NCBI RefSeq assembly: GCF_014270105.1
Contig: NZ_JACNMF010000005.1
Coordinates: 62,001-126,000, forward strand
Reading direction: 5' to 3'
DNA: 64,000 nucleotides
Source of the DNA: Hyunsoonleella aquatilis
Lineage (GTDB): Bacteria; Bacteroidota; Bacteroidia; Flavobacteriales; Flavobacteriaceae
Numbering within the stretch: position 1 is the stretch's first letter; each line of letters starts with the position of its first letter. The notes beneath the pieces were generated by a model, which was not told the DNA's origin, ran no database searches, and saw only the letters and a program-made list of their open reading frames with translations. Both the position numbers and the translations under genes were made by a program. Positions 1 to 64,000 of the stretch are shown one piece after another.

Positions 1-1
1 T

Positions 2-343
2 GATGGGTTTATCATGTTTTGCGAACACAAAAGTCTAGCTTATAGTGTTTTAGATTCACTTCAAAATAAAACCCCAGAAAAAGGCGAACTTTATATAATT
101 CCCGACGATAAAAACTTATTAAGAATTATTAAAAGAATGAGAAACAACGAACTTGTTTTGGCCAAAGACATTGGTGTTATTTCCTATAATGATGCTTTGC
201 TAAAGGAAATCGTGGAAGGTGGCATTACCACTATTTCAACAGATTTTAAGGCCATGGGCGAACGTTTGGCGAAAATGATTTCCAATAATGAAAATTTTCA
301 AATTGAAAACCCAAATCATTTAATTTTAAGACAATCACTCTAA
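2..343 (+). CDS. LacI-family transcriptional regulator, C-terminal part (truncated by window edge)
   Basis: The reading frame is open from the first bases of the window and ends in TAA, so this is the 3' end of a longer gene. About 113 residues remain. They look like the second half of a LacI/PurR-type periplasmic-binding-fold sensor: a segment reading DIGVISYNDALLKEIVEGGI followed by a TTISTDF/AMGERLAKMI pattern and a short tail ending LILRQSL, as in LacI-family effector domains. The DNA-binding N-terminus lies outside the window. It sits 10 bases upstream of galM and is co-oriented with galM-galK-galT, so a role in control of galactose use is inferred from context. The assignment to LacI rather than a GntR-type fusion cannot be settled without the N-terminus. 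Confidence 0.7.
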   Translation, partial: DGFIMFCEHKSLAYSVLDSLQNKTPEKGELYIIPDDKNLLRIIKRMRNNELVLAKDIGVISYNDALLKEIVEGGITTISTDFKAMGERLAKMISNNENFQIENPNHLILRQSL

Positions 344-353
344 ATAAAACCAA

Positions 354-1238
354 TTGTACACAACACACTTACATTCAGAGCAAAACATTTTAGAAATATC
401 AAACTCTAAAGAAACGCTAAAGGCCAAACTATTTTTAAATGATGGAGGTAGCCTTCAAGAACTAACACTTAAGAGCCATCCCATTATTCAGGATTTAGCC
501 CCGTTAAAATATGGCGACACTTACGCCTCGTCTATTTTGTTTCCATTTGCCAATCGTATCAAAGATGGCCAATACAGTTTTAAAGGCCAAGCCTATCAAC
601 TAAATAAGAATCAAACTGAAGAACAAAATGCATTGCATGGGTTTGTTTACAATAAAACCTTTAAATTGATAGACGAGCAAATATCCGATGATTCCGTAAA
701 AATAGCCTTGATTTATGTTGAAACTGAAGAAACCCAAGGTTTTCCCTATACTTATAAAATCCGTTTGGACTACGAGTTTTTTGAGGATCGCATTAGTTTG
801 GGTGTTACCGTAACCAATTCACATTCCAATGCCTTTCCCTTTACCTTGGGATGGCACCCCTATTTTGTAAGCAACAATCTATATGACAGCAAAATTTTGA
901 TGGATAGCACCCAAAAATTAATTCTTGGCGACAGGAATATTACTACTGGCGTAGCTAATATTGACAACGTAAAGTCCTTTCCAATAAAAGACCAACAACT
1001 TGATGATTGCTGGATTTTGAACTCGGACAAAGTCGTATTTGAAACCCCAAAGTACAGTCTGCGTTTTAGCTCATCATCCAAAAATAATTTTCTGCAGGCC
1101 TATACCCCTCCAAAGGCCAACACCATTGCGATTGAGCCAACAACGGGTGTTTCGGATAGTTTTAATAATAAAATAGGGTTAGAAATTTTACAACCCAACG
1201 AATCCTATGAAATAACTTGGAATTTGAGTATAAACTAG
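354..1238 (+). CDS. galM: Aldose 1-epimerase (galactose mutarotase)
   Basis: Interconverts alpha and beta anomers of galactose, feeding galactokinase. The 294-residue protein has the family length and shows the expected landmarks: HGFVYNKTF with one active-site histidine, GWHPYF with the second, and a C-terminal AIEPTTGVSDSFNN with the likely catalytic glutamate. The start is a TTG: an in-frame stop lies at 345-347 and no ATG occurs until deep in the domain, so TTG at 354 is the only reasonable initiation codon. No signal peptide is visible, so it should be cytoplasmic. It is the first enzyme gene of a galM-galK-galT cluster, 10 bases after the regulator stop and 21 bases before galK, which supports one operon. 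Confidence 0.92.
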   Translation: MYTTHLHSEQNILEISNSKETLKAKLFLNDGGSLQELTLKSHPIIQDLAPLKYGDTYASSILFPFANRIKDGQYSFKGQAYQLNKNQTEEQNALHGFVYNKTFKLIDEQISDDSVKIALIYVETEETQGFPYTYKIRLDYEFFEDRISLGVTVTNSHSNAFPFTLGWHPYFVSNNLYDSKILMDSTQKLILGDRNITTGVANIDNVKSFPIKDQQLDDCWILNSDKVVFETPKYSLRFSSSSKNNFLQAYTPPKANTIAIEPTTGVSDSFNNKIGLEILQPNESYEITWNLSIN

Positions 1239-1259
1239 ATATCTAAATTAAACAATATC

Positions 1260-2408
1260 ATGAGCGAGGCATTAATAAAAGACGTAAAAACAACGTTTAT
1301 TAAAACGTTTAAAGTAGAGCCCATACTTATTTATTCGCCCGGGCGAATAAATATTATTGGGGAGCATACGGACTATAATGACGGCTATGTATTTCCGGCA
1401 GCTGTTGACAAAGGCATAGCCGCAGCCATCCAAAAAAGCGATAATGGCCATTGTACAGCAATAGCGTTGGATTTGGACAGTACCATCGAATTTGAATTGG
1501 ACAAACTAAGTCCCTCAAAAGAAGGCAGTTGGGAAAACTATGTGTTTGGTGTTGTAGCCGAAATACAAAACAGAAATAAAGTAGTTGGTGATTTTAATAT
1601 TATTTTTAAGGGAAATATCCCGGGCGGTGCCGGCATGTCCTCCTCTGCCGCTTTGGAGAACAGTGTGGTTTTTGGTTTAAACGAACTCTTTGAGCTAGGG
1701 CTTTCAAAAGAAGAAATGATCCTGATTTCGCAAAAAGCCGAGCACAACTATGTTGGTGTAAACTGTGGTATTATGGATCAGTATGCAAGTATGTTTGGGA
1801 TTAAAGACCATGCATTACATTTAGATTGTAGGACGATAAAATCCAAGCCGTACAAAATTGACTTTAAAGACCATCAATTAATATTGATCAATACCAACGT
1901 AAAGCACAGCTTATCGGATAGCGCATATAATGACAGACGCTCGGCGTGTGAAAGCATCGCTGAGTTACTTGGGGTTAAAGCTCTTAGGGATGCTACCGAG
2001 GCTGATTTGGACACAGTAATTGACAAGGTTACACCTGCAAATTATCAAAAGGCGCTCTATATTATTCAAGAAATAGCGCGAACCGAAAAGGCAGCAAAGG
2101 CTATAAAAAAAGGAGATTTGGAAACCTTAGGCTCACTGATCTATCAATCTCACATGGGGCTGTCCACACAATACAAGGTAAGCTGTGAGGAATTGGATTT
2201 TCTGGTAGAACAGGCCAAGAAAAACAAACATGTTTTGGGCGCGCGGATGATGGGCGGTGGTTTTGGTGGCTGTACCATAAATCTTATCTCTAAAAGCGAA
2301 GCCAAAGCTTTTGCCGAAACGGCTTCAAAAGCCTACAGAAAGAAATTTGGCAAGGAATGCTCCGTCTATTTTATTCAACTTTCCAATGGAACTCATGTAG
2401 TTAAATAA
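1260..2408 (+). CDS. galK: Galactokinase
   Basis: Phosphorylates alpha-D-galactose to galactose-1-phosphate with ATP, the first committed Leloir step. The 382-residue GHMP-family kinase has the galactokinase signature near residue 27 (GRINIIGEHTDYNDG), the GHMP ATP-binding loop (GGAGMSSSAALE, about residue 122) and the C-terminal GHMP motif (ARMMGGGFGGCTI, about residue 328). Length is normal for bacterial GalK. The ATG at 1260 gives a complete N-terminus. It lies between galM and galT in the same direction with 21 and 28 base gaps, so co-transcription is likely. Nothing unusual is visible. Confidence 0.97.
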   Translation: MSEALIKDVKTTFIKTFKVEPILIYSPGRINIIGEHTDYNDGYVFPAAVDKGIAAAIQKSDNGHCTAIALDLDSTIEFELDKLSPSKEGSWENYVFGVVAEIQNRNKVVGDFNIIFKGNIPGGAGMSSSAALENSVVFGLNELFELGLSKEEMILISQKAEHNYVGVNCGIMDQYASMFGIKDHALHLDCRTIKSKPYKIDFKDHQLILINTNVKHSLSDSAYNDRRSACESIAELLGVKALRDATEADLDTVIDKVTPANYQKALYIIQEIARTEKAAKAIKKGDLETLGSLIYQSHMGLSTQYKVSCEELDFLVEQAKKNKHVLGARMMGGGFGGCTINLISKSEAKAFAETASKAYRKKFGKECSVYFIQLSNGTHVVK

Positions 2409-2436
2409 ACCAATCCTAACTGAAATATATTTTAAA

Positions 2437-3462
2437 ATGGAAAATACCAATTTACAAGATTATTCACATAAACGCTTTAACATTCTTACAGGCGAATGGG
2501 TGCTAGTATCCCCCCATCGCGCCAAGCGTCCTTGGCAGGGGCAAAATGAAGCAGTTAACAATGAAAAGCGTCCAGTATACGATGAGAGTTGCTATTTATG
2601 TGCAGGAAACACCAGAATAAACGGTGAAGTCAACCCGAAATACACCGATGTATTTGTTTTTACTAACGATTTTGCAGCCCTACAAAGCGATTCACCATCG
2701 TTTTCGGTAAATGATGGTCTTTTAGTGGCCGAAAGCGAAACAGGTATCTGCAAAGTGATTTGCTTTAGCCCTGACCACTCCAAGAGTTTGGCCGATATGT
2801 CTCCCAACGAAATCCAAAAAGTCGTTTTCGCTTGGAAGGAACAGTACAAGGAATTGGGGAGCAACCCAAAAATCAATTATGTTCAAATCTTTGAGAACAA
2901 AGGTGCCGTAATGGGCTGTAGCAATCCGCATCCGCACGGACAGATTTGGAGCCAATCCACATTACCTAATGAAGTGGACAAAAAGAACACCCAGCAACTG
3001 AACTACTATTCCAAAAATAAGAGCAGTTTACTAGGCGACTATTTGGCTCAGGAACTGGAAAAGCAGGAACGCCTCATTTATGAAAATGACGGATATGTGG
3101 TACTGGCACCGTTTTGGGCGGTTTGGCCTTTTGAAGCGATGATAGTACCCAAAAAACACCAATCCAATATTTTAGAGATGACGGATAAGGAAGCTTTACA
3201 ATACGCCGAGGCTATCGCGGTGTTGACCAAAGCTTACGACAAACTATTTAAAACCTCATTCCCCTATTCTGCAGGGATACACCAATCTCCAACAGATGGC
3301 AATGACAACAAGCACTGGCATTGGCATATGAGCTTCTACCCGCCATTATTGCGTAGTGCAACGGTTAAAAAATTTATGGTTGGCTACGAAATGTTTGGCT
3401 CACCACAACGGGATATTACAGCGGAAACTGCCGTACAACGTATTCGGGAGTTGATTGATTAA
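2437..3462 (+). CDS. galT: Galactose-1-phosphate uridylyltransferase
   Basis: Exchanges UMP between UDP-glucose and galactose-1-phosphate, yielding UDP-galactose and glucose-1-phosphate. The 341-residue HIT-superfamily protein contains the nucleophile motif NPHPHGQIW (about residue 166), a CYLCAGN zinc-binding pair near residue 52, and the C-terminal HWHWHMSFYPP cluster. It is the last gene of the gal cluster and is followed by a clear rho-independent terminator. The companion epimerase galE is not in this window, so UDP-glucose recycling must be encoded elsewhere. Confidence 0.97.
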   Translation: MENTNLQDYSHKRFNILTGEWVLVSPHRAKRPWQGQNEAVNNEKRPVYDESCYLCAGNTRINGEVNPKYTDVFVFTNDFAALQSDSPSFSVNDGLLVAESETGICKVICFSPDHSKSLADMSPNEIQKVVFAWKEQYKELGSNPKINYVQIFENKGAVMGCSNPHPHGQIWSQSTLPNEVDKKNTQQLNYYSKNKSSLLGDYLAQELEKQERLIYENDGYVVLAPFWAVWPFEAMIVPKKHQSNILEMTDKEALQYAEAIAVLTKAYDKLFKTSFPYSAGIHQSPTDGNDNKHWHWHMSFYPPLLRSATVKKFMVGYEMFGSPQRDITAETAVQRIRELID

Positions 3463-3482
3463 AACTAAAAACACCCCAAGCG

Positions 3483-3517
3483 AAAACCTGATAAACCCCA
3501 TCAGGTTTTTGTTTTTT
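3483..3517 (+). terminator. Rho-independent terminator of the gal operon
   Basis: A 10-bp perfect stem, AAAACCTGAT paired with ATCAGGTTTT around a 7-base loop, is followed by a T-rich tract. It starts about 20 bases after the galT stop codon. Confidence 0.88.
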
Positions 3518-3581
3518 AGCATTTTATACTATTTCTTCGTTTCAAAAGTTATATTTTTAGCCATCAAAAACAGCTGTTTTA

Positions 3582-5147
3582 ATGAAACGCCATTTCTACT
3601 TTTTAATCACCATTGGTTTCTTAATCCTTTGGAGTTCTTGCCGTAAAGATTTTGAATTTTCACCTAGTACCGGTAGCCTGGAGTTTTCAAAGGACACAGT
3701 ATATCTGGATACCATCTTTAAAAATATCGGCTCAAGTACTTATAACCTCAAGGTTTACAATCGAAGCGATGAGGATATCCTAATTCCCACCTTAAAATTA
3801 GGACGTGGCGAAGACTCTCAATATAGATTGAATGTTGACGGAATTGCCGGCAAAACGTTTGAGAATATAGAGTTACTGGCAAAAGATAGCATGTTCATTT
3901 TTGTGGAAACTACCTTTAACACTGACATCACTCCTATCACATCAAATGAAATGCTTCATACGGATGCGATTGAGTTTGATTCTGGTGGCAATTTGCAAAA
4001 AGTTGAACTAGTCACTTTGATTAAAGATGCGATTTTTTTGTTTCCTGAAAGAGATGGTGATACAAAAATTATTGAAACCCTAACCTTGAATATTGGAGGC
4101 GAATTAATTGAAACCGACCTTCCAGGGCGTGAATTGGAAGCAAACCAATTAACCTTGACCAATGAAAAACCCTATGTTATTTACGGTTTCATGGCCGTAC
4201 CGACTGGACAAACCCTGACCATTGAAGCGGGAGCAAGACTACATTTCCATGAAAACTCGGGCATTATAGTACAGGCGGGTGCCTCAATAAATGTGAACGG
4301 TGCTTACAGTCCAGACCAGGAAACATTGGATAATGAAGTGATTTTCGAGGGAGATCGTTTGGAACCGGGATTCGCAGAACGTCCAGGACAGTGGGGCACG
4401 ATTTGGCTTTTGGAGGGTAGTGTGAACAATGTCTTCAATTATGCGACCATTAAGAATGCATTGGTCGGTATTTTAAGTGACGGCAATGCCACTGGACCAA
4501 ACAATAAATTGACCATTACCAATTCCCAAATTTACAACTCGGGGAGTTTTGGCATTTTGGGCCGAGGTACTTCTATTTCAGGTGAAAACCTCGTATTGAA
4601 CAACGCCGGGCAATCTTCTTTGGCTGCTACTTTAGGAGGTAAGTATAATTTTACCCACTGTACCATTGCTAATTATTGGAATAATAGCTTTAGGCCACTG
4701 CCTGCGCTATTGATTAATAATTTTATTTTGGATGAGGAAAACAATGCCACAGTAACCGATTTAATCGAAGCCAATTTCAATAACTGTGTCATTTACGGCA
4801 ATGACAACCCTGAATTTCTTCTGGATGAAATTGAAGATGAGGCCGTGGAGTTCAATTTTAAATTTACCAACTGCCTAGTACGATTTGAAGACCGCAACGA
4901 TAATTTTGAAGGCCCCAATTATAACTTCGATAATACCGACCATTACGAAGGCATGATTTTTAACCGAGACCCCAACTTTTTGGATACCAATAAAAACCTA
5001 TTGATTATTGGGGAGGATTCGGCAGCTAATGGACGAGGAAATGCGTCTTTTGCAAGCCAAGTACCCAATGATATTTTAGGGGTGAGTAGAACAACAAGCC
5101 CAGATTTGGGGGCTTATCAACACATTACCTTTCCTGAGGAGCAATAA
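3582..5147 (+). CDS. Lipoprotein with predicted right-handed beta-helix
   Basis: A 521-residue exported lipoprotein of unknown function. The N-terminus is a lipoprotein signal (hydrophobic core followed by LWSSC, cysteine at about residue 20). Residues about 30-140 look like an Ig/ASPM-like beta domain (STGSLEFSKDTVYLDTIF and following). From about residue 190 there are repeated short beta-strand segments rich in Asn and Gly (for example NATIKNALVGIL, NSQIYNSGSFGILG) typical of parallel beta-helix proteins, and the C-terminal GVSRTTSPDLGAYQH is the tail often found in such proteins. Similar lipoproteins are common in Flavobacteriaceae. It has its own upstream gap of 119 bases containing the gal terminator. 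Ligand or enzymatic role cannot be read from the sequence. Confidence 0.75.
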   Translation: MKRHFYFLITIGFLILWSSCRKDFEFSPSTGSLEFSKDTVYLDTIFKNIGSSTYNLKVYNRSDEDILIPTLKLGRGEDSQYRLNVDGIAGKTFENIELLAKDSMFIFVETTFNTDITPITSNEMLHTDAIEFDSGGNLQKVELVTLIKDAIFLFPERDGDTKIIETLTLNIGGELIETDLPGRELEANQLTLTNEKPYVIYGFMAVPTGQTLTIEAGARLHFHENSGIIVQAGASINVNGAYSPDQETLDNEVIFEGDRLEPGFAERPGQWGTIWLLEGSVNNVFNYATIKNALVGILSDGNATGPNNKLTITNSQIYNSGSFGILGRGTSISGENLVLNNAGQSSLAATLGGKYNFTHCTIANYWNNSFRPLPALLINNFILDEENNATVTDLIEANFNNCVIYGNDNPEFLLDEIEDEAVEFNFKFTNCLVRFEDRNDNFEGPNYNFDNTDHYEGMIFNRDPNFLDTNKNLLIIGEDSAANGRGNASFASQVPNDILGVSRTTSPDLGAYQHITFPEEQ

Positions 5148-5188
5148 ATAAGTTACTTTACTAGTTACCAGTAATTTCAAAAGTTATA

Positions 5189-5839
5189 TTGGAAGTCACC
5201 AAAAAAGATGTTGAAAAACTAATTGAACTGAAAAGAAAAGACACTTTTTTTAATCATTTATGGAACGTCTTTTCCCGAGATTTGAGATCAGCGGGAGAAA
5301 TTAATAGACATGAAATAAAAGTTTGGAATCAAAACCTTTGGAATGCATCTTTTTATCCGATTTTCAAATTTGAATTCAATGCTAGCAATCACCTGATAAA
5401 AATTAGTGACCGACTTAATCCTGTTGGAAAAATGCTAATCGGAATTTTAGTTTTTGGGTTTCTGTATTTCGTGTTTCCAAAAAACCCGACAGAATTTAAT
5501 TTTATTGGCAGTTGGCCAATAATTCTTTTCTTATCGGCTTTTTCTTCAATTTTTATTTTGTTTGCACGAATGATTTATAGGTTTGAAAAACAGAACCAGC
5601 TTGATGAAATATTTGAATTATTAGATATAGAAGTCGAGGAAAAGGAACCTGAAAAAGAGTGGTCTGCCAAAAACATATTAATAAGACTATTTACCTACCC
5701 CTTTTGTCTCTTTTTAATCGGACTTAATATCTTTCTCATTATTCCAAATCAGGGATACATTCCAGCAATTGGAATATTTATATTTGTTGGGCTTTACTTA
5801 ATTTCGGATTTGAGAATGATCTTTAAAAACAAAAACTGA
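5189..5839 (+). CDS. Hypothetical integral membrane protein
   Basis: A 216-residue protein I do not recognise. The first 80 residues are hydrophilic and charged, followed by four likely membrane segments at about residues 81-97, 108-128, 163-181 and 188-207. A short acidic linker (VEEKEPEKEW) separates the second and third. The start codon is a TTG at 5189; only non-ATG codons precede it in frame back into the region after the previous gene. It lies 41 bases after the beta-helix lipoprotein on the same strand and converges on ppk2. Coding is supported by uninterrupted length and sensible topology. Confidence 0.65.
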   Translation: MEVTKKDVEKLIELKRKDTFFNHLWNVFSRDLRSAGEINRHEIKVWNQNLWNASFYPIFKFEFNASNHLIKISDRLNPVGKMLIGILVFGFLYFVFPKNPTEFNFIGSWPIILFLSAFSSIFILFARMIYRFEKQNQLDEIFELLDIEVEEKEPEKEWSAKNILIRLFTYPFCLFLIGLNIFLIIPNQGYIPAIGIFIFVGLYLISDLRMIFKNKN

Positions 5840-5861
5840 AATTCAAAACGTGCAACTCAAA

Positions 5862-6740
5862 TCACTCCCCCTCCAACTGAGCCTTATACAAATCCAAATT
5901 AGCCTTGGTTTCTTCATCCAATTCGGGCTCCACAATATCGGTATATTGGCTTAGCACGTCATACATGATTTTTGCAACAATATACCGAGCCGTGGGCTTG
6001 TCATCCGCAGGAATGTTGTACCAGGGCGCATGTGCTTTTGAGGAACGGTTTAAAACATCTTCATAACATTCCTGATATTTATCCCAAAGTTTACGTTCCT
6101 TTAAATCCCCTGATGAAAATTTCCAGTTTTTTTCCTGTTTGTTCAGCCGTCTTAACAAACGGTACTTTTGCTCATCTTTGGACAGATTTAAAAAGAACTT
6201 AAAAATAATGGTGCCATTTTCGGCCACGTGCTTTTCAAAATTGTTGATTTGCTCAAAACGCTTGTCCCAAAAGGCATCGTCAATATCATCCACCGAATCT
6301 ACTCCTGGAATATTTTCTGCCATAATGTACCCTGGATGCACCCGAGTGACCAATACATTTTCATAATGCGTCCTGTTGAATACCCCAAACTTACCCCTTT
6401 GCGGCAAGGCTATGTAGTGTCGCCATAAATAATCATGGCTCAATTCCAAATCCGTAGGAACTTTAAAACTATGCACCTCTACGCCCCTTACATTAAAACT
6501 CTTGAACACCTCGCGAATCATACTGTCCTTTCCGGCAGTATCCATCCCTTGTATACAAATCAACACCGCATATTTGTCATGAGCATACATGGTGTTTTGG
6601 ATTTCAGCCAGTTTTTTTCTGGTTTTTTTGAGTGCCTTTTCAACGGCTTTCTCGTCCGCACCTAAATCTAAAGCCGTCGGCAAATCCTTAATATTGATTT
6701 TTGAGGTGATTTTGAAATCTGATTCGGTAATTTTTTTCAC
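5862..6740 (-). CDS. ppk2: Polyphosphate kinase 2 family protein (polyphosphate:nucleotide phosphotransferase)
   Basis: Transfers phosphate between inorganic polyphosphate and nucleotides. The 292-residue protein is a single PPK2 domain: Walker A GMDTAGKD at about residue 65, the HSFKVPTDLELSHDYLWR segment, the Walker B-like FNRTHYENVLVTRVHP around residue 122, and a C-terminal APWYNIPADDK. The single-domain form and the GMDTAGKD wording resemble class III enzymes, which act on both AMP and ADP; that substrate class is inferred. The start is GTG at 6738-6740. Two perfect hairpins lie in its 5' region (6757-6830). It is transcribed toward the convergent membrane-protein gene. Confidence 0.9.
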   Translation of the reverse strand: MKKITESDFKITSKINIKDLPTALDLGADEKAVEKALKKTRKKLAEIQNTMYAHDKYAVLICIQGMDTAGKDSMIREVFKSFNVRGVEVHSFKVPTDLELSHDYLWRHYIALPQRGKFGVFNRTHYENVLVTRVHPGYIMAENIPGVDSVDDIDDAFWDKRFEQINNFEKHVAENGTIIFKFFLNLSKDEQKYRLLRRLNKQEKNWKFSSGDLKERKLWDKYQECYEDVLNRSSKAHAPWYNIPADDKPTARYIVAKIMYDVLSQYTDIVEPELDEETKANLDLYKAQLEGE

Positions 6741-6756
6741 GGTAATATTTTAATGG

Positions 6757-6830
6757 ATTCCTGCCTTCACAGGAATAAAAGTAGTTATTAATTATCTAGT
6801 TAGAAGTCAACCCCTGCAATTTCATTGCAG
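6757..6830. repeat. Two small perfect hairpins between ppk2 and the response-regulator operon
   Basis: ATTCCTG-N6-CAGGAAT (6757-6776) and CTGCAAT-TTC-ATTGCAG (6814-6830). They sit after the end of the minus-strand response-regulator operon and before ppk2, so they may terminate the former or lie in the ppk2 leader. No strong U-tract follows on the minus strand. Confidence 0.5.
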
Positions 6831-6865
6831 TTAATTTAATTTCTATGAGCTTTTTTTATTCTGTT

Positions 6866-6962
6866 TGTCATTTCGAACAAAGTGAGAAATCACATCATCA
6901 TTTCCAAAATTATGAAATTCCTCTTCGTCCCGATTGCTATCGAGACTCATTCGGAATGACAG
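6866..6962. repeat. Short interspersed palindromic element (TGTCATT-CGA ends)
   Basis: The element begins TTGTCATTTCGAA and ends with TTCGGAATGACA, which are near-perfect inverted copies, and contains an internal palindrome GTCCCGATTGCTATCGAGAC at 6927-6946. Related cores occur at 24174-24192 and 26284-26302 in this window. The arrangement resembles non-coding REP-like repeats seen between genes in many Bacteroidota. No credible coding content. Confidence 0.6.
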
Positions 6963-6975
6963 AAATTTTGGATTT

Positions 6976-8139
6976 TTACTTTGAAGCAAACAATTTTACG
7001 TCCTGTTCGCTAACTTCCTTGCCTCCTAAGATAATCAAACGCTCGATAACATTACGCAGTTCCCTGATATTTCCGGTCCAATCATAATCTTGGAGTAATT
7101 TGATAGCTTTATCAGAAAAGTTCTTCTGAGCCGTACCCTGCTCGTCTGCAATTTTCTTTGAAAAATGTTTTACCAGCAACGGAATGTCCTCACGCCTGTC
7201 GTTTAATGCAGGCACTTTTATTAAAATAACAGCGAGGCGATGGTATAAATCCTCTCTAAACTTACCTTCTTCGATTTCCTTCTTCAGGTCTTTATTGGTG
7301 GCAGCAACCACGCGAACGTCCACTTTTATATCCTTATCGCTACCGACTCTTTGCACCCGGCTTTCCTGCAGAGCTCTTAGCACCTTTGCCTGGGCAGACA
7401 AACTCATATCACCGACCTCATCCAAAAAAATTGTGCCTCCGTTAGCCGCTTCAAACTTCCCCGCACGATCTTTATTCGCACTGGTAAAAGCCCCTTTTAC
7501 ATGCCCGAACAATTCACTTTCAATCAATTCGCTTGGAATGGCCGCACAGTTTACTTCAATCATCGGGCCTTTCACTCGCTCACTTTTTTCGTGAAGCCAG
7601 TGGGCTACCAATTCCTTGCCCGTTCCATTGGGTCCAGTGATCAAAACCCTGGCGTCGGTTGGAGCCACCTTATCGATCATTTCCTTAATCTGGGAAATGG
7701 AATCGCTCTCACCAATCATTTCATATTTCTTGCTGACCTTCTTTTTAAGAATTTTGTTTTCAACTACAAGTTCCTTTCTATCCAATGCATTCCTAACTGT
7801 GTTCAACAGTCGGTTTAAATCTGGCGGTTTTGAAATATAATCAAACGCCCCCAAACGCATGGTATTCACGGCCGTATCTAAATCACCATGACCAGAAATC
7901 ATCACCATGGGTACTTCAGGCTTTATTTTTTTTGTGGCTTCCAAAACTTCAACACCATCCATTTTTGGCATTTTGATATCACACAATACCAAATCAAAAT
8001 CCTCTTTTTTGATTTTGTCCACACCACTCAATCCGTCTTCTGCTTCGGAAACTTGGTAGGTATCATTTTCTTCTGATAGTATTTTGACCAACACACGCCT
8101 AATAGCGGCTTCATCTTCAATAATCAATATTTTTGGCAT
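6976..8139 (-). CDS. Sigma-54-type response regulator lacking a DNA-binding domain
   Basis: A 387-residue NtrC-family regulator. Residues 1-120 form a receiver with acidic pocket IIEDE, phospho-acceptor Asp in LCDIKMPKMDG (about residue 54) and SKPP. Residues about 142-370 form the AAA+ ATPase: Walker A GPNGTGKE, then ELFGHVKGAFTSANKDR, Walker B GGTIFLDEVGD. Two features are odd. The sigma-54 contact motif is GAFTSA instead of GAFTGA, and the protein ends about 15 residues after the AAA+ lid region (EVSEQDVKLFASK) with no Fis-type HTH. It may act from solution or not on sigma-54 at all. It is the last gene of a five-gene minus-strand operon, 4 bases after the preceding stop. No cognate kinase is adjacent. 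Confidence 0.9.
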   Translation of the reverse strand: MPKILIIEDEAAIRRVLVKILSEENDTYQVSEAEDGLSGVDKIKKEDFDLVLCDIKMPKMDGVEVLEATKKIKPEVPMVMISGHGDLDTAVNTMRLGAFDYISKPPDLNRLLNTVRNALDRKELVVENKILKKKVSKKYEMIGESDSISQIKEMIDKVAPTDARVLITGPNGTGKELVAHWLHEKSERVKGPMIEVNCAAIPSELIESELFGHVKGAFTSANKDRAGKFEAANGGTIFLDEVGDMSLSAQAKVLRALQESRVQRVGSDKDIKVDVRVVAATNKDLKKEIEEGKFREDLYHRLAVILIKVPALNDRREDIPLLVKHFSKKIADEQGTAQKNFSDKAIKLLQDYDWTGNIRELRNVIERLIILGGKEVSEQDVKLFASK

Positions 8140-8143
8140 ATTC

Positions 8144-9028
8144 TTAAATTTTAAATTTTATTCCAGTTCTTAAATAAAAAGCATTTAGGCGGTTCAATTT
8201 AAAAATTTCATCTCGATTTGAATTCCTTAAAACGTTATTTAGCCTAAAAGTGTAACCTGTATACAAATACCCTACCAAATGTTTAGTGAACAAATATTCG
8301 TAACCAAATCCTCCTACGATAACCGATAGTGAAATATGGTCAACATTCTGCCCATTCACCACTGAAACCTCTTGTAAATGAGCAAGGTATCCATCCAAAG
8401 CTGAAAAAGCCTGCACATTACTTTTGCCATTTATGGCATATTTTAAATTTGATTTAGGCACACCGGCATTATAACTCCATTTGTCATTTATCTGCCGAAA
8501 ATAACTTATAAAGGGCAAAGGAAAAGGTAATCCTGTGGTGGCATTATAAGTGAGCCCTAAAACCAAACGATACGGACGCTTCAAGCTTTCATCGTCCTTG
8601 CGGTCGTGAATCAAAAACAGGCCTCCATTCATAAAATAGTCGTCGGACACCAAACTTCTTGTAAGGGTTGAGGCAATCCTTGGATTGAATTTCATCCCTA
8701 CACGCCAATGGGCGTTCCATTTAAAGGTATAGGCCAAATTGAGGTCTATCACATGAATTTTATTTATTCTGCTGGTATTAAAGGGATAGTCCTCCTCGAG
8801 CTCTAATAAGATGTTGTTATATTCTGCACCGACCACAAAATAATTGCCTTCTTTTACTTTAATCGGATAATTTAAAAGTGCCCTCAAGCGGGTGTATCGG
8901 TCTTCAGATCTACTTTGTGGAATAAAGGAATATTCCACTCTTACTAAATCGGTCAATTGCGCTTCCACCTCAGTCAGTCCTGCGAAAACAAACACTGCAA
9001 AAATCAACCCTTTTAGTTTTTGAAACAT
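8144..9028 (-). CDS. Outer-membrane beta-barrel-like protein (DUF6268-like)
   Basis: A 294-residue exported protein. The chosen start is the ATG at 9028, which gives a clean signal peptide (MFQKLKGLIFAVFVFAGLTE, cleavage near VEA-Q) and lies 1 base after the mscS stop; a longer frame upstream would run back through mscS. The mature part is rich in alternating beta-strand patterns with aromatic residues and ends YLRTGIKFKI, consistent with a barrel. Similarity to the DUF6268 family is from memory and moderate. It is inside the operon between the MscS channel and the response regulator. Function unknown; outer-membrane location is inferred. Confidence 0.7.
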   Translation of the reverse strand: MFQKLKGLIFAVFVFAGLTEVEAQLTDLVRVEYSFIPQSRSEDRYTRLRALLNYPIKVKEGNYFVVGAEYNNILLELEEDYPFNTSRINKIHVIDLNLAYTFKWNAHWRVGMKFNPRIASTLTRSLVSDDYFMNGGLFLIHDRKDDESLKRPYRLVLGLTYNATTGLPFPLPFISYFRQINDKWSYNAGVPKSNLKYAINGKSNVQAFSALDGYLAHLQEVSVVNGQNVDHISLSVIVGGFGYEYLFTKHLVGYLYTGYTFRLNNVLRNSNRDEIFKLNRLNAFYLRTGIKFKI

Positions 9029-9029
9029 A

Positions 9030-9929
9030 TTATTCCTTTGGATTTGCTTCTGAAGTATTTTGAATAATATGAATATCTCTTTGCGGAAATGGAATACTGA
9101 TATTATGTTCTCGAAAAAGCCTATCGATTTCAAAACGAATATCGCTCTTCGGAAAAACGGCTTGAAAACTATCATTTGTGGTAAACATCACCCTGAAATC
9201 CAAGGAACTTTCTCCAAAATCATCAAAAAAAACAGTCGGAGCGGGGTGCTTTAAAACCATGTCGTGCGATAATGCGGCCTGCAACAATAATTTTTTGACC
9301 AACTGAACATCACTTCCATACGCCACCCCAACAGAGACACCCTCCCGAGTGGTAGAACCATTTTGAGTCCAGTTGTATAAGCTATTTGTTAGATATAAAT
9401 GATGGGGTATAATAAGTACCCGATTATCTCGCGTTACTGCTCTGGTGGTGCGCAGTTTCACTTCCTCAACTCTACCGATTTTTCCATCTATTTCTATTAT
9501 ATCACCTACATGGATAGTCTGATCCAATAAGATTAAAACCCCAGCAATAATATCTTGAAAAAGAGTTTGAAGCGCCAGCCCAATTCCAATTAATAACGCC
9601 GCTGAGGCCGCGAATACCGCCGTCACATTAACCCCTACCGCATGAAGGGTGATCAGTAGTATGACCACATAGACCAACCATCTGAAATACCCAAATACAA
9701 CATTAAACTTAGTCTTATCCGCCTCGGGTAATTTCTTGGTAAGTATTCTAAAAATAAGCTTTAATAGTAAAGTAGTCAAGAATATTACAGTTATGATAAC
9801 CAGCACATCCTTGACAGAAATACTGATACCATCACTAAAATCATAATGTGCATTAAGTACAGTATTGATTTTCTCCCAAGCGGAACTGTCTGTAATCTTT
9901 TCTTCTATTTCTTTTAATTGAAAAGGCAT
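9030..9929 (-). CDS. Small-conductance mechanosensitive channel (MscS family)
   Basis: A 299-residue inner-membrane channel that would release solutes on osmotic downshock. There are three hydrophobic segments (about residues 45-65, 85-105, 110-135), the last being the Gly/Ala-rich pore helix (AVFAASAALLIGIGLALQTL). It is followed by the beta-domain signature (GVLILLDQTIHVGDIIEIDGKIGRV) and the conserved ELR-type TTRAVTRDNRVLIIPH segment. Length is that of a minimal MscS. Gaps to neighbours on either side are a single base, so translation is probably coupled with the ABC permease and the barrel protein. Confidence 0.93.
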   Translation of the reverse strand: MPFQLKEIEEKITDSSAWEKINTVLNAHYDFSDGISISVKDVLVIITVIFLTTLLLKLIFRILTKKLPEADKTKFNVVFGYFRWLVYVVILLITLHAVGVNVTAVFAASAALLIGIGLALQTLFQDIIAGVLILLDQTIHVGDIIEIDGKIGRVEEVKLRTTRAVTRDNRVLIIPHHLYLTNSLYNWTQNGSTTREGVSVGVAYGSDVQLVKKLLLQAALSHDMVLKHPAPTVFFDDFGESSLDFRVMFTTNDSFQAVFPKSDIRFEIDRLFREHNISIPFPQRDIHIIQNTSEANPKE

Positions 9930-9930
9930 A

Positions 9931-11244
9931 TCAATATTTTATCCATTTCATTAACTCTTTATAACTTGGTTTCTTGCCATACATCAATATGCCTACCCTA
10001 TAAATTTTGGCCGCAAACCACACCGTGAACATAAACGTACCGATCAACAACGCCAACGAAAGCAACTGTTGCCAGACTGGCACACCAAAGGGGATTCGCA
10101 TTAGCATTACTACCGAGGAGGTAAAAGGTATAAACGAAAACACCGTGGACACCGTACCGTGCGGATCCTCAATTACCGTAAATATACCAATATAAACGGC
10201 TAAAATTAAAGGCATAATGATGGGCATCATAAACTGCTGCGTGTCTGTTTCATTGTCCACGGCAGCACCAATAGCCGCATACAACGAACTGTATAACAGG
10301 TACCCGCCAATAAAAAATAGCACAAATGCGATGATCAAATTGGCCAATGGCAAGTTAAAAAAGGCTGCCATTCCCTCCTGAATATGCGCATTGATCTCAG
10401 GATTTTCTAAAGTTTGTTCCAGCATCGCTTGTTGCGGGGTGCGCATTTGGGTCATGTCAATATCAAAAATGATGGAGACGATAACCAGTAAAATACTCCC
10501 AAGAAAAATCCAAATACCAAATTGGGTCAGCCCTGCCAAAGAGGTGCCAATAATTTTCCCTAACATCAACTGGACCGGTTTTACCGAGGAAATTATGACC
10601 TCGATAATACGGCTCGTTTTCTCCTCTATGACACTACGCATAATCATATTACCATATATAATGATGAACATGAAGAGTAAATACCCCGCAGCGCCACCAA
10701 AACCCAACTTTAAATAACTATCTAATTTTGAAGAAGTTTCGCCAGCAAAGGTTTCTTGGTTGATATCCACCCACACCTTCGAGGCTTCAATTTGAGCCAC
10801 ATCTAAATTGGCGTTTTTACGATTTATATCTGTGAGATGCCTCCCTAAAATGCGTTCCAAATTTGAAATCACCGTCAAGGACGGTGATTCCTCGGAATAA
10901 AATTTTACGCTTTGTGAAATTTTTTCAATCGATGACTCATTCTGAATATGCAACAACCCATAGGAAGAAGCCTCAGCCACCAAATCCTTGGCATCTTTTA
11001 AAGACATTTGTTCTAATGGAGTAAATTTAGTTTGCTCAGTATCCTTAAAAACATCAGAGACCATTCCCGATTCGTCCAAAACCATAATACTGCGTATCTT
11101 GTCATTATTCAATTGAGACAAATAGGCGACTACTGTGATCAGGGCAATCATAATCACTGGACTTAAAATGGTCATAATAATGAACGACCTGTTCTTTACT
11201 TTGGAGAGATATTCCCGCTTTATGATAAGTGGTAAGTGGTTCAT
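9931..11244 (-). CDS. ABC-2 type transporter permease (NatB/YhaP-like)
   Basis: A 437-residue membrane protein with the ABC-2 architecture: an N-terminal transmembrane helix (residues about 20-42, SFIIMTILSPVIMIALITVV), a large extracytoplasmic domain (about 45-175), then five further membrane segments in the C-terminal half. The N-terminal IIKREYLSKVKNRSF wording is typical of NatB-like export permeases. Its start overlaps the ATPase gene stop by 4 bases, so the two form one exporter. Substrate is not deducible; NatAB-type systems are linked to sodium export but that is only family knowledge. Confidence 0.88.
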   Translation of the reverse strand: MNHLPLIIKREYLSKVKNRSFIIMTILSPVIMIALITVVAYLSQLNNDKIRSIMVLDESGMVSDVFKDTEQTKFTPLEQMSLKDAKDLVAEASSYGLLHIQNESSIEKISQSVKFYSEESPSLTVISNLERILGRHLTDINRKNANLDVAQIEASKVWVDINQETFAGETSSKLDSYLKLGFGGAAGYLLFMFIIIYGNMIMRSVIEEKTSRIIEVIISSVKPVQLMLGKIIGTSLAGLTQFGIWIFLGSILLVIVSIIFDIDMTQMRTPQQAMLEQTLENPEINAHIQEGMAAFFNLPLANLIIAFVLFFIGGYLLYSSLYAAIGAAVDNETDTQQFMMPIIMPLILAVYIGIFTVIEDPHGTVSTVFSFIPFTSSVVMLMRIPFGVPVWQQLLSLALLIGTFMFTVWFAAKIYRVGILMYGKKPSYKELMKWIKY

Positions 11245-12173
11245 AGGTTATTTTGGGTTACCGTTTGAATAAAAATATCGTTGACACTCGGAATTCGCTC
11301 CACGAAATGAGACACCTCCCCTTTTGATGTTAGATACTTCAATAAATCGTTGGGGGTTTGATTTCCGTTGAGTTTAATATTCAATTTTAACACATCATCC
11401 AGGCTTTTAAAATGTGCAGGAGCAGTTTCAAATTGCTTCCCCAAATGTTGATGCAATGCTTCTGGATCTGAGTTTTTGACACCTATCTCATATATATTGG
11501 CCTTATAACTGCGTTTAACATCCAATATCTTGCCATCCAATATCTTGTTTGATTTGTGAATGAGAGCGATATCATCGCACAGCTCCTCTACCGACTCCAT
11601 CCGGTGAGTGGAAAAAATTACCGTGGCACCATTGTTCCGCAGGTTCAAAATTTCATCCTTGATCAAATTGGCATTTATGGGGTCAAAACCCGAAAATGGC
11701 TCGTCAAAAATCAAAAGTTTAGGTTGGTGCAATACAGTAACTACAAATTGTATTTTTTGTGCCATCCCTTTGGAAAGTTCTTGAATTTTTTTATTCCACC
11801 AATCTCCGATCTCCAATCGGTCGAACCAGTACTTCAAGCGTTCTTTTGCTTCGGTTTTGCTCAAGCCCTTCAGTTGTGCTAGATACAAGGCCTGCTCCCC
11901 AACCTTCATGGACTTGTACAAGCCTCTTTCTTCTGGTAGATAGCCAATATCCTTTACATGGGAGGCCTTTAATGGCTCTCCATCTAAAAAGACAGAGCCT
12001 GAATCCGGTATAGTAATCTGATTGATGATTCTAATCAAGGTCGTCTTTCCGGCACCATTTGGGCCCAAAAGGCCATAAATACTGCCTTTGGGAACAGAAA
12101 TAGACACGTTGTTGAGTGCAGTAAAACCTCCAAATTTTTTACTAACACCATTAACTTCCAATAGGTTATTCAT
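11241..12173 (-). CDS. ABC transporter ATP-binding protein (NatA-like)
   Basis: A 310-residue ATPase partner of the overlapping permease. It contains Walker A GLLGPNGAGKTT (about residue 35), the Q-loop, signature ELSKGMAQKIQ (about residue 135), Walker B LLIFDEPFSGFDP and the switch histidine in FSTHRMESVEELCD. A C-terminal extension of about 85 residues resembles the DUF4162 region of NatA-like proteins. It heads a minus-strand run of five genes with spacing between -4 and +4 bases, so the exporter, channel, outer-membrane protein and response regulator are almost certainly one transcript. Confidence 0.93.
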   Translation of the reverse strand: MNNLLEVNGVSKKFGGFTALNNVSISVPKGSIYGLLGPNGAGKTTLIRIINQITIPDSGSVFLDGEPLKASHVKDIGYLPEERGLYKSMKVGEQALYLAQLKGLSKTEAKERLKYWFDRLEIGDWWNKKIQELSKGMAQKIQFVVTVLHQPKLLIFDEPFSGFDPINANLIKDEILNLRNNGATVIFSTHRMESVEELCDDIALIHKSNKILDGKILDVKRSYKANIYEIGVKNSDPEALHQHLGKQFETAPAHFKSLDDVLKLNIKLNGNQTPNDLLKYLTSKGEVSHFVERIPSVNDIFIQTVTQNNL

Positions 12174-12309
12174 TCATCGTTTTTTGTTAAGCGGATGTAA
12201 AGATATTAAATGTTGGTGAGTCAAATAAGGCTAATAGCTTCAAAAAATAAACGCAAAACTGCAAAAGAATTCGGGCACCTGTTCAATCAGAACACTCCCA
12301 AAAACAAAA

Positions 12310-12337
12310 CCCACCCTCAATCGAAATTAAGGATGGG
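12310..12337 (-). terminator. Probable terminator downstream of dnaJ
   Basis: On the minus strand CCCATCCT pairs with AGGGTGGG (one U-G wobble) around a 12-base loop and runs into TTTTGTTTTT. A second imperfect dyad, ATTATC-A-CTAAT with ATTAG-C-GATAAT, lies at 12363-12390 nearer the dnaJ stop. The 330-base gap 12174-12503 holds no other recognisable feature. Confidence 0.7.
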
Positions 12338-12503
12338 AAAAAAATTGCTATGAAAAAGAAAAATTATCACTAATGTTAATTAGCGATAATCAAATATAGT
12401 TTTTTTTTCTCAACTAATAGCAAAACTATTAAGATAAGTTATTTTATGCACGAAAATTTATTTGAAATAAAGAAATTTCAGAATTCTTTTACATTATTCT
12501 CAG

Positions 12504-13619
12504 CTATGAAAACATATCCTTCACTTTTTCAAAAAAGGATTTATCCGAGCTTTCCGGTTTTGGCGAAAAGTGGTCGTCTTCCAGCATATTTTCGAAAAAT
12601 TCACGTTGTTGCTTATTTAAAGTCTTTGGCGTCCAAACGTTAACGTGGACCAACAAATCTCCCTTGCCATAGCCGTTGATACTTGGAATACCTTTGCCTC
12701 GCAAACGCAGTATTTTTCCTGATTGAACACCAGCTTCCACCTTAATCCGAACCTTACCGGTTACGGTATCAATCTCTTTTGAAGTCCCCAAAACGGCCTC
12801 TGGAAAACTTACATATAAATCATAATGCAGATTATCACCTTCGCGCTGTAGGGCCTCATGGTCCAATTCCTCAATGGCTACCAATAAATCGCCAGAAATG
12901 CCATTGCCGGGGGCTTCATTTCCTTTACCCGTGACTTTCAATTGCATGCCATCAACAACGCCTGCTGGAATCTTGATGGAAACTGTTTCCTCAGCCACCT
13001 TTAAGCCCTGACCGTCAGCATCAGCCGGTTTTTTATCTATGGTCTGTCCTGCACCACCACAAACATTACATGGTGCTGAAGTTTGCATGCGCCCCAGAAT
13101 AGTATTGGTAATGCGGGTAACCTGCCCCGTTCCATTACATGTAGAACAGGTTTTGTAGGTAGTTCCCGGTGCCTGGACTTTGCGTTTTACTTTAATTTTC
13201 TTTTCCACGCCATTGGCAATTTCCTCCAAGGTCAATTTAACCCGGATACGAAGATTGCTCCCCTTCATACGGCGTTGGCCTCCGCCTCCACCGAAACCGG
13301 AAAATCCACCACCAAAAGCACCCCCAAAAATATCACCAAACTGGCTGAAGATATCATCCATATTCATACCTCCACCACCAAAACCGCCTGCTCCATCAAA
13401 CGCTTGGTGTCCAAATTGGTCGTATCGTGCTTTTTTATCAGGGTCACTCAAGACCTCATAAGCCTCTGCCGCCTCCTTAAATTTTGCCTCAGCCTCCTTA
13501 TTGTCTGGATTTTTGTCCGGGTGAAACTCGATAGCTTTTTTCCTGTAAGCTTTCTTTATTTCACCAGCACTCGCACCCTTGCCAACTCCTAATACCTCGT
13601 AATAATCTCTTTTTGCCAT
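12504..13619 (-). CDS. dnaJ: Molecular chaperone DnaJ
   Basis: Co-chaperone that delivers clients to DnaK and stimulates its ATPase. The 371-residue protein has a J domain (residues 1-70, HPD in [11 protein letters not shown]), a Gly/Phe-rich linker (about 75-112, [16 protein letters not shown]), a zinc-binding region and C-terminal substrate domains. Only two CxxCxGxG repeats are present (CSTCNGTG and CNVCGGAG, about residues 155-190) instead of the four of E. coli DnaJ, so probably one zinc site. I believe this is shared by flavobacterial DnaJ proteins. It follows grpE by 9 bases on the same strand. dnaK is not in the window. Confidence 0.96.
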
Positions 13620-13628
13620 GATATTTTC

Positions 13629-14195
13629 TTATAAGCCTATTACCACTTTTGGATAACGGATAATTTTTTCGCCCAGCGTGTACCCTTTTTCAATAACGTC
13701 AATAATGTTGCCCTTCAAACCATCAGATGGTGCTGGAATTTGTGTGACAGCCTCGTGAATATCGGCATCAAAAGTATCCCCTTTTTCAATAGCGATGGCC
13801 TTCAGTCCTTTTTGTTCCAAAGTGGACAACAATTTTTTATAAATAAGCAATACGCCCTTTCTTAATTCCTCGGCCTCTTTGTCTTCTTCAATATGCGTTA
13901 GTGCGCGCTCAAAATCATCCAATACCGGCAACAAAGTTTTCATCACATCCTCACTTGCAGTAGCAAACAACTCCACACGCTCTCGAGATGTACGCTTTCT
14001 GTAGTTTTCAAACTCTGCAAAAAGCCTTAAATACTTATCTTTTTCCCGTTTAAGCTCGGCTTCCAACTTCTGTTCCGCAGTCAGTTCTTCCTTTTCGGAA
14101 GAGTTTTGCTCCTGCTCCTCAACTGCTACCGCTTCGTTTTCCAAGCCATTAACCTGCTCCTTTTCAATATCTTTTGCTTTACTCTTTTTAGCCAT
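13629..14195 (-). CDS. grpE: Nucleotide exchange factor GrpE
   Basis: Releases ADP from DnaK. The 188-residue protein has a long charged coiled-coil N-terminus (about residues 15-75, rich in Glu and Lys), the LRLFAEFENYRKRTSRE segment and the C-terminal beta domain with HEAVTQIPAP and GYTLGEKIIRYPKVVIG, all diagnostic of GrpE. It is the first gene of a grpE-dnaJ pair. A minus-strand -7-like element lies 36 bases upstream of the start. No CIRCE-type inverted repeat is visible in the short upstream region. Confidence 0.96.
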   Translation of the reverse strand: MAKKSKAKDIEKEQVNGLENEAVAVEEQEQNSSEKEELTAEQKLEAELKREKDKYLRLFAEFENYRKRTSRERVELFATASEDVMKTLLPVLDDFERALTHIEEDKEAEELRKGVLLIYKKLLSTLEQKGLKAIAIEKGDTFDADIHEAVTQIPAPSDGLKGNIIDVIEKGYTLGEKIIRYPKVVIGL

Positions 14196-14230
14196 GATGT
14201 ATCATTTTAATACTACTCTATTTCGGTTGG

Positions 14231-14238
14231 CAAAAGTA
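14231..14238 (-). promoter_or_regulatory. Candidate -7 element for grpE-dnaJ
   Basis: Minus strand TACTTTTG matches the Bacteroidota -7 consensus TAnnTTTG. No good -33 TTTG is found at the usual distance, so confidence is limited. Confidence 0.4.
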
Positions 14239-14325
14239 CTGCCATTATTGCTAAAATGCCATATTGTCATCAAAAAAAATCACGTATTTTGTTTAATTTT
14301 TATTTTCATTTGTGAAACAAATTAT

Positions 14326-14333
14326 TAGATTTG
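14326..14333 (+). promoter_or_regulatory. Candidate -7 element for the YceI lipoprotein
   Basis: TAGATTTG matches TAnnTTTG exactly. Transcription would begin near 14340, which places the ATG at 14335 out of the message and supports the start at 14362. The -33 region is only T-rich. Confidence 0.5.
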
Positions 14334-14361
14334 CATGTCTAACACTAAAAAACACTACAAA

Positions 14362-15018
14362 ATGAAAAAGAATTTTCTAAATCTTCTTGGAATTTGCGCT
14401 ATTGCCCTTGTGGTAGTGGGTTGTAAAAATAAAGCTAAAGAAGCAGAGACATCGGATGCGGAAACAGTTGCCGAAGCTAAGGTTGAGGCTACAAAATACG
14501 TGGCGGATATCGATTCGTCAACTATAGAATGGAAAGGCTTCAAGCCAACTGGAACTCATAACGGCACAATTAAATTGGACTCTGGAGTACTGAAGGTAAA
14601 TGAAGGGGCTATTGAAAGCGGATCGTTCCTTGTAAACATGAACTCCATTACCGTTTTGGATATGCCAGCAGATGACAAAATGAACTCGAAGCTTACAGGA
14701 CACCTTAAGAGTGCAGACTTTTTTGATGCTGAAAATCATCCTAATGCCGCATTTGAAGTTACTGGAATTGAAGAATCTGAAGGCAAAACTATGCTTTCCG
14801 GAAATTTAACCATAAAAGGGATCCAGCAAAATATTACTTTCCCGGTTTCAGTTTCCCAAAATGGAGATATGTTGACACTGACTAGCGAGAGTTTCACTAT
14901 CGACCGTTCAAAATGGGAGGTAAAATATGGGTCTAAATCCTTCTTCGACAACTTAGGTGATAAATTTATCAATGACGATATCGAGCTAAAAGTAAATCTT
15001 TCGGCTAAAAAAGCTTAA
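14362..15018 (+). CDS. YceI-family lipoprotein
   Basis: A 218-residue exported lipoprotein. The start at 14362 yields a lipoprotein signal (MKKNFLNLLGICAIALVVVG then Cys at about residue 21), whereas the in-frame ATG at 14335 would add nine polar residues and lies too close to the promoter. Residues about 50-215 are a YceI lipocalin-like beta barrel (STIEWKGFKPTGTHNGTI at its start, GNLTIKGIQQNITFPV in the middle, SFFDNLGDKFINDDIEL near the end). YceI proteins bind isoprenoid lipids; ligand here is unknown. It is monocistronic, followed directly by a strong terminator. Confidence 0.9.
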   Translation: MKKNFLNLLGICAIALVVVGCKNKAKEAETSDAETVAEAKVEATKYVADIDSSTIEWKGFKPTGTHNGTIKLDSGVLKVNEGAIESGSFLVNMNSITVLDMPADDKMNSKLTGHLKSADFFDAENHPNAAFEVTGIEESEGKTMLSGNLTIKGIQQNITFPVSVSQNGDMLTLTSESFTIDRSKWEVKYGSKSFFDNLGDKFINDDIELKVNLSAKKA

Positions 15019-15049
15019 TAGAGCGACTAACTCAAATTATTTATTGAAG

Positions 15050-15075
15050 CCACCCCATTTTGGGGTGGTTTTTTT
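15050..15075 (+). terminator. Rho-independent terminator after the YceI gene
   Basis: Perfect stem CCACCCCA / TGGGGTGG with a 3-base loop followed by seven T residues. Confidence 0.93.
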
Positions 15076-15099
15076 ATGAAAACTGACAAATGTAAGGCA

Positions 15100-15126
15100 T
15101 TGGGATTTTATTTCGTTTTAATTTTG
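15100..15126 (+). promoter_or_regulatory. Promoter of the carbonic anhydrase gene
   Basis: TTG at 15100-15102 and TAATTTTG at 15119-15126, spacing 16 bases, fit the Bacteroidota -33/-7 pattern. The start codon is 26 bases downstream. Confidence 0.6.
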
Positions 15127-15152
15127 TAGTCTAAACTAACAACTGCAAACCC

Positions 15153-15935
15153 ATGAAAGCAAAAATCGGTTTTATCTGCTTTGTCCAATTATTGTTACTG
15201 CTATCCTGCGTACAATACGATAAGGAAAAACACAAATCGCATTTGGCCAATGCACACTGGAGTTATTCTGGTGAAACCTCACCTGAAAACTGGGCTGAAA
15301 TTGAGAAAAATTCAGACTGCGATGGCAACCATCAATCCCCTATAAATATTATCCATCGAAGGGCTGACTCCATCCAGATGTCGGATGAGCTGAAAATTCT
15401 ATACTCCCCTAAAACACTTCTAAAAGAAGTTGAAAATAATGGACATTCCGTGCAGTTTGATTTTGAAGCTGGTGACTCCATTAATTATAAAAACGAGACT
15501 TATTATTTGAAGCAAATCCATTTTCACGAACCATCAGAGCATAAAATAAATGGGTTAATTTATCCAATTGAAATGCATTTGGTGCATATCAGTAAAACAG
15601 GAAGCATTACCGTTTTAGGATTATTGGGAGAAGAAGGCGAAGAAAGCCAACTGTTCGAATTCTTTGAAAGCTTTTTGCCTTTAAAAAATGGCGAAATAAA
15701 GGATATCCATCAAAAAATTGATCTTTCCGGATTGTTTTTAGAGAACAAACATTATTATTCCTATGGCGGTTCATTGACCACCCCTCCATGTAGCGAGGGT
15801 GTTAATTGGATTGTGTTTAAGGAGCCTATTGTTTTATCGGTGGAGGAGGTTATTAAATTGAGAAATAACATGCCCCTGAACAATTACAGGAATGAACAGC
15901 CCATAAATAACCGGTCAGTCAAATATTATTATTAG
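15153..15935 (+). CDS. Alpha-class carbonic anhydrase, lipoprotein
   Basis: Hydrates CO2 to bicarbonate outside the cytoplasm. The 260-residue protein has a lipoprotein signal (FVQLLLLLSC, Cys at about residue 19), then the alpha-CA fold: HWSYSGETSPENWAEI, CDGNHQSPINI, zinc ligands in QIHFHEPSEH and EMHLVH, the YSYGGSLTTPPCSEGVNWIV segment with the conserved Thr, and the C-terminal RNEQPINNR. The two cysteines (about residues 52 and 212) can form the usual disulfide. Length is normal. It is followed 9 bases later by a HAD phosphatase gene, probably co-transcribed. Confidence 0.94.
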   Translation: MKAKIGFICFVQLLLLLSCVQYDKEKHKSHLANAHWSYSGETSPENWAEIEKNSDCDGNHQSPINIIHRRADSIQMSDELKILYSPKTLLKEVENNGHSVQFDFEAGDSINYKNETYYLKQIHFHEPSEHKINGLIYPIEMHLVHISKTGSITVLGLLGEEGEESQLFEFFESFLPLKNGEIKDIHQKIDLSGLFLENKHYYSYGGSLTTPPCSEGVNWIVFKEPIVLSVEEVIKLRNNMPLNNYRNEQPINNRSVKYYY

Positions 15936-15944
15936 ATTTCACGG

Positions 15945-16586
15945 ATGAAGTATAAAGCAGTAATTTTTGACCTTGACGGCACGTTAGTAAATTCGATTTA
16001 CGATATAGCCGACGCCATGAACATGGTACTTGCAAAACGTAATTATGAAACCTTCGACTATGAGACTTACAAAACGTTTGTCGGTCACGGGGTACGGAGC
16101 TTAGTTGTCAAGGCAATTCCCGAAGCAGATGAACATCTTATTAAAGAATGCCTTCATGATATGATGACAATATACAGCAGGAACTGTACCCATAAAACAG
16201 TGACCTACGAAGGCACTCTGGAACTTTTGGACACTCTAAACTCCAATGGCATAAAGCTTAGTGTATTATCCAACAAGGAAGATTCTTTGACCAAAAAAGT
16301 AGCTTCAAGCCTTCTTCCCGGTTACGTTTCACCAACTATTGGATTAAAAGAAGAGCATTTAAAAAAGCCCAACCCCAAAGTCTTATTGGAAATCTGTAGC
16401 TCACTTGGGGTTACTCCCTCAGAAAGTATATATGTAGGGGATACTTCTGTTGACATTAAAGTAGCCAAAAACGCCAAAATGCTTGCCGTTGGTGTAAGCT
16501 GGGGGTTTAGGGCCAAAGAAGAGCTAATAGAAGCTGGTGCCGACTATATATTGGATTCCCCCGCCGATTTACTAAAAATCTTATAG
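15945..16586 (+). CDS. HAD-family hydrolase, phosphoglycolate phosphatase-like
   Basis: A 213-residue cytoplasmic phosphatase. Motif I FDLDGTLVNS (nucleophile Asp at about residue 9), motif II LSVLSNKED, motif III lysine in KKPNPK and motif IV YVGDTSVDIKVAKNA are all present, with a helical cap (about residues 15-80) of the Gph/PGP subfamily. True substrate could be phosphoglycolate or another small phosphomonoester. It is 9 bases after the carbonic anhydrase gene and converges on purC with a 5-base gap; no terminator is seen between the two. Confidence 0.88.
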   Translation: MKYKAVIFDLDGTLVNSIYDIADAMNMVLAKRNYETFDYETYKTFVGHGVRSLVVKAIPEADEHLIKECLHDMMTIYSRNCTHKTVTYEGTLELLDTLNSNGIKLSVLSNKEDSLTKKVASSLLPGYVSPTIGLKEEHLKKPNPKVLLEICSSLGVTPSESIYVGDTSVDIKVAKNAKMLAVGVSWGFRAKEELIEAGADYILDSPADLLKIL

Positions 16587-16591
16587 TTTTT

Positions 16592-17548
16592 CTATTTCAG
16601 AAAATCTAAAATGTTCCTTTCAATACGCTCTTGAATATTGGACACATCTGCTTTTACAAATTTTTCACCAGTAATGTTTTCGTATAGTTCGATATAGCGT
16701 TCGCTAACTGTTTCTATATACGCATCGCTCATAAAAGGCACGGTTTGCCCTTCCAAGCCTTGGAAGTTATTGGAAATCAACCATTGGCGCACAAACTCTT
16801 TCGATAGCTGTTTTTGTAGCTCACCCTTTGCCTGACGTTCTTCGTAACCTTCAGCGTAAAAATAGCGCGAAGAATCAGGCGTGTGGATTTCATCGATTAA
16901 AACGATTTTGCCGTCTTTGGTTTTCCCGAATTCATATTTCGTATCCACTAAAATTAAACCCCTAGAGGAGGCAATTTCCGAACCTCTTTGGAACAATTTG
17001 CGTGTATAATCTTCTAAAACCAAATAGTCTTCCTCCGAAACGATACCTCGTTTTAGAATATCCTTTCGTGAAATATCCTCGTCATGGTCGCCCTGCTCTG
17101 CTTTGGTGGCTGGTGTAATTATTGGCTCAGGGAATGCATCGTTTTCTCTCATACCATCAGGCATTGGCACCCCGCAGAGTAATCGCCTACCTGCTTTATA
17201 CTCCCGTGCCGCATGACCAGACATATAGCCTCGGATTACCATTTCCACCTTAAAAGGCTCACACAAATGCCCAACAGCTACGTTGGGGTCGGGGGTTGCG
17301 GTTAACCAATTTGGCACCAAATCTTCAGTAGCCGCCATCATTTTTGTCGCTATCTGGTTCAAGATTTGGCCTTTGTAGGGAATCCCTTTTGGCATTACCA
17401 CATCGAATGCCGAAAGGCGGTCCGTTGCAATCATGACCAGTTGCTCGTCATTAATGTTATAAACTTCCCGCACTTTTCCTTTATAGACGTTTTTTTGGCC
17501 TGGAAAATTAAAATTGGTATCGGTTAAGGTGTTGTTTTTTTCTGCCAC
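16592..17548 (-). CDS. purC: Phosphoribosylaminoimidazole-succinocarboxamide synthase
   Basis: Joins aspartate to CAIR with ATP hydrolysis in purine synthesis. The 318-residue protein is the long SAICAR-synthase form: [20 protein letters not shown] at about residue 23 and [15 protein letters not shown] after it, the [19 protein letters not shown] segment, [10 protein letters not shown] and the [13 protein letters not shown] motif. It is separate from the phoH gene by a 131-base gap containing a degenerate copy of a common flavobacterial repeat (CTTCGACTGCGTTTCGACTC at about 17588). No other purine genes are nearby. Confidence 0.96.
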
Positions 17549-17679
17549 GAATTCGCGAATAATTTTATAATGATTTAATTTCAGATGCTTCGACTGCGTT
17601 TCGACTCCGCTCGACGACCATTCCCAGCTATAGCATCCGTTTATTTTTTTGCCCTACTGAAACTGCGACTGCAAACCTG

Positions 17680-18633
17680 CTAATCCCTATTTTCTATGCT
17701 TTTATATGCTGAAATGATTTTCTTTACCAATTTATGGCGAATCACATCTTTATCGTCCAAAAATACGATGCCGACGCCATCTACATTTTTCAAAATTAAT
17801 AGTGCTTCCTTTAAACCCGAAATAGTCCTCCGGGGCAAATCGATTTGTCCAGGGTCGCCCGTCAGCAAAAACTTAGCGTTTTTCCCCATCCGGGTTAAAA
17901 ACATCTTCATTTGGGCATGTGTTGTGTTTTGCCCTTCATCCAAAATCACAAAAGCATTATCCAGGGTCCGCCCTCTCATAAATGCCAATGGGGCAATTTG
18001 AATGGTGCCCTTTTCTATATAGTTCGCCAGTTTTTCTGGGGCAATCATGTCACGAAGGGCATCGTAAAGCGGCTGCATGTAGGGATCCAACTTTTCCTTT
18101 AAATCCCCTGGTAAGAACCCAAGATTCTCGCCTGCCTCCACTGCAGGTCGCGTTAAAATGATGCGCTTTACCTCCTTATTTTTTAAGGCTTGAACCGCCA
18201 GTGCTACTCCCGTGTATGTTTTACCCGTTCCAGCTGGACCAATGGCGAATACCATATCATTTTTGCGCATCAGCTCCACTAATTTCCGCTGGTTTACGGT
18301 TTGTGCCTTTATCAATCGACCTCCTACCCCGTGTACGATAACCTCTCCGCTTTGCTGAGATGTTTTATAATCTTCGCTACTTTGGCTTGTCAAAACCCGT
18401 TCAATAACATTTTCGTCCAGCTTGTTATATTTTCCAAAGTGTTTTAGCAACATCGTAATGCGCCTATCAAACTCCTCAAGCAACTCTTCGTCACCAAAGG
18501 CCTTTATCTTATTGCCACGCGCTACAATTTTTAACTTAGGGAAATACTTTTTAAGAAGTTCTATATTCGCATTTTGCGACCCAAAAAATTCTTTTGGACT
18601 TATTTCTTCAAGTTCAATAATAATTTCGTTCAA
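17680..18633 (-). CDS. PhoH-family ATPase
   Basis: A 317-residue cytoplasmic protein with an N-terminal KH-like segment (about residues 1-100) and a PhoH NTPase domain: Walker A GPAGTGKTYTGVALAVQAL (about residue 132), Walker B FVILDEGQNTTHAQMKMFLTR (about residue 228) and GDPGQIDLP. PhoH2-like proteins are linked to RNA unwinding or decay, but the role of this PhoH (PhoL/YbeZ type) is mostly inferred from ribosome-maturation links in other bacteria; its usual partner ybeY is not adjacent. It is divergent from the DUF62 gene. Confidence 0.92.
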   Translation of the reverse strand: MNEIIIELEEISPKEFFGSQNANIELLKKYFPKLKIVARGNKIKAFGDEELLEEFDRRITMLLKHFGKYNKLDENVIERVLTSQSSEDYKTSQQSGEVIVHGVGGRLIKAQTVNQRKLVELMRKNDMVFAIGPAGTGKTYTGVALAVQALKNKEVKRIILTRPAVEAGENLGFLPGDLKEKLDPYMQPLYDALRDMIAPEKLANYIEKGTIQIAPLAFMRGRTLDNAFVILDEGQNTTHAQMKMFLTRMGKNAKFLLTGDPGQIDLPRRTISGLKEALLILKNVDGVGIVFLDDKDVIRHKLVKKIISAYKSIENRD

Positions 18634-18685
18634 AAGTATGTTATTAGTTTAATGGTTTACAGGTTAATAAATTGAAATGATTTAT

Positions 18686-18693
18686 TAGCTTTG
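18686..18693 (+). promoter_or_regulatory. Candidate -7 element for the DUF62 gene
   Basis: TAGCTTTG matches TAnnTTTG and lies about 79 bases upstream of the start codon. No correctly spaced TTTG is evident. Confidence 0.35.
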
Positions 18694-18771
18694 CTAAACT
18701 GTTTTAATGCATCCAAAAATACATAAATTTGGGTGAGCCAACATTAAAAACATATCAACAATTTTTTGCCC

Positions 18772-19638
18772 ATGGCTATCATCACATTAACTACCGATTT
18801 CGGTGAAAAAGACCATTTTACTGGGGCTACCAAAGGTGCCATATTCAGTGAACTGCCCGATGTAAATATTGTTGATATCTCGCATGGGGTTTCGCCGTTT
18901 AACATTCCAGAAGCGGCATATATTATTCAAAATGCATACAGTAGCTTCCCAAAAGGCACGATTCATATTATTGGCATTGATGCGGAACTTAATCCTGAAA
19001 ACCAACATATTGCGATTGAGTTGGACGACCACTATTTTATCTGTGCCAACAACGGCATCATGAGTATGATTTGTTCGGAAATCGCACCACGAAAAATTGT
19101 GGAAATCAATATCCATGATAAAATCCAGAGCAGTTTTCCTGTTTTGGACGTTTTTGTAAAAGTAGCTTGCCACATTGCCCGTGGTGGGACTTTAGAGGTA
19201 ATTGGAAAGCCGATCAACAACATCAAGCCTATCAATAATTTAAAGCCCTATGTGAATGAGGACAAGACCAAAATTATCGGTCGCGTGATTTACATTGACG
19301 CCTATGGCAATGTGGTGACCAACATCAGAAAGCCCTTTTTCGAAACGATTCAAAAAGGCCGTAAATTTGAAATTACCGCACGCCAATACAAGTTCAAAAC
19401 CATTCACAAAAAGTACAGCGATTTTATCAATTTTGACATTCCAAAGGAAAAGCGCCAAGATGAAGGCAAAGGTTTGGTTGTATTTAATTCCGGAGGGTTT
19501 TTGGAAATTGCAATGTATAAAAGTGATTCCAAAAAGCACGGTAGTGCCGCTACACTGATGGGTCTACAAATCCGCGACGCTATTGGCATTGATTTCATTA
19601 CGGTTCCCGTTGTGCCACAAAAAGAGGACGTATTTTAA
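18772..19638 (+). CDS. SAM hydroxide adenosyltransferase (DUF62 family)
   Basis: Family members hydrolyse S-adenosylmethionine to adenosine and methionine and are related to fluorinase. The 288-residue protein begins MAIITLTTDFGEKDHFTGA, contains DISHGVSPFNIPEAAYII and HIARGGTLEVIG, and has the C-terminal beta-rich domain (GRVIYIDAYGNVVTNI onward). The start is the ATG at 18772; a TTG two codons earlier is possible. It is followed after 11 bases by a small monooxygenase-like gene, then gldF; the same neighbourhood is, as I recall, common in Flavobacteriaceae. Confidence 0.9.
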   Translation: MAIITLTTDFGEKDHFTGATKGAIFSELPDVNIVDISHGVSPFNIPEAAYIIQNAYSSFPKGTIHIIGIDAELNPENQHIAIELDDHYFICANNGIMSMICSEIAPRKIVEINIHDKIQSSFPVLDVFVKVACHIARGGTLEVIGKPINNIKPINNLKPYVNEDKTKIIGRVIYIDAYGNVVTNIRKPFFETIQKGRKFEITARQYKFKTIHKKYSDFINFDIPKEKRQDEGKGLVVFNSGGFLEIAMYKSDSKKHGSAATLMGLQIRDAIGIDFITVPVVPQKEDVF

Positions 19639-19649
19639 AATAGAATTTT

Positions 19650-19946
19650 ATGCTGGTACGAATCGTAAAAATGAGCTTTGAGCCACAGTCCATAGAAACA
19701 TTCTTGAATATTTTTGAAAGCAGTAAAACTAAGATTAGAGGTTTTGAAGGCTGTGAGTTTTTGGAACTTTACAGAGACAAAACTAACCCCAATATTTTTT
19801 TTACTTATAGCTATTGGAATGACGAAAGCGATTTGGAACGCTATCGAAACTCAGAGTTGTTTAAATCTGTTTGGGCCCAAACCAAAGCAGTTTTTAATGC
19901 GAAACCTGAGGCTTGGAGCTTGGATAAATTGGAAACGATGAAGTAG
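19650..19946 (+). CDS. ABM-domain protein (putative quinol monooxygenase family)
   Basis: A 98-residue single-domain protein of the dimeric alpha/beta-barrel type: MLVRIVKMSFEPQSIETFL, FEGCEFLELYRDKTNP, IFFTYSYWNDESDLERYRNS and a final short helix. Such proteins include antibiotic-synthesis monooxygenases and heme oxygenase-like enzymes, but many have no known activity. It lies 11 bases after the DUF62 gene. The following 133-base gap to gldF contains a short tandem CAGTCG run just after the stop (about 19949-19964) and no clear terminator. Confidence 0.82.
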   Translation: MLVRIVKMSFEPQSIETFLNIFESSKTKIRGFEGCEFLELYRDKTNPNIFFTYSYWNDESDLERYRNSELFKSVWAQTKAVFNAKPEAWSLDKLETMK

Positions 19947-20079
19947 GCAGTCGCAGTCGCAGTAAAAGAAATACTATTTTTTTAAATTAGCCGACCTGAA
20001 TGAAAAACTTAACAACATAGTATTACAAAATTCAAAACCGTAACCTGGAACTAAAAACTTGAAACCTTAAACCTTCCCG

Positions 20080-20799
20080 ATGCTGTCCATCCTAAAAAAA
20101 GAAATCAATACATTTTTTGCCTCGCCTATCGGATATCTGGTGATAGCCATGTTTTTGGTTTTGAACGGATTGTTTCTTTGGGTCTTTAAAGGAGATTTTA
20201 ACATCCTAGATTATGGGTTTGCGGATTTGTCGGCATTCTTTTTATTGTCGCCTTGGATTTTATTATTTCTGATTCCAGCAGTAACCATGCGTAGTTTTTC
20301 GGATGAAAAAAAACAGGGCACTTTGGAACTGCTAATGACCAAACCTGTTTCTAAAACCCAGATTGTTTTAGGAAAATATTTTGGAGCATTTATCCTCATT
20401 ATTCTGGCTTTGTTGCCAACCCTCTTGTACGCTTACTCGATACATCAGCTTGGGGACCCTATTGGTAATTTAGATTTGGGCAGTACTTTTGGCTCCTTTT
20501 TTGGCCTGATTTTGTTGGCCGGGGCTTACACTGCCATTGGAGTTTTCGGTTCGACGTTATCGAGTAACCAAATAGTCGCGTTTATCATTTCTGCTTTTCT
20601 ATGTATTTTATTTTTTATTGGATTTGAAGGAGTTACGGATTTTACTTCAAGTACTACTATAGAGCAGTTCGGCATGAATTATCATTATAAAAGTATGAGT
20701 CGTGGCGTGATTGACACTCGGGACATTCTTTATTTTTTAAGCGTTATTGTCTTTTTTGTGTACGTTACCAAACTCAACTTAAACAACCATAAGAAATGA
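20080..20799 (+). CDS. gldF: Gliding motility ABC transporter permease GldF
   Basis: A 239-residue membrane protein with six predicted helices and the ABC-2 type opening MLSILKKEINTFFASPIGYLV. The segment FSDEKKQGTLELLMTKPVSKTQIVLGKYFGA is typical of GldF and related NosY-like permeases. With GldA and GldG it forms an ABC complex required for gliding in Flavobacterium johnsoniae. gldA is not in the window. Its stop overlaps the start of the next ORF by 4 bases (ATGA), implying translational coupling. Confidence 0.93.
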   Translation: MLSILKKEINTFFASPIGYLVIAMFLVLNGLFLWVFKGDFNILDYGFADLSAFFLLSPWILLFLIPAVTMRSFSDEKKQGTLELLMTKPVSKTQIVLGKYFGAFILIILALLPTLLYAYSIHQLGDPIGNLDLGSTFGSFFGLILLAGAYTAIGVFGSTLSSNQIVAFIISAFLCILFFIGFEGVTDFTSSTTIEQFGMNYHYKSMSRGVIDTRDILYFLSVIVFFVYVTKLNLNNHKK

Positions 20800-21281
20800 T
20801 TTTTACGCCTAAATTTATTATCGCTTTCTGTATTATTTTCATTGCTGTTTGGATATTTGCAACAACTATAGATAAACGTAAATGGGTAAGTTTTTTGATT
20901 ACTGTCGTAGGTGCACCTATCTTCTACTTTTTTATTTTTTACCCGTTAATAAATATCTTTTTTAGTTTTCATCACCAGAAATATTTTGATGCGCAGGCAT
21001 GGGAGGACAAACCAGCCTTGCGCTATGAAATGAGCGGTAATTTGCTCGATGAAAAGTTGCTCATTGGTAAATCTAAATCCGAGGTTGAGTCGCTTTTAGG
21101 GGAAAGTGAATGGTTTGGCTGGGATGATACTTTGAAAGCCAATTCCCCTGAAATTTGGAATTTCAATTTAGGTTTCAAGCCAGGGGCTTTTAATACGCTG
21201 CAGGAGTGCTTAAAAATTGCTTTTAAGAGCGACAAGGTAATCGAGGTAGAACAATACCAAATTGAAAAAAAGTTTGAGTAA
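20796..21281 (+). CDS. Small membrane-anchored protein with SmpA/BamE-like motif between gldF and gldG
   Basis: A 161-residue protein that overlaps gldF by 4 bases at its start and gldG by 20 bases at its end. Two N-terminal hydrophobic segments (about residues 6-24 and 30-57) are followed by a soluble part with LLIGKSKSEVESLLGESEW (about residues 89-107), which resembles the helix-helix motif of SmpA/OmlA (BamE) domains, and a beta segment IWNFNLGFKPG. The overlaps on both sides make coding very likely. Its role is unknown, but position suggests involvement with the Gld ABC complex. Confidence 0.8.
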   Translation: MIFTPKFIIAFCIIFIAVWIFATTIDKRKWVSFLITVVGAPIFYFFIFYPLINIFFSFHHQKYFDAQAWEDKPALRYEMSGNLLDEKLLIGKSKSEVESLLGESEWFGWDDTLKANSPEIWNFNLGFKPGAFNTLQECLKIAFKSDKVIEVEQYQIEKKFE

Positions 21282-22941
21282 ATTGATAAAACATATTGGC
21301 ATTGCGGGTATTGTAATATTGGCAGTAAATTTTGTGGGACATCAGTTTTACAAGCGTTTCGATCTTACCAAAGACAAACGTTATACCTTAAGCACTTCTG
21401 CAAAAGATATTGCAAATCTGGCCGAATCACCCCTTGTTATCGATGTGTTTTTAAAAGGCGAGGAATTCCCATCGGAATTCAGACGGCTTCAAGATGAAAC
21501 ACGCCAAATACTTGAAGAGTTTTCCGATGTCAACTCCAATATTGTTTTCGACTTTATCAACCCATTGGAGGATGAAAATTCAAGGCAACAAACTATTCAG
21601 GTGATGACCCAAAGAGGATTGATTCCCATGCAGTTGGAAGTAAAAGAAAATGGAAAATCCTCGCGGGAAGTTATCTTTCCATGGGCTTTGGCAAGCTACA
21701 ATAATCAGACTGTAAGTATTCCTTTGGTAAAAACCAAAATTGGCATGTCCCAGCAAGAGCTAGTAAGGAATTCCGTGCAACATTTGGAATATGCCTTTGC
21801 CGATGGATTTAAAAAATTGCTCACTCCAAAAGCCAAGAAAATTGCAGTGTTAAAAGGGAATGCACAACTGGATGACAAATACATTGCAGACTTTGCTAAA
21901 ACTTTGGGAGAATACTATTTTATAGCGCCTTTCACCTTGGATAGCGTTGGCTCCAATCCTCAAAAAACTTTGAAGGAGCTATCAGAATTTGACCTCCTCA
22001 TTTCCTGCAAGCCCACAGAAGCCTTTTCCGAAGAAGAAAAATTTACTTTGGACCAATACACCATGCATGGAGGAAAAAGCCTTTGGTTAATCGATGCCGT
22101 GGCTATAGAAAAGGACAGCCTTTATAACGATACCGGTAAAAACTATGCAGTCGCCAGAGATTTAAACCTCACGGGTTTTTTCTTCAATTACGGCGTGCGC
22201 ATCAATCCAGTCATGGCCACCACGCCCTATTCTGCGCCTATCACCCTGGCCATTGGTGGCGGTAGTGATTCGCAATTTCAGCATTTACAATGGCCGTATT
22301 CGCCATTGGCAAATTCAGGAAACAACCATCCTATTACCGATAACTTAAATTTGGTACGTTTTGACTTTGCAAATGCAATTGATACACTTAAAAACAACAC
22401 AAAAAAGACCATTCTTTTAGAAACAGCACCTATTTCAAGGGCTGAAGGCACACCTCGGGAAATTAGTTTGGATTTAGTAACCAAACCTATTGACCCAAAA
22501 ACCTTTAAAAACGAAACCCAAACACTTGCTGTACTATTGGAAGGTGAATTAAAATCAGCCTTTGCTAACATTGTAAAACCTTTCAAAATTGAGAACGTTA
22601 GAGACAAAAGCGCAGATACCAAAATGATTGTAATCGCCGATGGCGACGTGATTAAAAACGACGTAGTACGCAATCAACCACAGGAACTTGGCTTTGATAG
22701 ATGGACGGGAAAACAGTACGGCAATAAAGAATTTTTGCTTAACGCGGTGAATTACCTTTTGGATGATAATGGACTTATAAACATTCGTTCCAAGGAAATT
22801 GAAGTTGCCTTTTTAAATCAGGAAAAAATCGCCTCTGAAAAAACGTACTGGAGGCTCCTAAACATTGGATTACCAATAGCTTTGCTTGCCATTTTCGGTT
22901 TCGTTTTCAACTACTTCAGAAAGAAAAAATACGCTACCTAG
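21262..22941 (+). CDS. gldG: Gliding motility ABC transporter accessory protein GldG
   Basis: A 559-residue protein of the GldG/IntraFlagellar-transport-like (ABC_transp_aux) family: N-terminal membrane helix (about residues 10-30), then KRFDLTKDKRYTLSTSAKDI, a large periplasmic domain, and a C-terminal membrane helix (about residues 535-553, LLNIGLPIALLAIFGFVFNYF) with a basic tail. The start is TTG at 21262, which lies inside the preceding ORF; the resulting MKKSLSKLIKHIGI start matches the family N-terminus. It works with GldF in the gliding ABC complex. dnaN follows 85 bases downstream with its own promoter. Confidence 0.93.
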   Translation: MKKSLSKLIKHIGIAGIVILAVNFVGHQFYKRFDLTKDKRYTLSTSAKDIANLAESPLVIDVFLKGEEFPSEFRRLQDETRQILEEFSDVNSNIVFDFINPLEDENSRQQTIQVMTQRGLIPMQLEVKENGKSSREVIFPWALASYNNQTVSIPLVKTKIGMSQQELVRNSVQHLEYAFADGFKKLLTPKAKKIAVLKGNAQLDDKYIADFAKTLGEYYFIAPFTLDSVGSNPQKTLKELSEFDLLISCKPTEAFSEEEKFTLDQYTMHGGKSLWLIDAVAIEKDSLYNDTGKNYAVARDLNLTGFFFNYGVRINPVMATTPYSAPITLAIGGGSDSQFQHLQWPYSPLANSGNNHPITDNLNLVRFDFANAIDTLKNNTKKTILLETAPISRAEGTPREISLDLVTKPIDPKTFKNETQTLAVLLEGELKSAFANIVKPFKIENVRDKSADTKMIVIADGDVIKNDVVRNQPQELGFDRWTGKQYGNKEFLLNAVNYLLDDNGLINIRSKEIEVAFLNQEKIASEKTYWRLLNIGLPIALLAIFGFVFNYFRKKKYAT

Positions 22942-22952
22942 CTGTTGATAAG

Positions 22953-22988
22953 TTTGTTTCGATAAAACAGAGGTTTAGGATATATTTG
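22953..22988 (+). promoter_or_regulatory. Candidate promoter of dnaN
   Basis: TATATTTG at 22981-22988 is an exact TAnnTTTG -7 element; TTTG at 22953-22956 is a possible -33 with a slightly long 24-base spacer. The dnaN ATG is 38 bases downstream. Confidence 0.55.
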
Positions 22989-23026
22989 TAGATAGCGATT
23001 TTCAAAATTAAACGCATTTATTCATA

Positions 23027-24145
23027 ATGAAATTTATAGTATCAAGTACTTATTTGTTAAAGCAATTACAGGTTTTAGGCGGTGTGATCAACAGTTCAAA
23101 CACATTACCGATTTTGGACAACTTTTTGTTTGAATTGGACAACTCCAAACTTACGGTTTCCGCTAGCGATTTGGAAACCACCATGTCCTCTACCCTCGAT
23201 GTGGAAAGTGACAGCGAAGGTAGCGTGGCCATTCCTGCTCGTTTATTGCTTGATACCTTAAAAACCTTTCCGGAGCAACCCTTGACCTTTGTTGTTGAGG
23301 ACAACAACACGGTTGAAATCAGCTCCAACCACGGAAAATATGCCTTGGCCTATGCGAGTGGTGAAGAATTTCCTAAAGCTGTGGCTTTAGAAGACCCAAG
23401 TAAAACTGTGATTTTAGGAGATATTTTGGCCACGGCTATCAGTAAGACCATTTTTGCTGCAGGTAATGACGATTTACGTCCGGTAATGAGCGGTGTATTT
23501 TTTCAGTTTTCAACGGAAGGCTTGACTTTTGTGGCTACGGATGCCCATAAATTGGTAAAATACACCAGAGAGGACGTAAATGCCAGCCAAGTTGCCGAAT
23601 TTATCATGCCCAAAAAACCTTTGAATTTGTTGAAGGGTATTTTAGCAGGTAGTGAGGACGAAGTGACAATTGAATACAACGACTCTAATGCTAAATTCAC
23701 TTTTGAAAACTCCGAATTGATTTGCCGTTTGATCGACGGGAAATACCCGAATTACGAAGCTGTGATTCCCAAGGAAAATCCGAATAAATTATCGATTGAC
23801 CGCAATCAGTTTTTAAATTCTGTACGCCGGGTTAGTATTTTCTCAAATAAAACAACCCACCAAATACGTTTGAAAATCGCAGGTGCAGAATTAAATATTT
23901 CAGCCGAAGATGTGGATTACAGCAACAAGGCCGAAGAACGTTTAACCTGTGATTATCAAGGCGACGATATGCAGATAGGCTTTAACTCCCGCTTTTTAAC
24001 AGAAATGCTAGGTAATTTAAGTTCTGATGAGGTGAGCTTGGAAATGAGTATGCCCAACCGCGCCGGTATTTTAACGCCCGTGGATGGATTGGATGATGGG
24101 GAGCAGATTACGATGTTGGTGATGCCGGTGATGTTGAATAACTAG
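23027..24145 (+). CDS. dnaN: DNA polymerase III subunit beta (sliding clamp)
   Basis: Ring-shaped processivity clamp for replication. The 372-residue protein has three clamp domains; landmarks include KFIVSSTYLLKQLQVLGGVI at the N-terminus, DLETTMSSTL, AIPARLLLDTLKTFP, ELICRLIDGKYPNYEAVIP (about residues 233-251) and the C-terminal MLVMPVMLNN matching the MPMRL-type end. Length is typical. As in other flavobacteria it sits beside gldF/gldG rather than dnaA. Two terminators follow. Confidence 0.98.
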   Translation: MKFIVSSTYLLKQLQVLGGVINSSNTLPILDNFLFELDNSKLTVSASDLETTMSSTLDVESDSEGSVAIPARLLLDTLKTFPEQPLTFVVEDNNTVEISSNHGKYALAYASGEEFPKAVALEDPSKTVILGDILATAISKTIFAAGNDDLRPVMSGVFFQFSTEGLTFVATDAHKLVKYTREDVNASQVAEFIMPKKPLNLLKGILAGSEDEVTIEYNDSNAKFTFENSELICRLIDGKYPNYEAVIPKENPNKLSIDRNQFLNSVRRVSIFSNKTTHQIRLKIAGAELNISAEDVDYSNKAEERLTCDYQGDDMQIGFNSRFLTEMLGNLSSDEVSLEMSMPNRAGILTPVDGLDDGEQITMLVMPVMLNN

Positions 24146-24174
24146 TCACAGGTAAAAAGAGACCTGTCATTCTG

Positions 24175-24198
24175 TCCCGATGACTATCGGGATTTTTT
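24175..24198 (+). terminator. Terminator after dnaN, within a repeat-like core
   Basis: CCCGAT-GACT-ATCGGG followed by ATTTTTT. The stem is the same palindromic core found at 6927 and 26284, so a dispersed repeat seems to serve as the terminator. An ACAGGT/ACCTGT dyad precedes it at 24148-24167. Confidence 0.8.
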
Positions 24199-24219
24199 CA
24201 GAATCTAGATATAGTGATA

Positions 24220-24250
24220 AAGCAGTAATCGGTTTGGTTACTGCTTTTTT
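24220..24250 (+). terminator. Second terminator downstream of dnaN
   Basis: AAGCAGTAA pairs with TTACTGCTT around a 9-base loop, followed by TTTTT. Confidence 0.82.
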
Positions 24251-24252
24251 AT

Positions 24253-24627
24253 TCTTGACTTTATCAGAAAAAATAACGAAATTCGTTTAACGTCGAATAC
24301 AAGTCATTAATACTGCGGATATCTGTGGCAACATTAGCTCCAATGTGAAACGAAATTGGTTTATTCAATTACTTTACAGAAAAAAATTATCAGTTCACAA
24401 TTCATTCCCCCCACTAAAAAAACTCAATACATTTTTATCGATGTTCTTTTGTAAAAACATTAGAATGATAAATTTCTCATGAGTATACTGACTATATAAT
24501 GAATATATCATCATTTCAAAATAGTATATTTACATACTTAAAATTCAGAATATAGTTTACCGTAATAAGAAGTAATGAAAAAAATAAATCCAATACAGCA
24601 TTATCAACTTATAACAAATGTAAAAAC
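24253..24627. other. AT-rich non-coding stretch
   Basis: No ORF, RNA gene or strong promoter is recognisable. A weak -7-like TATATTTA occurs at 24525-24532. The AT content is visibly higher than in the preceding housekeeping region and continues into the next gene. Confidence 0.5.
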
Positions 24628-25974
24628 ATGATATATTACATATCTAAGTTTAACAGAAGAGAATTAAAAATAATAATTGCTATTTGTTTGCTATCAATAA
24701 CAGCAACCACTCATTCGCAAGCCATTATTCACACAGGTATAACTTTTGATGCAAACTCAGGGGCAGGAACTATAAGAATAGATTCTAACAATAACGGTTC
24801 ACGAATTACCGACTGTACTTTTATCAATTATAAGGATCCAATCATCACAATAATTGGCGCAACAGATGTTATTATTGATAACTGCAGGTTCATTGATGCT
24901 CCTGGAAAATTATTAGATAGAGATATACATGCCATTAACATAGGCAGTGAAGGACATGACATAATCATTCGTAATTGTACATTTCGTGACATTGGAGCAG
25001 ATGGATTCCAATGTGGTCATTCTGGAGGAAACATTACAAACATCACCATTGAAAATAATCTCTTTGAAGTTACTAAACCTCGAACTGGTGAAAATGGTGT
25101 TGATTTAAAGCAAACAACTGGACCAATCTATGTTCGTAATAATGTGTTTAAAGGATTTAGACCTTGTGAGAAAGATACTCAACTTGGATGTACAGGAAGT
25201 TCAGGAGAAGGACTTGTGATGCATTTAGGCACAAAAAATGTCATAATAGAAGGCAATCGATTTACTGATTGTATAGATGGTATTGAAATTGAAAATGCAG
25301 GTGATACAGAAAATGTTGTTATAAGAAATAACGTTTTTCATGATAACGTTGAACATGGTCTTAATGCACGAGTTGGTTTTAATCTTCGTGTCTACAACAA
25401 CACATTTATAAACAATGGGGTAAGGCATGTTCGTTTTCAGTCTAATAATATAACAGGTGCTAATAAGAACAATTTTTATGTTGGGAATGGTACTAGTTTT
25501 GAAAATGATCAATTAGGTGGAGAAGGAAACCTTGTTATTGCAAATGTAGCAGATGCAAAATTTGTTGATGTAAGTCAACACAATTATCGTATCGAAAGTA
25601 ATTCACCAGCAATAGATGTTGGAGTAGAAGTTAGTGAAGTTACCAAAGATTTGGATGGTGAAGATAGACCTACAGGTGGATTATACGATGTTGGTGCCGA
25701 TGAATATTATGCCTCCCTAGGTATTCAAGATTTGTATTTAGATAAAATTCAATTATTTCCAAATCCAGTAAATGATAATAAATTGTTCTATAAAGTAGCA
25801 AGTGGTACATTAATAAAGAACTTTTACTTAATGGATGTAAATGGACGTATAGTATATCAAGTCAACTCTTTTAACCAAAATTACATCGATGTAGCAACCA
25901 TTCCCTCAGGAATTTATTTTGGATATATTGAATTAAACTCAAACCTTATTATTAAAAAAATAGTAAAACAATGA
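24628..25974 (+). CDS. Secreted right-handed beta-helix protein with T9SS sorting tail
   Basis: A 448-residue exported protein. A signal peptide (LKIIIAICLLSITATTHSQA) precedes a parallel beta-helix of about residues 40-330 with repeated NxxF/IxxC coils such as DVIIDNCRFID, DIIIRNCTFRDIGADGFQ and NITIENNLFEV; this is the fold of pectate-lyase-like and other polysaccharide-acting proteins. Residues about 370-448 are a type A T9SS C-terminal domain (IQLFPNPVNDNKLFYK, then DVATIPSGIYFGYIE and KKIVKQ). Enzymatic activity is uncertain because no specific lyase motif was recognised. Codon choice is more AT-rich than neighbours, and both flanks are gene-poor, suggesting recent acquisition. No PUL is adjacent. 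Confidence 0.85.
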   Translation: MIYYISKFNRRELKIIIAICLLSITATTHSQAIIHTGITFDANSGAGTIRIDSNNNGSRITDCTFINYKDPIITIIGATDVIIDNCRFIDAPGKLLDRDIHAINIGSEGHDIIIRNCTFRDIGADGFQCGHSGGNITNITIENNLFEVTKPRTGENGVDLKQTTGPIYVRNNVFKGFRPCEKDTQLGCTGSSGEGLVMHLGTKNVIIEGNRFTDCIDGIEIENAGDTENVVIRNNVFHDNVEHGLNARVGFNLRVYNNTFINNGVRHVRFQSNNITGANKNNFYVGNGTSFENDQLGGEGNLVIANVADAKFVDVSQHNYRIESNSPAIDVGVEVSEVTKDLDGEDRPTGGLYDVGADEYYASLGIQDLYLDKIQLFPNPVNDNKLFYKVASGTLIKNFYLMDVNGRIVYQVNSFNQNYIDVATIPSGIYFGYIELNSNLIIKKIVKQ

Positions 25975-26418
25975 TTCAGAAATGAACTTCATCTATCAGT
26001 GAAAGAGTTTAAAAAAATAAAAACTGGTGCTAAAAACGTGTATATTCAATTTCTTGCTTCTTGCCTACTTGGGAAAATACTCTCGGATTTTCCATTCAGT
26101 AATTATTTGCTAATTTTAGTGCTCAAACCACGCAACTGAAACAAACACCAAAACATCAAACGAAACTCCCCAAAAATAAAACAACCTTCAAATTAAGAAT
26201 ACTTACTTTCTTGTGCAACGTTAGAAAGAGACCGTAGCAGACTACTTTTATGTCAAAGTAAAAAGTCCCTCACTGCCAGGAGGCCCCTATGGCTATCGGG
26301 ACGACCAAGTAATCTCTTGGAGGGAAAATAGCGTTTATTTAAAGCAATAACCTTGTCTTAACCTCCCCCCATGAGAGGAGCGTCCAAATTATATGGTTTA
26401 TTCCTAGGACAGCGATGT
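25975..26418. other. Gene-poor stretch with degenerate interspersed repeat
   Basis: No ORF or RNA gene is supported. Around 26269-26330 there is a sequence of the form CTCACTGCCAGGAGG ... CGACCAAGTAATCTC with an internal CTATGGCTATCGGGAC, which resembles a degenerate copy of an intergenic repeat (CATTGCGAGGAGG ... GAAGCAATCTC) common in Bacteroidota. Confidence 0.45.
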
Positions 26419-27342
26419 TTAATTCCGTGGACCAAACATTTCCTGCCTTTTGTAGCCTGAAGGTGGCTCAAAAGCATCTGGGTCAATCGCTTGGCGTCTG
26501 GTACTTCTTAGAGTAGATTCGCCTTCCAACGCGCCTGTATTTTCATCAAACTCTTGGGCTAGCACAGGGAAACCGTTTTCAAAATTTAAATCGGTAAACA
26601 TATCCTTGGATCCGGACATGTTACCTACCCTTTCCTTAATGCCTTCATAAAAATTCTTCATGGAGTTAAAGGCATCCCTCGCTTCATCCCCGCCATCGAT
26701 ATTCTTCCAATCCGTTGTCCAAATTTCCCTTGTTTTCTTACCGTTGACATGTACCTCATATTTCACGCAAGGATATCCCTTTTTGGTGTCTTTTTCACCA
26801 GTTTTGGTCAATTCGGGTTTGGTTACTGGGGGTGTCATTCCGGGAATGGTAGTGCCATGTTCCTTCTGCATTTTTTCTATCATATCACGCTGTTCCTTGG
26901 TTAGGCCCTTCATGGCTTCCTCCATCATTTTTTTGGACTGATCCACGCCTCCCATAATGGACTCTAATGTAGCATCGTCCATTACATAGTAGCCTTTTGA
27001 ATCGTCATCCACAATAATCATTTCGCCATTTTTCCCTCTATCGCCACGAAAAATCATTTGCCCTTTGCCTCTTCCATCGGCCCCTGCAGGAATTCCGATT
27101 TTTAAATTCTTTCCTTCAATGGACGCCTCCATAATATCAACCTCGGGTGGTGATTGTTCGTGATCTTTTACCTCTATTTCAAATACCACCCCGGGCATCA
27201 GCACTATATTTGATGCTGTTTCAGGACTTGGCATAAAGGCGGTTAAACCTAACAAAAAGAGTGTTGCCACAAACGTTACGGACAACTTTGATGGTGTGCG
27301 ACTTAAAAATGATTTCGCTTCTAATTTTTGGATTGTTTTCAT
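26419..27342 (-). CDS. Exported protein, DUF4412-like
   Basis: A 307-residue protein with an N-terminal membrane/signal segment (about residues 20-42, LSVTFVATLFLLGLTAFMPS). The chosen start is the ATG at 27342 (MKTIQKLEAKSF); a longer frame extends upstream but adds only hydrophobic residues from an AT-rich region. The mature part contains QMIFRGDRGKNGEMIIVDDD and YPCVKYEVHVNGKKTREIWT, a pattern like DUF4412 proteins, which detect or hold a metal/redox ligand of unknown nature. A run MMEEAMKGLTKEQRDMIEKM is helical. It is divergent from the 48-codon gene at 27458. Function unknown. Confidence 0.7.
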   Translation of the reverse strand: MKTIQKLEAKSFLSRTPSKLSVTFVATLFLLGLTAFMPSPETASNIVLMPGVVFEIEVKDHEQSPPEVDIMEASIEGKNLKIGIPAGADGRGKGQMIFRGDRGKNGEMIIVDDDSKGYYVMDDATLESIMGGVDQSKKMMEEAMKGLTKEQRDMIEKMQKEHGTTIPGMTPPVTKPELTKTGEKDTKKGYPCVKYEVHVNGKKTREIWTTDWKNIDGGDEARDAFNSMKNFYEGIKERVGNMSGSKDMFTDLNFENGFPVLAQEFDENTGALEGESTLRSTRRQAIDPDAFEPPSGYKRQEMFGPRN

Positions 27343-27457
27343 GATTAATAGCAATAATATTTTCATTATCAGAAAGATACTAAAAAAAAATGTTTCATTT
27401 GTTGTAAATATTCTTCGTATGAAGTAATTTACTTGCAGTACTTTGCCTAAATAGAAA

Positions 27458-27604
27458 ATGAAAAGAACCAAAATAATCAATGCCTTCCTTATTGGATTTT
27501 TCGCAGGTGTCATCATTTATAGCGTTGCTAAAAACACTTGGGGATTTCTCACCTTGATCCCGTTGTTTTTTATTTACAAATTGGTTAATGGCTCTAAAAA
27601 ATAG
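27458..27604 (+). CDS. 48-residue single-pass/hairpin membrane protein
   Basis: ATG at 27458 to TAG at 27602-27604. The peptide starts MKRTKIINAFLIGFFAGVII, continues YSVAKNTWGFLTLIPLFFIY and ends KLVNGSKK: two hydrophobic stretches with basic termini. Composition, clean start and stop, and a basic-hydrophobic-basic layout look like a genuine small gene; I believe near-identical 45-50 residue proteins occur in many Flavobacteriaceae. It is divergent from the DUF4412-like gene. Function is unknown. Confidence 0.72.
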   Translation: MKRTKIINAFLIGFFAGVIIYSVAKNTWGFLTLIPLFFIYKLVNGSKK

Positions 27605-27749
27605 AATTAAAATACTTTTACCTAATTAACTTAAGGATAGATATCGCGCATCATCCTCCTGGATTATACTTGCGTGAAAAGCATTAGCCTACTGATTTCC
27701 AAGAAGGACATTGCTTTCGGGCTAAAAACAGATGTTGGCAAATAAACTC

Positions 27750-27840
27750 GCGTTAGGGATTGCAGAGGAAAGCCCACAGCGTCCCACTAAAAGGGCGCGA
27801 GGACTTGGAACGAAAAGCCCGACCCGATAGGGTAACGCCC
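27750..27840. ncRNA. Structured intergenic element of unknown function
   Basis: A block bounded by GCGTTA (27750-27755) and TAACGC (27833-27838), which can pair, with two internal AAAGCCC copies, GTCC/GGAC pairing, and an ACCCGATAGGGT hairpin just inside the closing stem. The GC content is much higher than its surroundings. I recall similar 'GCGTTAGGGATTG ... GGAAAGCCC ... TAACGCCC' blocks in other flavobacterial intergenic regions; whether it is an RNA or a DNA repeat is open. Confidence 0.4.
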
Positions 27841-27858
27841 AAATATTAAAAACTAAAA

Positions 27859-27880
27859 ACGCCCACCAAAAGGTGAGCGT
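27859..27880 (-). terminator. Terminator of the DUF4870 gene
   Basis: On the minus strand ACGCTCACC pairs with GGTGGGCGT (one wobble) around TTTT, then runs into TTTTAGTTTTTAA. It lies about 85 bases beyond the DUF4870 stop. Confidence 0.8.
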
Positions 27881-27963
27881 CCTAATTTATCTCATACTAA
27901 CATAAACTAACTAATAAAATTAAGAGATAAAGAGTGTTTTTTAATTTTTAGTTTGACTGACCA

Positions 27964-28302
27964 TTAGTTTATAAAATTAATGGACAGTGGATATGTTGGG
28001 GTCTCGCCGTTACTGGCTTTTATGGCATTGATTATTGGAAACACTACTGAAATAATACCCAGCACAACAAAACCCAGTAGGCCGAGGCCGAACAAAAGGA
28101 TAAGCGGGATACACAACAGGCAGTACACGATTAAACTTAACTGGAAGTTTAAAATGTTTTTCCCGTGTGCGTCCATTTGATATACTTTTTCTTTTTGGGT
28201 GACCCACAAAATTAGCGGCACGATTAAACTGCCGAAACCGGTGGCCAATGAAATCAGTTGGCTTAAATGGGTGATAACTATTAGTTGATTGTCTTGTCTC
28301 AT
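27964..28302 (-). CDS. DUF4870 domain-containing membrane protein
   Basis: A 112-residue protein with three membrane segments (about residues 12-35, 50-72, 70-92) and the DUF4870 wording: LSQLISLATGFGSLIVPLIL, WVTQKEK, DAHGKNILNFQLSLIVYCL. These small membrane proteins are widespread and uncharacterised. It has its own terminator and is preceded by a 90-base gap after the universal stress protein gene, on the same strand. Confidence 0.9.
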   Translation of the reverse strand: MRQDNQLIVITHLSQLISLATGFGSLIVPLILWVTQKEKVYQMDAHGKNILNFQLSLIVYCLLCIPLILLFGLGLLGFVVLGIISVVFPIINAIKASNGETPTYPLSINFIN

Positions 28303-28392
28303 GATGGTTGTTTTTGATTGATATTGTTTTGATTGACACCTATTTGACGCATCAATTCCAAAAATGTTACAAGAGCTTTAGGGCTTTACGAC

Positions 28393-29238
28393 TTAGGGAT
28401 CAAAATTGGTCATCACTAAAAACGGAAAGTTAAAATTGTAGGCAATCTGCTCTTCTGGATAGGTTTTTAGCAAACGCTCAAAAAAGGAATGCTGTTTTTT
28501 TACCATGCCCAACATTTTAAAGTTGTTCATGTACATGTATTCCGTAATTGCACTAACTATATCTTGATCTTCTGCATCAATATATTCGTGCCTGGCATCA
28601 CTAAAATGCTCATCAAAGAAAGCGAGATTGATGGATTGTTTACTGGCTATGCTATGCTTATCTGCCAAATGCAAAATGGTAAGATTGGCGTCATGTTTCT
28701 TCAAAATCGACTTCATAGCCAAAAGGGTTTCGCTATTGTACAAAGCAATATGATTGGCGGTAAATGCCACTTTGCGCAAGCCTTCGTACCTACAGTTTTT
28801 GGGGATGGCCAAAATGGGGGTTTTGCAACGATTAATGACGTGTACAGTGTTACTCCCAAATAATATTCTATCCAAACCTGTTGCTCCTTTAGTACCCATC
28901 ACTATCAAATCGATTTGGTATTTTTCCACAGCTTGATTAATGGCATCCACAAAATTGTCATAATCCACAATGGAGAAAAAATGATGCTTTTTGTTAGGGT
29001 TTTTCTGTTGCTGTGTCGTTATAATATTTTCAATTGATTTTTTGGCTGCATCCACCAAAGTCTTATAAATAGTGGCCGAAGAATCCACCACCAACATGTC
29101 GTCCGAAATAAATGCCGAAGCCTTCTGTACATTTAAAAGGTAAAAATTACAAGGCTGGTCTTGGAACATTGCAACTGCATATTCAATGGCATTCAATGAA
29201 TTGCTAGAGAAATCCGTTGGTAGTAATATTGCTTTCAT
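28393..29238 (-). CDS. Universal stress protein, two-domain
   Basis: A 281-residue UspA-family protein made of two Usp folds. The first (residues 1-146) begins MKAILLPTDFSSNSLNAIEYA and carries a complete G-2x-G-9x-G-S ATP-binding motif (GTKGATGLDRILFGSNT). The second (about 150-281) has degenerate ligand residues and lacks the glycine motif. Likely an ATP-binding stress protein. It is divergent from the cyclic-nucleotide-binding sigma-54 activator; their 147-base shared region contains a perfect 14-bp palindrome, so common control is plausible. Confidence 0.92.
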   Translation of the reverse strand: MKAILLPTDFSSNSLNAIEYAVAMFQDQPCNFYLLNVQKASAFISDDMLVVDSSATIYKTLVDAAKKSIENIITTQQQKNPNKKHHFFSIVDYDNFVDAINQAVEKYQIDLIVMGTKGATGLDRILFGSNTVHVINRCKTPILAIPKNCRYEGLRKVAFTANHIALYNSETLLAMKSILKKHDANLTILHLADKHSIASKQSINLAFFDEHFSDARHEYIDAEDQDIVSAITEYMYMNNFKMLGMVKKQHSFFERLLKTYPEEQIAYNFNFPFLVMTNFDP

Positions 29239-29290
29239 GACCTTAGAATTTGATAGTATCTAAAGTTAGAGCCTTACAAACATTTAAACT

Positions 29291-29304
29291 ATGACAATTG
29301 TCAT
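29291..29304. promoter_or_regulatory. Perfect palindrome ATGACAATTGTCAT, candidate operator
   Basis: A 14-bp perfect palindrome in the divergent region between usp and the sigma-54 activator. Its 5-4-5 layout (ATGAC-N4-GTCAT) matches the geometry of CRP/FNR-family sites. The regulator that would bind it is not known. Confidence 0.5.
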
Positions 29305-29311
29305 CCAAAGT

Positions 29312-29327
29312 TGGCTCATGCCGCGCA
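29312..29327 (+). promoter_or_regulatory. Weak sigma-54-like element upstream of the activator gene
   Basis: TGGCTCATGCCGCGCA keeps the invariant GG (29313-29314) and GC (29325-29326) with 10-base spacing, but the rest of the -12 box is poor. It would give autoregulation, about 50 bases of leader, and lies just after the palindrome. Confidence 0.25.
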
Positions 29328-29385
29328 TACATGATATTTTAAGTCCTCCAGTATGTCTCAATAAAATGTAATTAATATCTTTAAC

Positions 29386-31245
29386 ATGGATTACATTTCA
29401 ATTATGGCAGAAGAGGTTTCCATAAATCTTATTCAATTTTTGGCGGATATTCCGTTTTTTTCTGAAGTTTCGAATAAATCACTTAAACATTTATGCGATA
29501 ATGTCGCTAAAGAGACCTTTATCAAAAATGAAGTGGTTTTTGAAAAAAACACAATAGGACAAGCCATGTACGCCATTTTGGAAGGCTCCGTAAAAGTCCA
29601 TGATAAAAGCCACATTTATGACACCCTTTCGGTAGGTGATTGCTTTGGGGAATACGCCCTAATTGACAATGAAACACGTTCGGCCTCGGTTACGGCATTG
29701 GAAAAAATTAAAGTATTAAAAATTGAACGTGATGATTTTTTGGATTTGTTGCAACAGGATAGCGGATTTGCCCAGGGCATTTTGTCGGTAATGATAAAAC
29801 GGCATCGCGAATTGGATACAATCCAGGAACGTTTGGCGACTTCCAAAACTGAGCTTGAAAACGCCAACAGTAAATTAAGCGGGTTGATTAATGGCGCGAT
29901 GGATGCCATTATTATGTTTAATAGCAGTTTAAGAGTCGTACTAACCAATACTTCTGCTAATAAACTACTGGAGAATGATGATATTTTGCAACGTAACGTG
30001 CTGTTCTTTTTTGATGAAAACAGCGCTACTATTATTGAGAAGATTGTAAAATCAGAAGACAATAAAGAAGTTAATAGATATTTGCCAAGTATTGTGAAAG
30101 TGATAGGCTCCAATGGCACGGAAACTTTAAATGAAGGAACAATTAGCAAATATGGTCCGAGCGATAATCCCTTTTACACTTTGATCCTTAGAAATATCGA
30201 AGACCGGTTAATTGCCGAAGACAAAATAAATTTGCTCACTAAACAAACCGAATACCTTGAAGAAGAAATCAAGGAATTAACCAGCAGTTATGGGATTATT
30301 GCCGAGGATGCCAAGATGCAAAATACTTTAAATTTGGTGCATCAAGTGGCCAAAACAGATGCCACCGTACTGATCCATGGCGAAACGGGGACAGGTAAGG
30401 AATTGGTGGCGCGCGCCATCCACAAGGAAAGCAACAGAAACGATAAGCCACTTATACGCATCAATTGTGGAGCCATACCAGCCAATTTAATTGAAAGTGA
30501 ATTATTTGGGCATAAAAAAGGAGCATTTACTGGAGCCACAGTTGACCGCAAGGGGCGATTTTTGTTAGCGGACAAAGGCACCATCTTTTTGGATGAAATT
30601 GGCGAAATGCCTCTAGAATTGCAACCCAAATTGCTTCGCGTTATCCAAGAAGGGGAGTTTGACCCCGTAGGGAGCTCAGAAACAGTAAAAGTAGATGTTC
30701 GGATTATCGCTGCTACCCACAGAAACCTATTCGAGTTTTCAAAAGAAGGCAAGTTTAGGGAAGATTTGTTTTACCGATTAAATGTTTTCCCCATTTCCGT
30801 TCCAGCACTCAGGGAACGTGGTAACGATATTTGTTTGATAGCTGAGGAAATGGTGTCTCAATTTTCAAAAAAACTGAACAAACCCATAGTCGCTCTGTCC
30901 GAAAAGGATAAGTCCCTCCTAAACTCCTACCACTGGCCCGGTAATGTCCGTGAGCTTCAAAATCTTATCGAACGGGCGGTTATCATCTCCAATAATGGCA
31001 AAATAGACTGGAAATCGGTGCTTCCCGGAAATTCAATTTCTAAAAATGAAAACGAAAAAATTCCCACCAAAAACATTTTGACTTCTAAAGAGCTTGTTAA
31101 TTTAGAAAGGGAAAATATATTGAAGGCCCTCCGGCAAACCAAGTGGAAAATTTCTGGTAAAAATGGAGCAGCCGAACTTTTGGATTTACCACCCACTACC
31201 CTAGCCTCTCGGATTAAAGCCTTGGGCATCGAAAGACCCATATAA
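29386..31245 (+). CDS. Sigma-54 activator with cyclic-nucleotide-binding, PAS, AAA+ and Fis-HTH domains
   Basis: A 619-residue regulator. Residues about 12-130 are a cNMP-binding fold with the phosphate cassette FGEYALIDNETRSASV, including the Gly-Glu and Arg that contact the ligand. Residues about 150-165 are a coiled linker, 165-275 a PAS-like domain (INGAMDAIIMFNSSLRVVLT). The AAA+ domain (about 303-530) has Walker A GETGTGKE, intact sigma-54 loop GAFTGA and Walker B GTIFLDEIGE. The C-terminus (about 570-617) is a Fis-type HTH (GKNGAAELLDLPPTTLASRI). An alternative start is ATG 29404. Just downstream lies a sigma-54 promoter region preceding osmC-nifJ, its likely target. It is divergent from usp. 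Confidence 0.93.
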   Translation: MDYISIMAEEVSINLIQFLADIPFFSEVSNKSLKHLCDNVAKETFIKNEVVFEKNTIGQAMYAILEGSVKVHDKSHIYDTLSVGDCFGEYALIDNETRSASVTALEKIKVLKIERDDFLDLLQQDSGFAQGILSVMIKRHRELDTIQERLATSKTELENANSKLSGLINGAMDAIIMFNSSLRVVLTNTSANKLLENDDILQRNVLFFFDENSATIIEKIVKSEDNKEVNRYLPSIVKVIGSNGTETLNEGTISKYGPSDNPFYTLILRNIEDRLIAEDKINLLTKQTEYLEEEIKELTSSYGIIAEDAKMQNTLNLVHQVAKTDATVLIHGETGTGKELVARAIHKESNRNDKPLIRINCGAIPANLIESELFGHKKGAFTGATVDRKGRFLLADKGTIFLDEIGEMPLELQPKLLRVIQEGEFDPVGSSETVKVDVRIIAATHRNLFEFSKEGKFREDLFYRLNVFPISVPALRERGNDICLIAEEMVSQFSKKLNKPIVALSEKDKSLLNSYHWPGNVRELQNLIERAVIISNNGKIDWKSVLPGNSISKNENEKIPTKNILTSKELVNLERENILKALRQTKWKISGKNGAAELLDLPPTTLASRIKALGIERPI

Positions 31246-31249
31246 CTTC

Positions 31250-31300
31250 ACGATATTTCGTTGATTTAATTACGATATTTCGTTAATATTCGAATTATCG
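31250..31300 (+). promoter_or_regulatory. Array of three CGA-N4-TCG dyads, candidate activator-binding (UAS) sites
   Basis: Two identical 13-mers ACGATATTTCGTT at 31250-31262 and 31272-31284 (22 bases apart), each containing the dyad CGA-N4-TCG, and a third, degenerate dyad CGAATTATCG at 31291-31300. They lie 60-110 bases upstream of a -24/-12 element, the usual place for enhancer sites of sigma-54 activators. Binding by the activator at 29386-31245 is inferred. Confidence 0.7.
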
Positions 31301-31340
31301 CGATTGATTTTATTTCCCTATTTTGATTTATATAATTGAT

Positions 31341-31353
31341 TATCAATTACTTA
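31341..31353 (+). promoter_or_regulatory. IHF-consensus match between UAS and promoter
   Basis: TATCAATTACTTA fits WATCAANNNNTTR at every position. It overlaps a larger palindrome AATTGAT-T-ATCAATT (31334-31348). DNA bending between enhancer and promoter is typical of sigma-54 systems; the IHF consensus is from enterobacteria, so use here is inference. Confidence 0.45.
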
Positions 31354-31360
31354 TTTAGTT

Positions 31361-31376
31361 TGGCACGCCAATCGCA
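31361..31376 (+). promoter_or_regulatory. Sigma-54 (-24/-12) promoter of osmC-nifJ
   Basis: TGGCACGCCAATCGCA matches TGGCACG-N4-TTGCA with one mismatch and keeps the invariant GG (31362-31363) and GC (31374-31375) exactly 10 bases apart. Transcription would start near 31387, 48 bases before the osmC ATG. Confidence 0.75.
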
Positions 31377-31434
31377 TTAAACCAATCAAACATTTAAAAA
31401 AATCAATTATTAATCAAATTAAAAATTAGAAAAC

Positions 31435-31989
31435 ATGATTACTACAGCAAATGTAAAAAACGGAGTTAACGTTGATCAATTAGTAGAAACTATTGGACAC
31501 ATCCAAGAACAACCAGAATTAGCAAAATTTGAATTCAGAGCGAAAAACAACTGGATCGAAGGCGGACACTGTGTGTCTGACATTAAAGGATTCTACGGTG
31601 CAGGTCAGGAAGACACTACGCGTCAAGAAACTTTTACTATGGAATGTGGGCATCCACATGTACTTTTGGGAGACGATAAAGGTGCTACGCCACCAGAGGT
31701 TGTATTGCACGCTTTAAGCTCTTGTTTAACCGCTGCAATGGTGTACCATGCCGCTGCTAATGGTATTGACATTGAAGGTGCAGAATCTACCATAAAAGGT
31801 GATGCAGATTTACACGGATTTTTAGGATTGGATCCTGAAGTGAGAACCGGTTTTAATGGCATCACTATGCAATTAAAAGTAAAATCTGATGCTTCTGCTG
31901 AGCAGTTGGAAAGACTAGCCAAGTTCTCTCCAGTATTTGATATGATTTCAAACCCTACTCCAGTTTCTATCGAAATTGTAAAGGAGTAA
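31435..31989 (+). CDS. OsmC-family peroxidase
   Basis: A 184-residue thiol-dependent peroxide-detoxifying protein. The OsmC/Ohr fold is complete: NNWIEGGHCVSDIKGFYG, the first redox cysteine region FTMECGHPHVLLGDDKGATP and the second, HALSSCLTAAMVYHAA, followed by the long helix and a C-terminal SNPTPVSIEIVKE. It belongs to the YhfA-like wing of the family, which often contains an extra conserved Cys. It lies directly behind the sigma-54 promoter and ahead of nifJ; a terminator between the two may leave nifJ partly dependent on readthrough or an own promoter. Confidence 0.92.
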   Translation: MITTANVKNGVNVDQLVETIGHIQEQPELAKFEFRAKNNWIEGGHCVSDIKGFYGAGQEDTTRQETFTMECGHPHVLLGDDKGATPPEVVLHALSSCLTAAMVYHAAANGIDIEGAESTIKGDADLHGFLGLDPEVRTGFNGITMQLKVKSDASAEQLERLAKFSPVFDMISNPTPVSIEIVKE

Positions 31990-32005
31990 CATCCATCATA
32001 AAAAA

Positions 32006-32037
32006 ATGGCTACCGATTAAGCGTAGCCATTTTTTTC
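32006..32037 (+). terminator. Terminator between osmC and nifJ
   Basis: ATGGCTAC pairs with GTAGCCAT over a 9-base loop, followed by TTTTTTT. It sits 17 bases after osmC and 22 bases before nifJ, so it may attenuate the downstream oxidoreductase. Confidence 0.85.
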
Positions 32038-32058
32038 TTCTTCAAACACCACCATAAA

Positions 32059-35000
32059 ATGAAAACTTCTACCCATAACATAGTAAACGCTAACCAAGCA
32101 GTTGCTTTAATGGCTTATAAAACTAATGCGGTTTTCCCAATTTATCCCATTACACCGGCTTCTGAAATGAGTGAACTGGCAGAGCAATGGAGTGCGGAAA
32201 ACAAACAAAATGTTTTTGGGCAAATCCCTTCGGCGTTTCAAATGCAAAGTGAAGCCGGCGTTGCCGGAGCCATGCACGGTGCCTTGCAAACAGGAAGTTT
32301 ATCTACAACATTTACAGCATCACAAGGTTTACTTTTGATGTTGCCCAATATGTATAAAATAGCCGGGGAATTGACCCCAAATGTGATTCACGTTGCCACG
32401 AGAAGCATTGCCACCCACGCCTTGTCCATTTTTGGGGACCATAGTGATGTGATGGCCGTTCGCCAGTCGGGATATGCTATGTTGGCCAGTGCAACGGTTC
32501 AGGAGGCGCATGATTTTGCCTTAATTTCACAATCAGCTTCACTGGAATCCCGCATTCCATTTGTGCATTTTTTCGATGGCTTTAGAACCTCGCATGAAAT
32601 TAACAACATCGAACTAATGGATGATGAAACCATTCTTTCGTTAATCAATCCAAACCATATTAAACGTCATGCCGAAAATGCCTTAACTCCAAACAACCCT
32701 GTTTTAAGAGGCACCTCACAAGCGGAAGATGTATTTTTCCAAAGTAGGGAAGCTATCAATCCGTTTTATAATGCCTGCCCAGATATTGTTCAAAATGCAA
32801 TGGATAAGTTTGGCGAATTAACGGGAAGACATTATCAGCTTTTTGAATATTTCGGTCATCCCGAAGCTGAACACCTTATTATTTCCATGGCATCATCCAC
32901 AGAAACCATTGAAAGCACTATCAATCATTTCAACAAAAAAGGTGAAAAATACGGGTTGATTAAAGTTAGACTGTTTAGGCCTTTCAGCACAAAACATTTG
33001 ATTTCGGCTTTGCCAAAATCGGTAAAATCCATAGCCGTTTTAGACCGCACCAAAGAGCCTGGAACATCAGGCGAACCTTTATATTTGGATACGCTCCAAT
33101 CCATTTTTGAAGCCTACCAAAATAAAAAACTATCCACTTTCCCTGAAGTTATTGGAGGCCGTTACGGACTGTCTTCAAAGGAATTTACCCCATCCATGGT
33201 GAACGCCATTTTTCAAAATCTAAAAAGCGAAAATCCTAAACGCAATTTTACCGTTGGAATAAAAGACGATGTCACTCATTTAAGCCTCGATATTTCAGAA
33301 TCCATCAACATCAATACAAATAAATATCAAGCCATCTTTTATCATGAAAAAGAAGCTACCCCTGATTTTGTAAACGCCCTAAAACTCGTCGGAGCAAAGG
33401 ACAATACTTTTGTTCAGGGCTATACTCAAATCAATTATAAAAAATCGAATTCATACAATATATCTCATTTAAGAATAGGTGATGCACCCATAAAGTCACC
33501 CTATTTAATCGAGGATGCCGACTTTATTGGCTGTCAAAATGCACACTTCACTAAAAACGATACAATTTTTCACAACTTAAAACCAGAGGGCACGCTTTTG
33601 GTCAACACTTCACAAACGTCAAAAGCATTTTGGCAGTCGCTTTCGGCTGAAAATCAAGAGTTAATTATTAAAAAACAAATCAATCTTTTTATTGTCAACA
33701 TTGATGAATTAAAAGCAAATCAAACTTTAAAACCTAATGACCTATCAGAGTTTTTTGGCTGTCTTTTAGCAATGAAAAAAGACCTTTACTATGATGATAA
33801 CGTTGCGGATTTAGGCGAATGGATTTATAAAGTGGATATTGCTTCAACTTCTAAAAAAGTTTCATCAAATGAAGCATTTGACAAAACCTTTAACGAAAGC
33901 CTTTTGGGTCAACTTTTATCCGGAAAAGGCGATGACATCCCAGTAAGTTTAATGCCTGCGGATGGCACCTACCCAACAGACACTTCTAGATTCAATCCAG
34001 TACAAAATAATAGTTATTTACCCAATTGGGATACAGATTTTTGTACTCAATGTGGCGCATGTAGTATGGCCTGCCCTCAATCTGCACTTCGAATCAAGGT
34101 TTATAACGAAGAGAATTTTAATGACACTCCAAAAGCCTTTAAGCATATTCCTTCGGCTGATTTCGACTTGATGCAATACACCATTCAAATTAATCCAGAA
34201 CAGTGTAATGGATGCAATAATTGTGTGGATGCCTGTCCTGTTAAAGCATTGACCTTGAAAACCCAAGACGAATTAGAAGAAGCCAAAAAGAATTGGAACT
34301 ATTTTGAAACGATTCCAGAATTTGACCGCACAAAAATTGATGTTGCGAAAGTAAGCCAGCAACAATTGCAAGAACCTTTATTTAAATATTCAAGTGGTGT
34401 TGAAGGTTGTGGTGAGGCGCCTTACCAAAAATTGATGTCCCAATTGTTTGGGGACAGACTGTTAATAGCGAATGCAACCGGAGCCAGTTCAATTTTCGGG
34501 GGCGCTTTACCCACAACACCTTGGGCCAAAAATAAAGATGGACACGGGCCAGCTTGGTCAAATTCACTTTTTGAAGACAACGCGGAATTTGGTTTGGGCT
34601 TTAGAATGTCTATCAACCAAAAGGAAAAAGAGGCGAAATATCTTTTGGATTCTTTGCGCGAAGCATTGGACAATGATTTGATTGACAAAATCCTAAACGC
34701 AAAGCAAACCACCGAGTTGGAAATTCAGGAACAACGAAAAAATATAGACTTGCTTAATCTAGAATTGGCAAAGCTAAAATCAAAGGAAGCTTTACAACTT
34801 TTGGATATTTCTGAAAATTTAATCAAAAAAAGTGTTTGGCTCGTTGGTGGTGACGGGTGGGCCTACGATATTGGCTACGGCGGTATTGACCACGTTTTAG
34901 CTTCGGGCGAGAATGTAAATATTTTGGTTTTGGACAACGAGGTTTACGACAATACAGGAGCACAGGCTTCAAAAGCCACACCATTCGGAGCACAGGCTAA

Positions 35001-35535
35001 ATTTGCTTTCAATGGAAAACAAAAGCAGAAAAAGGATTTAGGGCGCTTAGCGATGACCTACGACAATGTTTATGTGGCATCGGTTGCCATCGGTGTAGAC
35101 CAAGAGCAAACCCTAAAAGCTTTCAACGAAGCCGAAAGTTTTAATGGGCCGTCGATAATTATTGCGTATTGCCACAGTGCTTCACATGGCATTGACGTGA
35201 AACACCCAAGTCAATACCACAAATTGGCTGTGGCTTCCGGACAATGGTTGTTATATCGAAACGATCCTCGCCGAATGGAAAAAAGATTAAACCCAATGCA
35301 ATTGGATTCAGGTGTTCCTTCTATAAAAATACAGGAGTATTTGAAGCTAGAAAAACGGTTTTCAAAATTGTTTCAAAAGGACGAGGCACAATTCAAAACC
35401 CTAATGAAAATAGCTCAAAAACAGGTGGGTGATCGATTTGACAAGTATTTGGCAATGGCCTCCTTAGAAAGCAAAGTCAACAGAAATAAACTGATTCAAG
35501 ATAACCGCATCAAAAGGCAATTGACTTATAAATAA
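32059..35535 (+). CDS. nifJ: Pyruvate:ferredoxin/flavodoxin oxidoreductase homologue
   Basis: A 1158-residue single-chain enzyme that oxidises pyruvate to acetyl-CoA and CO2, reducing ferredoxin or flavodoxin. Domain order is complete: pyruvate-binding domain (IYPITPASEMSELAEQW near residue 30), middle domains, a 2[4Fe-4S] ferredoxin domain (CTQCGACSMACP at about 662 and CNGCNNCVDACP at about 716) and the TPP domain (GDGWAYDIGYGG, NTGAQASKATP). A striking point is the proximal cluster: of its four usual cysteines only C784 is kept; the others are Val781, Ala809 and Ser1040 (with a displaced C1038). The gene follows osmC and converges with 3 bases on the cyclase fusion gene. Confidence 0.93.
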   Translation: MKTSTHNIVNANQAVALMAYKTNAVFPIYPITPASEMSELAEQWSAENKQNVFGQIPSAFQMQSEAGVAGAMHGALQTGSLSTTFTASQGLLLMLPNMYKIAGELTPNVIHVATRSIATHALSIFGDHSDVMAVRQSGYAMLASATVQEAHDFALISQSASLESRIPFVHFFDGFRTSHEINNIELMDDETILSLINPNHIKRHAENALTPNNPVLRGTSQAEDVFFQSREAINPFYNACPDIVQNAMDKFGELTGRHYQLFEYFGHPEAEHLIISMASSTETIESTINHFNKKGEKYGLIKVRLFRPFSTKHLISALPKSVKSIAVLDRTKEPGTSGEPLYLDTLQSIFEAYQNKKLSTFPEVIGGRYGLSSKEFTPSMVNAIFQNLKSENPKRNFTVGIKDDVTHLSLDISESININTNKYQAIFYHEKEATPDFVNALKLVGAKDNTFVQGYTQINYKKSNSYNISHLRIGDAPIKSPYLIEDADFIGCQNAHFTKNDTIFHNLKPEGTLLVNTSQTSKAFWQSLSAENQELIIKKQINLFIVNIDELKANQTLKPNDLSEFFGCLLAMKKDLYYDDNVADLGEWIYKVDIASTSKKVSSNEAFDKTFNESLLGQLLSGKGDDIPVSLMPADGTYPTDTSRFNPVQNNSYLPNWDTDFCTQCGACSMACPQSALRIKVYNEENFNDTPKAFKHIPSADFDLMQYTIQINPEQCNGCNNCVDACPVKALTLKTQDELEEAKKNWNYFETIPEFDRTKIDVAKVSQQQLQEPLFKYSSGVEGCGEAPYQKLMSQLFGDRLLIANATGASSIFGGALPTTPWAKNKDGHGPAWSNSLFEDNAEFGLGFRMSINQKEKEAKYLLDSLREALDNDLIDKILNAKQTTELEIQEQRKNIDLLNLELAKLKSKEALQLLDISENLIKKSVWLVGGDGWAYDIGYGGIDHVLASGENVNILVLDNEVYDNTGAQASKATPFGAQAKFAFNGKQKQKKDLGRLAMTYDNVYVASVAIGVDQEQTLKAFNEAESFNGPSIIIAYCHSASHGIDVKHPSQYHKLAVASGQWLLYRNDPRRMEKRLNPMQLDSGVPSIKIQEYLKLEKRFSKLFQKDEAQFKTLMKIAQKQVGDRFDKYLAMASLESKVNRNKLIQDNRIKRQLTYK

Positions 35536-35538
35536 TGG

Positions 35539-38500
35539 TTATTTGACCTTCATTCGATTAAAGGTTTCCCAATCTTCCGGAGCACCGGAATCGACATATT
35601 TCAAGGATAAGCCCATAAAATAATTGGCAACCCCGTCTTTTGGATTTTTAGTCAATACCTTCTGAAAATGTTTTGATGCTTTTTTAAATTCCTTTTGCAA
35701 AAAGCATTCAAAACCTTTATCAAAATCGGTTAAGGTTTTCTTTTTTAAGGCAATGCTTTCTTCTTCGTCACCATCAAAACACTCATAAATACCGATAACA
35801 TCATTTTTGCCTTTGGCCATCACTTTTCCGAGGAACCTAAAATTAAAATTGGCTTTGCCTTTTACGGTTTCCAAACTGTTTTCGCTTAACACAATTTTAG
35901 CTCCGTAGTATTTTGAAACGCCTTCCACCCGAGACGCCGTATTGACCGTATCCGAAATTATAGCAGGATCATTTCTTGTGTCATCTCCAATGATGCCCAT
36001 TACCAAAGGGCCGGTATGAAATCCCATACCTACCGAAATTTCCCGATACCCTTCCAAAAGCCGTCTTTTATTATATTCTGAAATCGCTTTTTGCATTTCA
36101 ATGGATGCTTTGAGCGCATGTGTGGCATCCTCTGGAAACAGTGCCATAATACCATCGCCAATATACTGGTTGACAAAGCCCTTATTATTATTAATGTGAG
36201 GACCCATTCGGCGTACATAAGCGCTCACGAATTTAAAATTTTGCTTCGGCGTCATGGATTCAGAAAGGGAAGTATAGTCTCGTACGTCTGTAAACAATAC
36301 AGTGATTTCTTTCTTGCGATGATCTCCAAGCTTGGCTTCCGTGATGGACTCCCTTCCGATGGATTTTAAAAATTCCGATGGCACAAATTTGCTCGTTGCC
36401 TTGTGGATGCCGTAAAGGTTAAGATGGGTTTTAATTCGGCTTAACAACTCATTTTTTGAAATCGGTTTGGTGAGGTAATCGTTAGCCCCTGCGTTAAACC
36501 CAGTAACCAAATCGCTCACCCTATTTTTTGCGGTTAAAAGAATAATAGGCAATTCGCTGGCTAGGTAGGTTTTTCTGATGGTTTCACAGACCTCGTAACC
36601 GGACATATAGGGCATCATAATATCCAACAAAACCAAATCAAATTTTAAACCTTTGTCCAATAATGCCAGAGCCTCACTGCCGCTGCTAACCTCCTTAACG
36701 CCGTAGCCTGTCAATGTTAAATGGCTTTCCAACACACGCCGGTTAATTGGCTCATCATCAACAATTAAGATTTTGATTTGGGATGCATCGAGCTCCGCGC
36801 CTGCCGGAGTCTCAACGATAGTATTATCCAAATCATCAGGCACAACTTCTTGAATGATTTCTTCTTTTATTTCAATTATATCCGCTTCGTCAGCATCACT
36901 AATCGGTAATGTGAAACTGAATGTAGAGCCCACTCCAAGTTCAGAATCTACCTTGATTTCGCCACCGTGTAATTCTACCAATTGTTTTGTGACGGAAAGC
37001 CCCAACCCTGTGCCTGAATATGCTCTAGCTTCCGAACCATCCACTTGCTCAAAAGATTTAAAAATATCCTTGAGTTTTTCTTTTGCGATGCCGATTCCAG
37101 TATCCGAAATGAATATCAGGAGTTTATCTTCTTGTTCCTCAGCATCTATTGTTATAAATCCACTTTCAGTAAACTTAATGGCATTCCCTATCAGATTATA
37201 TAGTATCTGTTCTAGCCTGTTTTCATCGGCTTCCACCAATGGTGCCGAAGCCGGAATATTGTTTACTAAGGTTATGTCCTTTCCTCCTATTAAGGTTTTG
37301 GATATTTTTAAAACCAAATCCGCCACGGCATGAATATGCATTGGTTTTGGCGACAATTTTAAATCTTGGTTCTTCAATTTTGAAAAATCCAAAATATCGT
37401 TGACCAAGTTGGATAGACGCCTCCCACTACTTGTAATCATATCCAAGCTTTCAGTTGCTTTTTTCGATAATTTCCCTCCCGCTCCATCTTTTAAGGATTC
37501 CGATAAACCGATAATTCCGTTTAACGGTGTACGCAATTCGTGAGAGGTATTGGCCAGGAATTCGTCTTTCAATTTATCGATCTTTTCTAGTTCTAGCCGT
37601 CGCTCCTGCTCCGCTTTGGCTTTGGCTACCATGCGTGCGTTTTCTATCTCCTTTTGCTCAAGCGATCGCCGATATTGAAATCGTTTATACACTATGAAAG
37701 CAATCAACAATACCAACACTACTATGGCAATGGCTATATTTCTAAATGTGGTTTGCCGTTTTAACTTCAAGTTTTTTATTTCCGCGTCCTTTTCAAGAGC
37801 GATAATGGCGTTTTGCTTTTTTTCTGTATCAAACCGTGTCTGAAGTTCCTCAATTTGTTGGGATTTAGTCTCGTTGTACAAACTGTCCTTTACCTGAGCC
37901 AATTTTATGCTGTATTCTAGGGCATTCTCATAATCACTTTGCGCTTTGAATAGTTTGAAGAAAATATCATAGTTCAACATTAAACGTTCCTTGTCACCTA
38001 AATTCTTAGCTATTTCTGTAGACATTTTTAGGAACTTTTCAGCTTCATCATAATTTTTTAATTGAGTGTAGTTTTTACCCAGTTCTGTATAACTCATGGA
38101 GAGTTCCCGTTTTTGTTGCAACTCCTCCCTAATCTTAAGGGCCTGAAAATGATAATTCAGTGCTTTGTGGTAATCCCCCTTAATACTAGCGACTTTCCCC
38201 ATAGCCTCGAGGTCATAGGCCATTCCCCACTGACTACCAACCGCTTTATCAAGTTCAAAGGCATTTTCAAAATATGTGGTAGCTTTATCGTATTCCTTGA
38301 GAATCAAATAAGTATCACCGATATTATAGTTACAATTGGCCAGTTGCATTGTATCATCCAATTCGGTATAAATCTCAATCGCACTTCGGTAAGTTTCAAG
38401 CGCCGTATCGTATTTACCAGCTTTTTTTAAATTTTCACCAATAGCGTTGAGTGTGAAACCTTTTCCGAATGCATGGTTTTGCTCCTCGTAAATCTTTAAA

Positions 38501-38946
38501 ATATCATAGTAAATCTTTAAACTTTCCTCCGACTCCCCTTGATCATCTAGAATAATAGCCTTTTGATAGAGCCCATCGGCCTGCGCAAGAATTTCATTAC
38601 TATTTTTTGCATGTTGAATAAACTCCTCAAAATACGCCAGCGCTTTGGTATAATCACCCCTTTGACGTTCCAAAACCCCATATTGATACTTGGACATGGC
38701 AACATACCGTTGCAGATCGTGCCTCAAACTAAAATTGTGAAAACTATCGATCCTTTTTTCCGCCTCCTCGTTATCCGCTCTGGAATTCAGATATTCCCAT
38801 GAAATATCTTTCAACATTTGCGCCTTAAGTGAATCGGAAGTGGTGTTTCGAAAAACGGATACTAGGCTATCTATTTTTTTTGTTTGACTGTGAATTTTAC
38901 AGTTGAGAGAGAACAATACCAGTATGCAAAAGACATATTTCATCAA
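35539..38946 (-). CDS. TPR - histidine kinase - receiver - class III nucleotide cyclase fusion
   Basis: A 1135-residue membrane sensor. A signal peptide precedes about eight TPR repeats (residues 40-370, periplasmic), a membrane helix (about 402-422), HisKA (ANTSHELRTPLNG, His at about 471) and HATPase (NAIKFTES, SDTGIGIA, GTGLGLSV). A receiver follows (VLLDIMMP, Asp at about 773), then a class III cyclase with both metal-binding Asp (VLFTDVRDYT at about 879; GDGIMALFP at about 933) and the Asn/Arg of DTVNTASRVE (about 1000). The adenine-selecting Thr/Asp position is Ala, so product (cAMP or cGMP) is uncertain. A short TPR-like tail ends the protein. Convergent with nifJ. Confidence 0.9.
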   Translation of the reverse strand: MMKYVFCILVLFSLNCKIHSQTKKIDSLVSVFRNTTSDSLKAQMLKDISWEYLNSRADNEEAEKRIDSFHNFSLRHDLQRYVAMSKYQYGVLERQRGDYTKALAYFEEFIQHAKNSNEILAQADGLYQKAIILDDQGESEESLKIYYDILKIYEEQNHAFGKGFTLNAIGENLKKAGKYDTALETYRSAIEIYTELDDTMQLANCNYNIGDTYLILKEYDKATTYFENAFELDKAVGSQWGMAYDLEAMGKVASIKGDYHKALNYHFQALKIREELQQKRELSMSYTELGKNYTQLKNYDEAEKFLKMSTEIAKNLGDKERLMLNYDIFFKLFKAQSDYENALEYSIKLAQVKDSLYNETKSQQIEELQTRFDTEKKQNAIIALEKDAEIKNLKLKRQTTFRNIAIAIVVLVLLIAFIVYKRFQYRRSLEQKEIENARMVAKAKAEQERRLELEKIDKLKDEFLANTSHELRTPLNGIIGLSESLKDGAGGKLSKKATESLDMITSSGRRLSNLVNDILDFSKLKNQDLKLSPKPMHIHAVADLVLKISKTLIGGKDITLVNNIPASAPLVEADENRLEQILYNLIGNAIKFTESGFITIDAEEQEDKLLIFISDTGIGIAKEKLKDIFKSFEQVDGSEARAYSGTGLGLSVTKQLVELHGGEIKVDSELGVGSTFSFTLPISDADEADIIEIKEEIIQEVVPDDLDNTIVETPAGAELDASQIKILIVDDEPINRRVLESHLTLTGYGVKEVSSGSEALALLDKGLKFDLVLLDIMMPYMSGYEVCETIRKTYLASELPIILLTAKNRVSDLVTGFNAGANDYLTKPISKNELLSRIKTHLNLYGIHKATSKFVPSEFLKSIGRESITEAKLGDHRKKEITVLFTDVRDYTSLSESMTPKQNFKFVSAYVRRMGPHINNNKGFVNQYIGDGIMALFPEDATHALKASIEMQKAISEYNKRRLLEGYREISVGMGFHTGPLVMGIIGDDTRNDPAIISDTVNTASRVEGVSKYYGAKIVLSENSLETVKGKANFNFRFLGKVMAKGKNDVIGIYECFDGDEEESIALKKKTLTDFDKGFECFLQKEFKKASKHFQKVLTKNPKDGVANYFMGLSLKYVDSGAPEDWETFNRMKVK

Positions 38947-39089
38947 TCTTAGAGGGTTGGTTGACCGTTAGTTTGCTAAAGTTAAGCGTTAAAATGTAAA
39001 TCAAAAAATATTAGTTCAAAATGACAAAGCATCGTATTTTCGGCACAATAAATGATTAACTGTTCGTTATAAACTCTAAATCAAGTTTT

Positions 39090-39857
39090 ATGAAGCGAAT
39101 TTTTTTGGCGCTCTTCTTTTTGGCCACATTAGCTCTTCAAGCACAAAACAATGCCATTGCATCAGGCGAAAAACTGGTATACACTGCATCTTATAATATG
39201 TCGGGGATTTTGAATGACATTGCTCAAGTGACCATGGAAACCAGCAATATTAAAACCTCTAAAGCCACTTTGCTCCGTCTTAAATGCACAGCGGCAACAT
39301 ACAGCAAATGGGACAACTTTTTTAAGATTAGGGATTTATACGAAAGCTACGTAAACCCCAAAACCCTAACACCGTATTTATATAAACGTGATATTAATGA
39401 GGGCGGTTATTCTAAAGCGATGAAATACACCTTTAGCCACAAAACCAAAACTGTAAAATCGGTGCAGACCAAACGAAATAACTGGGTGGAGAACAAAACA
39501 GTAAATATCAATTCAGGCACTAAAGACATTGTTTCTACGCTATACAACATACGCTTATTTGACTACGAAACCATGCAAATTGGAAGCAAAAAGACCTTTA
39601 CAATTCTTTTTGACCGAAAGGAAACCAAGGCTCAAATCACTTATCTGGGGAAGGAAACTATCAATACAGCCATTGGACAAAAAACCTGCTACAAACTGGC
39701 TGTAAGTAGTAACGAGTCTGATGTTCTTAAAGGCAACAGGGATAATTTAGTCTGGCTGACGGCCGATGCCAACAAAATTATGGTGTACGGAAAATTTAAA
39801 ATTCCGGTGGGAAATGGCGAACTTAAGATTAAATCCGCCTCTGGCTTAAAACATTAA
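39090..39857 (+). CDS. DUF3108 domain-containing exported protein
   Basis: A 255-residue protein with a signal peptide (MKRIFLALFFLATLALQAQ) and the DUF3108 core: GEKLVYTASYNMSGILNDIA, LYESYVNPKTLTPYLYKRDI, and KTFTILFDRKET in the second half. Members are periplasmic or surface beta-rich proteins of unknown function. It is divergent from the cyclase fusion gene, with which it shares a 143-base region, and is followed 12 bases later by a small membrane-protein gene. Confidence 0.9.
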   Translation: MKRIFLALFFLATLALQAQNNAIASGEKLVYTASYNMSGILNDIAQVTMETSNIKTSKATLLRLKCTAATYSKWDNFFKIRDLYESYVNPKTLTPYLYKRDINEGGYSKAMKYTFSHKTKTVKSVQTKRNNWVENKTVNINSGTKDIVSTLYNIRLFDYETMQIGSKKTFTILFDRKETKAQITYLGKETINTAIGQKTCYKLAVSSNESDVLKGNRDNLVWLTADANKIMVYGKFKIPVGNGELKIKSASGLKH

Positions 39858-39869
39858 TAGACTGACATT

Positions 39870-40214
39870 ATGAGACAATTATTTACAATTCTGGCACTGA
39901 TTACCTCAATTTTGGCCATCATTTTATCGGTTCTGCCTGTTTCCAATTTGGCTATTTTCCCAGCAGTAGCGGCCTTAGTTTTTGGGTTACTGGCATTTTA
40001 TTTTTCTAAGAAGACCGGAAAAGTAAAAAAAATCATTCAATTTACATTTTTCCTCACGATAATTGCACTTGCCCTCACAACCTACAAATCCATTTTCACA
40101 AAGACCGAAATTGGAAATACCGAGGCTCTGGTTGAAAAAGAAGAAGCCTCCAAAGAAGAAGCTATTGAAGAATTGGAAGAACTTGAGCTGGACGATATTA
40201 ATCTTGATGAGTAG
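39870..40214 (+). CDS. Small membrane protein with acidic C-terminal tail
   Basis: A 114-residue protein with three hydrophobic segments (about residues 4-22, 26-46, 57-77) and a strongly acidic C-terminal helix (EKEEASKEEAIEELEELELD). No family recognised. Position 12 bases after the DUF3108 gene suggests a two-gene operon. Confidence 0.72.
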   Translation: MRQLFTILALITSILAIILSVLPVSNLAIFPAVAALVFGLLAFYFSKKTGKVKKIIQFTFFLTIIALALTTYKSIFTKTEIGNTEALVEKEEASKEEAIEELEELELDDINLDE

Positions 40215-40235
40215 TCTCTTTTTTACACTTTTTCA

Positions 40236-40243
40236 TATCTTTG
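40236..40243 (+). promoter_or_regulatory. Candidate -7 element for the M28 peptidase genes
   Basis: TATCTTTG followed by CG is an exact TAnnTTTG element, 87 bases before the first peptidase start. The expected -33 region is T-rich without a clear TTTG. Confidence 0.45.
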
Positions 40244-40329
40244 CGTCGTTTTAAAATGAAACGAGCATAAGTTTTCATTGGCCCAAATCCGGACAATTGC
40301 GAGTTACATGTGACTAAAACTGACTACAC

Positions 40330-41379
40330 ATGAAGACCTTTGGCATTTTATTCCTATTATCACTTGTTGGTACATGTGCGTCCCCTCGGTATTCCGAAAG
40401 GGTAGAAAATATCAAAAATAATATTACCGTAATAGACAGTGCGGAAGTAGAACGTTATTCTGAAACTATTACTGCGGATGAATTAAAACGATTGCTCTAC
40501 AGTTTTGCTTCTGAAGAATTTCAAGGTAGAAAGACTGGAGAACCAGGGCAAAGACAAGCCTCAGAATTTTTGAAATCCTATTACATCGACCAAGGTATTA
40601 AATCTCCCTTTGGTGGGGACAACTATTTCCAAGGTATTTCGAAATCCTATTTCCCGGATGACATTGGCGCCTCAGAAAATGTTCTAGCCTATATTGAAGG
40701 TTCGGAAAAACCAAACGAAATATTAGTCTTATCCGCACATTTGGATCATGAAGGCATCGAAGATGGTGAAGTTTTTTATGGCGCAGACGATAATGGTTCT
40801 GGAACTGTGGTACTCCTAGAAATTGCCGAAGCGTTTAAAATAGCCTCTAAAAATGGGCATCCACCAAAGCGAAGTATTTTATTTACACATTTTACTGCCG
40901 AAGAACTGGGCAAACTTGGCTCTGAGTTCTATGTTCAAAACCCTGTCTTCCCCTTGGAAAATACTATCGCTAACTTAAATATTGACATGATCGGGAGAAG
41001 CGATGAAAGACATGCTGACAACAAGGACTATATATATATCATTGGTTCTGACAGACATAGCAAAGAACTACATTTTACTTCTGAAGCTATACGCGACACA
41101 TATGTAGATATTGATTTGGATTATAAATATAATGCTTTAAACGACAGAAATCACTATTACTCCAGATCAGACCACTACAATTTTGCAAGAGAAGGCGTTC
41201 CGGTAATTTTCTATTTTAGTGGAGAACATGAAGATTACGGTAAGTCCACTGACACTCCTGACAAGATTGATTACGAGTTACTTACTAAACGTGCCAAACT
41301 TATTTTTGCAACCGCTTGGCAGATTGCAAATCAAGAACAAAGAGTGGTTCTTGATGAAAATAACGTATTTTTGAATTAA
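40330..41379 (+). CDS. M28-family zinc aminopeptidase-like lipoprotein, copy 1
   Basis: A 349-residue exported peptidase with a lipoprotein-type signal ending LVGTC (Cys at about residue 16). All five metal/catalytic landmarks of M28 are present: SAHLDH, GADDNGSG, the Glu-Glu pair in HFTAEELG, NIDMIGR and the distal His in GEHEDYGKSTDTPDK. Likely a dinuclear-zinc aminopeptidase in the periplasm or outer membrane. It lies 16 bases before a paralogue of the same length and similar sequence. Confidence 0.9.
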   Translation: MKTFGILFLLSLVGTCASPRYSERVENIKNNITVIDSAEVERYSETITADELKRLLYSFASEEFQGRKTGEPGQRQASEFLKSYYIDQGIKSPFGGDNYFQGISKSYFPDDIGASENVLAYIEGSEKPNEILVLSAHLDHEGIEDGEVFYGADDNGSGTVVLLEIAEAFKIASKNGHPPKRSILFTHFTAEELGKLGSEFYVQNPVFPLENTIANLNIDMIGRSDERHADNKDYIYIIGSDRHSKELHFTSEAIRDTYVDIDLDYKYNALNDRNHYYSRSDHYNFAREGVPVIFYFSGEHEDYGKSTDTPDKIDYELLTKRAKLIFATAWQIANQEQRVVLDENNVFLN

Positions 41380-41395
41380 ATAAGATTTACCAAAG

Positions 41396-42406
41396 ATGAA
41401 AAAATTAACCAGTTTGCTGGCTTTGTCGGCTCTAATCTTAACCTGTAGTAATTCACAAAACAAAAAGGCAAAGAAGATTGTCAATCCAGAAGGCTATGCT
41501 AAAACCATTACGGCAGAGGAGTTAAAGGATGCCTTGTATATTTATGCCTCGGATGAATTTGAAGGCAGAAAAACTGGGGAGTCCGGGCAAAAAAAAGCAA
41601 TCAATTACATAAAGGACTCTTATAAAAGTAATGACATACCATCACCGATTTCCGAAGATGACTATTTTCAGGAAATACCCAAGGATTACTTTGAAGGCCG
41701 GGCTGATGGGGATTCTGAAAATGTGATTGCCTTTATAAAGGGGAGTGAAAAACCGGACGAAGTTCTTATTATTTCCGCACATCTTGATCATATTGGGGCA
41801 TCCGAAGATGGACAAATCAATAACGGTGCTGATGACGATGGGTCAGGGACAGTTGCCATTTTGGAAATTGCCGAAGCATTTAAAAAAGCAAAAGATGATG
41901 GTAACGGCCCCAAGCGCTCCATTGCATTTCTTCACGTAACTGGTGAGGAAATCGGATTGTTCGGATCGAGGTACTATGCTGATGAAGATCCCATTTTTCC
42001 ATTAAAAAACACCATTGCTAATCTGAATATTGATATGATTGGTCGGGTGGATGAAAAGCACAACGAGCAACCAAATTATGTATACCTTATCGGCTCGGAC
42101 AGACTGAGTAAAGAATTACACTGGGTATCTGACTCCATCAACAAGGTTACGGTAAATATGGAGCTGGACTATACCTTTAATGATGAAAACGACCCCAACC
42201 GTTTCTATTACAGGTCGGATCATTATAACTTTGCGAAACACAATATCCCAGTGATTTTTTATTTTAACGGAGTACACGAGGATTACCATAAGCCGACCGA
42301 TACCCCGGATAAAATCAGGTACGATTTACTTGAAAAAAGGGCGCAACTTATTTTTTATACCGCTTGGGAACTGGCAAATCGCGAAACTCGAGTAAAAGTT
42401 GATTAA
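41396..42406 (+). CDS. M28-family zinc aminopeptidase-like lipoprotein, copy 2
   Basis: A 336-residue paralogue of the preceding gene. The signal ends in a lipobox-like ALILTC (Cys at about residue 17). The motifs SAHLDHIG, GADDDGSGT, HVTGEEIGLFGS, NIDMIGR and GVHEDYHKPTDTPDKI are all conserved. Shared landmarks such as EFEGRKTGESGQKKA versus EFQGRKTGEPGQRQA in copy 1 show that the pair arose by tandem duplication. A small HTH gene follows after 30 bases. Confidence 0.9.
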   Translation: MKKLTSLLALSALILTCSNSQNKKAKKIVNPEGYAKTITAEELKDALYIYASDEFEGRKTGESGQKKAINYIKDSYKSNDIPSPISEDDYFQEIPKDYFEGRADGDSENVIAFIKGSEKPDEVLIISAHLDHIGASEDGQINNGADDDGSGTVAILEIAEAFKKAKDDGNGPKRSIAFLHVTGEEIGLFGSRYYADEDPIFPLKNTIANLNIDMIGRVDEKHNEQPNYVYLIGSDRLSKELHWVSDSINKVTVNMELDYTFNDENDPNRFYYRSDHYNFAKHNIPVIFYFNGVHEDYHKPTDTPDKIRYDLLEKRAQLIFYTAWELANRETRVKVD

Positions 42407-42436
42407 CTTAGCTGAATTAAATATTTAAAAAACACT

Positions 42437-42667
42437 ATGAAAAAGTTAAGCAAAAACGAGCAATTGGCCCTCAGCCTAACTGCTAAAGGATTAAAAAACA
42501 AGGACATTGCTAAACAGATGACTGACAAAAATGGTAACCCGCTAAACGAGAAAACCATCTCTACTTATATGCGAAGGGTGCGACAAAAACTGGATATTCC
42601 CTTGGATAAAAACACGTACTTTGTAGTTACGAAAGCTGTAGAATTAGGAGCTCTAAAAATTGGCTGA
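42437..42667 (+). CDS. Stand-alone LuxR-type helix-turn-helix protein
   Basis: A 76-residue protein consisting of a single GerE/LuxR DNA-binding domain: LSKNEQLALSLTAKGLKNKD, IAKQMTDKNGNPLNEKTIST and YMRRVRQKLDI. The loop between the helices is longer than usual (TDKNGNPLN). It carries no receiver or sensor domain. It may be the DNA-binding partner of a separate signalling protein or a free regulator; its target is unknown. Located 30 bases after the second M28 gene on the same strand. Confidence 0.82.
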   Translation: MKKLSKNEQLALSLTAKGLKNKDIAKQMTDKNGNPLNEKTISTYMRRVRQKLDIPLDKNTYFVVTKAVELGALKIG

Positions 42668-43030
42668 GAAGAATCCGCAAAACTTTAGTTTAGAAAATAA
42701 AACAGATAATCCCCACTATTGGTCGTGAGGATTAAAAGAACGATCCCCTCCCTTTAATAAGAAAAGGTAAAAAGAGTAGAGGTCAGTTTCATATCTAAAA
42801 CAACTCTTTAAGTTTGATTTAACTGGATTGTCGATAGGTCTATTTCAACCTTTAGCTTATTGGTAGCATACAAATAATTTCTTTTAAATGATGTGAGTGC
42901 TCTCCAAGAATGCTCCAAAACGTTTCGAAATAGCCAGTGCAAATGAAATAAAACGGACTCAAGGCGAAATACCATAACAAGATAGGGAATAAACAAGGAA
43001 TTCAGTCTTCGGGCCTAAAGTTGATTTTTT
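42668..43030. other. Gap with a weak dyad, no gene
   Basis: AATCCCCAC (42708-42716) and GTGAGGATT (42725-42733) form a stem that is better on the minus strand (U-G wobble) and is followed there by a T-rich tract, a possible terminator of the GH2 operon about 300 bases downstream of its end. Nothing else is supported; a 62-codon frame on the minus strand (42808-42996) is not convincing. Confidence 0.4.
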
Positions 43031-45442
43031 TTATTCAATATTCAGATAAGTCCCTTTAAAGCTTTGATTAAGCACCATAACCTGCATCTGCTTATCTTCT
43101 GAATGTCTTAGGATTTCGATAGACGCCTGCCCATTTGCCATTTCAATAACTTCGCTCCCCGTAGGGGTGCCTTGACTGACTTTTGCCTCTCCGCCGTTTA
43201 GGCACTGAAAATATACTTTTTCCTCATAATCCAAACATCTTAGACCCTGCCCGTCTATTGCTGTGGCGGTAATGAGATAGTTTCCGTTATCCATGACTTT
43301 ATAATCTAGCTTTAAGGATCGTGCTTTGCTGTTTTTTACGTACCTATAGTTTATATTAATTGTATCACTAACAGTGTCCCCTGCCCTAGTCTTACCTATT
43401 GCTTTAAAGCCGTTTGAACCATTAACAAAGCTGACGTCCCAATTCAGCCCCGATGCCGGAAATTCGAGCGTATTCCTTTTCCTAGCTCCCAAACTTTTAC
43501 CGTTTTGTAAAAGTTCAACTTCGTCGCAATTACTATAAACACTGATATTTCTTGCCTTTCCCTTTGGCCCCTGTCTTTCTTTCCAAGTATGGGATTCTAT
43601 ATAGGCAAAGGGTTCATCGCTCCAATAGCTCTTAAAGACATAAAAGGCATCCTTTGGTTTCCCCGCTCGATCGACTAGGCCTTTTTGATTCATATAAGGA
43701 ATGGCATTTTCGGGTCTTAAAGGTGTTCCAAAATCCTTAAATGCCCATTGGATGTTCCCGACAAATGTTGAATCGTTCTCCGAAATCCTCAAATGCCAGT
43801 CGAACAGGTCCACAATATAATTTTCGCTCCAATCCCCAATTTGGGCAATATTGGCTACATCAGTCTGAACTATAGCCTCTTCCCAGCCATCGGATTGTAT
43901 TTTACCTTCGCCTGTTATTGGGTTTTCGGAATGCCTGCCTACATGACTGGATCCGCCGTATTCGGCATGTAAAAAATGTGGATATTGCTTTTTATATTGA
44001 TCAATGGCCTTTTGATAACTTTTATAACTACCTGAATACCATCCAGACCATATCGAGGGAGAAAACACATCCACAATATCTGCGCCCTCATAGTATTTTC
44101 TAATCGCTGTTTTTCTCGAAGGATCTAATTCGTGGGCATAATCGTTCAGTTCCTTCAAAAAAGTGTTGATTTTTTCAGGATTGTCTCCGTCTTCAAAATC
44201 GGGCAACCAATAAATCTCGTTGCCCAAAGACCATAATATGATACTGGGGTGATTGTAATTCTGCTCAATGATTTCTTTTAGCATGGTTTTGGTATTGGTT
44301 TTCCAGGCCTCATTGCCAACACCACCACGGCACCATGGTAGTTCGTCCCATACCAATAAACCTAACTCGTCACAGGCCTTATAAACCTCAGGGTCCTGCG
44401 GGTAATGCGCCAACCTCACAAAATTGGCGCCCATGCTTTTTATAAGTTGCATGTCCGCCTTATGCTGAGCGTTACTCATAGCTGCACCAACACCTGCATG
44501 CTCCTCATGCCTGTGAGTACCTCTTAGCAGCAAACGTTCACCATTTAGGTAAAAAGCTCCATGGTCTTTAAATTCAAACCATCTAAAACCGACTTTTTCA
44601 GACAATTGATCCTTTGTGTCATTGCCATCCATCAATTCCACTTTAAGGGTATATAAATTTGGGGAAGATGTATGCCAAAGTTTGGGATTTAGAATATTTT
44701 TAAACATAATTTTTGACCTACTCTCTACAACATCAAAAAACGAGGATGACACTTCATTGCCTTCATTATCAAATATTGAAGCTTTTACTTTTGAATTTAG
44801 ACCTGAATTATTCACCGATACTTCAGCCAATAATTCGGCATTAGCCTGAGAAACTTTAGGGGTTGAAATTTTTAAATTCGAAAGATGTTGCTTTGGAAGC
44901 ATTTCTAGCCAAACATCCCTTGTAATACCTCCAAAAATGAAAAAATCGCTTTTTTGAGAAGGAATCACCTCTGGATTATAACTATTATCAACTCTAACCA
45001 AAACTTCATTGCTTCCACTTTTTATTACATCCGTAATATCAACAGAAAAACCCATATAGCCCCCAATATGACCTCCAACTTTATTACCGTTAACAAATAC
45101 CTCACTTTCTATGTTAGCACCCTCAAAATAAAGTTGATAGTAATAGCCTGAATCAACATTCTCTATGGTAAGGCCTTTTTTATACCAGCTTGCGCTTCTT
45201 CTATATCCAGGGACAATGTCGGTTGCATCAAGTGCGTTCCAAGTATGTGGCAAATTAATTTCTTGCCAATTATTTTCAGGCAAAACATCATTAATAGTAT
45301 TGGAATTGTTTTCTAAATAAAGCCAATCATTATTGATATTTATTTTGGAACGTGATTTTGCTAACCCATCTGTTGACGAATTACACCCTATTGACAAAAC
45401 ACACAAGACAATAAGAGCTATATAGGCAATCCTTTCTTTCAT
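43031..45442 (-). CDS. Glycoside hydrolase family 2 lipoprotein (beta-galactosidase/glucuronidase-like)
   Basis: An 803-residue exported enzyme. The signal ends VLSIGC (Cys at about residue 20). Domains in order: sugar-binding jelly roll (30-190; NLPHTWNALD), Ig-like domain (190-290), TIM barrel (295-590; LRGTHRHEEHAGVG), then C-terminal beta domains. Acid/base Glu is in WSLGNEIYW (about 407) and nucleophile in HAEYGG (about 491). The exact sugar (galactose, glucuronate or other) is not resolvable. It is the last gene of the susC-susD-GH88-GH2 operon, 4 bases after GH88. Its co-occurrence with GH88 suggests removal of a neutral or acidic residue from oligosaccharides. Confidence 0.92.
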   Translation of the reverse strand: MKERIAYIALIVLCVLSIGCNSSTDGLAKSRSKININNDWLYLENNSNTINDVLPENNWQEINLPHTWNALDATDIVPGYRRSASWYKKGLTIENVDSGYYYQLYFEGANIESEVFVNGNKVGGHIGGYMGFSVDITDVIKSGSNEVLVRVDNSYNPEVIPSQKSDFFIFGGITRDVWLEMLPKQHLSNLKISTPKVSQANAELLAEVSVNNSGLNSKVKASIFDNEGNEVSSSFFDVVESRSKIMFKNILNPKLWHTSSPNLYTLKVELMDGNDTKDQLSEKVGFRWFEFKDHGAFYLNGERLLLRGTHRHEEHAGVGAAMSNAQHKADMQLIKSMGANFVRLAHYPQDPEVYKACDELGLLVWDELPWCRGGVGNEAWKTNTKTMLKEIIEQNYNHPSIILWSLGNEIYWLPDFEDGDNPEKINTFLKELNDYAHELDPSRKTAIRKYYEGADIVDVFSPSIWSGWYSGSYKSYQKAIDQYKKQYPHFLHAEYGGSSHVGRHSENPITGEGKIQSDGWEEAIVQTDVANIAQIGDWSENYIVDLFDWHLRISENDSTFVGNIQWAFKDFGTPLRPENAIPYMNQKGLVDRAGKPKDAFYVFKSYWSDEPFAYIESHTWKERQGPKGKARNISVYSNCDEVELLQNGKSLGARKRNTLEFPASGLNWDVSFVNGSNGFKAIGKTRAGDTVSDTININYRYVKNSKARSLKLDYKVMDNGNYLITATAIDGQGLRCLDYEEKVYFQCLNGGEAKVSQGTPTGSEVIEMANGQASIEILRHSEDKQMQVMVLNQSFKGTYLNIE

Positions 45443-45446
45443 TGTT

Positions 45447-46628
45447 CTAATTTAAAGCTTGTAACCTTAACATGGTTTGCAAGAAGTAATAGTCGCCGTA
45501 AACGATGGGCACGTCCATTTCATGACGTTGGGACCAATCCCCAAAGCTGTGGTCTAAAATAAATGGAACATCCAGATCTTTTGGAAGAATGTAGTTTTTG
45601 GATTTTAAACTATTCACCACTTTTTTACTATAATCCTTGTAGTCCTCATTTTTGGTGTATCCGTATAGTTCTACTAAAGCCGAAGCTACAATGGTCGCTG
45701 CCGACACGTCACGCGAGGTATTCGGAATGTCGGGATGGTCAAAATCCCAATACGGAATCCCATCTTCTGGCATATTTTTATGGTGAATAAAATAATTGGC
45801 CGTTTTTTCTGCACGATCCAAATATTTTTTATCCTTTGTGTACCGATAGGCCATTGTAAAACCATTTATCGCCCAACCTTGCCCTCTGGCCCAAGCCGTC
45901 TCATCACCAAAACCTTGATGGGTAACGCGACCCCTAACTTGCCCCGAAATCGTATCATAATCCAGTACATGCCATGTACTATGGTCCGGCCTAAAATGAT
46001 TTTTCAATGTGGTATTGGCATGATTTACTGCAATGTTGTGGTAAGTACTATCTCCAGAAATTTTAGTGGCTTCAAAGAGCAATTCTAAATTCATCATATT
46101 ATCAATAATCACTGGGAATTGCCATTTTTCCTTATTAAAATCCCAGGAACGGATACTTTTAATATGCGGATTATATCGGGTGCTCAATGTTTTTGCACTT
46201 TGGACAATAATATCTTTATAGACTGGATTATCTTCAACACTTAAACCTTCCCCAAATGAGCAATAAATCTTAAAGCCCATATCGTGTGTGCCGGCATTAA
46301 ACTTTTCACGCTCCATAAAGGCCGTCCATGCCTTAGCTCGCTCTTTAAACGCTTCGTCACCACTGAGTTTATAGATTTGCCAAAAATTACCAGCAAAAAA
46401 ACCACTAGTCCAATCTTTTGAAGGTCGTTTATTGATAGCCTTTTCTTTATGGGAATAACTTCTGGCAAAGGCTAATGAATCTAGATCATAATCAAGAAAT
46501 TTAGAATATCTAACTTCAAGCAACTCATCTATGGTTAGTTTTGAAGTATCCTTATTTTTTTTATCCTCAGATTTACATGAGAAACATGTAAATCCAAGGA
46601 TAATTAATAAAAACCAAACTCTAAACAT
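45447..46628 (-). CDS. Glycoside hydrolase family 88, unsaturated glucuronyl hydrolase
   Basis: A 393-residue lipoprotein enzyme (signal ending GFTCFSC) that removes delta-4,5-unsaturated uronic acids left by polysaccharide lyases. The (alpha/alpha)6 barrel has the two catalytic Asp residues in GTHDMGFK (about 115) and VIIDNMMNLELL (about 176), and RGQGWAINGF in the active-site region. The natural feed is oligosaccharides from glycosaminoglycan, ulvan or similar polymers, but no lyase gene is in the operon. It is translated between susD (16 bases upstream) and GH2 (4 bases downstream). Confidence 0.94.
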   Translation of the reverse strand: MFRVWFLLIILGFTCFSCKSEDKKNKDTSKLTIDELLEVRYSKFLDYDLDSLAFARSYSHKEKAINKRPSKDWTSGFFAGNFWQIYKLSGDEAFKERAKAWTAFMEREKFNAGTHDMGFKIYCSFGEGLSVEDNPVYKDIIVQSAKTLSTRYNPHIKSIRSWDFNKEKWQFPVIIDNMMNLELLFEATKISGDSTYHNIAVNHANTTLKNHFRPDHSTWHVLDYDTISGQVRGRVTHQGFGDETAWARGQGWAINGFTMAYRYTKDKKYLDRAEKTANYFIHHKNMPEDGIPYWDFDHPDIPNTSRDVSAATIVASALVELYGYTKNEDYKDYSKKVVNSLKSKNYILPKDLDVPFILDHSFGDWSQRHEMDVPIVYGDYYFLQTMLRLQALN

Positions 46629-46644
46629 TAAACTATTCGTTGAC

Positions 46645-48216
46645 TTAATACCCAGGGTTTTGTGGTAATAAATTAGAATTTCTTGCTAATTCATCTGCAG
46701 GCAATGGCAATAAGTAATCTTGATTAGGGTCAAAATTTGGTTTTTCTCCCTCTAATCCAGAAGCACTAAACACTTGAGACCCCATTTTTCTTCTAGCAAT
46801 GTCATACCATCTTTTAAACTCAAAGGCCAACTCTAATCTTCGCTCGTCCAGCACCATAGTTCTGAATTCATCTTGAGACAATCCAGCAACATCAGCAGGA
46901 AATGAGGAAGGCATTGAGCCTAATGCTCCATTTCTTGCCCTTTCCCTAACTCTATTTACATAGCCATGAGCTTCCGCGCTACCACCATTAACTTCATTAA
47001 GAGCCTCTGCCGCAATTAACAATACTTCCGCATAACGCATCATAGAATAATTATGATTAGAACCTCTACCGTTTCCTGTTGCAGTTGGTCCTGTCATACG
47101 CGTATATTTAGCTATATGAGGACGGTTTACACCTCTACCACTACTTCCACTTTCTTTAAAAACAGTATATGGCCTTTCTTCAAATGTTACCTCTTCTGTA
47201 ACTGGATCTGTAAATTTAAAAACCGCTGTATCGTCAAAACTTACCCATTTTCTATAATCTTGGTCATCCCAAGTATTAAATACTTCAAGAGAGGGCACAG
47301 CTACTGACCAACCTCCACCAACAATATCTGGAGCATATTGTTCGTCATTTCTCAGACCAGTTAAAGGCGGTTGATAATCTCTACCATCGTCCCCATCAGT
47401 AAACCCATTAAAGTCTAAAGCAAATATGGGCTCTTTTGAACCGTCTATAGTTGCTGAATTAAATAATTCTTGAAAATCTGGCTCTAAAGCTAGTCCGTAG
47501 GTTGCTTCATTATCAATAACACCCTTTGCTTCATCATAAGCTTTTTGATACTCACCCATTGTTAAATAGACCAAGGCTAAATAGGAGTGTGCTGCAGATT
47601 TTGCAGGTATGGATCTTGCAGATTGCGTATTAGGCAACCACGTTTTAGCAAATTCTAAATCCGCGATAATGTTTGTGTACACATCAGCTACTGAAGTTTT
47701 ACTTATAGAACTTGCTGCATCTACATCTGTTACTGGAGCATCAATATAAGGAATGTCTCCAAATTGTCTTACCAAATGAAAATAGATAAAAGCTCTAACA
47801 AAATAGGCCTGTGCAGTAATTGGGTTTTTAATACCCTCTGCCGCATCCACTTGTTCAGCTCCAGCAATGGCGTTATTGGCGGCTGCTATAATTTGGTAAA
47901 GTCTATTCCAATAACCCGAAATCATTCCATTATCATCAGGCACATTAAAATCATTATGTTCTATTCTTCTTGAAGATGTAGTTGGGTCTCCAATATCTAC
48001 CATATCGCTGCGCAGCATAATTGTTAAAGACATTTTTCGCCCCCAAAAGTCTTCATGAGCCATGTGCCCATAGGTACTGTTCACTGCTGTTTGTATATCT
48101 CTTGTTGATTGAAAAAAGCCTTCCGGAGCAAGCACACCTACTGGGTCTTCTTCTAAATCTGAACATCCTAGTATTGATAATCCTACCAATAAGAACAAAA
48201 TTTTGTATGTTTTCAT
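46645..48216 (-). CDS. SusD/RagB-family glycan-binding lipoprotein
   Basis: A 523-residue outer-membrane lipoprotein with signal ending LSILGC. It shows the SusD pattern: SDLEEDPVGVLAPEGFFQST at the mature N-terminus, GYWNRLYQIIAAANNAI, AQAYFVRAFIYFHLVRQFGD, a TPR-like helical region and the C-terminal ERRLELAFEFKRWYDIARRK. It binds polysaccharide and works as a lid on the adjacent SusC porin. Spacing is 26 bases to susC and 16 bases to GH88, indicating one operon. Confidence 0.96.
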   Translation of the reverse strand: MKTYKILFLLVGLSILGCSDLEEDPVGVLAPEGFFQSTRDIQTAVNSTYGHMAHEDFWGRKMSLTIMLRSDMVDIGDPTTSSRRIEHNDFNVPDDNGMISGYWNRLYQIIAAANNAIAGAEQVDAAEGIKNPITAQAYFVRAFIYFHLVRQFGDIPYIDAPVTDVDAASSISKTSVADVYTNIIADLEFAKTWLPNTQSARSIPAKSAAHSYLALVYLTMGEYQKAYDEAKGVIDNEATYGLALEPDFQELFNSATIDGSKEPIFALDFNGFTDGDDGRDYQPPLTGLRNDEQYAPDIVGGGWSVAVPSLEVFNTWDDQDYRKWVSFDDTAVFKFTDPVTEEVTFEERPYTVFKESGSSGRGVNRPHIAKYTRMTGPTATGNGRGSNHNYSMMRYAEVLLIAAEALNEVNGGSAEAHGYVNRVRERARNGALGSMPSSFPADVAGLSQDEFRTMVLDERRLELAFEFKRWYDIARRKMGSQVFSASGLEGEKPNFDPNQDYLLPLPADELARNSNLLPQNPGY

Positions 48217-48242
48217 AATTATATTTTTCTTTTAATTTACTT

Positions 48243-51200
48243 TTAAAATCTTAAACTTGCACTAAAATTAACTGATTTAACAGTTGGGTAATTTCCAAAA
48301 TCAAATCCGTTAACAGTATTGCTGTCAGCGTTGTCTCCACCTCCTGCTCCAAAATAACTTACTTCAGGATCAAGACCAGAATAATCTGTGAAAGTCAACA
48401 AATTCTGCGCACTAATTGAAAGCCTTACGCTTTGCATCCCTATTTTTTCAGTAATATCTGAAGGTAATGTATAACCTATTGCAATATTTTTAAGTCTAAT
48501 ATAGCTACCGTCTTCTACAAATCGAGAAGAAATTTGTTTCCCTCTAAGCTTTGCACGAGGAATATTGGTATTTGTATTTGATGGTGTCCAAGAGTTTAAT
48601 ATATCCGTTGTAGCATTGGAATCTCCATTGAATAATTGAACAGCAGTAAGATTCATTATATCACCTCCTTGCACGCCTTGAAAAAAGATGTTTAAATCAA
48701 AGTTTTTATAAGTAAAGTTATTAGTTATACCCATTGTCCAATCTGGATTGGGATCTCCGATTATTTGCTGATCGGCGGTTGTAATATCACCACTGCCATC
48801 TAAATCTGTAAACAATTGATCTCCAGCTTCAGCACCTTCCAAAAGTGCCGTTCCTTCTGGTAGTGCACCACCTTGATAAACGCCTCGGTATTCAAAGCCC
48901 CAAAATGTACCAACAGATTCACCTTCTCTTAATACATGAGTACGATCGATATTGAAATAACCCGGAGAGGCATCGGCAAATATGTCTTCACCATCTAATA
49001 AGGCAACAAACTCATTCTTATTTGTAGACCAATTAAAATCTGTTGTCCAAGTAAAGTTTTCATTACTTATGTTTCTTGTATTTAGGTTAATTTCAAAACC
49101 CTTATTGTTCACCTCTCCCACATTTCTTAAACTAGCAGGTGTTAAAAAGCCTAAGTACTCTGGCTGACTGGTATCCTCTATAATAAGATCTTTTGTATCA
49201 ATATTATAATAGTCTAGTGATAGTGAAATTGCATTATTGAAAAGCCCTAAATCCAAACCAATATTAGTTTGATATGATGTTTCCCATTTTAAATCTGGAT
49301 TAGCTGCTTGATCAGGTGTTACATTGTTTACAGACTCTCCATTAAGAACTGCATAGACATTATCAAAACGAGCCAAGGATTGGAAAGGTGTAATAGCTTG
49401 ATTACCTGTTAAGCCGTAACTAGCTCTTAGCTTTAAATTAGAAATCTTTTCGTGATCCTTTAAAAAGTTTTCATTTGATATTTTCCAACCAATAGCTCCT
49501 GATGGAAAAATGGCATATTTTTCGTTTGCAGCAAAATTTGATGCACCATCTCGCCTTACTGTTGCTGTTATTAAGTACTTGTCATCATAATCAAAATTTA
49601 ATCTTCCAAACTGGGATTGAACTTCAGAGGGTGTTAAAGATGAGGTAGGAATCAATGAGACTGAGCTGCCTGATAAATTATGATAGGAAAAAGAATCAGA
49701 AGTTAAACCCTGCACACCTGTATCAAATCTTTGCGTGGTATTTTTTTGATAAGAATAACCAGCCAAAAGCGTTAAATCTCCCTTACCAATTTCTTTTTTG
49801 TATGTTAAGTAATTTTCACTTAGCAAACTAGTTCTTTTAAAATTCTCGATTATTGCTAACCCACCAATTCCACCAGCAGTAATTGTTAATGTAGATGGTC
49901 TAAATACACCAAAAGTTTCATTTGTCGAACTTAAACCAAAAGTCGTTTTAAACGTAAGGTTTTCTAAAATATCATAGTTTGCATATAAATTAGCTCGGTA
50001 ATTATCTGTTTTTCTTTCGTTTACGGATTCAAGAGCAACGGCGTATGGATTATCAACGTCATCACCAACACTATTGATGGTATTTTGACCATTTGAATCA
50101 AATCGAGGTAAATCTGGTGCAAATCTGAACATTAACGAAACAACATCATCTCCACCTCCATTTGCCGTATCACCTGTAGATTGTGTTGGCACACCATCTT
50201 GAGCGCCTCTACTACCAAAAAGGTTCATGCCTAATTTTAATTTATCAGTAACCTGGGCATCAATATTTGATAAGAAGGATACTCTCTCAAACTCAGAGTT
50301 CACAATAACACCATCTTGTTTAAAATATGTAGCAGAAGCATAAAAATTCAATTTATCAGTTCCTCCAGAAAAAGAAAATTGGTGGTTTTGGGTACTTCCA
50401 GTTCTATATAACAAATCTTGCCAATCAGTATTTGCTGTTCCTGGAGAATAACCTGGGTTTACTGCTGTTTGATAAGTAGCAAATTGGGTGGCATTAAGCA
50501 AATCCAATTCATTGGCAGTATTCTGTACAGAGTAGTTTGAATTGACTTCAACCGATAATCTACCACTTCTACCTTTCTTTGTGGTAACCATAACCACCCC
50601 GTTTGAGCCACGAGAACCATATATAGCTGTTGCAGATGCATCTTTCAAAATCTCTATGGACTGGATATCATTTGGTTGTGGCATAACCGCCCCAACAAAA
50701 CCATCCACTACAATAAGAGGTGCGCTACTAGCATTAATAGAAGTATTACCTCTAATTTTGATATTGATAGGCGCTCCTGGCTCACCTCCATTATTAGATT
50801 GAACAACTACCCCAGCTGCCCGACCTTGAAGCGCTTGTGCTGCATCTAACACTGGAAAAGCATTAAGTTCCTCTGTTTTTACCGAAGATACGGCTCCGGT
50901 TACATCACTTTTTCTTCGAGAGCCGTAACCTACCACTACTACTTCATCTAGAGCAGCTAAATCTTCTGTTAATTGTACATCCAGTTTATTCGAGCTACCT
51001 ACTTTAGCTTCAAGAGTTACATACCCTACATAGCTAAAGACGAGCACTACATCATCATTAACATCAATGGTATAATTACCATCAAAATCTGTTGATGTAC
51101 CGGTGGTAGTACCTTTAACAATAACATTTACTCCCGGTAATGCTGACCCATCCGACTTGGATGTTACAGTTCCCTTCACTGTTTTCTCCTGCGCGTTGGC

Positions 51201-51266
51201 GCTGAGTACAAAACACAAACTCAATAAAAGTAAGAATGCGTTTTTCAAATGCTTAGTTTTCCTCAT
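48243..51266 (-). CDS. SusC/RagA-family TonB-dependent outer-membrane transporter
   Basis: A 1007-residue transporter. Order: signal peptide (LKNAFLLLLSLCFVLSANAQ), carboxypeptidase-regulatory-like domain (about 25-110, VKGTVTSKSDGSALPGVNVI), plug (about 115-230) with DEVVVVGYGSRRKSDVTGAV and the SusC signature GSRGSNGVVMVTTKKG, and a 22-stranded barrel ending VNFSASLRF. It imports oligosaccharides using TonB energy with SusD. It is the first gene of the PUL operon; a possible promoter and tandem repeat operator lie in the 488-base gap upstream. Confidence 0.96.
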   Translation of the reverse strand: MRKTKHLKNAFLLLLSLCFVLSANAQEKTVKGTVTSKSDGSALPGVNVIVKGTTTGTSTDFDGNYTIDVNDDVVLVFSYVGYVTLEAKVGSSNKLDVQLTEDLAALDEVVVVGYGSRRKSDVTGAVSSVKTEELNAFPVLDAAQALQGRAAGVVVQSNNGGEPGAPINIKIRGNTSINASSAPLIVVDGFVGAVMPQPNDIQSIEILKDASATAIYGSRGSNGVVMVTTKKGRSGRLSVEVNSNYSVQNTANELDLLNATQFATYQTAVNPGYSPGTANTDWQDLLYRTGSTQNHQFSFSGGTDKLNFYASATYFKQDGVIVNSEFERVSFLSNIDAQVTDKLKLGMNLFGSRGAQDGVPTQSTGDTANGGGDDVVSLMFRFAPDLPRFDSNGQNTINSVGDDVDNPYAVALESVNERKTDNYRANLYANYDILENLTFKTTFGLSSTNETFGVFRPSTLTITAGGIGGLAIIENFKRTSLLSENYLTYKKEIGKGDLTLLAGYSYQKNTTQRFDTGVQGLTSDSFSYHNLSGSSVSLIPTSSLTPSEVQSQFGRLNFDYDDKYLITATVRRDGASNFAANEKYAIFPSGAIGWKISNENFLKDHEKISNLKLRASYGLTGNQAITPFQSLARFDNVYAVLNGESVNNVTPDQAANPDLKWETSYQTNIGLDLGLFNNAISLSLDYYNIDTKDLIIEDTSQPEYLGFLTPASLRNVGEVNNKGFEINLNTRNISNENFTWTTDFNWSTNKNEFVALLDGEDIFADASPGYFNIDRTHVLREGESVGTFWGFEYRGVYQGGALPEGTALLEGAEAGDQLFTDLDGSGDITTADQQIIGDPNPDWTMGITNNFTYKNFDLNIFFQGVQGGDIMNLTAVQLFNGDSNATTDILNSWTPSNTNTNIPRAKLRGKQISSRFVEDGSYIRLKNIAIGYTLPSDITEKIGMQSVRLSISAQNLLTFTDYSGLDPEVSYFGAGGGDNADSNTVNGFDFGNYPTVKSVNFSASLRF

Positions 51267-51380
51267 TAGTTTAATTTTAAGTTAATCTTAGTTAAAATGG
51301 TTATTAAATCCATATACCCCATCGAATAGATTTGAGTGTTATGCAGTTCAATATTCTAAATGTTGTACATTTGATTTTTT

Positions 51381-51414
51381 GGTGAACCAAATTGGTTTTC
51401 CAAATTGGTTCACC
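51381..51414 (-). promoter_or_regulatory. Tandem/inverted repeat upstream of susC, candidate operator
   Basis: GGTGAACCAAATTGG (51381-51395), TTTT, CCAAATTGGTTCACC (51400-51414). It can be read as a 15-bp inverted repeat or as two 13-bp direct copies of NNCCAAATTGGTT. AraC-type output domains as in the neighbouring hybrid regulator favour direct repeats. It abuts the -7 element. Confidence 0.55.
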
Positions 51415-51421
51415 AAATATA
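51414..51421 (-). promoter_or_regulatory. Candidate -7 element of the susC operon
   Basis: Minus strand TATATTTG matches TAnnTTTG exactly; no strong -33. Start codon is about 150 bases downstream, giving a long leader as is common for susC genes. Confidence 0.45.
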
Positions 51422-51561
51422 AACAAATATTTAAAACTTAAAAATGAAAAGCTAAAAATTCATATCTATATGAGTATATATCGCTTGGACAGATGAGAAT
51501 TCAACTATTATTGAATTTAAAAATTCTTATGTTGTTTCCTGTAAATGTTCACTACTTAATA

Positions 51562-51654
51562 TTAAATCAAATAAATAATAATCAACCCAAATACAACTAT
51601 TACTAGTATTAGTATAATCTCAATGTATTTAGATTTTAGCCTCTCGTTTTTCAT
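51562..51654 (-). CDS. Possible 30-residue membrane peptide
   Basis: ATG at 51652-51654 to TAA at 51562-51564 encodes MKNERLKSKYIEIILILVIV then VFGLIIIYLI. It is a basic start followed by one long hydrophobic helix, the typical layout of small membrane proteins, and lies in the gap between the hybrid regulator and susC. It could equally be chance in AT-rich DNA; no homologue is known to me. Confidence 0.3.
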   Translation of the reverse strand: MKNERLKSKYIEIILILVIVVFGLIIIYLI

Positions 51655-51754
51655 GAGCCTAAAACTAAAACAAAACGCAGATACAGAAATACAAAAAAGG
51701 GGGTAAAAAAATACAGATTATTGATTACCAATATTTTAACATATCAAAAAAATA

Positions 51755-54700
51755 CTATTCATGAAATTTATCGGTATATTTTGAAGGCGCTACACCGAAC
51801 TTTTTTTGAAAAGACTTGCTAAAATACTTGGGATCCTTGTATCCAACTTGATAACTTATTTGAGAAATATTGAGTTTTCCCTGTTCCATTAACTGAGCGG
51901 CGCGTTTCATTCTAAAATGTAGAATAAACTCGTTAGGGGTAAAATTGGACCACGCTTTAATTTTTGTAAACAACATCGTCCTACTTACACCCAGTTCTGA
52001 ACAAAAAAGCCTAACATCAAAGTCTTCATTACCTATATTTTCGTTTACTATGTGTAAGGCTTTCTTAAATAAGTTTTCGTCGTGTGATGAAATTATAACG
52101 TCGTTAGGTTTTAAAACATCATTGGTTGTAAATTTCTCTCTTAATTTTGCCCTAGCCTTCAACAAATTATGGACACGCAATTTAAATTCGGAAATATCGA
52201 AAGGCTTACTTATATAGTCATCGGCACCTCTCTCGAGCCCGTCCAATTTATAAACTAAGGATGTTCTTGACGTTAGAAGTATAATTGGTATATGGCTTGT
52301 TTTTAAATCTCCTTTAATCTTTGAACATAATTCTGTCCCTGTCATTTCAGGCATTATGACATCACTTACTATTATGTCTACAGCCTCTTTTTTCGCTCGA
52401 TTAAACGCTTTCTTTCCGTTTTCGGCCTCTATGACGTTATACGTTTGTATTAGTACATCCCTGATAAATTGTCTAAGCTCTGCATTATCTTCAACAACCA
52501 ATATGGTTTCTTTTTTATTCGGGTCTTTTACATTTATTTCATCTCCATTGGTTGCATTTAAGGCCTCTAATTGAGAAACATATTGGGATATGTCTTCACT
52601 AAACTTAAAATCCTCAATGATCTCCGATGCCTCTAGATGCACATTTCCTAATGGCAGTGTTACCGAAAATATAGAACCTTGCCCAGTTGGGTTATCCTCA
52701 ACTTTAATAGTGCCTTTGTGCAATTGGATAATACTTTTTGCAATGGCAAGGCCTATTCCTGTCCCCTTCGTATAATCATTGTCCTGCTTATTTTGGTTTG
52801 ATGCCTCAAAAAAGCGCTCAAATATTTTATCCTGAAACTCCTTTGCTACACCTACTCCAGAATCTTCGATGTTAATCCTAATTGCATCTTCCAACGCTTC
52901 TATCCGTACTACAATACTACCTCCCTTTGGGGTATAGCGAAAAGCGTTGGATATCAAATTGTAAAACACACGTTCCAATTTATGGCGGTCGTAATACACC
53001 AAGATTTCCTTCTCAGCACAAACAAACTCGAAATTGTAATGGCCATTTTTAGCATATTCGCTGAAGGAAAGGAATATTTCCCGCAAGAATTTGACAATGT
53101 TGCCCTCGGCCGCATTTAATTTGTACAAATTGTTTTCGTACTTCCTGAAATCCATTAGCCTGTTAATCAATTTTAATAAGTGGCCAGCATTGTTTTCAAC
53201 AACAAGGAGCTTTTTGTACATTTTACTGCTTCCCTGGTAGTTTTCTATTATTTGTTTCAGTGGCCCAAGGATTAGCGATAACGGCGTTCTAAACTCGTGG
53301 GAAATATTGGTAAAGAATTCCAGCTTGCTTTTATTAATCTCTTTTGTTCTTTCTGCCTCAACATGCTCCAAGTGCAGATCGTGTTTTAGTTTTGCTTTAG
53401 TTTTCTGGATACCATACAAAAAGTATAAGGCAATTAAAATTAAAATACCATAAATTGCAAAAGCCCACCAAGTACGCCAGGGTGCCGGTGCTACTCGGAT
53501 ATTAAGTTGAGTAATATCTTTATTCCATACCCCATCATTGTTAGCACCCTGAACCTCAAAAATATACTCGCCGGGTTTCTGGATGGTGTAATTTGCCGTA
53601 TTAGTTTGGGTAATATTCCACTCCTGCTCTAAGCCCTTTAGCCGATATTTGTAAGTATTATTGCTAGAATTAATGAAGTTTGGAATTGAAAATGATACGC
53701 TGAAATTTCCTTGATTATAGTCCAGTTCTATATCATCGGTAAAAGGCAGGGTGTATTCTAAAATCTTATTATTGGCATTCGCTTTATCAGCATCCCTAAT
53801 TTCAAAATTGGTTAAAATTACTTGGGGTGAATACTCATTTTCATGGAGCCTATCCGTACTTATGACCGTTGCCCCATTGGGTCCACCAAAAAAGAATGTT
53901 GAGTTGTCAACCTTTAGACTGGCATTGTCATTAAATTCATTACTGATAACCCCATCACTTTGGTTATACAATTTAACGGCTTTAGTTTTACTGTCATAAG
54001 AAACAATTCCTTGATTGGTCCCCATCCATAGTAGGCCGGATCCGCCTGCCAAAATACTTCGTACCGCTGACACCCTTACATCATTTATTCTAATAGAAAC
54101 AGGTTTAATACTATCTCCTTCTATCTTAAGCAGGCCTTTGGACTTTGTTCCTACCCATATAGTATTTGATAAATCTTGTAATAAAGCCACAACATCTTCA
54201 CCATATTGCAACTTTTCGTCATACAAATAATGTGTTATAGTCCCTGAGGTACTAATTTTATTGAGCCCTTTTTGTGTGCCAATCCAGGTATTATTGTCTT
54301 TGTCAGTACAAATTGATCGAATTAAGTCATTTGACAAGGTATTGGCTTTGGAATCTGAGTGTTTAAAACGTTGATATTTTCCGGTTTCCTTGCTAAACTT
54401 AAAAACGCCTTTGCCAAAAGTTCCTATCCAAATGTTTTGATGTGAATCTTGTTTTACAGCATATACCCCTACATTATTAATTAACTTCTTTAAATCAGGT
54501 GGTAAAGCAGAAGGTTCAAATTGTTTCTCCCTTGTATTATAAACTTGTAATCCGTTTTTGAAGGTACCTATCCACAGCTCATCTTTATTAAGGCTATTAA
54601 GCGTTTTTATATTATTGTCCGATAATACCGAATTGTCCGCTGTCAAATAGGAAAAAGAATTTTTTTCTCTATCCCACACATTCAATCCACCACCTTCTGT

Positions 54701-55804
54701 ACCAAAAAAAACATTTTTACCATCCGATTCAATCGAACTTACAACGGAATAGCTAAGCCCCTTTCCGAATTGATTTTGCGTAATATTTTGGAAATTACTA
54801 TTGGAAGGGTCCCAGATATTGATACCACCATAATATGTACCGATCCAAATAGAACCTTTTTGATCTTTGAATAGCGCTTTTATGGAGTTTTTACTTAAAC
54901 TACGGACATCATCAATATCGGCTTGTAATATTCTAACACTTTCATTGGACTCAACAAGTATCAACCCCTGATAAGAGCCAACCCAAAGTAAGCCGTTATC
55001 GTCTAACAAAAGTTGTCTGATATTTTGAATTTGACTTTTCTTAGTTTCTTTTTCTATGAACGGAACAAACCTGTAACTGTTTGGATTAAACTTTATCAAG
55101 GCGTGTTCTTGGGTAGCTAATAAAACTGTACCATCCTTGAGCTCAATTAAATCTTGGATACTATAAATAGCACTGCCCTCAATTCGTTTAACACTGAAAT
55201 CTTGGCTTAGTTTAGCTTCAAAAACGCCTGCCCCTGTACCCAGTAGTATTTTTCCCGAGGACATCTCTAAAATCGACATAACGCGCCGTACTGCAGGAGT
55301 AAGGCCTTCAGTCAAATAATTCTTAAATTTTTTGCTAACTGGGTCATAAACCGAAAGTCCACCAGAAGTCCCCAAATAAATATTTCCATCGGATAGCTCG
55401 GATATTTTCCAAATAGTATTATTGGCTAGTGCGTCCGTACTTTCTTGGTGAAAGTACTGTGTAAATGAATCTGTTTTGGGGTTATATTTATTCAGCCCGT
55501 TATAAGTGCCAATCCACAAATTTCCCTGCCCATCTTCATGGATCGCCAAAACATCATTGTTGCTAATAGATTTGGGGTTACCTTCCTCATTACGGTAGAT
55601 GGTAAATTCTGTTCCGTCGTACTTGTTTAAACCATCTCTTGTACCAATCCAAATTTGGCCTAGGCGGTCTTGGTGTATGGCAATTGCAGAGCTTTGAGAC
55701 AGACCGTCTGCAGTAGTTAAGTGACTAAATGCATACTTCCCTGGTTGACCCGCACACCAAAATCCAAAACCCAAATACACAATTAAAAACAGAAACCTAA
55801 GCAT
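51755..55804 (-). CDS. Hybrid two-component system regulator of the PUL (HTCS)
   Basis: A 1349-residue one-polypeptide sensor-regulator. After a signal peptide, residues about 25-650 hold repeated Reg_prop blades (IWIGTRDGLNKYD and many variants), then a Y_Y_Y domain (about 680-760), a membrane helix (about 776-800), HisKA (NISHEFRTPLSLILGP, about 835), HATPase (GTGIGLAIAKSI), receiver (IIVSDVIMPEMTG, about 1143) and a C-terminal AraC-type HTH (MEQGKLNISQISYQVGYKDP). Such proteins sense oligosaccharides in the periplasm and switch on the adjacent susC operon. It is co-oriented with susC, 488 bases upstream. A tRNA-like repeat lies about 100 bases upstream of its start. Confidence 0.95.
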   Translation of the reverse strand: MLRFLFLIVYLGFGFWCAGQPGKYAFSHLTTADGLSQSSAIAIHQDRLGQIWIGTRDGLNKYDGTEFTIYRNEEGNPKSISNNDVLAIHEDGQGNLWIGTYNGLNKYNPKTDSFTQYFHQESTDALANNTIWKISELSDGNIYLGTSGGLSVYDPVSKKFKNYLTEGLTPAVRRVMSILEMSSGKILLGTGAGVFEAKLSQDFSVKRIEGSAIYSIQDLIELKDGTVLLATQEHALIKFNPNSYRFVPFIEKETKKSQIQNIRQLLLDDNGLLWVGSYQGLILVESNESVRILQADIDDVRSLSKNSIKALFKDQKGSIWIGTYYGGINIWDPSNSNFQNITQNQFGKGLSYSVVSSIESDGKNVFFGTEGGGLNVWDREKNSFSYLTADNSVLSDNNIKTLNSLNKDELWIGTFKNGLQVYNTREKQFEPSALPPDLKKLINNVGVYAVKQDSHQNIWIGTFGKGVFKFSKETGKYQRFKHSDSKANTLSNDLIRSICTDKDNNTWIGTQKGLNKISTSGTITHYLYDEKLQYGEDVVALLQDLSNTIWVGTKSKGLLKIEGDSIKPVSIRINDVRVSAVRSILAGGSGLLWMGTNQGIVSYDSKTKAVKLYNQSDGVISNEFNDNASLKVDNSTFFFGGPNGATVISTDRLHENEYSPQVILTNFEIRDADKANANNKILEYTLPFTDDIELDYNQGNFSVSFSIPNFINSSNNTYKYRLKGLEQEWNITQTNTANYTIQKPGEYIFEVQGANNDGVWNKDITQLNIRVAPAPWRTWWAFAIYGILILIALYFLYGIQKTKAKLKHDLHLEHVEAERTKEINKSKLEFFTNISHEFRTPLSLILGPLKQIIENYQGSSKMYKKLLVVENNAGHLLKLINRLMDFRKYENNLYKLNAAEGNIVKFLREIFLSFSEYAKNGHYNFEFVCAEKEILVYYDRHKLERVFYNLISNAFRYTPKGGSIVVRIEALEDAIRINIEDSGVGVAKEFQDKIFERFFEASNQNKQDNDYTKGTGIGLAIAKSIIQLHKGTIKVEDNPTGQGSIFSVTLPLGNVHLEASEIIEDFKFSEDISQYVSQLEALNATNGDEINVKDPNKKETILVVEDNAELRQFIRDVLIQTYNVIEAENGKKAFNRAKKEAVDIIVSDVIMPEMTGTELCSKIKGDLKTSHIPIILLTSRTSLVYKLDGLERGADDYISKPFDISEFKLRVHNLLKARAKLREKFTTNDVLKPNDVIISSHDENLFKKALHIVNENIGNEDFDVRLFCSELGVSRTMLFTKIKAWSNFTPNEFILHFRMKRAAQLMEQGKLNISQISYQVGYKDPKYFSKSFQKKFGVAPSKYTDKFHE

Positions 55805-55900
55805 CGAGAACCAAAATGTATAGCTGGATAAATATAGAAGTATTGAATCAAATAAAAAAAGTAAGTGCCTTTATTTTGAGCCTGTCTTAACGGTTTCAAT

Positions 55901-55936
55901 GTGATTACGCGACAGGATTAAATATCCTGAAAACGT
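55901..55936. repeat. Direct repeat copy 1, tRNA-Arg 3'-end-like
   Basis: The block starts GTGATTACGCGACAGGATTA and ends AATATCCTGAAAACGT. Apart from a 2-base insertion and one substitution it equals the repeat at 61187-61220. Its core is a hairpin CAGGAT-N5-ATCCTG corresponding to the tRNA T arm. Confidence 0.7.
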
Positions 55937-56063
55937 ATAACTCTTTTATTTACTAATTTTACATAACTGACAGTAATAGCATTGCTTGCCATTCTTTTGG
56001 AAACCACTGCCACTACATGGTTTTTGGCATTCCTTACAATCCAGATTATATAAAATATCACAA

Positions 56064-56762
56064 ATGAAGAAATTCACAAATTCTGTTCGCCAAAAACTTC
56101 AAAATATAAGTACTGCTACCATTGCTACTTGCCTATTCAAGAAAGTGTTAGAAAATCAATTTCTTCAAAACGTAAAGCCTCTTGGTAGAACTAATCAAAA
56201 TATGGTTGGAGAAGCTTTCACTTTAAGATATATTCCTGCAAGAGAAGATTTAAATCCGATTAGTGTATTTCGAGATGCAAATCATCCAGAAAGAGTTGCT
56301 GTCGAAACATGTCCCAAAGGAGCCGTTTTAATTATTGATAGCAGAAAAAATGCTCGAACAGCCTCAGCTGGAGCTATATTAATAACTAGGCTTATGAAAC
56401 GCGGTGCTTCTGGAATAGTAACCGATGGTGGTTTTAGAGATTTAGGTGAAATTATGGTATTAGATTTTACTTCATATCATTTAAACCTTCCGCTCCAACC
56501 AACTTAATTTTACATCAAGCTATGGATATTAATGTTCCTATTGGCAGTGGTGATTTGGCTGTTTTTCCTGATGATAATGTTGTTGGAGATAGTGATGGTG
56601 TCATGATTATTCCTTCTAATATAGCTGAAGAAGTAGCTAATGAGTGTGAGGAAATGACTCTTTTTGAAGATTTTGTTTTTAGAACAGGTGACTATTGTTG
56701 GTCTTTACCCAACAACAGACCAGCAAACTTTAATTGATTTTGAAAATTGGAAAAATAAATAA
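56064..56762 (+). pseudogene. RraA-family gene broken by two single-base frameshifts
   Basis: The start ATG at 56064 (MKKFTNSVRQKLQNISTATI) leads into a clear RraA-family reading frame (RYIPAREDLNPISVFRDANH, DGGFRDLGEI) that ends prematurely at 56505-56507. The coding sequence resumes one frame over (SAPTNLILHQAMDINVPIG) and then shifts back to the first frame (LEQVTIVGLYPTTDQQTL) to a stop at 56760-56762. One missing T in the run at 56480-56482 and one extra T in the run at 56676-56680 explain both. The corrected product would be 232 residues, the family length. RraA-like proteins include 4-hydroxy-4-methyl-2-oxoglutarate/OAA aldolases and RNase E inhibitors. Both shifts are in T runs, so sequencing error is possible. 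Confidence 0.85.
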
Positions 56763-56774
56763 GCTTAAACCTAT

Positions 56775-59700
56775 CTATTGCTTTATCAGAATTTGATTTA
56801 CATTTTCAGAATCACTGGTGACTTTTAAAATATAAACACCTTGCGCTAATGCTTTTAAATCAAAGCTACCTGATGTTGCCGAAATTGTGTCATTGAATAT
56901 AAGTTGTCCATTAATGGAGTATAACTGTATCGTACTAGTACCCTTTAAATTTTTTAAATAGAGATTATCTTCAATGGGGTTCGGGTACAGTACAATCTCT
57001 AATTCGTCATCAGAAGTATTACTTTTTTCAAAATAAGGTAAGGCAAAATTGTAAGCATCAATACCAATTTGTTTACCTATGAGCCTTCCCGGAATGTCAT
57101 CAGCTGGTGGGTGAATACCTCCCCAAATTCTCGACAAACTCGTTTGATCTGAAGCATCTCTATACGTTGCCCATTGCAAGGTTACATCTACTGAAGGGCC
57201 TTTTTCGAATACCAAAAACTCATCTTTTTTGGCTACAAATTCCCCCATGCCTCCAGGAAAAAACGCATCTCCAGTAATTAAAGTCATTACCTCAGCAGCG
57301 GCTCTAGAAAAAGTTGAGTGCCCAGACACAAAACCTGCAAAAGGCGGTGTTACAAAGCTTGGACGTTGATAAGGCCACCAGTTTTCTGCCAAGATCCATC
57401 CTACACCAGCTACATCGGTTGTGGCATTGTCTATAAAATTATGACCTCTCCATGCCTTTAGTTTTATTTCACCAACATGCTCATCGTTTATTCCACTTAA
57501 TGGATCTCCAGCCTGAACAACTTCTATATAACCCTCTTTCAATTCTATGCCTTCAGGGTTATAGTTTGGCAAGTTATTGTCTGTACTTTGACCTAGCTCG
57601 CACATATATCGTATCGCTGAAATAGGACGTATATAATCATGCCATCCTTTTATACCCCATGCGGCTATCGCGGAATCATGTAAGGCTCCTCCTAATATAA
57701 AATAGGCTTTTACATCCCATTCTAAGGGACTTAATTCATCTCCTTGTCCATTAAACTTTCGTTCAAAGAGTTCATGATCTGTTACATAATTGAGTATGGT
57801 AAACCAATGTCCTGGTGGTGTTTCTGAATCTGGGCCATCTGCCCAGAACTCTGCCAATACTCTTGCATAATCTGCTCTTGGCACCATTTGGGTTTTATAG
57901 GCTTGTCCTGTTACTGGATTTATAGCATGACCTAAACTGATATCACCTCCTTCTAGCTCATTATAAAAATCAGGGTAGTTGGCGTATGAATTAGGAAACA
58001 GATTAATATCTATATTTCCAATGGACTTTGGTGATATATCCCACATCACCCCATCGGTTGGGTCTAAATGAGAACTCCATAAAGACACCAATTCAAAGTT
58101 CCATTTGTATTGTTCTCTAGAGGATGCACTAGCTCCACTTAAGTGTGGTGGTGCCTCTGGATTGTGGTAAACGGTATAATCATTTCCATTTTTGCTAAAA
58201 GTTTCCTTATCTGAATCTGATAAGGAAAAAGGATGTACTGCTCCCCATTCTGGACTCAAAAATTCTGGTGTAGATCCTTCTATTAAATTACCACTCTGAT
58301 CAATAAAAGTATTAAAGGTTAATGGTTGCCATTTGCTAGAGGCTACGATACCTGTTAGGGCGTCAGGTCCGTTTAAATCCAATGCCGGATTTACTGGCTG
58401 ATAAAAAGCATTATCGTACCCTGTTATTTCTCTAGAGTTATCGGTAAACCCATAATTAATAATAGTTTGTGCAACATAATTCCCTAAAGCAGCGGCATCT
58501 CCTGATTGATAATCCATAGAAATATTACTAATATCATAGCCTAATTGTTTCATGATTAGATTAAAGCGTTCTAAAGATGTATCTGCACTTGGAGAATCTT
58601 CAAATCGATGTACAAGTAAACGATAAGCGGCATAACTCATAGCTTTTTCTTTAGATGCAGCTATTGATTCAGCTAGTTCAAATTCAACCAAATCACTCGT
58701 AAACCCATGTACTTCATTACCTATTAAATAAGGCTTAGTACTTTCGTAAATTGCCCAAACATCATACAGGGCTACGGAGGTATGAAATAAGTTTCTGGCA
58801 TGTACTGTAGGCCTTGCATAATCTCCACGAATAGCTTCTAGCAGTGCTTCATTCCAGATCCTAGCAATAGAAGTATCTTCTGATAAATTATCGATATGAA
58901 GATTTACAATTAGTTCTGCTTCACTATTAGAACAAGAGTTGCCACTTTCTAAAGCAATGACTCTTCCTTGTTCTACAAATTCCCATGTTATTTGTATATT
59001 GTTTGTGCCTTGACCATTGATAATTTTACCTCCTTCTACTGTCCAAGATACTTGTGAACCAGAAGTGGCATTGTAAGTATATGTTTCTGTTTTGTAAAAC
59101 CCAGATGCTGTATTTCCTGAAATGTCATTTGGCGGTAAGTATTGGCAACTACCATCATCAACAGTTGCAGTTGGATTATAAGTACAAGAATTAGGGTCTG
59201 TACAGCCAGAAATTTCTATTGAAAGATCATTCCCTTCCTTGATCCTGTAACGTTGATTAGGAGTGACATCCTCGAAATTTTGACTATAATCATCAGACCA
59301 AATGATCTCTACATTATCAATCACATCATTATCTGCTAAACCAAAATGTACAACCAATGAATGTTGACTACAGTGACTCCCTTGACCATGGATTTCTTGA
59401 ATTAGTTGCTCACCATTTACTGTAAGCTTCACCTTTGCACCAATAGCATCCTTGTTAATTGATTCACCTTCAAGTTTAAATTGCACCCAGTTTTTACCCT
59501 GAGTACTACCAGGGTTTAATTGGTTTTGATATAATGTTGTTCGCGCATCCGTACCAACCGAATGGGTTTGCACAACAACTACAATATCTAAATCACCATC
59601 CTTATCATAATCACAATACGCCATCCCTCTTCCTCTATTGGAATCACCAATTCCAGATTCAAAGGATATATCGGTAAATGTCATACCATTATTATTAATA

Positions 59701-60839
59701 TAAAGTTTATTTGGGTCGTCCTCTCCTGTTGAAATTGAATTTGCTGATGGTGTTTTTCCATTAGCAACAAATAAATCTGGCCATGTATCATTATTTACAT
59801 CTAAAAAAGCCGTTCCCCAACCTGTAGTAAGAAACTCACTTCCATTACCGTCTTGTGCATAGGTGTTTTCAACATTTGCTGATGTACTATCATCGGTAAA
59901 TGTTTGGTCCCCATTATTTCTTAGAAGCACATTCCTACCTAGGTTTGTGAGATAGTAATCAAAATCATTATCCTTATCGATATCGGCATATGCAATGCCC
60001 ATAGCGAATATTCCAATGTCGGTTCTTGTCTGTTGAGATACATTACTATATAAACTTTGTGGGTAATTGTTGGCATATAATGCATTGGGTTCAATATAAG
60101 CTCCAAAATCATTTGCCAGATATATATCTTGATCGTGATCTAGATCAAAATCAGTTGGCATTACAGCCAAAGCACATCCTGTGTTGTCTAATCCTAATAT
60201 TTGTGCTTTTTCACTAAATGTTCCATCTCCATTATTCTCGTAAAAATAATTTTCAAAACAAGTATGACTAAATATTACATTTCCTTGATCATCCTCCGAA
60301 TCATCCTGATTCTCTATATAATTAACCACATAAATATCTAAAAAACCATCTTTATTATAATCTAACACTGATGCCCCCATAGAAAAACTAACCTCAGTAA
60401 TACCCGCAACTAAACCCGACTCTGTAAAAGTACCGTTCCCATTATTTAAAAAAAGTAGATTTCTTTTAAAATTACTTCCAGGATTACGCCCTCCCCAGGT
60501 AGTAATAAATAAATCTCTATAACCATCATTATTTACATCAGCACTTACAACACCTGTTGTATAGAAATTATCTGTTATATCAAATCCTGCATTTGGAACA
60601 ATTTCAAAAGTCCCATTAGCCATATTTCTATACAAGACATCTCTTGTTCTACCACCTACAATATATAAATCTTCCCAACCATCATTATCATAATCAAAAA
60701 ACACACAGCCACCACCCAAAGTTCCAATTTGATCATAGATATGATCTATTCCAGAAACAGCACTTACTTCTGCAAATGTTTGTGCATTTAGGCCTAAGGA
60801 AGCTATTGATAATAAACCTAATAATTGTATCGTTTTCAT
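56775..60839 (-). CDS. Secreted CRTAC/UnbV-vanadium haloperoxidase fusion with T9SS tail
   Basis: A 1354-residue protein. The start at 60839 gives a signal peptide (MKTIQLLGLLSIASLGLNAQ). Residues about 25-470 carry FG-GAP/VCBS repeats (FFDYDNDGWEDLYIVGG, YCDYDKDGDLDIVVV), about 475-540 an ASPIC/UnbV domain, then CTDPNSCTYNPTATVDDGSC and a beta-rich PKD-like linker. Residues about 650-1255 are a vanadium-dependent haloperoxidase/PAP2-like domain in which all vanadate-site residues are seen: Lys and Arg of KGWHDYIRP (about 1064-1071), SGHS (about 1171) and Arg/His of RIWGGIH (about 1236-1242). Residues 1280-1354 are a type A T9SS tail. It faces the rraA pseudogene. Confidence 0.88.
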   Translation of the reverse strand: MKTIQLLGLLSIASLGLNAQTFAEVSAVSGIDHIYDQIGTLGGGCVFFDYDNDGWEDLYIVGGRTRDVLYRNMANGTFEIVPNAGFDITDNFYTTGVVSADVNNDGYRDLFITTWGGRNPGSNFKRNLLFLNNGNGTFTESGLVAGITEVSFSMGASVLDYNKDGFLDIYVVNYIENQDDSEDDQGNVIFSHTCFENYFYENNGDGTFSEKAQILGLDNTGCALAVMPTDFDLDHDQDIYLANDFGAYIEPNALYANNYPQSLYSNVSQQTRTDIGIFAMGIAYADIDKDNDFDYYLTNLGRNVLLRNNGDQTFTDDSTSANVENTYAQDGNGSEFLTTGWGTAFLDVNNDTWPDLFVANGKTPSANSISTGEDDPNKLYINNNGMTFTDISFESGIGDSNRGRGMAYCDYDKDGDLDIVVVVQTHSVGTDARTTLYQNQLNPGSTQGKNWVQFKLEGESINKDAIGAKVKLTVNGEQLIQEIHGQGSHCSQHSLVVHFGLADNDVIDNVEIIWSDDYSQNFEDVTPNQRYRIKEGNDLSIEISGCTDPNSCTYNPTATVDDGSCQYLPPNDISGNTASGFYKTETYTYNATSGSQVSWTVEGGKIINGQGTNNIQITWEFVEQGRVIALESGNSCSNSEAELIVNLHIDNLSEDTSIARIWNEALLEAIRGDYARPTVHARNLFHTSVALYDVWAIYESTKPYLIGNEVHGFTSDLVEFELAESIAASKEKAMSYAAYRLLVHRFEDSPSADTSLERFNLIMKQLGYDISNISMDYQSGDAAALGNYVAQTIINYGFTDNSREITGYDNAFYQPVNPALDLNGPDALTGIVASSKWQPLTFNTFIDQSGNLIEGSTPEFLSPEWGAVHPFSLSDSDKETFSKNGNDYTVYHNPEAPPHLSGASASSREQYKWNFELVSLWSSHLDPTDGVMWDISPKSIGNIDINLFPNSYANYPDFYNELEGGDISLGHAINPVTGQAYKTQMVPRADYARVLAEFWADGPDSETPPGHWFTILNYVTDHELFERKFNGQGDELSPLEWDVKAYFILGGALHDSAIAAWGIKGWHDYIRPISAIRYMCELGQSTDNNLPNYNPEGIELKEGYIEVVQAGDPLSGINDEHVGEIKLKAWRGHNFIDNATTDVAGVGWILAENWWPYQRPSFVTPPFAGFVSGHSTFSRAAAEVMTLITGDAFFPGGMGEFVAKKDEFLVFEKGPSVDVTLQWATYRDASDQTSLSRIWGGIHPPADDIPGRLIGKQIGIDAYNFALPYFEKSNTSDDELEIVLYPNPIEDNLYLKNLKGTSTIQLYSINGQLIFNDTISATSGSFDLKALAQGVYILKVTSDSENVNQILIKQ

Positions 60840-61186
60840 AATGGCCAGATGCCTTAAAGCATTTATAGTAGCGCTAGAATTGATGAGAATGTTTATTTCC
60901 TTCCTCAATGCTGTTATAATATCATAAAACATTCATTTTTCATCATTATCTTCTAGTTTATTTAAAGGGCATTTCTATATTGTTTTAAAGATTCTCAAAA
61001 ATAACATTTCGCTCATACTTTTAATCACTTGTGTGTGTTAAATTCTTTTTGAGTCATTTCGAAAAGGGTTAATTATAGGGCTAGAACATATGGGATATAA
61101 TGACTAATCCCAAAAAACAAAAACCCGAAAATATCGAGGTTTAACGTCTTTTATTAGAATTTTATAGACTTTATTAGTCTAAAGTA
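60840..61186. other. Gap without gene
   Basis: A 347-base AT-rich region with an imperfect dyad AAACCCGA (61121-61128) / TCGAGGTTT (61134-61142) followed by a T-rich tract, a possible weak terminator. A longer upstream extension of the haloperoxidase frame into 60840-60932 has no signal-peptide support. Confidence 0.4.
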
Positions 61187-61220
61187 GTGATCGCGACAGG
61201 ATTGAATATCCTGAAAACGT
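61187..61220. repeat. Direct repeat copy 2, tRNA-Arg 3'-end-like
   Basis: GTGATCGCGACAGGATT (61187-61203) is identical to 61296-61312, i.e. the last bases of the tRNA-Arg gene, and is followed by GAATATCCTGAAAACGT shared with copy 1 at 55901-55936. Confidence 0.72.
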
Positions 61221-61230
61221 TCCGCTTTGA

Positions 61231-61291
61231 AAATAGTCCAAACAAAAAAAACGCTCAAGCAAACTTGGCGTTTTTTTTGTTTGGACTATTT
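61231..61291 (-). terminator. Long perfect inverted repeat, terminator of tRNA-Arg
   Basis: 24-bp perfect arms (61231-61254 and 61268-61291) reading AAATAGTCCAAACAAAAAAA plus ACGC and its complement, with an additional CAAG/CTTG in the loop. GC-rich tip followed by eight T residues on either strand makes it a bidirectional terminator just after the tRNA. Confidence 0.85.
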
Positions 61292-61296
61292 ATCCG

Positions 61297-61370
61297 TGAT
61301 CGCGACAGGATTCGAACCTGTGACCGTCTGCTTAGAAGGCAGATGCTCTATCCAGCTGAGCTACGCGACC
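61297..61370 (-). tRNA. tRNA-Arg (anticodon TCT)
   Basis: A complete 74-nt cloverleaf on the minus strand. Acceptor stem GGTCGCG pairs with CGCGATC (one G-U), discriminator A; D arm GTAGCTCAGCTGGATAGAGC; anticodon loop CTTCTAA with TCT at 61334-61336 on stem TCTGC/GCAGA; T arm CAGGTTCGAATCCTG. CCA is not encoded. Confidence 0.97.
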
Positions 61371-61382
61371 ATTAAAGCGGTG

Positions 61383-61412
61383 CAAATATAAAACATCCTA
61401 ATAATAAAACAA
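61383..61412 (-). promoter_or_regulatory. Promoter of tRNA-Arg
   Basis: Minus strand TTG (61410-61412), 19-base spacer, TATATTTG (61383-61390): a full Bacteroidota -33/-7 promoter placing the start about 6 bases before the mature tRNA. Confidence 0.75.
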
Positions 61413-61446
61413 GATAATTGTTTCTTAATTTGGGACGATTATTCCA

Positions 61447-62535
61447 CTATTCAAAATAGCTAAAAGTTTCTCCGTCCTTTATTTTTAAGAGGGATTCATA
61501 AATCAGTCGAATCACGTTTTCAACATCATTCCTGTGCACCATTTCTACGGTGGTGTGCATGTATCGCAATGGTAGGGATATCAACGCAGAAGCCACTCCC
61601 CCATTACTGTAGGCAAAGGCATCTGTATCGGTTCCCGTTGCTCTTGATAGCGCCGAACGCTGAAAAGGAATATCTTTTTCCTCAGCCGTATCGATGATTA
61701 AATCTCTTAATTTTTGTTGCACAGCAGGGGCATATGCCACTACCGGCCCCTTACCTATTTCCATGTGGCCTTCCTTCTTCTTCTCTATCATCGGCGTCGT
61801 GGTGTCATGTGTAACATCGGTTACTATAGCAACATTAGGCTGAATGGTTTCGGTAATCATTTGAGCGCCACGCAACCCGATTTCCTCTTGGACGGCATTA
61901 GTGACATACAAACCAAAAGGCAATTCTTTCTTGTCCTCTTTTAATAACCGTGCCACCTCAGCTATCATAAAACCACCCATGCGGTTGTCCAATGCACGGC
62001 ATACAAATTTATCCTCATTCAAAATATGGAATTCATCCGGGTAGGTAATCACACAACCTACGTGGACTCCTAATTTTTCAACTTCCTCCTTATTGGCGCA
62101 TCCGCAATCGATAAAAATATTATCCAATTTTGGCGGCTCCTCCTTTGCTTTATTTCGTGTATGAATCGCAGGCCATCCAAAAACGCCTTTTACTACGCCT
62201 TTTTTTGTATGGATATCGACCACTTTACTCGGCGCAATCTGATGGTCGCTTCCGCCATTTCTAATCACATAAATCAACCCATTATCGCTGATATAATTAA
62301 CGTACCATGAAATTTCATCAGAATGTCCTTCAATCACCACCTTATATTTAGCCTTGGGGTTAATAACGCCCACCGCAGTGCCATAAGTGTCCGTTATAAA
62401 CTCATCCACATAAGGCTTCAGGTAGTCCATCCATAGTTTTTGGCCCTCCCATTCGTAACCCGTGGGAGCCGCATTATTTAAATATTTTTCTAAAAATTCA
62501 AGAGATTTCTCGTTGAGAATTGATTGCTTCGACAT
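61447..62535 (-). CDS. M42-family metallopeptidase (glutamyl aminopeptidase/endoglucanase-like)
   Basis: A 362-residue cytoplasmic aminopeptidase with a dinuclear metal site. Landmarks: IEGHSDEISWYV, CRALDNRMGGFM, the Glu-Glu pair in NAVQEEIGLRGAQM, VTDVTHDT and a C-terminal RYMHTTVEMVHRNDVE histidine. The start ATG at 62535 (MSKQSILNEKSLEFL) is preferred over an upstream ATG that adds a hydrophobic 13-residue piece unlike the family. It is divergent from the DUF4294 gene. Annotated homologues are often called endoglucanase, but peptidase activity is better supported for the family. Confidence 0.92.
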   Translation of the reverse strand: MSKQSILNEKSLEFLEKYLNNAAPTGYEWEGQKLWMDYLKPYVDEFITDTYGTAVGVINPKAKYKVVIEGHSDEISWYVNYISDNGLIYVIRNGGSDHQIAPSKVVDIHTKKGVVKGVFGWPAIHTRNKAKEEPPKLDNIFIDCGCANKEEVEKLGVHVGCVITYPDEFHILNEDKFVCRALDNRMGGFMIAEVARLLKEDKKELPFGLYVTNAVQEEIGLRGAQMITETIQPNVAIVTDVTHDTTTPMIEKKKEGHMEIGKGPVVAYAPAVQQKLRDLIIDTAEEKDIPFQRSALSRATGTDTDAFAYSNGGVASALISLPLRYMHTTVEMVHRNDVENVIRLIYESLLKIKDGETFSYFE

Positions 62536-62602
62536 ATGTAAAAAATTTGCACTAAAATAATAATATAAATACAAAATGGATGTTTAACAGAATGTAAATT
62601 CT

Positions 62603-62610
62603 TAATTTTG
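62603..62610 (+). promoter_or_regulatory. Candidate -7 element for the DUF4294 gene
   Basis: TAATTTTG matches TAnnTTTG; TTTA at 62583-62586 with a 16-base spacer is a weak -33. Start codon 30 bases downstream. Confidence 0.45.
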
Positions 62611-62639
62611 GAACTGTTTTTGCTCCAAAGGAATCTGCA

Positions 62640-63317
62640 ATGCGCTACCTTAAATATATATTCGTCCTTTTGCCTTTTTTTGCTTTGTCACAGGTGACCG
62701 ATGTGGAAAAGGATTCTACAGATATCAAGTACCTCATTATTGAAGGCGATTCCGTGCCCAGAAAGTCTATTGATCTGGACGAGGTGATGTTGCTACATAG
62801 GTTGAAATTTGACAGTAAGAAGGATAGAATTCGATATTTAATCCTGAGAAAAAAAACCATAAAGGTTTACCCCTACGCGAAACTTGCCGCAGAAAGGTTA
62901 GACTCACTAACACAGCGATTGAAAACCATCACCAAAAAAAGACAACAAAAAAAATATACCAAGCAAGTACAAAAATACATTGAGGAAGAGTTTTCTGCAG
63001 AACTGAAAAAATTTACCCGTACCGAAGGTCAAATTTTAGTAAAGTTGATTCATCGCCAAACGGGCAGAACGGCATTTGATTTGGTAAAAGAACTCCGAAG
63101 TGGCTGGCGCGCCTTTTGGTATAATACCACTGCCACCATGTTCGACATTTCGTTAAAAAAGGAATACGACCCTTTAAATGAAAAGGAGGACTACCTTATT
63201 GAAGACATCCTTCAACGAAACTTCCAAAGTGGACGTTTAGAACGTCAGAAATCAGCATTGGATATTGATTTTTATGACCTGACGGATAAATGGCTGTACA
63301 ATAAAACCGAGGAGTAA
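62640..63317 (+). CDS. DUF4294 domain-containing exported protein
   Basis: A 225-residue protein with a signal peptide (YLKYIFVLLPFFALSQVTD). The DUF4294 core starts DSVPRKSIDLDEVMLLHRLKF, with RIRYLILRKKTIKVYPYAKL, then a basic helical stretch (TQRLKTITKKRQQKKYTKQV) and LVKLIHRQTGRTAFDLVKEL. These proteins are typical of Bacteroidota and have no assigned role; a periplasmic location is inferred. The hemolysin III-family gene starts 3 bases after its stop. Confidence 0.9.
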   Translation: MRYLKYIFVLLPFFALSQVTDVEKDSTDIKYLIIEGDSVPRKSIDLDEVMLLHRLKFDSKKDRIRYLILRKKTIKVYPYAKLAAERLDSLTQRLKTITKKRQQKKYTKQVQKYIEEEFSAELKKFTRTEGQILVKLIHRQTGRTAFDLVKELRSGWRAFWYNTTATMFDISLKKEYDPLNEKEDYLIEDILQRNFQSGRLERQKSALDIDFYDLTDKWLYNKTEE

Positions 63318-63320
63318 GCC

Positions 63321-63947
63321 ATGCGCATCCAAACGCCTTTTGAAGAAAAACTCAATAGCCTAAGTCATGGCATTGGGGCTTTGTTTGGAATTGTGGCCTT
63401 GGTGCTACTTATCATTTACGAAACGCAGAAAACACCTTGGAGCCTATTTAGCGTCATCATTTATGGGCTTTCCATTATCATTTTGTTTACGGCCTCCACT
63501 TTTTATCATGCCTCCAAAACAGAACGGCGAAAACATTATTTTAGAATCCTCGACCACATTAGCATTTACCTTTTAATTGCTGGCACCTATACACCTGTTT
63601 CTATAATTTCTTTGGAAGAAAGCATTGGTTGGAAATTATTTTGGGCGGTTTGGGGCATTGCATGTTTTGGCGTAATCCTAAAAGTATTCTTTACGGGCAG
63701 GTTTGAATTCTTTTCCGTGTTGCTCTACCTCGTGATGGGCTGGTTGGTAGTTTTTGATTTTTCCGCATTGTCGCAAGTCATTGGGAGCGGAGGCATACTT
63801 TTCCTTTTTGCTGGGGGTTTGGCCTATACTCTGGGCATCGTATTCTATGCCATTGAAAAAATTCCCTACAACCACGTGATTTGGCATCTTTTTGTGCTGG
63901 CGGGCGCCATTTGTCATTTCTTCATGATATTTTTCTATGTGATATGA
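63321..63947 (+). CDS. Hemolysin III family (PAQR-like) membrane protein
   Basis: A 208-residue protein with seven membrane helices and the family motifs: EEKLNSLSHGIGALFGIVAL, TASTFYHASK, RILDHISIYLLIAGTYTP and a C-terminal IWHLFVLAGAICHFF with the conserved histidines that bind metal in PAQR proteins. Length is typical. Biochemical role is unclear; hemolytic activity is a historical name. It overlaps the next gene by 4 bases (ATGA). Confidence 0.93.
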   Translation: MRIQTPFEEKLNSLSHGIGALFGIVALVLLIIYETQKTPWSLFSVIIYGLSIIILFTASTFYHASKTERRKHYFRILDHISIYLLIAGTYTPVSIISLEESIGWKLFWAVWGIACFGVILKVFFTGRFEFFSVLLYLVMGWLVVFDFSALSQVIGSGGILFLFAGGLAYTLGIVFYAIEKIPYNHVIWHLFVLAGAICHFFMIFFYVI

Positions 63948-64000
63948 CTGAGATTGTAAAAGCCGCAGAGGAAAGGCAATTCAAATTAATTGAAAATCTG
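63944..64000 (+). CDS. Start of next gene, truncated by window edge
   Basis: ATG at 63944 overlaps the previous stop by 4 bases and stays open to the window end (MTEIVKAAEERQFKLIENL). The overlap supports coding and coupling. Nineteen residues are too few to identify the product. Confidence 0.65.
   Translation, partial: MTEIVKAAEERQFKLIENL

Follow-up and report, generated by a model that had tools for sequence, protein, structure and literature searches.

What licenses a sigma-54 activator is phosphorylation, a small molecule or a partner protein; the readers of cAMP are CRP-type proteins, which work at sigma-70 promoters. The locus studied here raises the question of whether one protein can combine the two. 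In the window (the whole 64,000-nucleotide stretch that was analysed), Pfam matches outline a sigma-54 enhancer-binding protein of 619 aa (29386..31245, + strand) with the order cyclic-nucleotide-binding domain (CNB), PAS-like region, AAA+ and HTH_8. Its gene is followed by osmC, encoding an OsmC-family protein of 184 aa (31435..31989, +; Pfam), and by a PFOR homologue of 1158 aa with Pfam POR domains (32059..35535, +). Convergent with the latter lies the gene for a TPR - HisKA/HATPase_c - Response_reg - Guanylate_cyc fusion of 1135 aa (35539..38946, - strand, listed start TTG; Pfam). All four are open frames. On the other side, a universal stress protein gene (28393..29238, -; Pfam) is divergent from the activator; in 14/31 relatives that position is taken by a cyclase of ~680 aa. 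Our main reading, to which we assign a probability of roughly three in four, is that the locus encodes a cNMP-gated sigma-54 activator, with cyclases inherited alongside, that would switch osmC; the sign of control lies outside this figure.

The activator has candidate domains for both halves of such a device. Its cNMP_binding match (residues 44-125; 29515..29760, +) scores 70.4 bits against a cut-off of 27.5. The Sigma54_activat match (residues 304-470; 247.8 bits; AAA+ sigma-54 interaction domain at 30295..30795, +) is accompanied by an AAA lid, and HTH_8 (residues 572-612) passes narrowly, at 22.5 bits against 22. Both main domains were delimited by Pfam and by an alignment of 32 full-length orthologs. 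In that alignment the phosphate-binding cassette of the CNB is invariant (F87 G88 E89 Y90, D94 and R98 S99 A100, thus including its Glu, E89, and its Arg, R98), and so is GAFTGA at residues 379-384. The original prediction of a sigma-54 activator with an intact cNMP cassette therefore stands. The nearest solved domains to the CNB, using a profile from 18 of the 32 orthologs, are those of PKG, PKA and CRP-type proteins; Pfam gave no match in the activator to the CRP-type C-terminal winged helix, and AAA+ and HTH_8 stand there instead. The stretch from the CNB to the ATPase gave no more than a weak PAS_9 match, at 23.2 bits under the cut-off of 27. A predicted structure of the CNB-PAS half, made without an alignment, was discarded (mean pLDDT 46.9). 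We infer that the ligand of the input domain is a 3',5'-cyclic nucleotide, perhaps cAMP or a relative of it. On the output side, the features of a sigma-54 enhancer-binding protein are present: AAA+ with GAFTGA, HTH_8, upstream sites, a -24/-12 promoter and rpoN, in one copy in the window's genome.

A sigma-54 control region directly downstream of the activator had been predicted, and the three palindromes and TTTGGCACGCCAATCGCAT found there are conserved in relatives. The palindromic enhancer-type sites (ACGATATTTCGT, ACGATATTTCGT and TCGAATTATCGC; 31250..31301, +) occupy 31250-31261, 31272-31283 and 31290-31301, at steps of 22 and 18 bp upstream of osmC. They are followed by an IHF-like site, TATCAATTACTTA (31341..31353, +), named by its match to what we take to be the IHF consensus, and by the sigma-54-type promoter TTTGGCACGCCAATCGCAT (31359..31377, +), conserved upstream of osmC. 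In all 32 activator genomes osmC is preceded by a sigma-54-type promoter and, further upstream, by palindromes ACGANNNNTCGT, and the steps are fixed at 22/18 bp in 29 of them. The 22/18-spaced triple scores at least 19 of 24 in 29/34 osmC upstream regions examined, a level reached by 0/3400 shuffled controls and 0/4388 scoring windows placed elsewhere in these loci (highest score 16 in each). The osmC control region thus exceeds chance expectation. Moreover, the triple is found in 29/32 activator genomes versus 0/267 genomes without the activator. The T, C and A around the -24 GG and the -12 G do not vary across 30 loci; the GG itself was a requirement of the promoter-finding script. The best IHF-like match falls at the same offset in 29/32 osmC promoters.

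Ownership of this region was also considered. Its assignment to the activator was rejected, as the region stays with osmC in L037, L047 and G222; the putative operator and promoter belong to osmC. The loci scanned showed no second operator triple, and in 13/30 a hairpin and a T-run lie between osmC and the PFOR homologue (in the window a 7-bp stem at 32007..32036, +, terminator- or attenuator-like), so that any control of the PFOR homologue would be by putative read-through. Of the proposal that sigma-54 controls both osmC and nifJ, then, the first half has its operator and promoter, and the second is left with this indirect route.

Linkage across the family was the prediction's own preset check, and it is conserved. 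Full-length activator orthologs occur in 32/299 family genomes, with osmC downstream in 30 of the 32 and the PFOR homologue after osmC in 31. The cyclases are usually adjacent: in 28/32 genomes the contig that carries the activator has a class III cyclase no more than 10 kb away from it, where uniform placement expects 0.56, although p values for this linkage overstate it because the genomes are related. Contig breaks interrupt the locus in G011 and G148, where, on another contig, cyclases adjoin osmC-PFOR or the end of PFOR; in G222 the cyclase is beside a relocated osmC-PFOR pair, and in G145 it is not linked to the activator. The CNB-PAS half searched across 295 genomes drawn over the class returned its own match plus two partial ones. 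In one of these (L186) the CNB sits, judged by eye, in a different kind of protein. A profile scan of named genomes, whose patterns fell in the AAA+ domain, matched the CNB domain in none of 80 loci among the matches listed.

Occurrence also ties the cyclases to the activator. One or both of the two types are present in 32/32 activator genomes versus 3/267 others, as the proposed co-occurrence would have it, on counts that depend on cuts: fusion matches under 56% were left out, among them eight genomes with shorter frames or with weaker matches of 41-47%, as were ~680-aa cyclase matches under 42% or over part of the length. All three activator-negative genomes with a counted cyclase carry neighbours of the activator locus, and these loci look like remnants after activator loss. 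A mere hot spot as the reason for the link was rejected on the same 3/267. In the six sampled genera holding both kinds of genome (g1, g18, g19, g20, g22 and g60), 6/6 activator-positive genomes have a counted cyclase versus 1/6 activator-negative ones (G246, a remnant). Among uncounted matches in activator-negative genomes, the one in G079 is at 53% and, on a 4.5-kb contig, covers nothing of the fusion but its cyclase domain; G082 and G182 match ~355 residues of the 680-aa cyclase at 48-50%, and G037 matches it at 31%, all under the cut.

The fusion, proposed originally as the signal source, appears in this comparison as one of two interchangeable cyclases. Co-inheritance of a cyclase with the activator stands, and the fusion's privileged place does not. 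Nor can phosphorelay input through it be general, because 14/32 activator genomes have only the ~680-aa cyclase. By parsimony on the activator tree each type changes 7 times, a number that may be too high because the tree is poorly resolved (17/31 inner branches open); for example, the window's genome, with the fusion, stands beside G265 and G044, with the 680-aa type. The cyclases have PF00211 matches above the cut-off, and the class III cyclase domain of the fusion spans residues 877-1050 (35797..36318, -; Pfam and alignments). In the 41 cyclase domains found by motif, the two metal-binding Asp and the transition-state Asn and Arg are present, residues that the motif itself in part demands. 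The canonical purine-selecting Lys of solved cyclases is absent, with Gln in its place in 41/41, so the product and activity of these cyclases are not assured. The second purine-selecting position, as we presume to place it, holds Ala (fusion) or Asp (680-aa type); canonical cyclases pair the Lys with Asp or Thr.

Taken as a mechanism, the main reading would run as follows. A cyclase inherited with the activator, in most genomes from the same locus, would make the cNMP: in the window a signal from a phosphorelay or from outside the cytoplasm would be converted by the fusion into the nucleotide, and in relatives the ~680-aa cyclase, which carries TPRs, would take its place. The nucleotide-bound CNB would act through the PAS-like region to gate the AAA+ ring of a multimer sitting on the three phased palindromes, at about -135 to -84. 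The ring would then remodel sigma-54 polymerase at the -24/-12 promoter, whose start site is predicted near 31387, and switch osmC on, perhaps together with the PFOR homologue by read-through from osmC. The circuit's inferred role would be in thiol, peroxide or reactive-sulfur stress.

Several other readings have to be weighed against it. Within the same explanation the sign could be reversed, with cNMP holding the activator off and the cyclase shutting osmC down; nothing in the sequence fixes the sign of control, and some enhancer-binding proteins are kept off by their own sensor domain, yet we regard this variant as rather unlikely. A deeper departure would be a different ligand (redox, heme, a metabolite or c-di-GMP) acting via the CNB or via the PAS-like region, which is present in the activator and could be the real sensor. 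The cyclases would then be linked for an unrelated reason, such as membership of the same stress island, and other stress-type genes are indeed found at the activator locus. FNR-type CNB-fold domains bind ligands other than cNMP, and Clp offers a further case. It binds c-di-GMP through such a domain (PMC10333796). The cassette is nevertheless cNMP-type and invariant, a counted cyclase accompanies every activator even though its type changes, and near the two GAF-type relatives described below no cyclase match (nor, in the same stretch, a PFOR-homologue match) was found within the stretch examined; we hold a different ligand to be distinctly improbable.

It could also be that the linked cyclases supply a general cNMP pool serving other CNB or CRP proteins and sit nearby only through a shared stress role, and that the activator reads this pool or none. 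Activator genomes have 5 to 32 CNB-domain matches each, so cNMP would have other possible receptors, and with 106 PF00211 matches across the 32, most hold further cyclases. But the adjacent cyclase is the sole PF00211 match in G265, G044 and G250, and the two cyclase types are nearly confined to activator genomes, which leaves this arrangement very unlikely in our judgement. The reading of a cNMP-gated activator with dedicated cyclases remains the one we prefer.

Placed beside known systems, the window's activator shares GAFTGA AAA+, HTH_8, upstream sites and a -24/-12 promoter with type Ib enhancer-binding proteins. CRP-type cAMP receptors, some of whose family chains were matched, have a CNB with what we take to be the same Glu ... 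Arg-Ser-Ala cassette. They differ in using their own winged helix at sigma-70 promoters, whereas the output here is AAA+/sigma-54. Architectures joining CNB to a sigma-54 module probably exist in Pfam, we presume. The available part of PMC3162934 puts the architectures in Pfam at about 136, classes type Ib as a non-receiver sensor with AAA+ and HTH_8, and names receiver, PAS, GAF and PTS-related inputs, with no CNB among them; the window's activator has a cNMP-type CNB and a co-inherited cyclase. In FleQ, FlrA and VpsR an NtrC-type activator is the target of a second messenger, as proposed here, but there c-di-GMP binds the AAA+ family protein itself, in place of a separate CNB domain with a mononucleotide cyclase (PMC10333796). 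For RtcR, too, a nucleic-acid-type ligand has been proposed as what licenses the sigma-54 activator; it differs in its CARF fold, in a ligand that ends in a 2',3'-cyclic phosphate and in the lack of a class III cyclase (PMC9879122). A search of the open PMC literature, by titles and the openings of abstracts, found no description of a cNMP-gated sigma-54 activator, which is weak evidence, as subscription papers lie mostly outside it.

Similar in layout are two GAF-PAS activators beside osmC: L104, from a Desulfobulbaceae MAG, which the profile scan yielded, and L192, a paralog in G154. Both have PAS-AAA+-HTH and an adjacent osmC, as here, with GAF where the window's activator has CNB. L104 also shows three similar sites at steps of 23/18 (by eye) and a sigma-54-like promoter, resembling the window's operator. 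From these two cases, the module perhaps arose by replacement of GAF in an older activator already controlling osmC. If the main reading is true, cAMP signalling and sigma-54 control would meet in one cNMP-gated activator that has its own cyclase, and the class III cyclases of the family (probably Flavobacteriaceae) would gain a definite output, testable at a single promoter whose operator is precise. The way cyclase types change around a fixed activator is a natural experiment in sensor swapping. A fuller account, which we offer tentatively and put at a little under even odds, is that of a self-contained circuit new to sigma-54 biology: CNB would have replaced GAF, cyclases would have been recruited, exchanged and sometimes doubled, and local cNMP would drive osmC via a rigid three-site enhancer. 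In it the co-inherited PFOR homologue, lacking the proximal cluster, would be a ThDP iron-sulfur enzyme whose reaction or electron path differs and which is linked to thiol or reactive-sulfur stress.

OsmC belongs to its family (Pfam OsmC, 50.2 bits; 2opl_A, E 1e-45) and keeps C46 and C97 in 32/32; a Ser within KFSPVFD occupies, in 32/32, the place where we presume the second catalytic Cys of OsmC/Ohr would be. The PFOR homologue retains the ThDP residues T32, E65 and R115 in 31/31 and D932 and N965 in 30/31 (one gap), and the 8 ferredoxin-type cysteines of two 4Fe-4S clusters in 31/31. Of the four cysteines that we take, from solved PFORs, to bind the proximal 4Fe-4S cluster, three are replaced in the window (V781, A809 and S1040). 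Among 31 homologues (G011 and G222 entering via L100 and L103; L046, L054 and L059, without a PFOR homologue in the stretch, absent), one is kept in 31/31, two are lost in 31/31 and the last is lost in 29/29 readable; canonical PFORs of activator-negative genomes have all four in 5/5. Ordinary pyruvate oxidation, the output first suggested, is doubtful because most of these cysteines are lost; what an enzyme of this kind does when its proximal cluster is incomplete is an enzymological question of its own. An ordinary PFOR identity was rejected on these losses and on a separate score class: of 100 genomes, 10 fall in a low TIGR02176 class (1358-1428 bits), all activator-positive, and 10 in a high class (1717-1756 bits), all activator-negative. 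In 14 more the only TIGR02176 matches are under the cut-off; such sub-cut-off matches include broken fragments in G005 and, in G066, one lying at the end of a contig.

Comparative genomics lends good support, at a probability of roughly three in four, to a chain in which a class III cyclase would supply a cyclic nucleotide to a sigma-54 activator, which would in turn control osmC through sigma-54, with either sign of control. This is the part of the original prediction that holds up in the comparison; its second arm, pyruvate oxidation, is not supported. An open-access literature search found no description of such a cNMP-sigma-54 system. The four genes claimed in the window were confirmed as open frames with the predicted domains: the activator (29386..31245, plus strand), osmC behind it, a PFOR homologue (32059-35535) and a TPR-kinase-receiver-class III cyclase fusion (35539..38946, minus strand). 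The activator combines a CNB domain (residues 44-125), a PAS-like region (weak PAS_9 match), a sigma-54 AAA+ domain (304-470) and HTH_8. Used as a query in the window's genome, which has one rpoN match, it retrieved itself, three AAA+ matches and one CNB match. Full-length orthologs (54-83% identity) occur in 31 further genomes, giving 32 of a same-family sample of 299 with the window's own counted in. The activator is absent from the only other same-genus genome of that draw (G132), and its whole CNB-PAS half, at E 1e-20, found only the window's own among 295 class-wide genomes, a draw whose family share is not shown. The window also holds a second sigma-54 activator (6976-8139, minus strand), with a receiver and an AAA+ domain with lid and no HTH_8 match.

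The control region is shared along with the activator. In the window, three palindromes and a -24/-12-type promoter lie 3' of the activator, the promoter's first T standing 76 bp before osmC, and all 32 osmC genes have a sigma-54-type promoter preceded by palindromes ACGANNNNTCGT. For 30 loci, the top promoter-like candidate starts 60-76 bp upstream; the T, C and A flanking the GG and the -12 G are invariant in 30/30, the GG itself being required by the script, which kept the best-scoring site. The promoters of two genomes with displaced osmC genes (G011 and G222) were read separately. With exact 22/18 steps, 29/32 upstream regions score at least 19 of 24, a threshold reached by 0/3400 shuffles and 0/4388 other windows. 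Two of the exceptions have 21/18 steps (L046, L064) and one has two good sites and a weak middle one (L065). An IHF-like motif (window 31341-31353), assigned by what we take to be the IHF consensus, sits at a single fixed offset before the promoter in 29/32. Genome-wide, a triple pattern allowing up to 3 mismatches, and built from these same loci, matches 29/299 family genomes, every one activator-positive, and 0/267 activator-negative ones; a backward control pattern gave one match. There are 32 matches in total, 28 at osmC and four elsewhere, the latter all in activator-positive genomes and each followed by a TGGCA-type, sigma-54-like promoter (judged by eye). They precede AhpC/TSA-type thioredoxin-like genes (G240, G219), a methyltransferase gene itself followed by an AhpC/TSA-type thioredoxin-like gene (G148) and a TauE-type gene (G169). 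In one of these four stretches (L096; the others are L097, L098 and L099), a TPR-cyclase gene faces the operon in convergent orientation.

Synteny, examined in stretches fetched around the activator for all 31 relatives, is conserved. In 30/32 genomes the activator is followed on its own stretch by osmC, two of them with inserted genes between (L037, L047). In G011 the two genes are on different contigs, the activator close to an end of its contig and osmC close to the start of the other; in G222 a distance of about 90 kb separates the activator from osmC and the PFOR homologue. That homologue comes after osmC in 31/32 genomes; it is absent in L046 (G219) and, in G148, placed after an insert and truncated by the contig end. 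A LysR-type (OxyR-like) regulator and a Dps-like gene, labelled by eye, lie directly upstream of the activator in L060 and L101; frames of matching size occur in L050, L051, L057, L059 and L061, and in L058 just the regulator-sized one is seen. A SoxA/TsdA-like c-type cytochrome, a Tat-type protein and a DsrE-like protein group near the locus in L048 (Pfam), in the activator-less remnants L187, L188 and L189 (matches) and, by frame size only, in L041, L045, L046 and L053.

Cyclases accompany the activator, and their type is more telling than mere presence of PF00211, which matches in all 32 activator genomes (106 matches) against 137/267 negatives. Among the positives, 18 genomes carry a relative of the fusion (at least 56% identity across its cyclase and C-terminal part), as does 1 negative; a relative of a second, 680-aa cyclase (at least 42% over at least 637 residues) is present in 18 positives and 2 negatives. 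Either type is thus found in 32/32 positives (both in four) versus 3/267 negatives. In these three (G246, G005, G024) the activator has probably been lost, since the cyclase still adjoins the usual neighbours, namely a DUF4870 gene and the cytochrome/Tat-type/DsrE-like set, and G005 retains broken PFOR pieces. A 53% match in another negative (G079), just below the cut, was set aside as another protein because its 4.5-kb contig matches the fusion's cyclase domain alone and neither its kinase nor its TPR parts. A class III cyclase lies within 10 kb of the activator on one contig in 28/32, against 0.56 expected under uniform placement, a significance inflated by kinship among genomes. Less open to kinship are the activator tree, with 7 parsimony changes for each cyclase type (17/31 inner branches are weak), and six genera holding both genome kinds, where a counted cyclase occurs in 6/6 positive and 1/6 negative genomes. 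G011 and G148 are interrupted by contig breaks, and there the cyclase is found on a different contig, adjoining osmC-PFOR or the PFOR end; G222 has it beside the relocated pair, and in G145 it lies elsewhere in the genome. A cyclase gene may diverge from the activator or converge with the PFOR homologue, and both arrangements can occur at one locus; L065 carries a third, membrane-type cyclase.

The activator's ligand is likely a cyclic nucleotide, given an invariant CNB cassette (E89 and R98-S99-A100, 32/32 orthologs) and the PKG, PKA and CRP-type domains matched by a profile built from 18 of the 32 CNB domains. In the cyclase domains found by motif (L035-L065, L100, L102, L103, L187-L191 and window 35797-36318), Gln occupies the purine-selecting Lys position in 41/41, a replacement common to two otherwise dissimilar cyclase families.

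In the PFOR homologue the ThDP residues are retained, as are both ferredoxin-type clusters. Taking solved PFORs as our guide, four cysteines presumably bind the proximal cluster; of these, one is kept (31/31), two are lost (31/31) and the fourth is lost in 29/29 readable cases; canonical PFORs of activator-negative genomes have all four (5/5). Among 100 genomes the divergent class occurs in exactly the 10 activator-positive ones, and by its sequence the homologue is a distinct class found together with the activator. Because of this tie and the missing cysteines, we do not accept it as a functional PFOR, which leaves the pyruvate-oxidation arm unsupported. OsmC keeps C46 and C97, with Ser in 32/32 at what we assume to be the place of the second catalytic cysteine. 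A role in thiol, peroxide or reactive-sulfur stress is suggested by other genes that lie at the locus or behind the operator: LysR-type, Dps-like, AhpC/TSA, TauE, DsrE-like and SoxA/TsdA-like cytochrome genes.

Two GAF-type relatives bear on the origin of the circuit. In a scan of named genomes, the best-scoring locus among the matches listed (L104, a Desulfobulbaceae MAG) has a GAF-PAS-AAA+-HTH activator directly before an osmC of 44% identity; by eye, the intergenic region holds three similar sites with 23/18 steps and a sigma-54-like promoter, but its score with the spacing held at 22/18 is only 15, not above chance windows. A paralog in G154, a GAF-PAS activator, is divergent from another osmC and has one clear operator-type site. 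At 1e-4, no match to the PFOR homologue or to either type of cyclase appears in the two stretches, and these two cases suggest an old module of activator and osmC that exchanged its sensor, the cyclases joining the locus afterwards.
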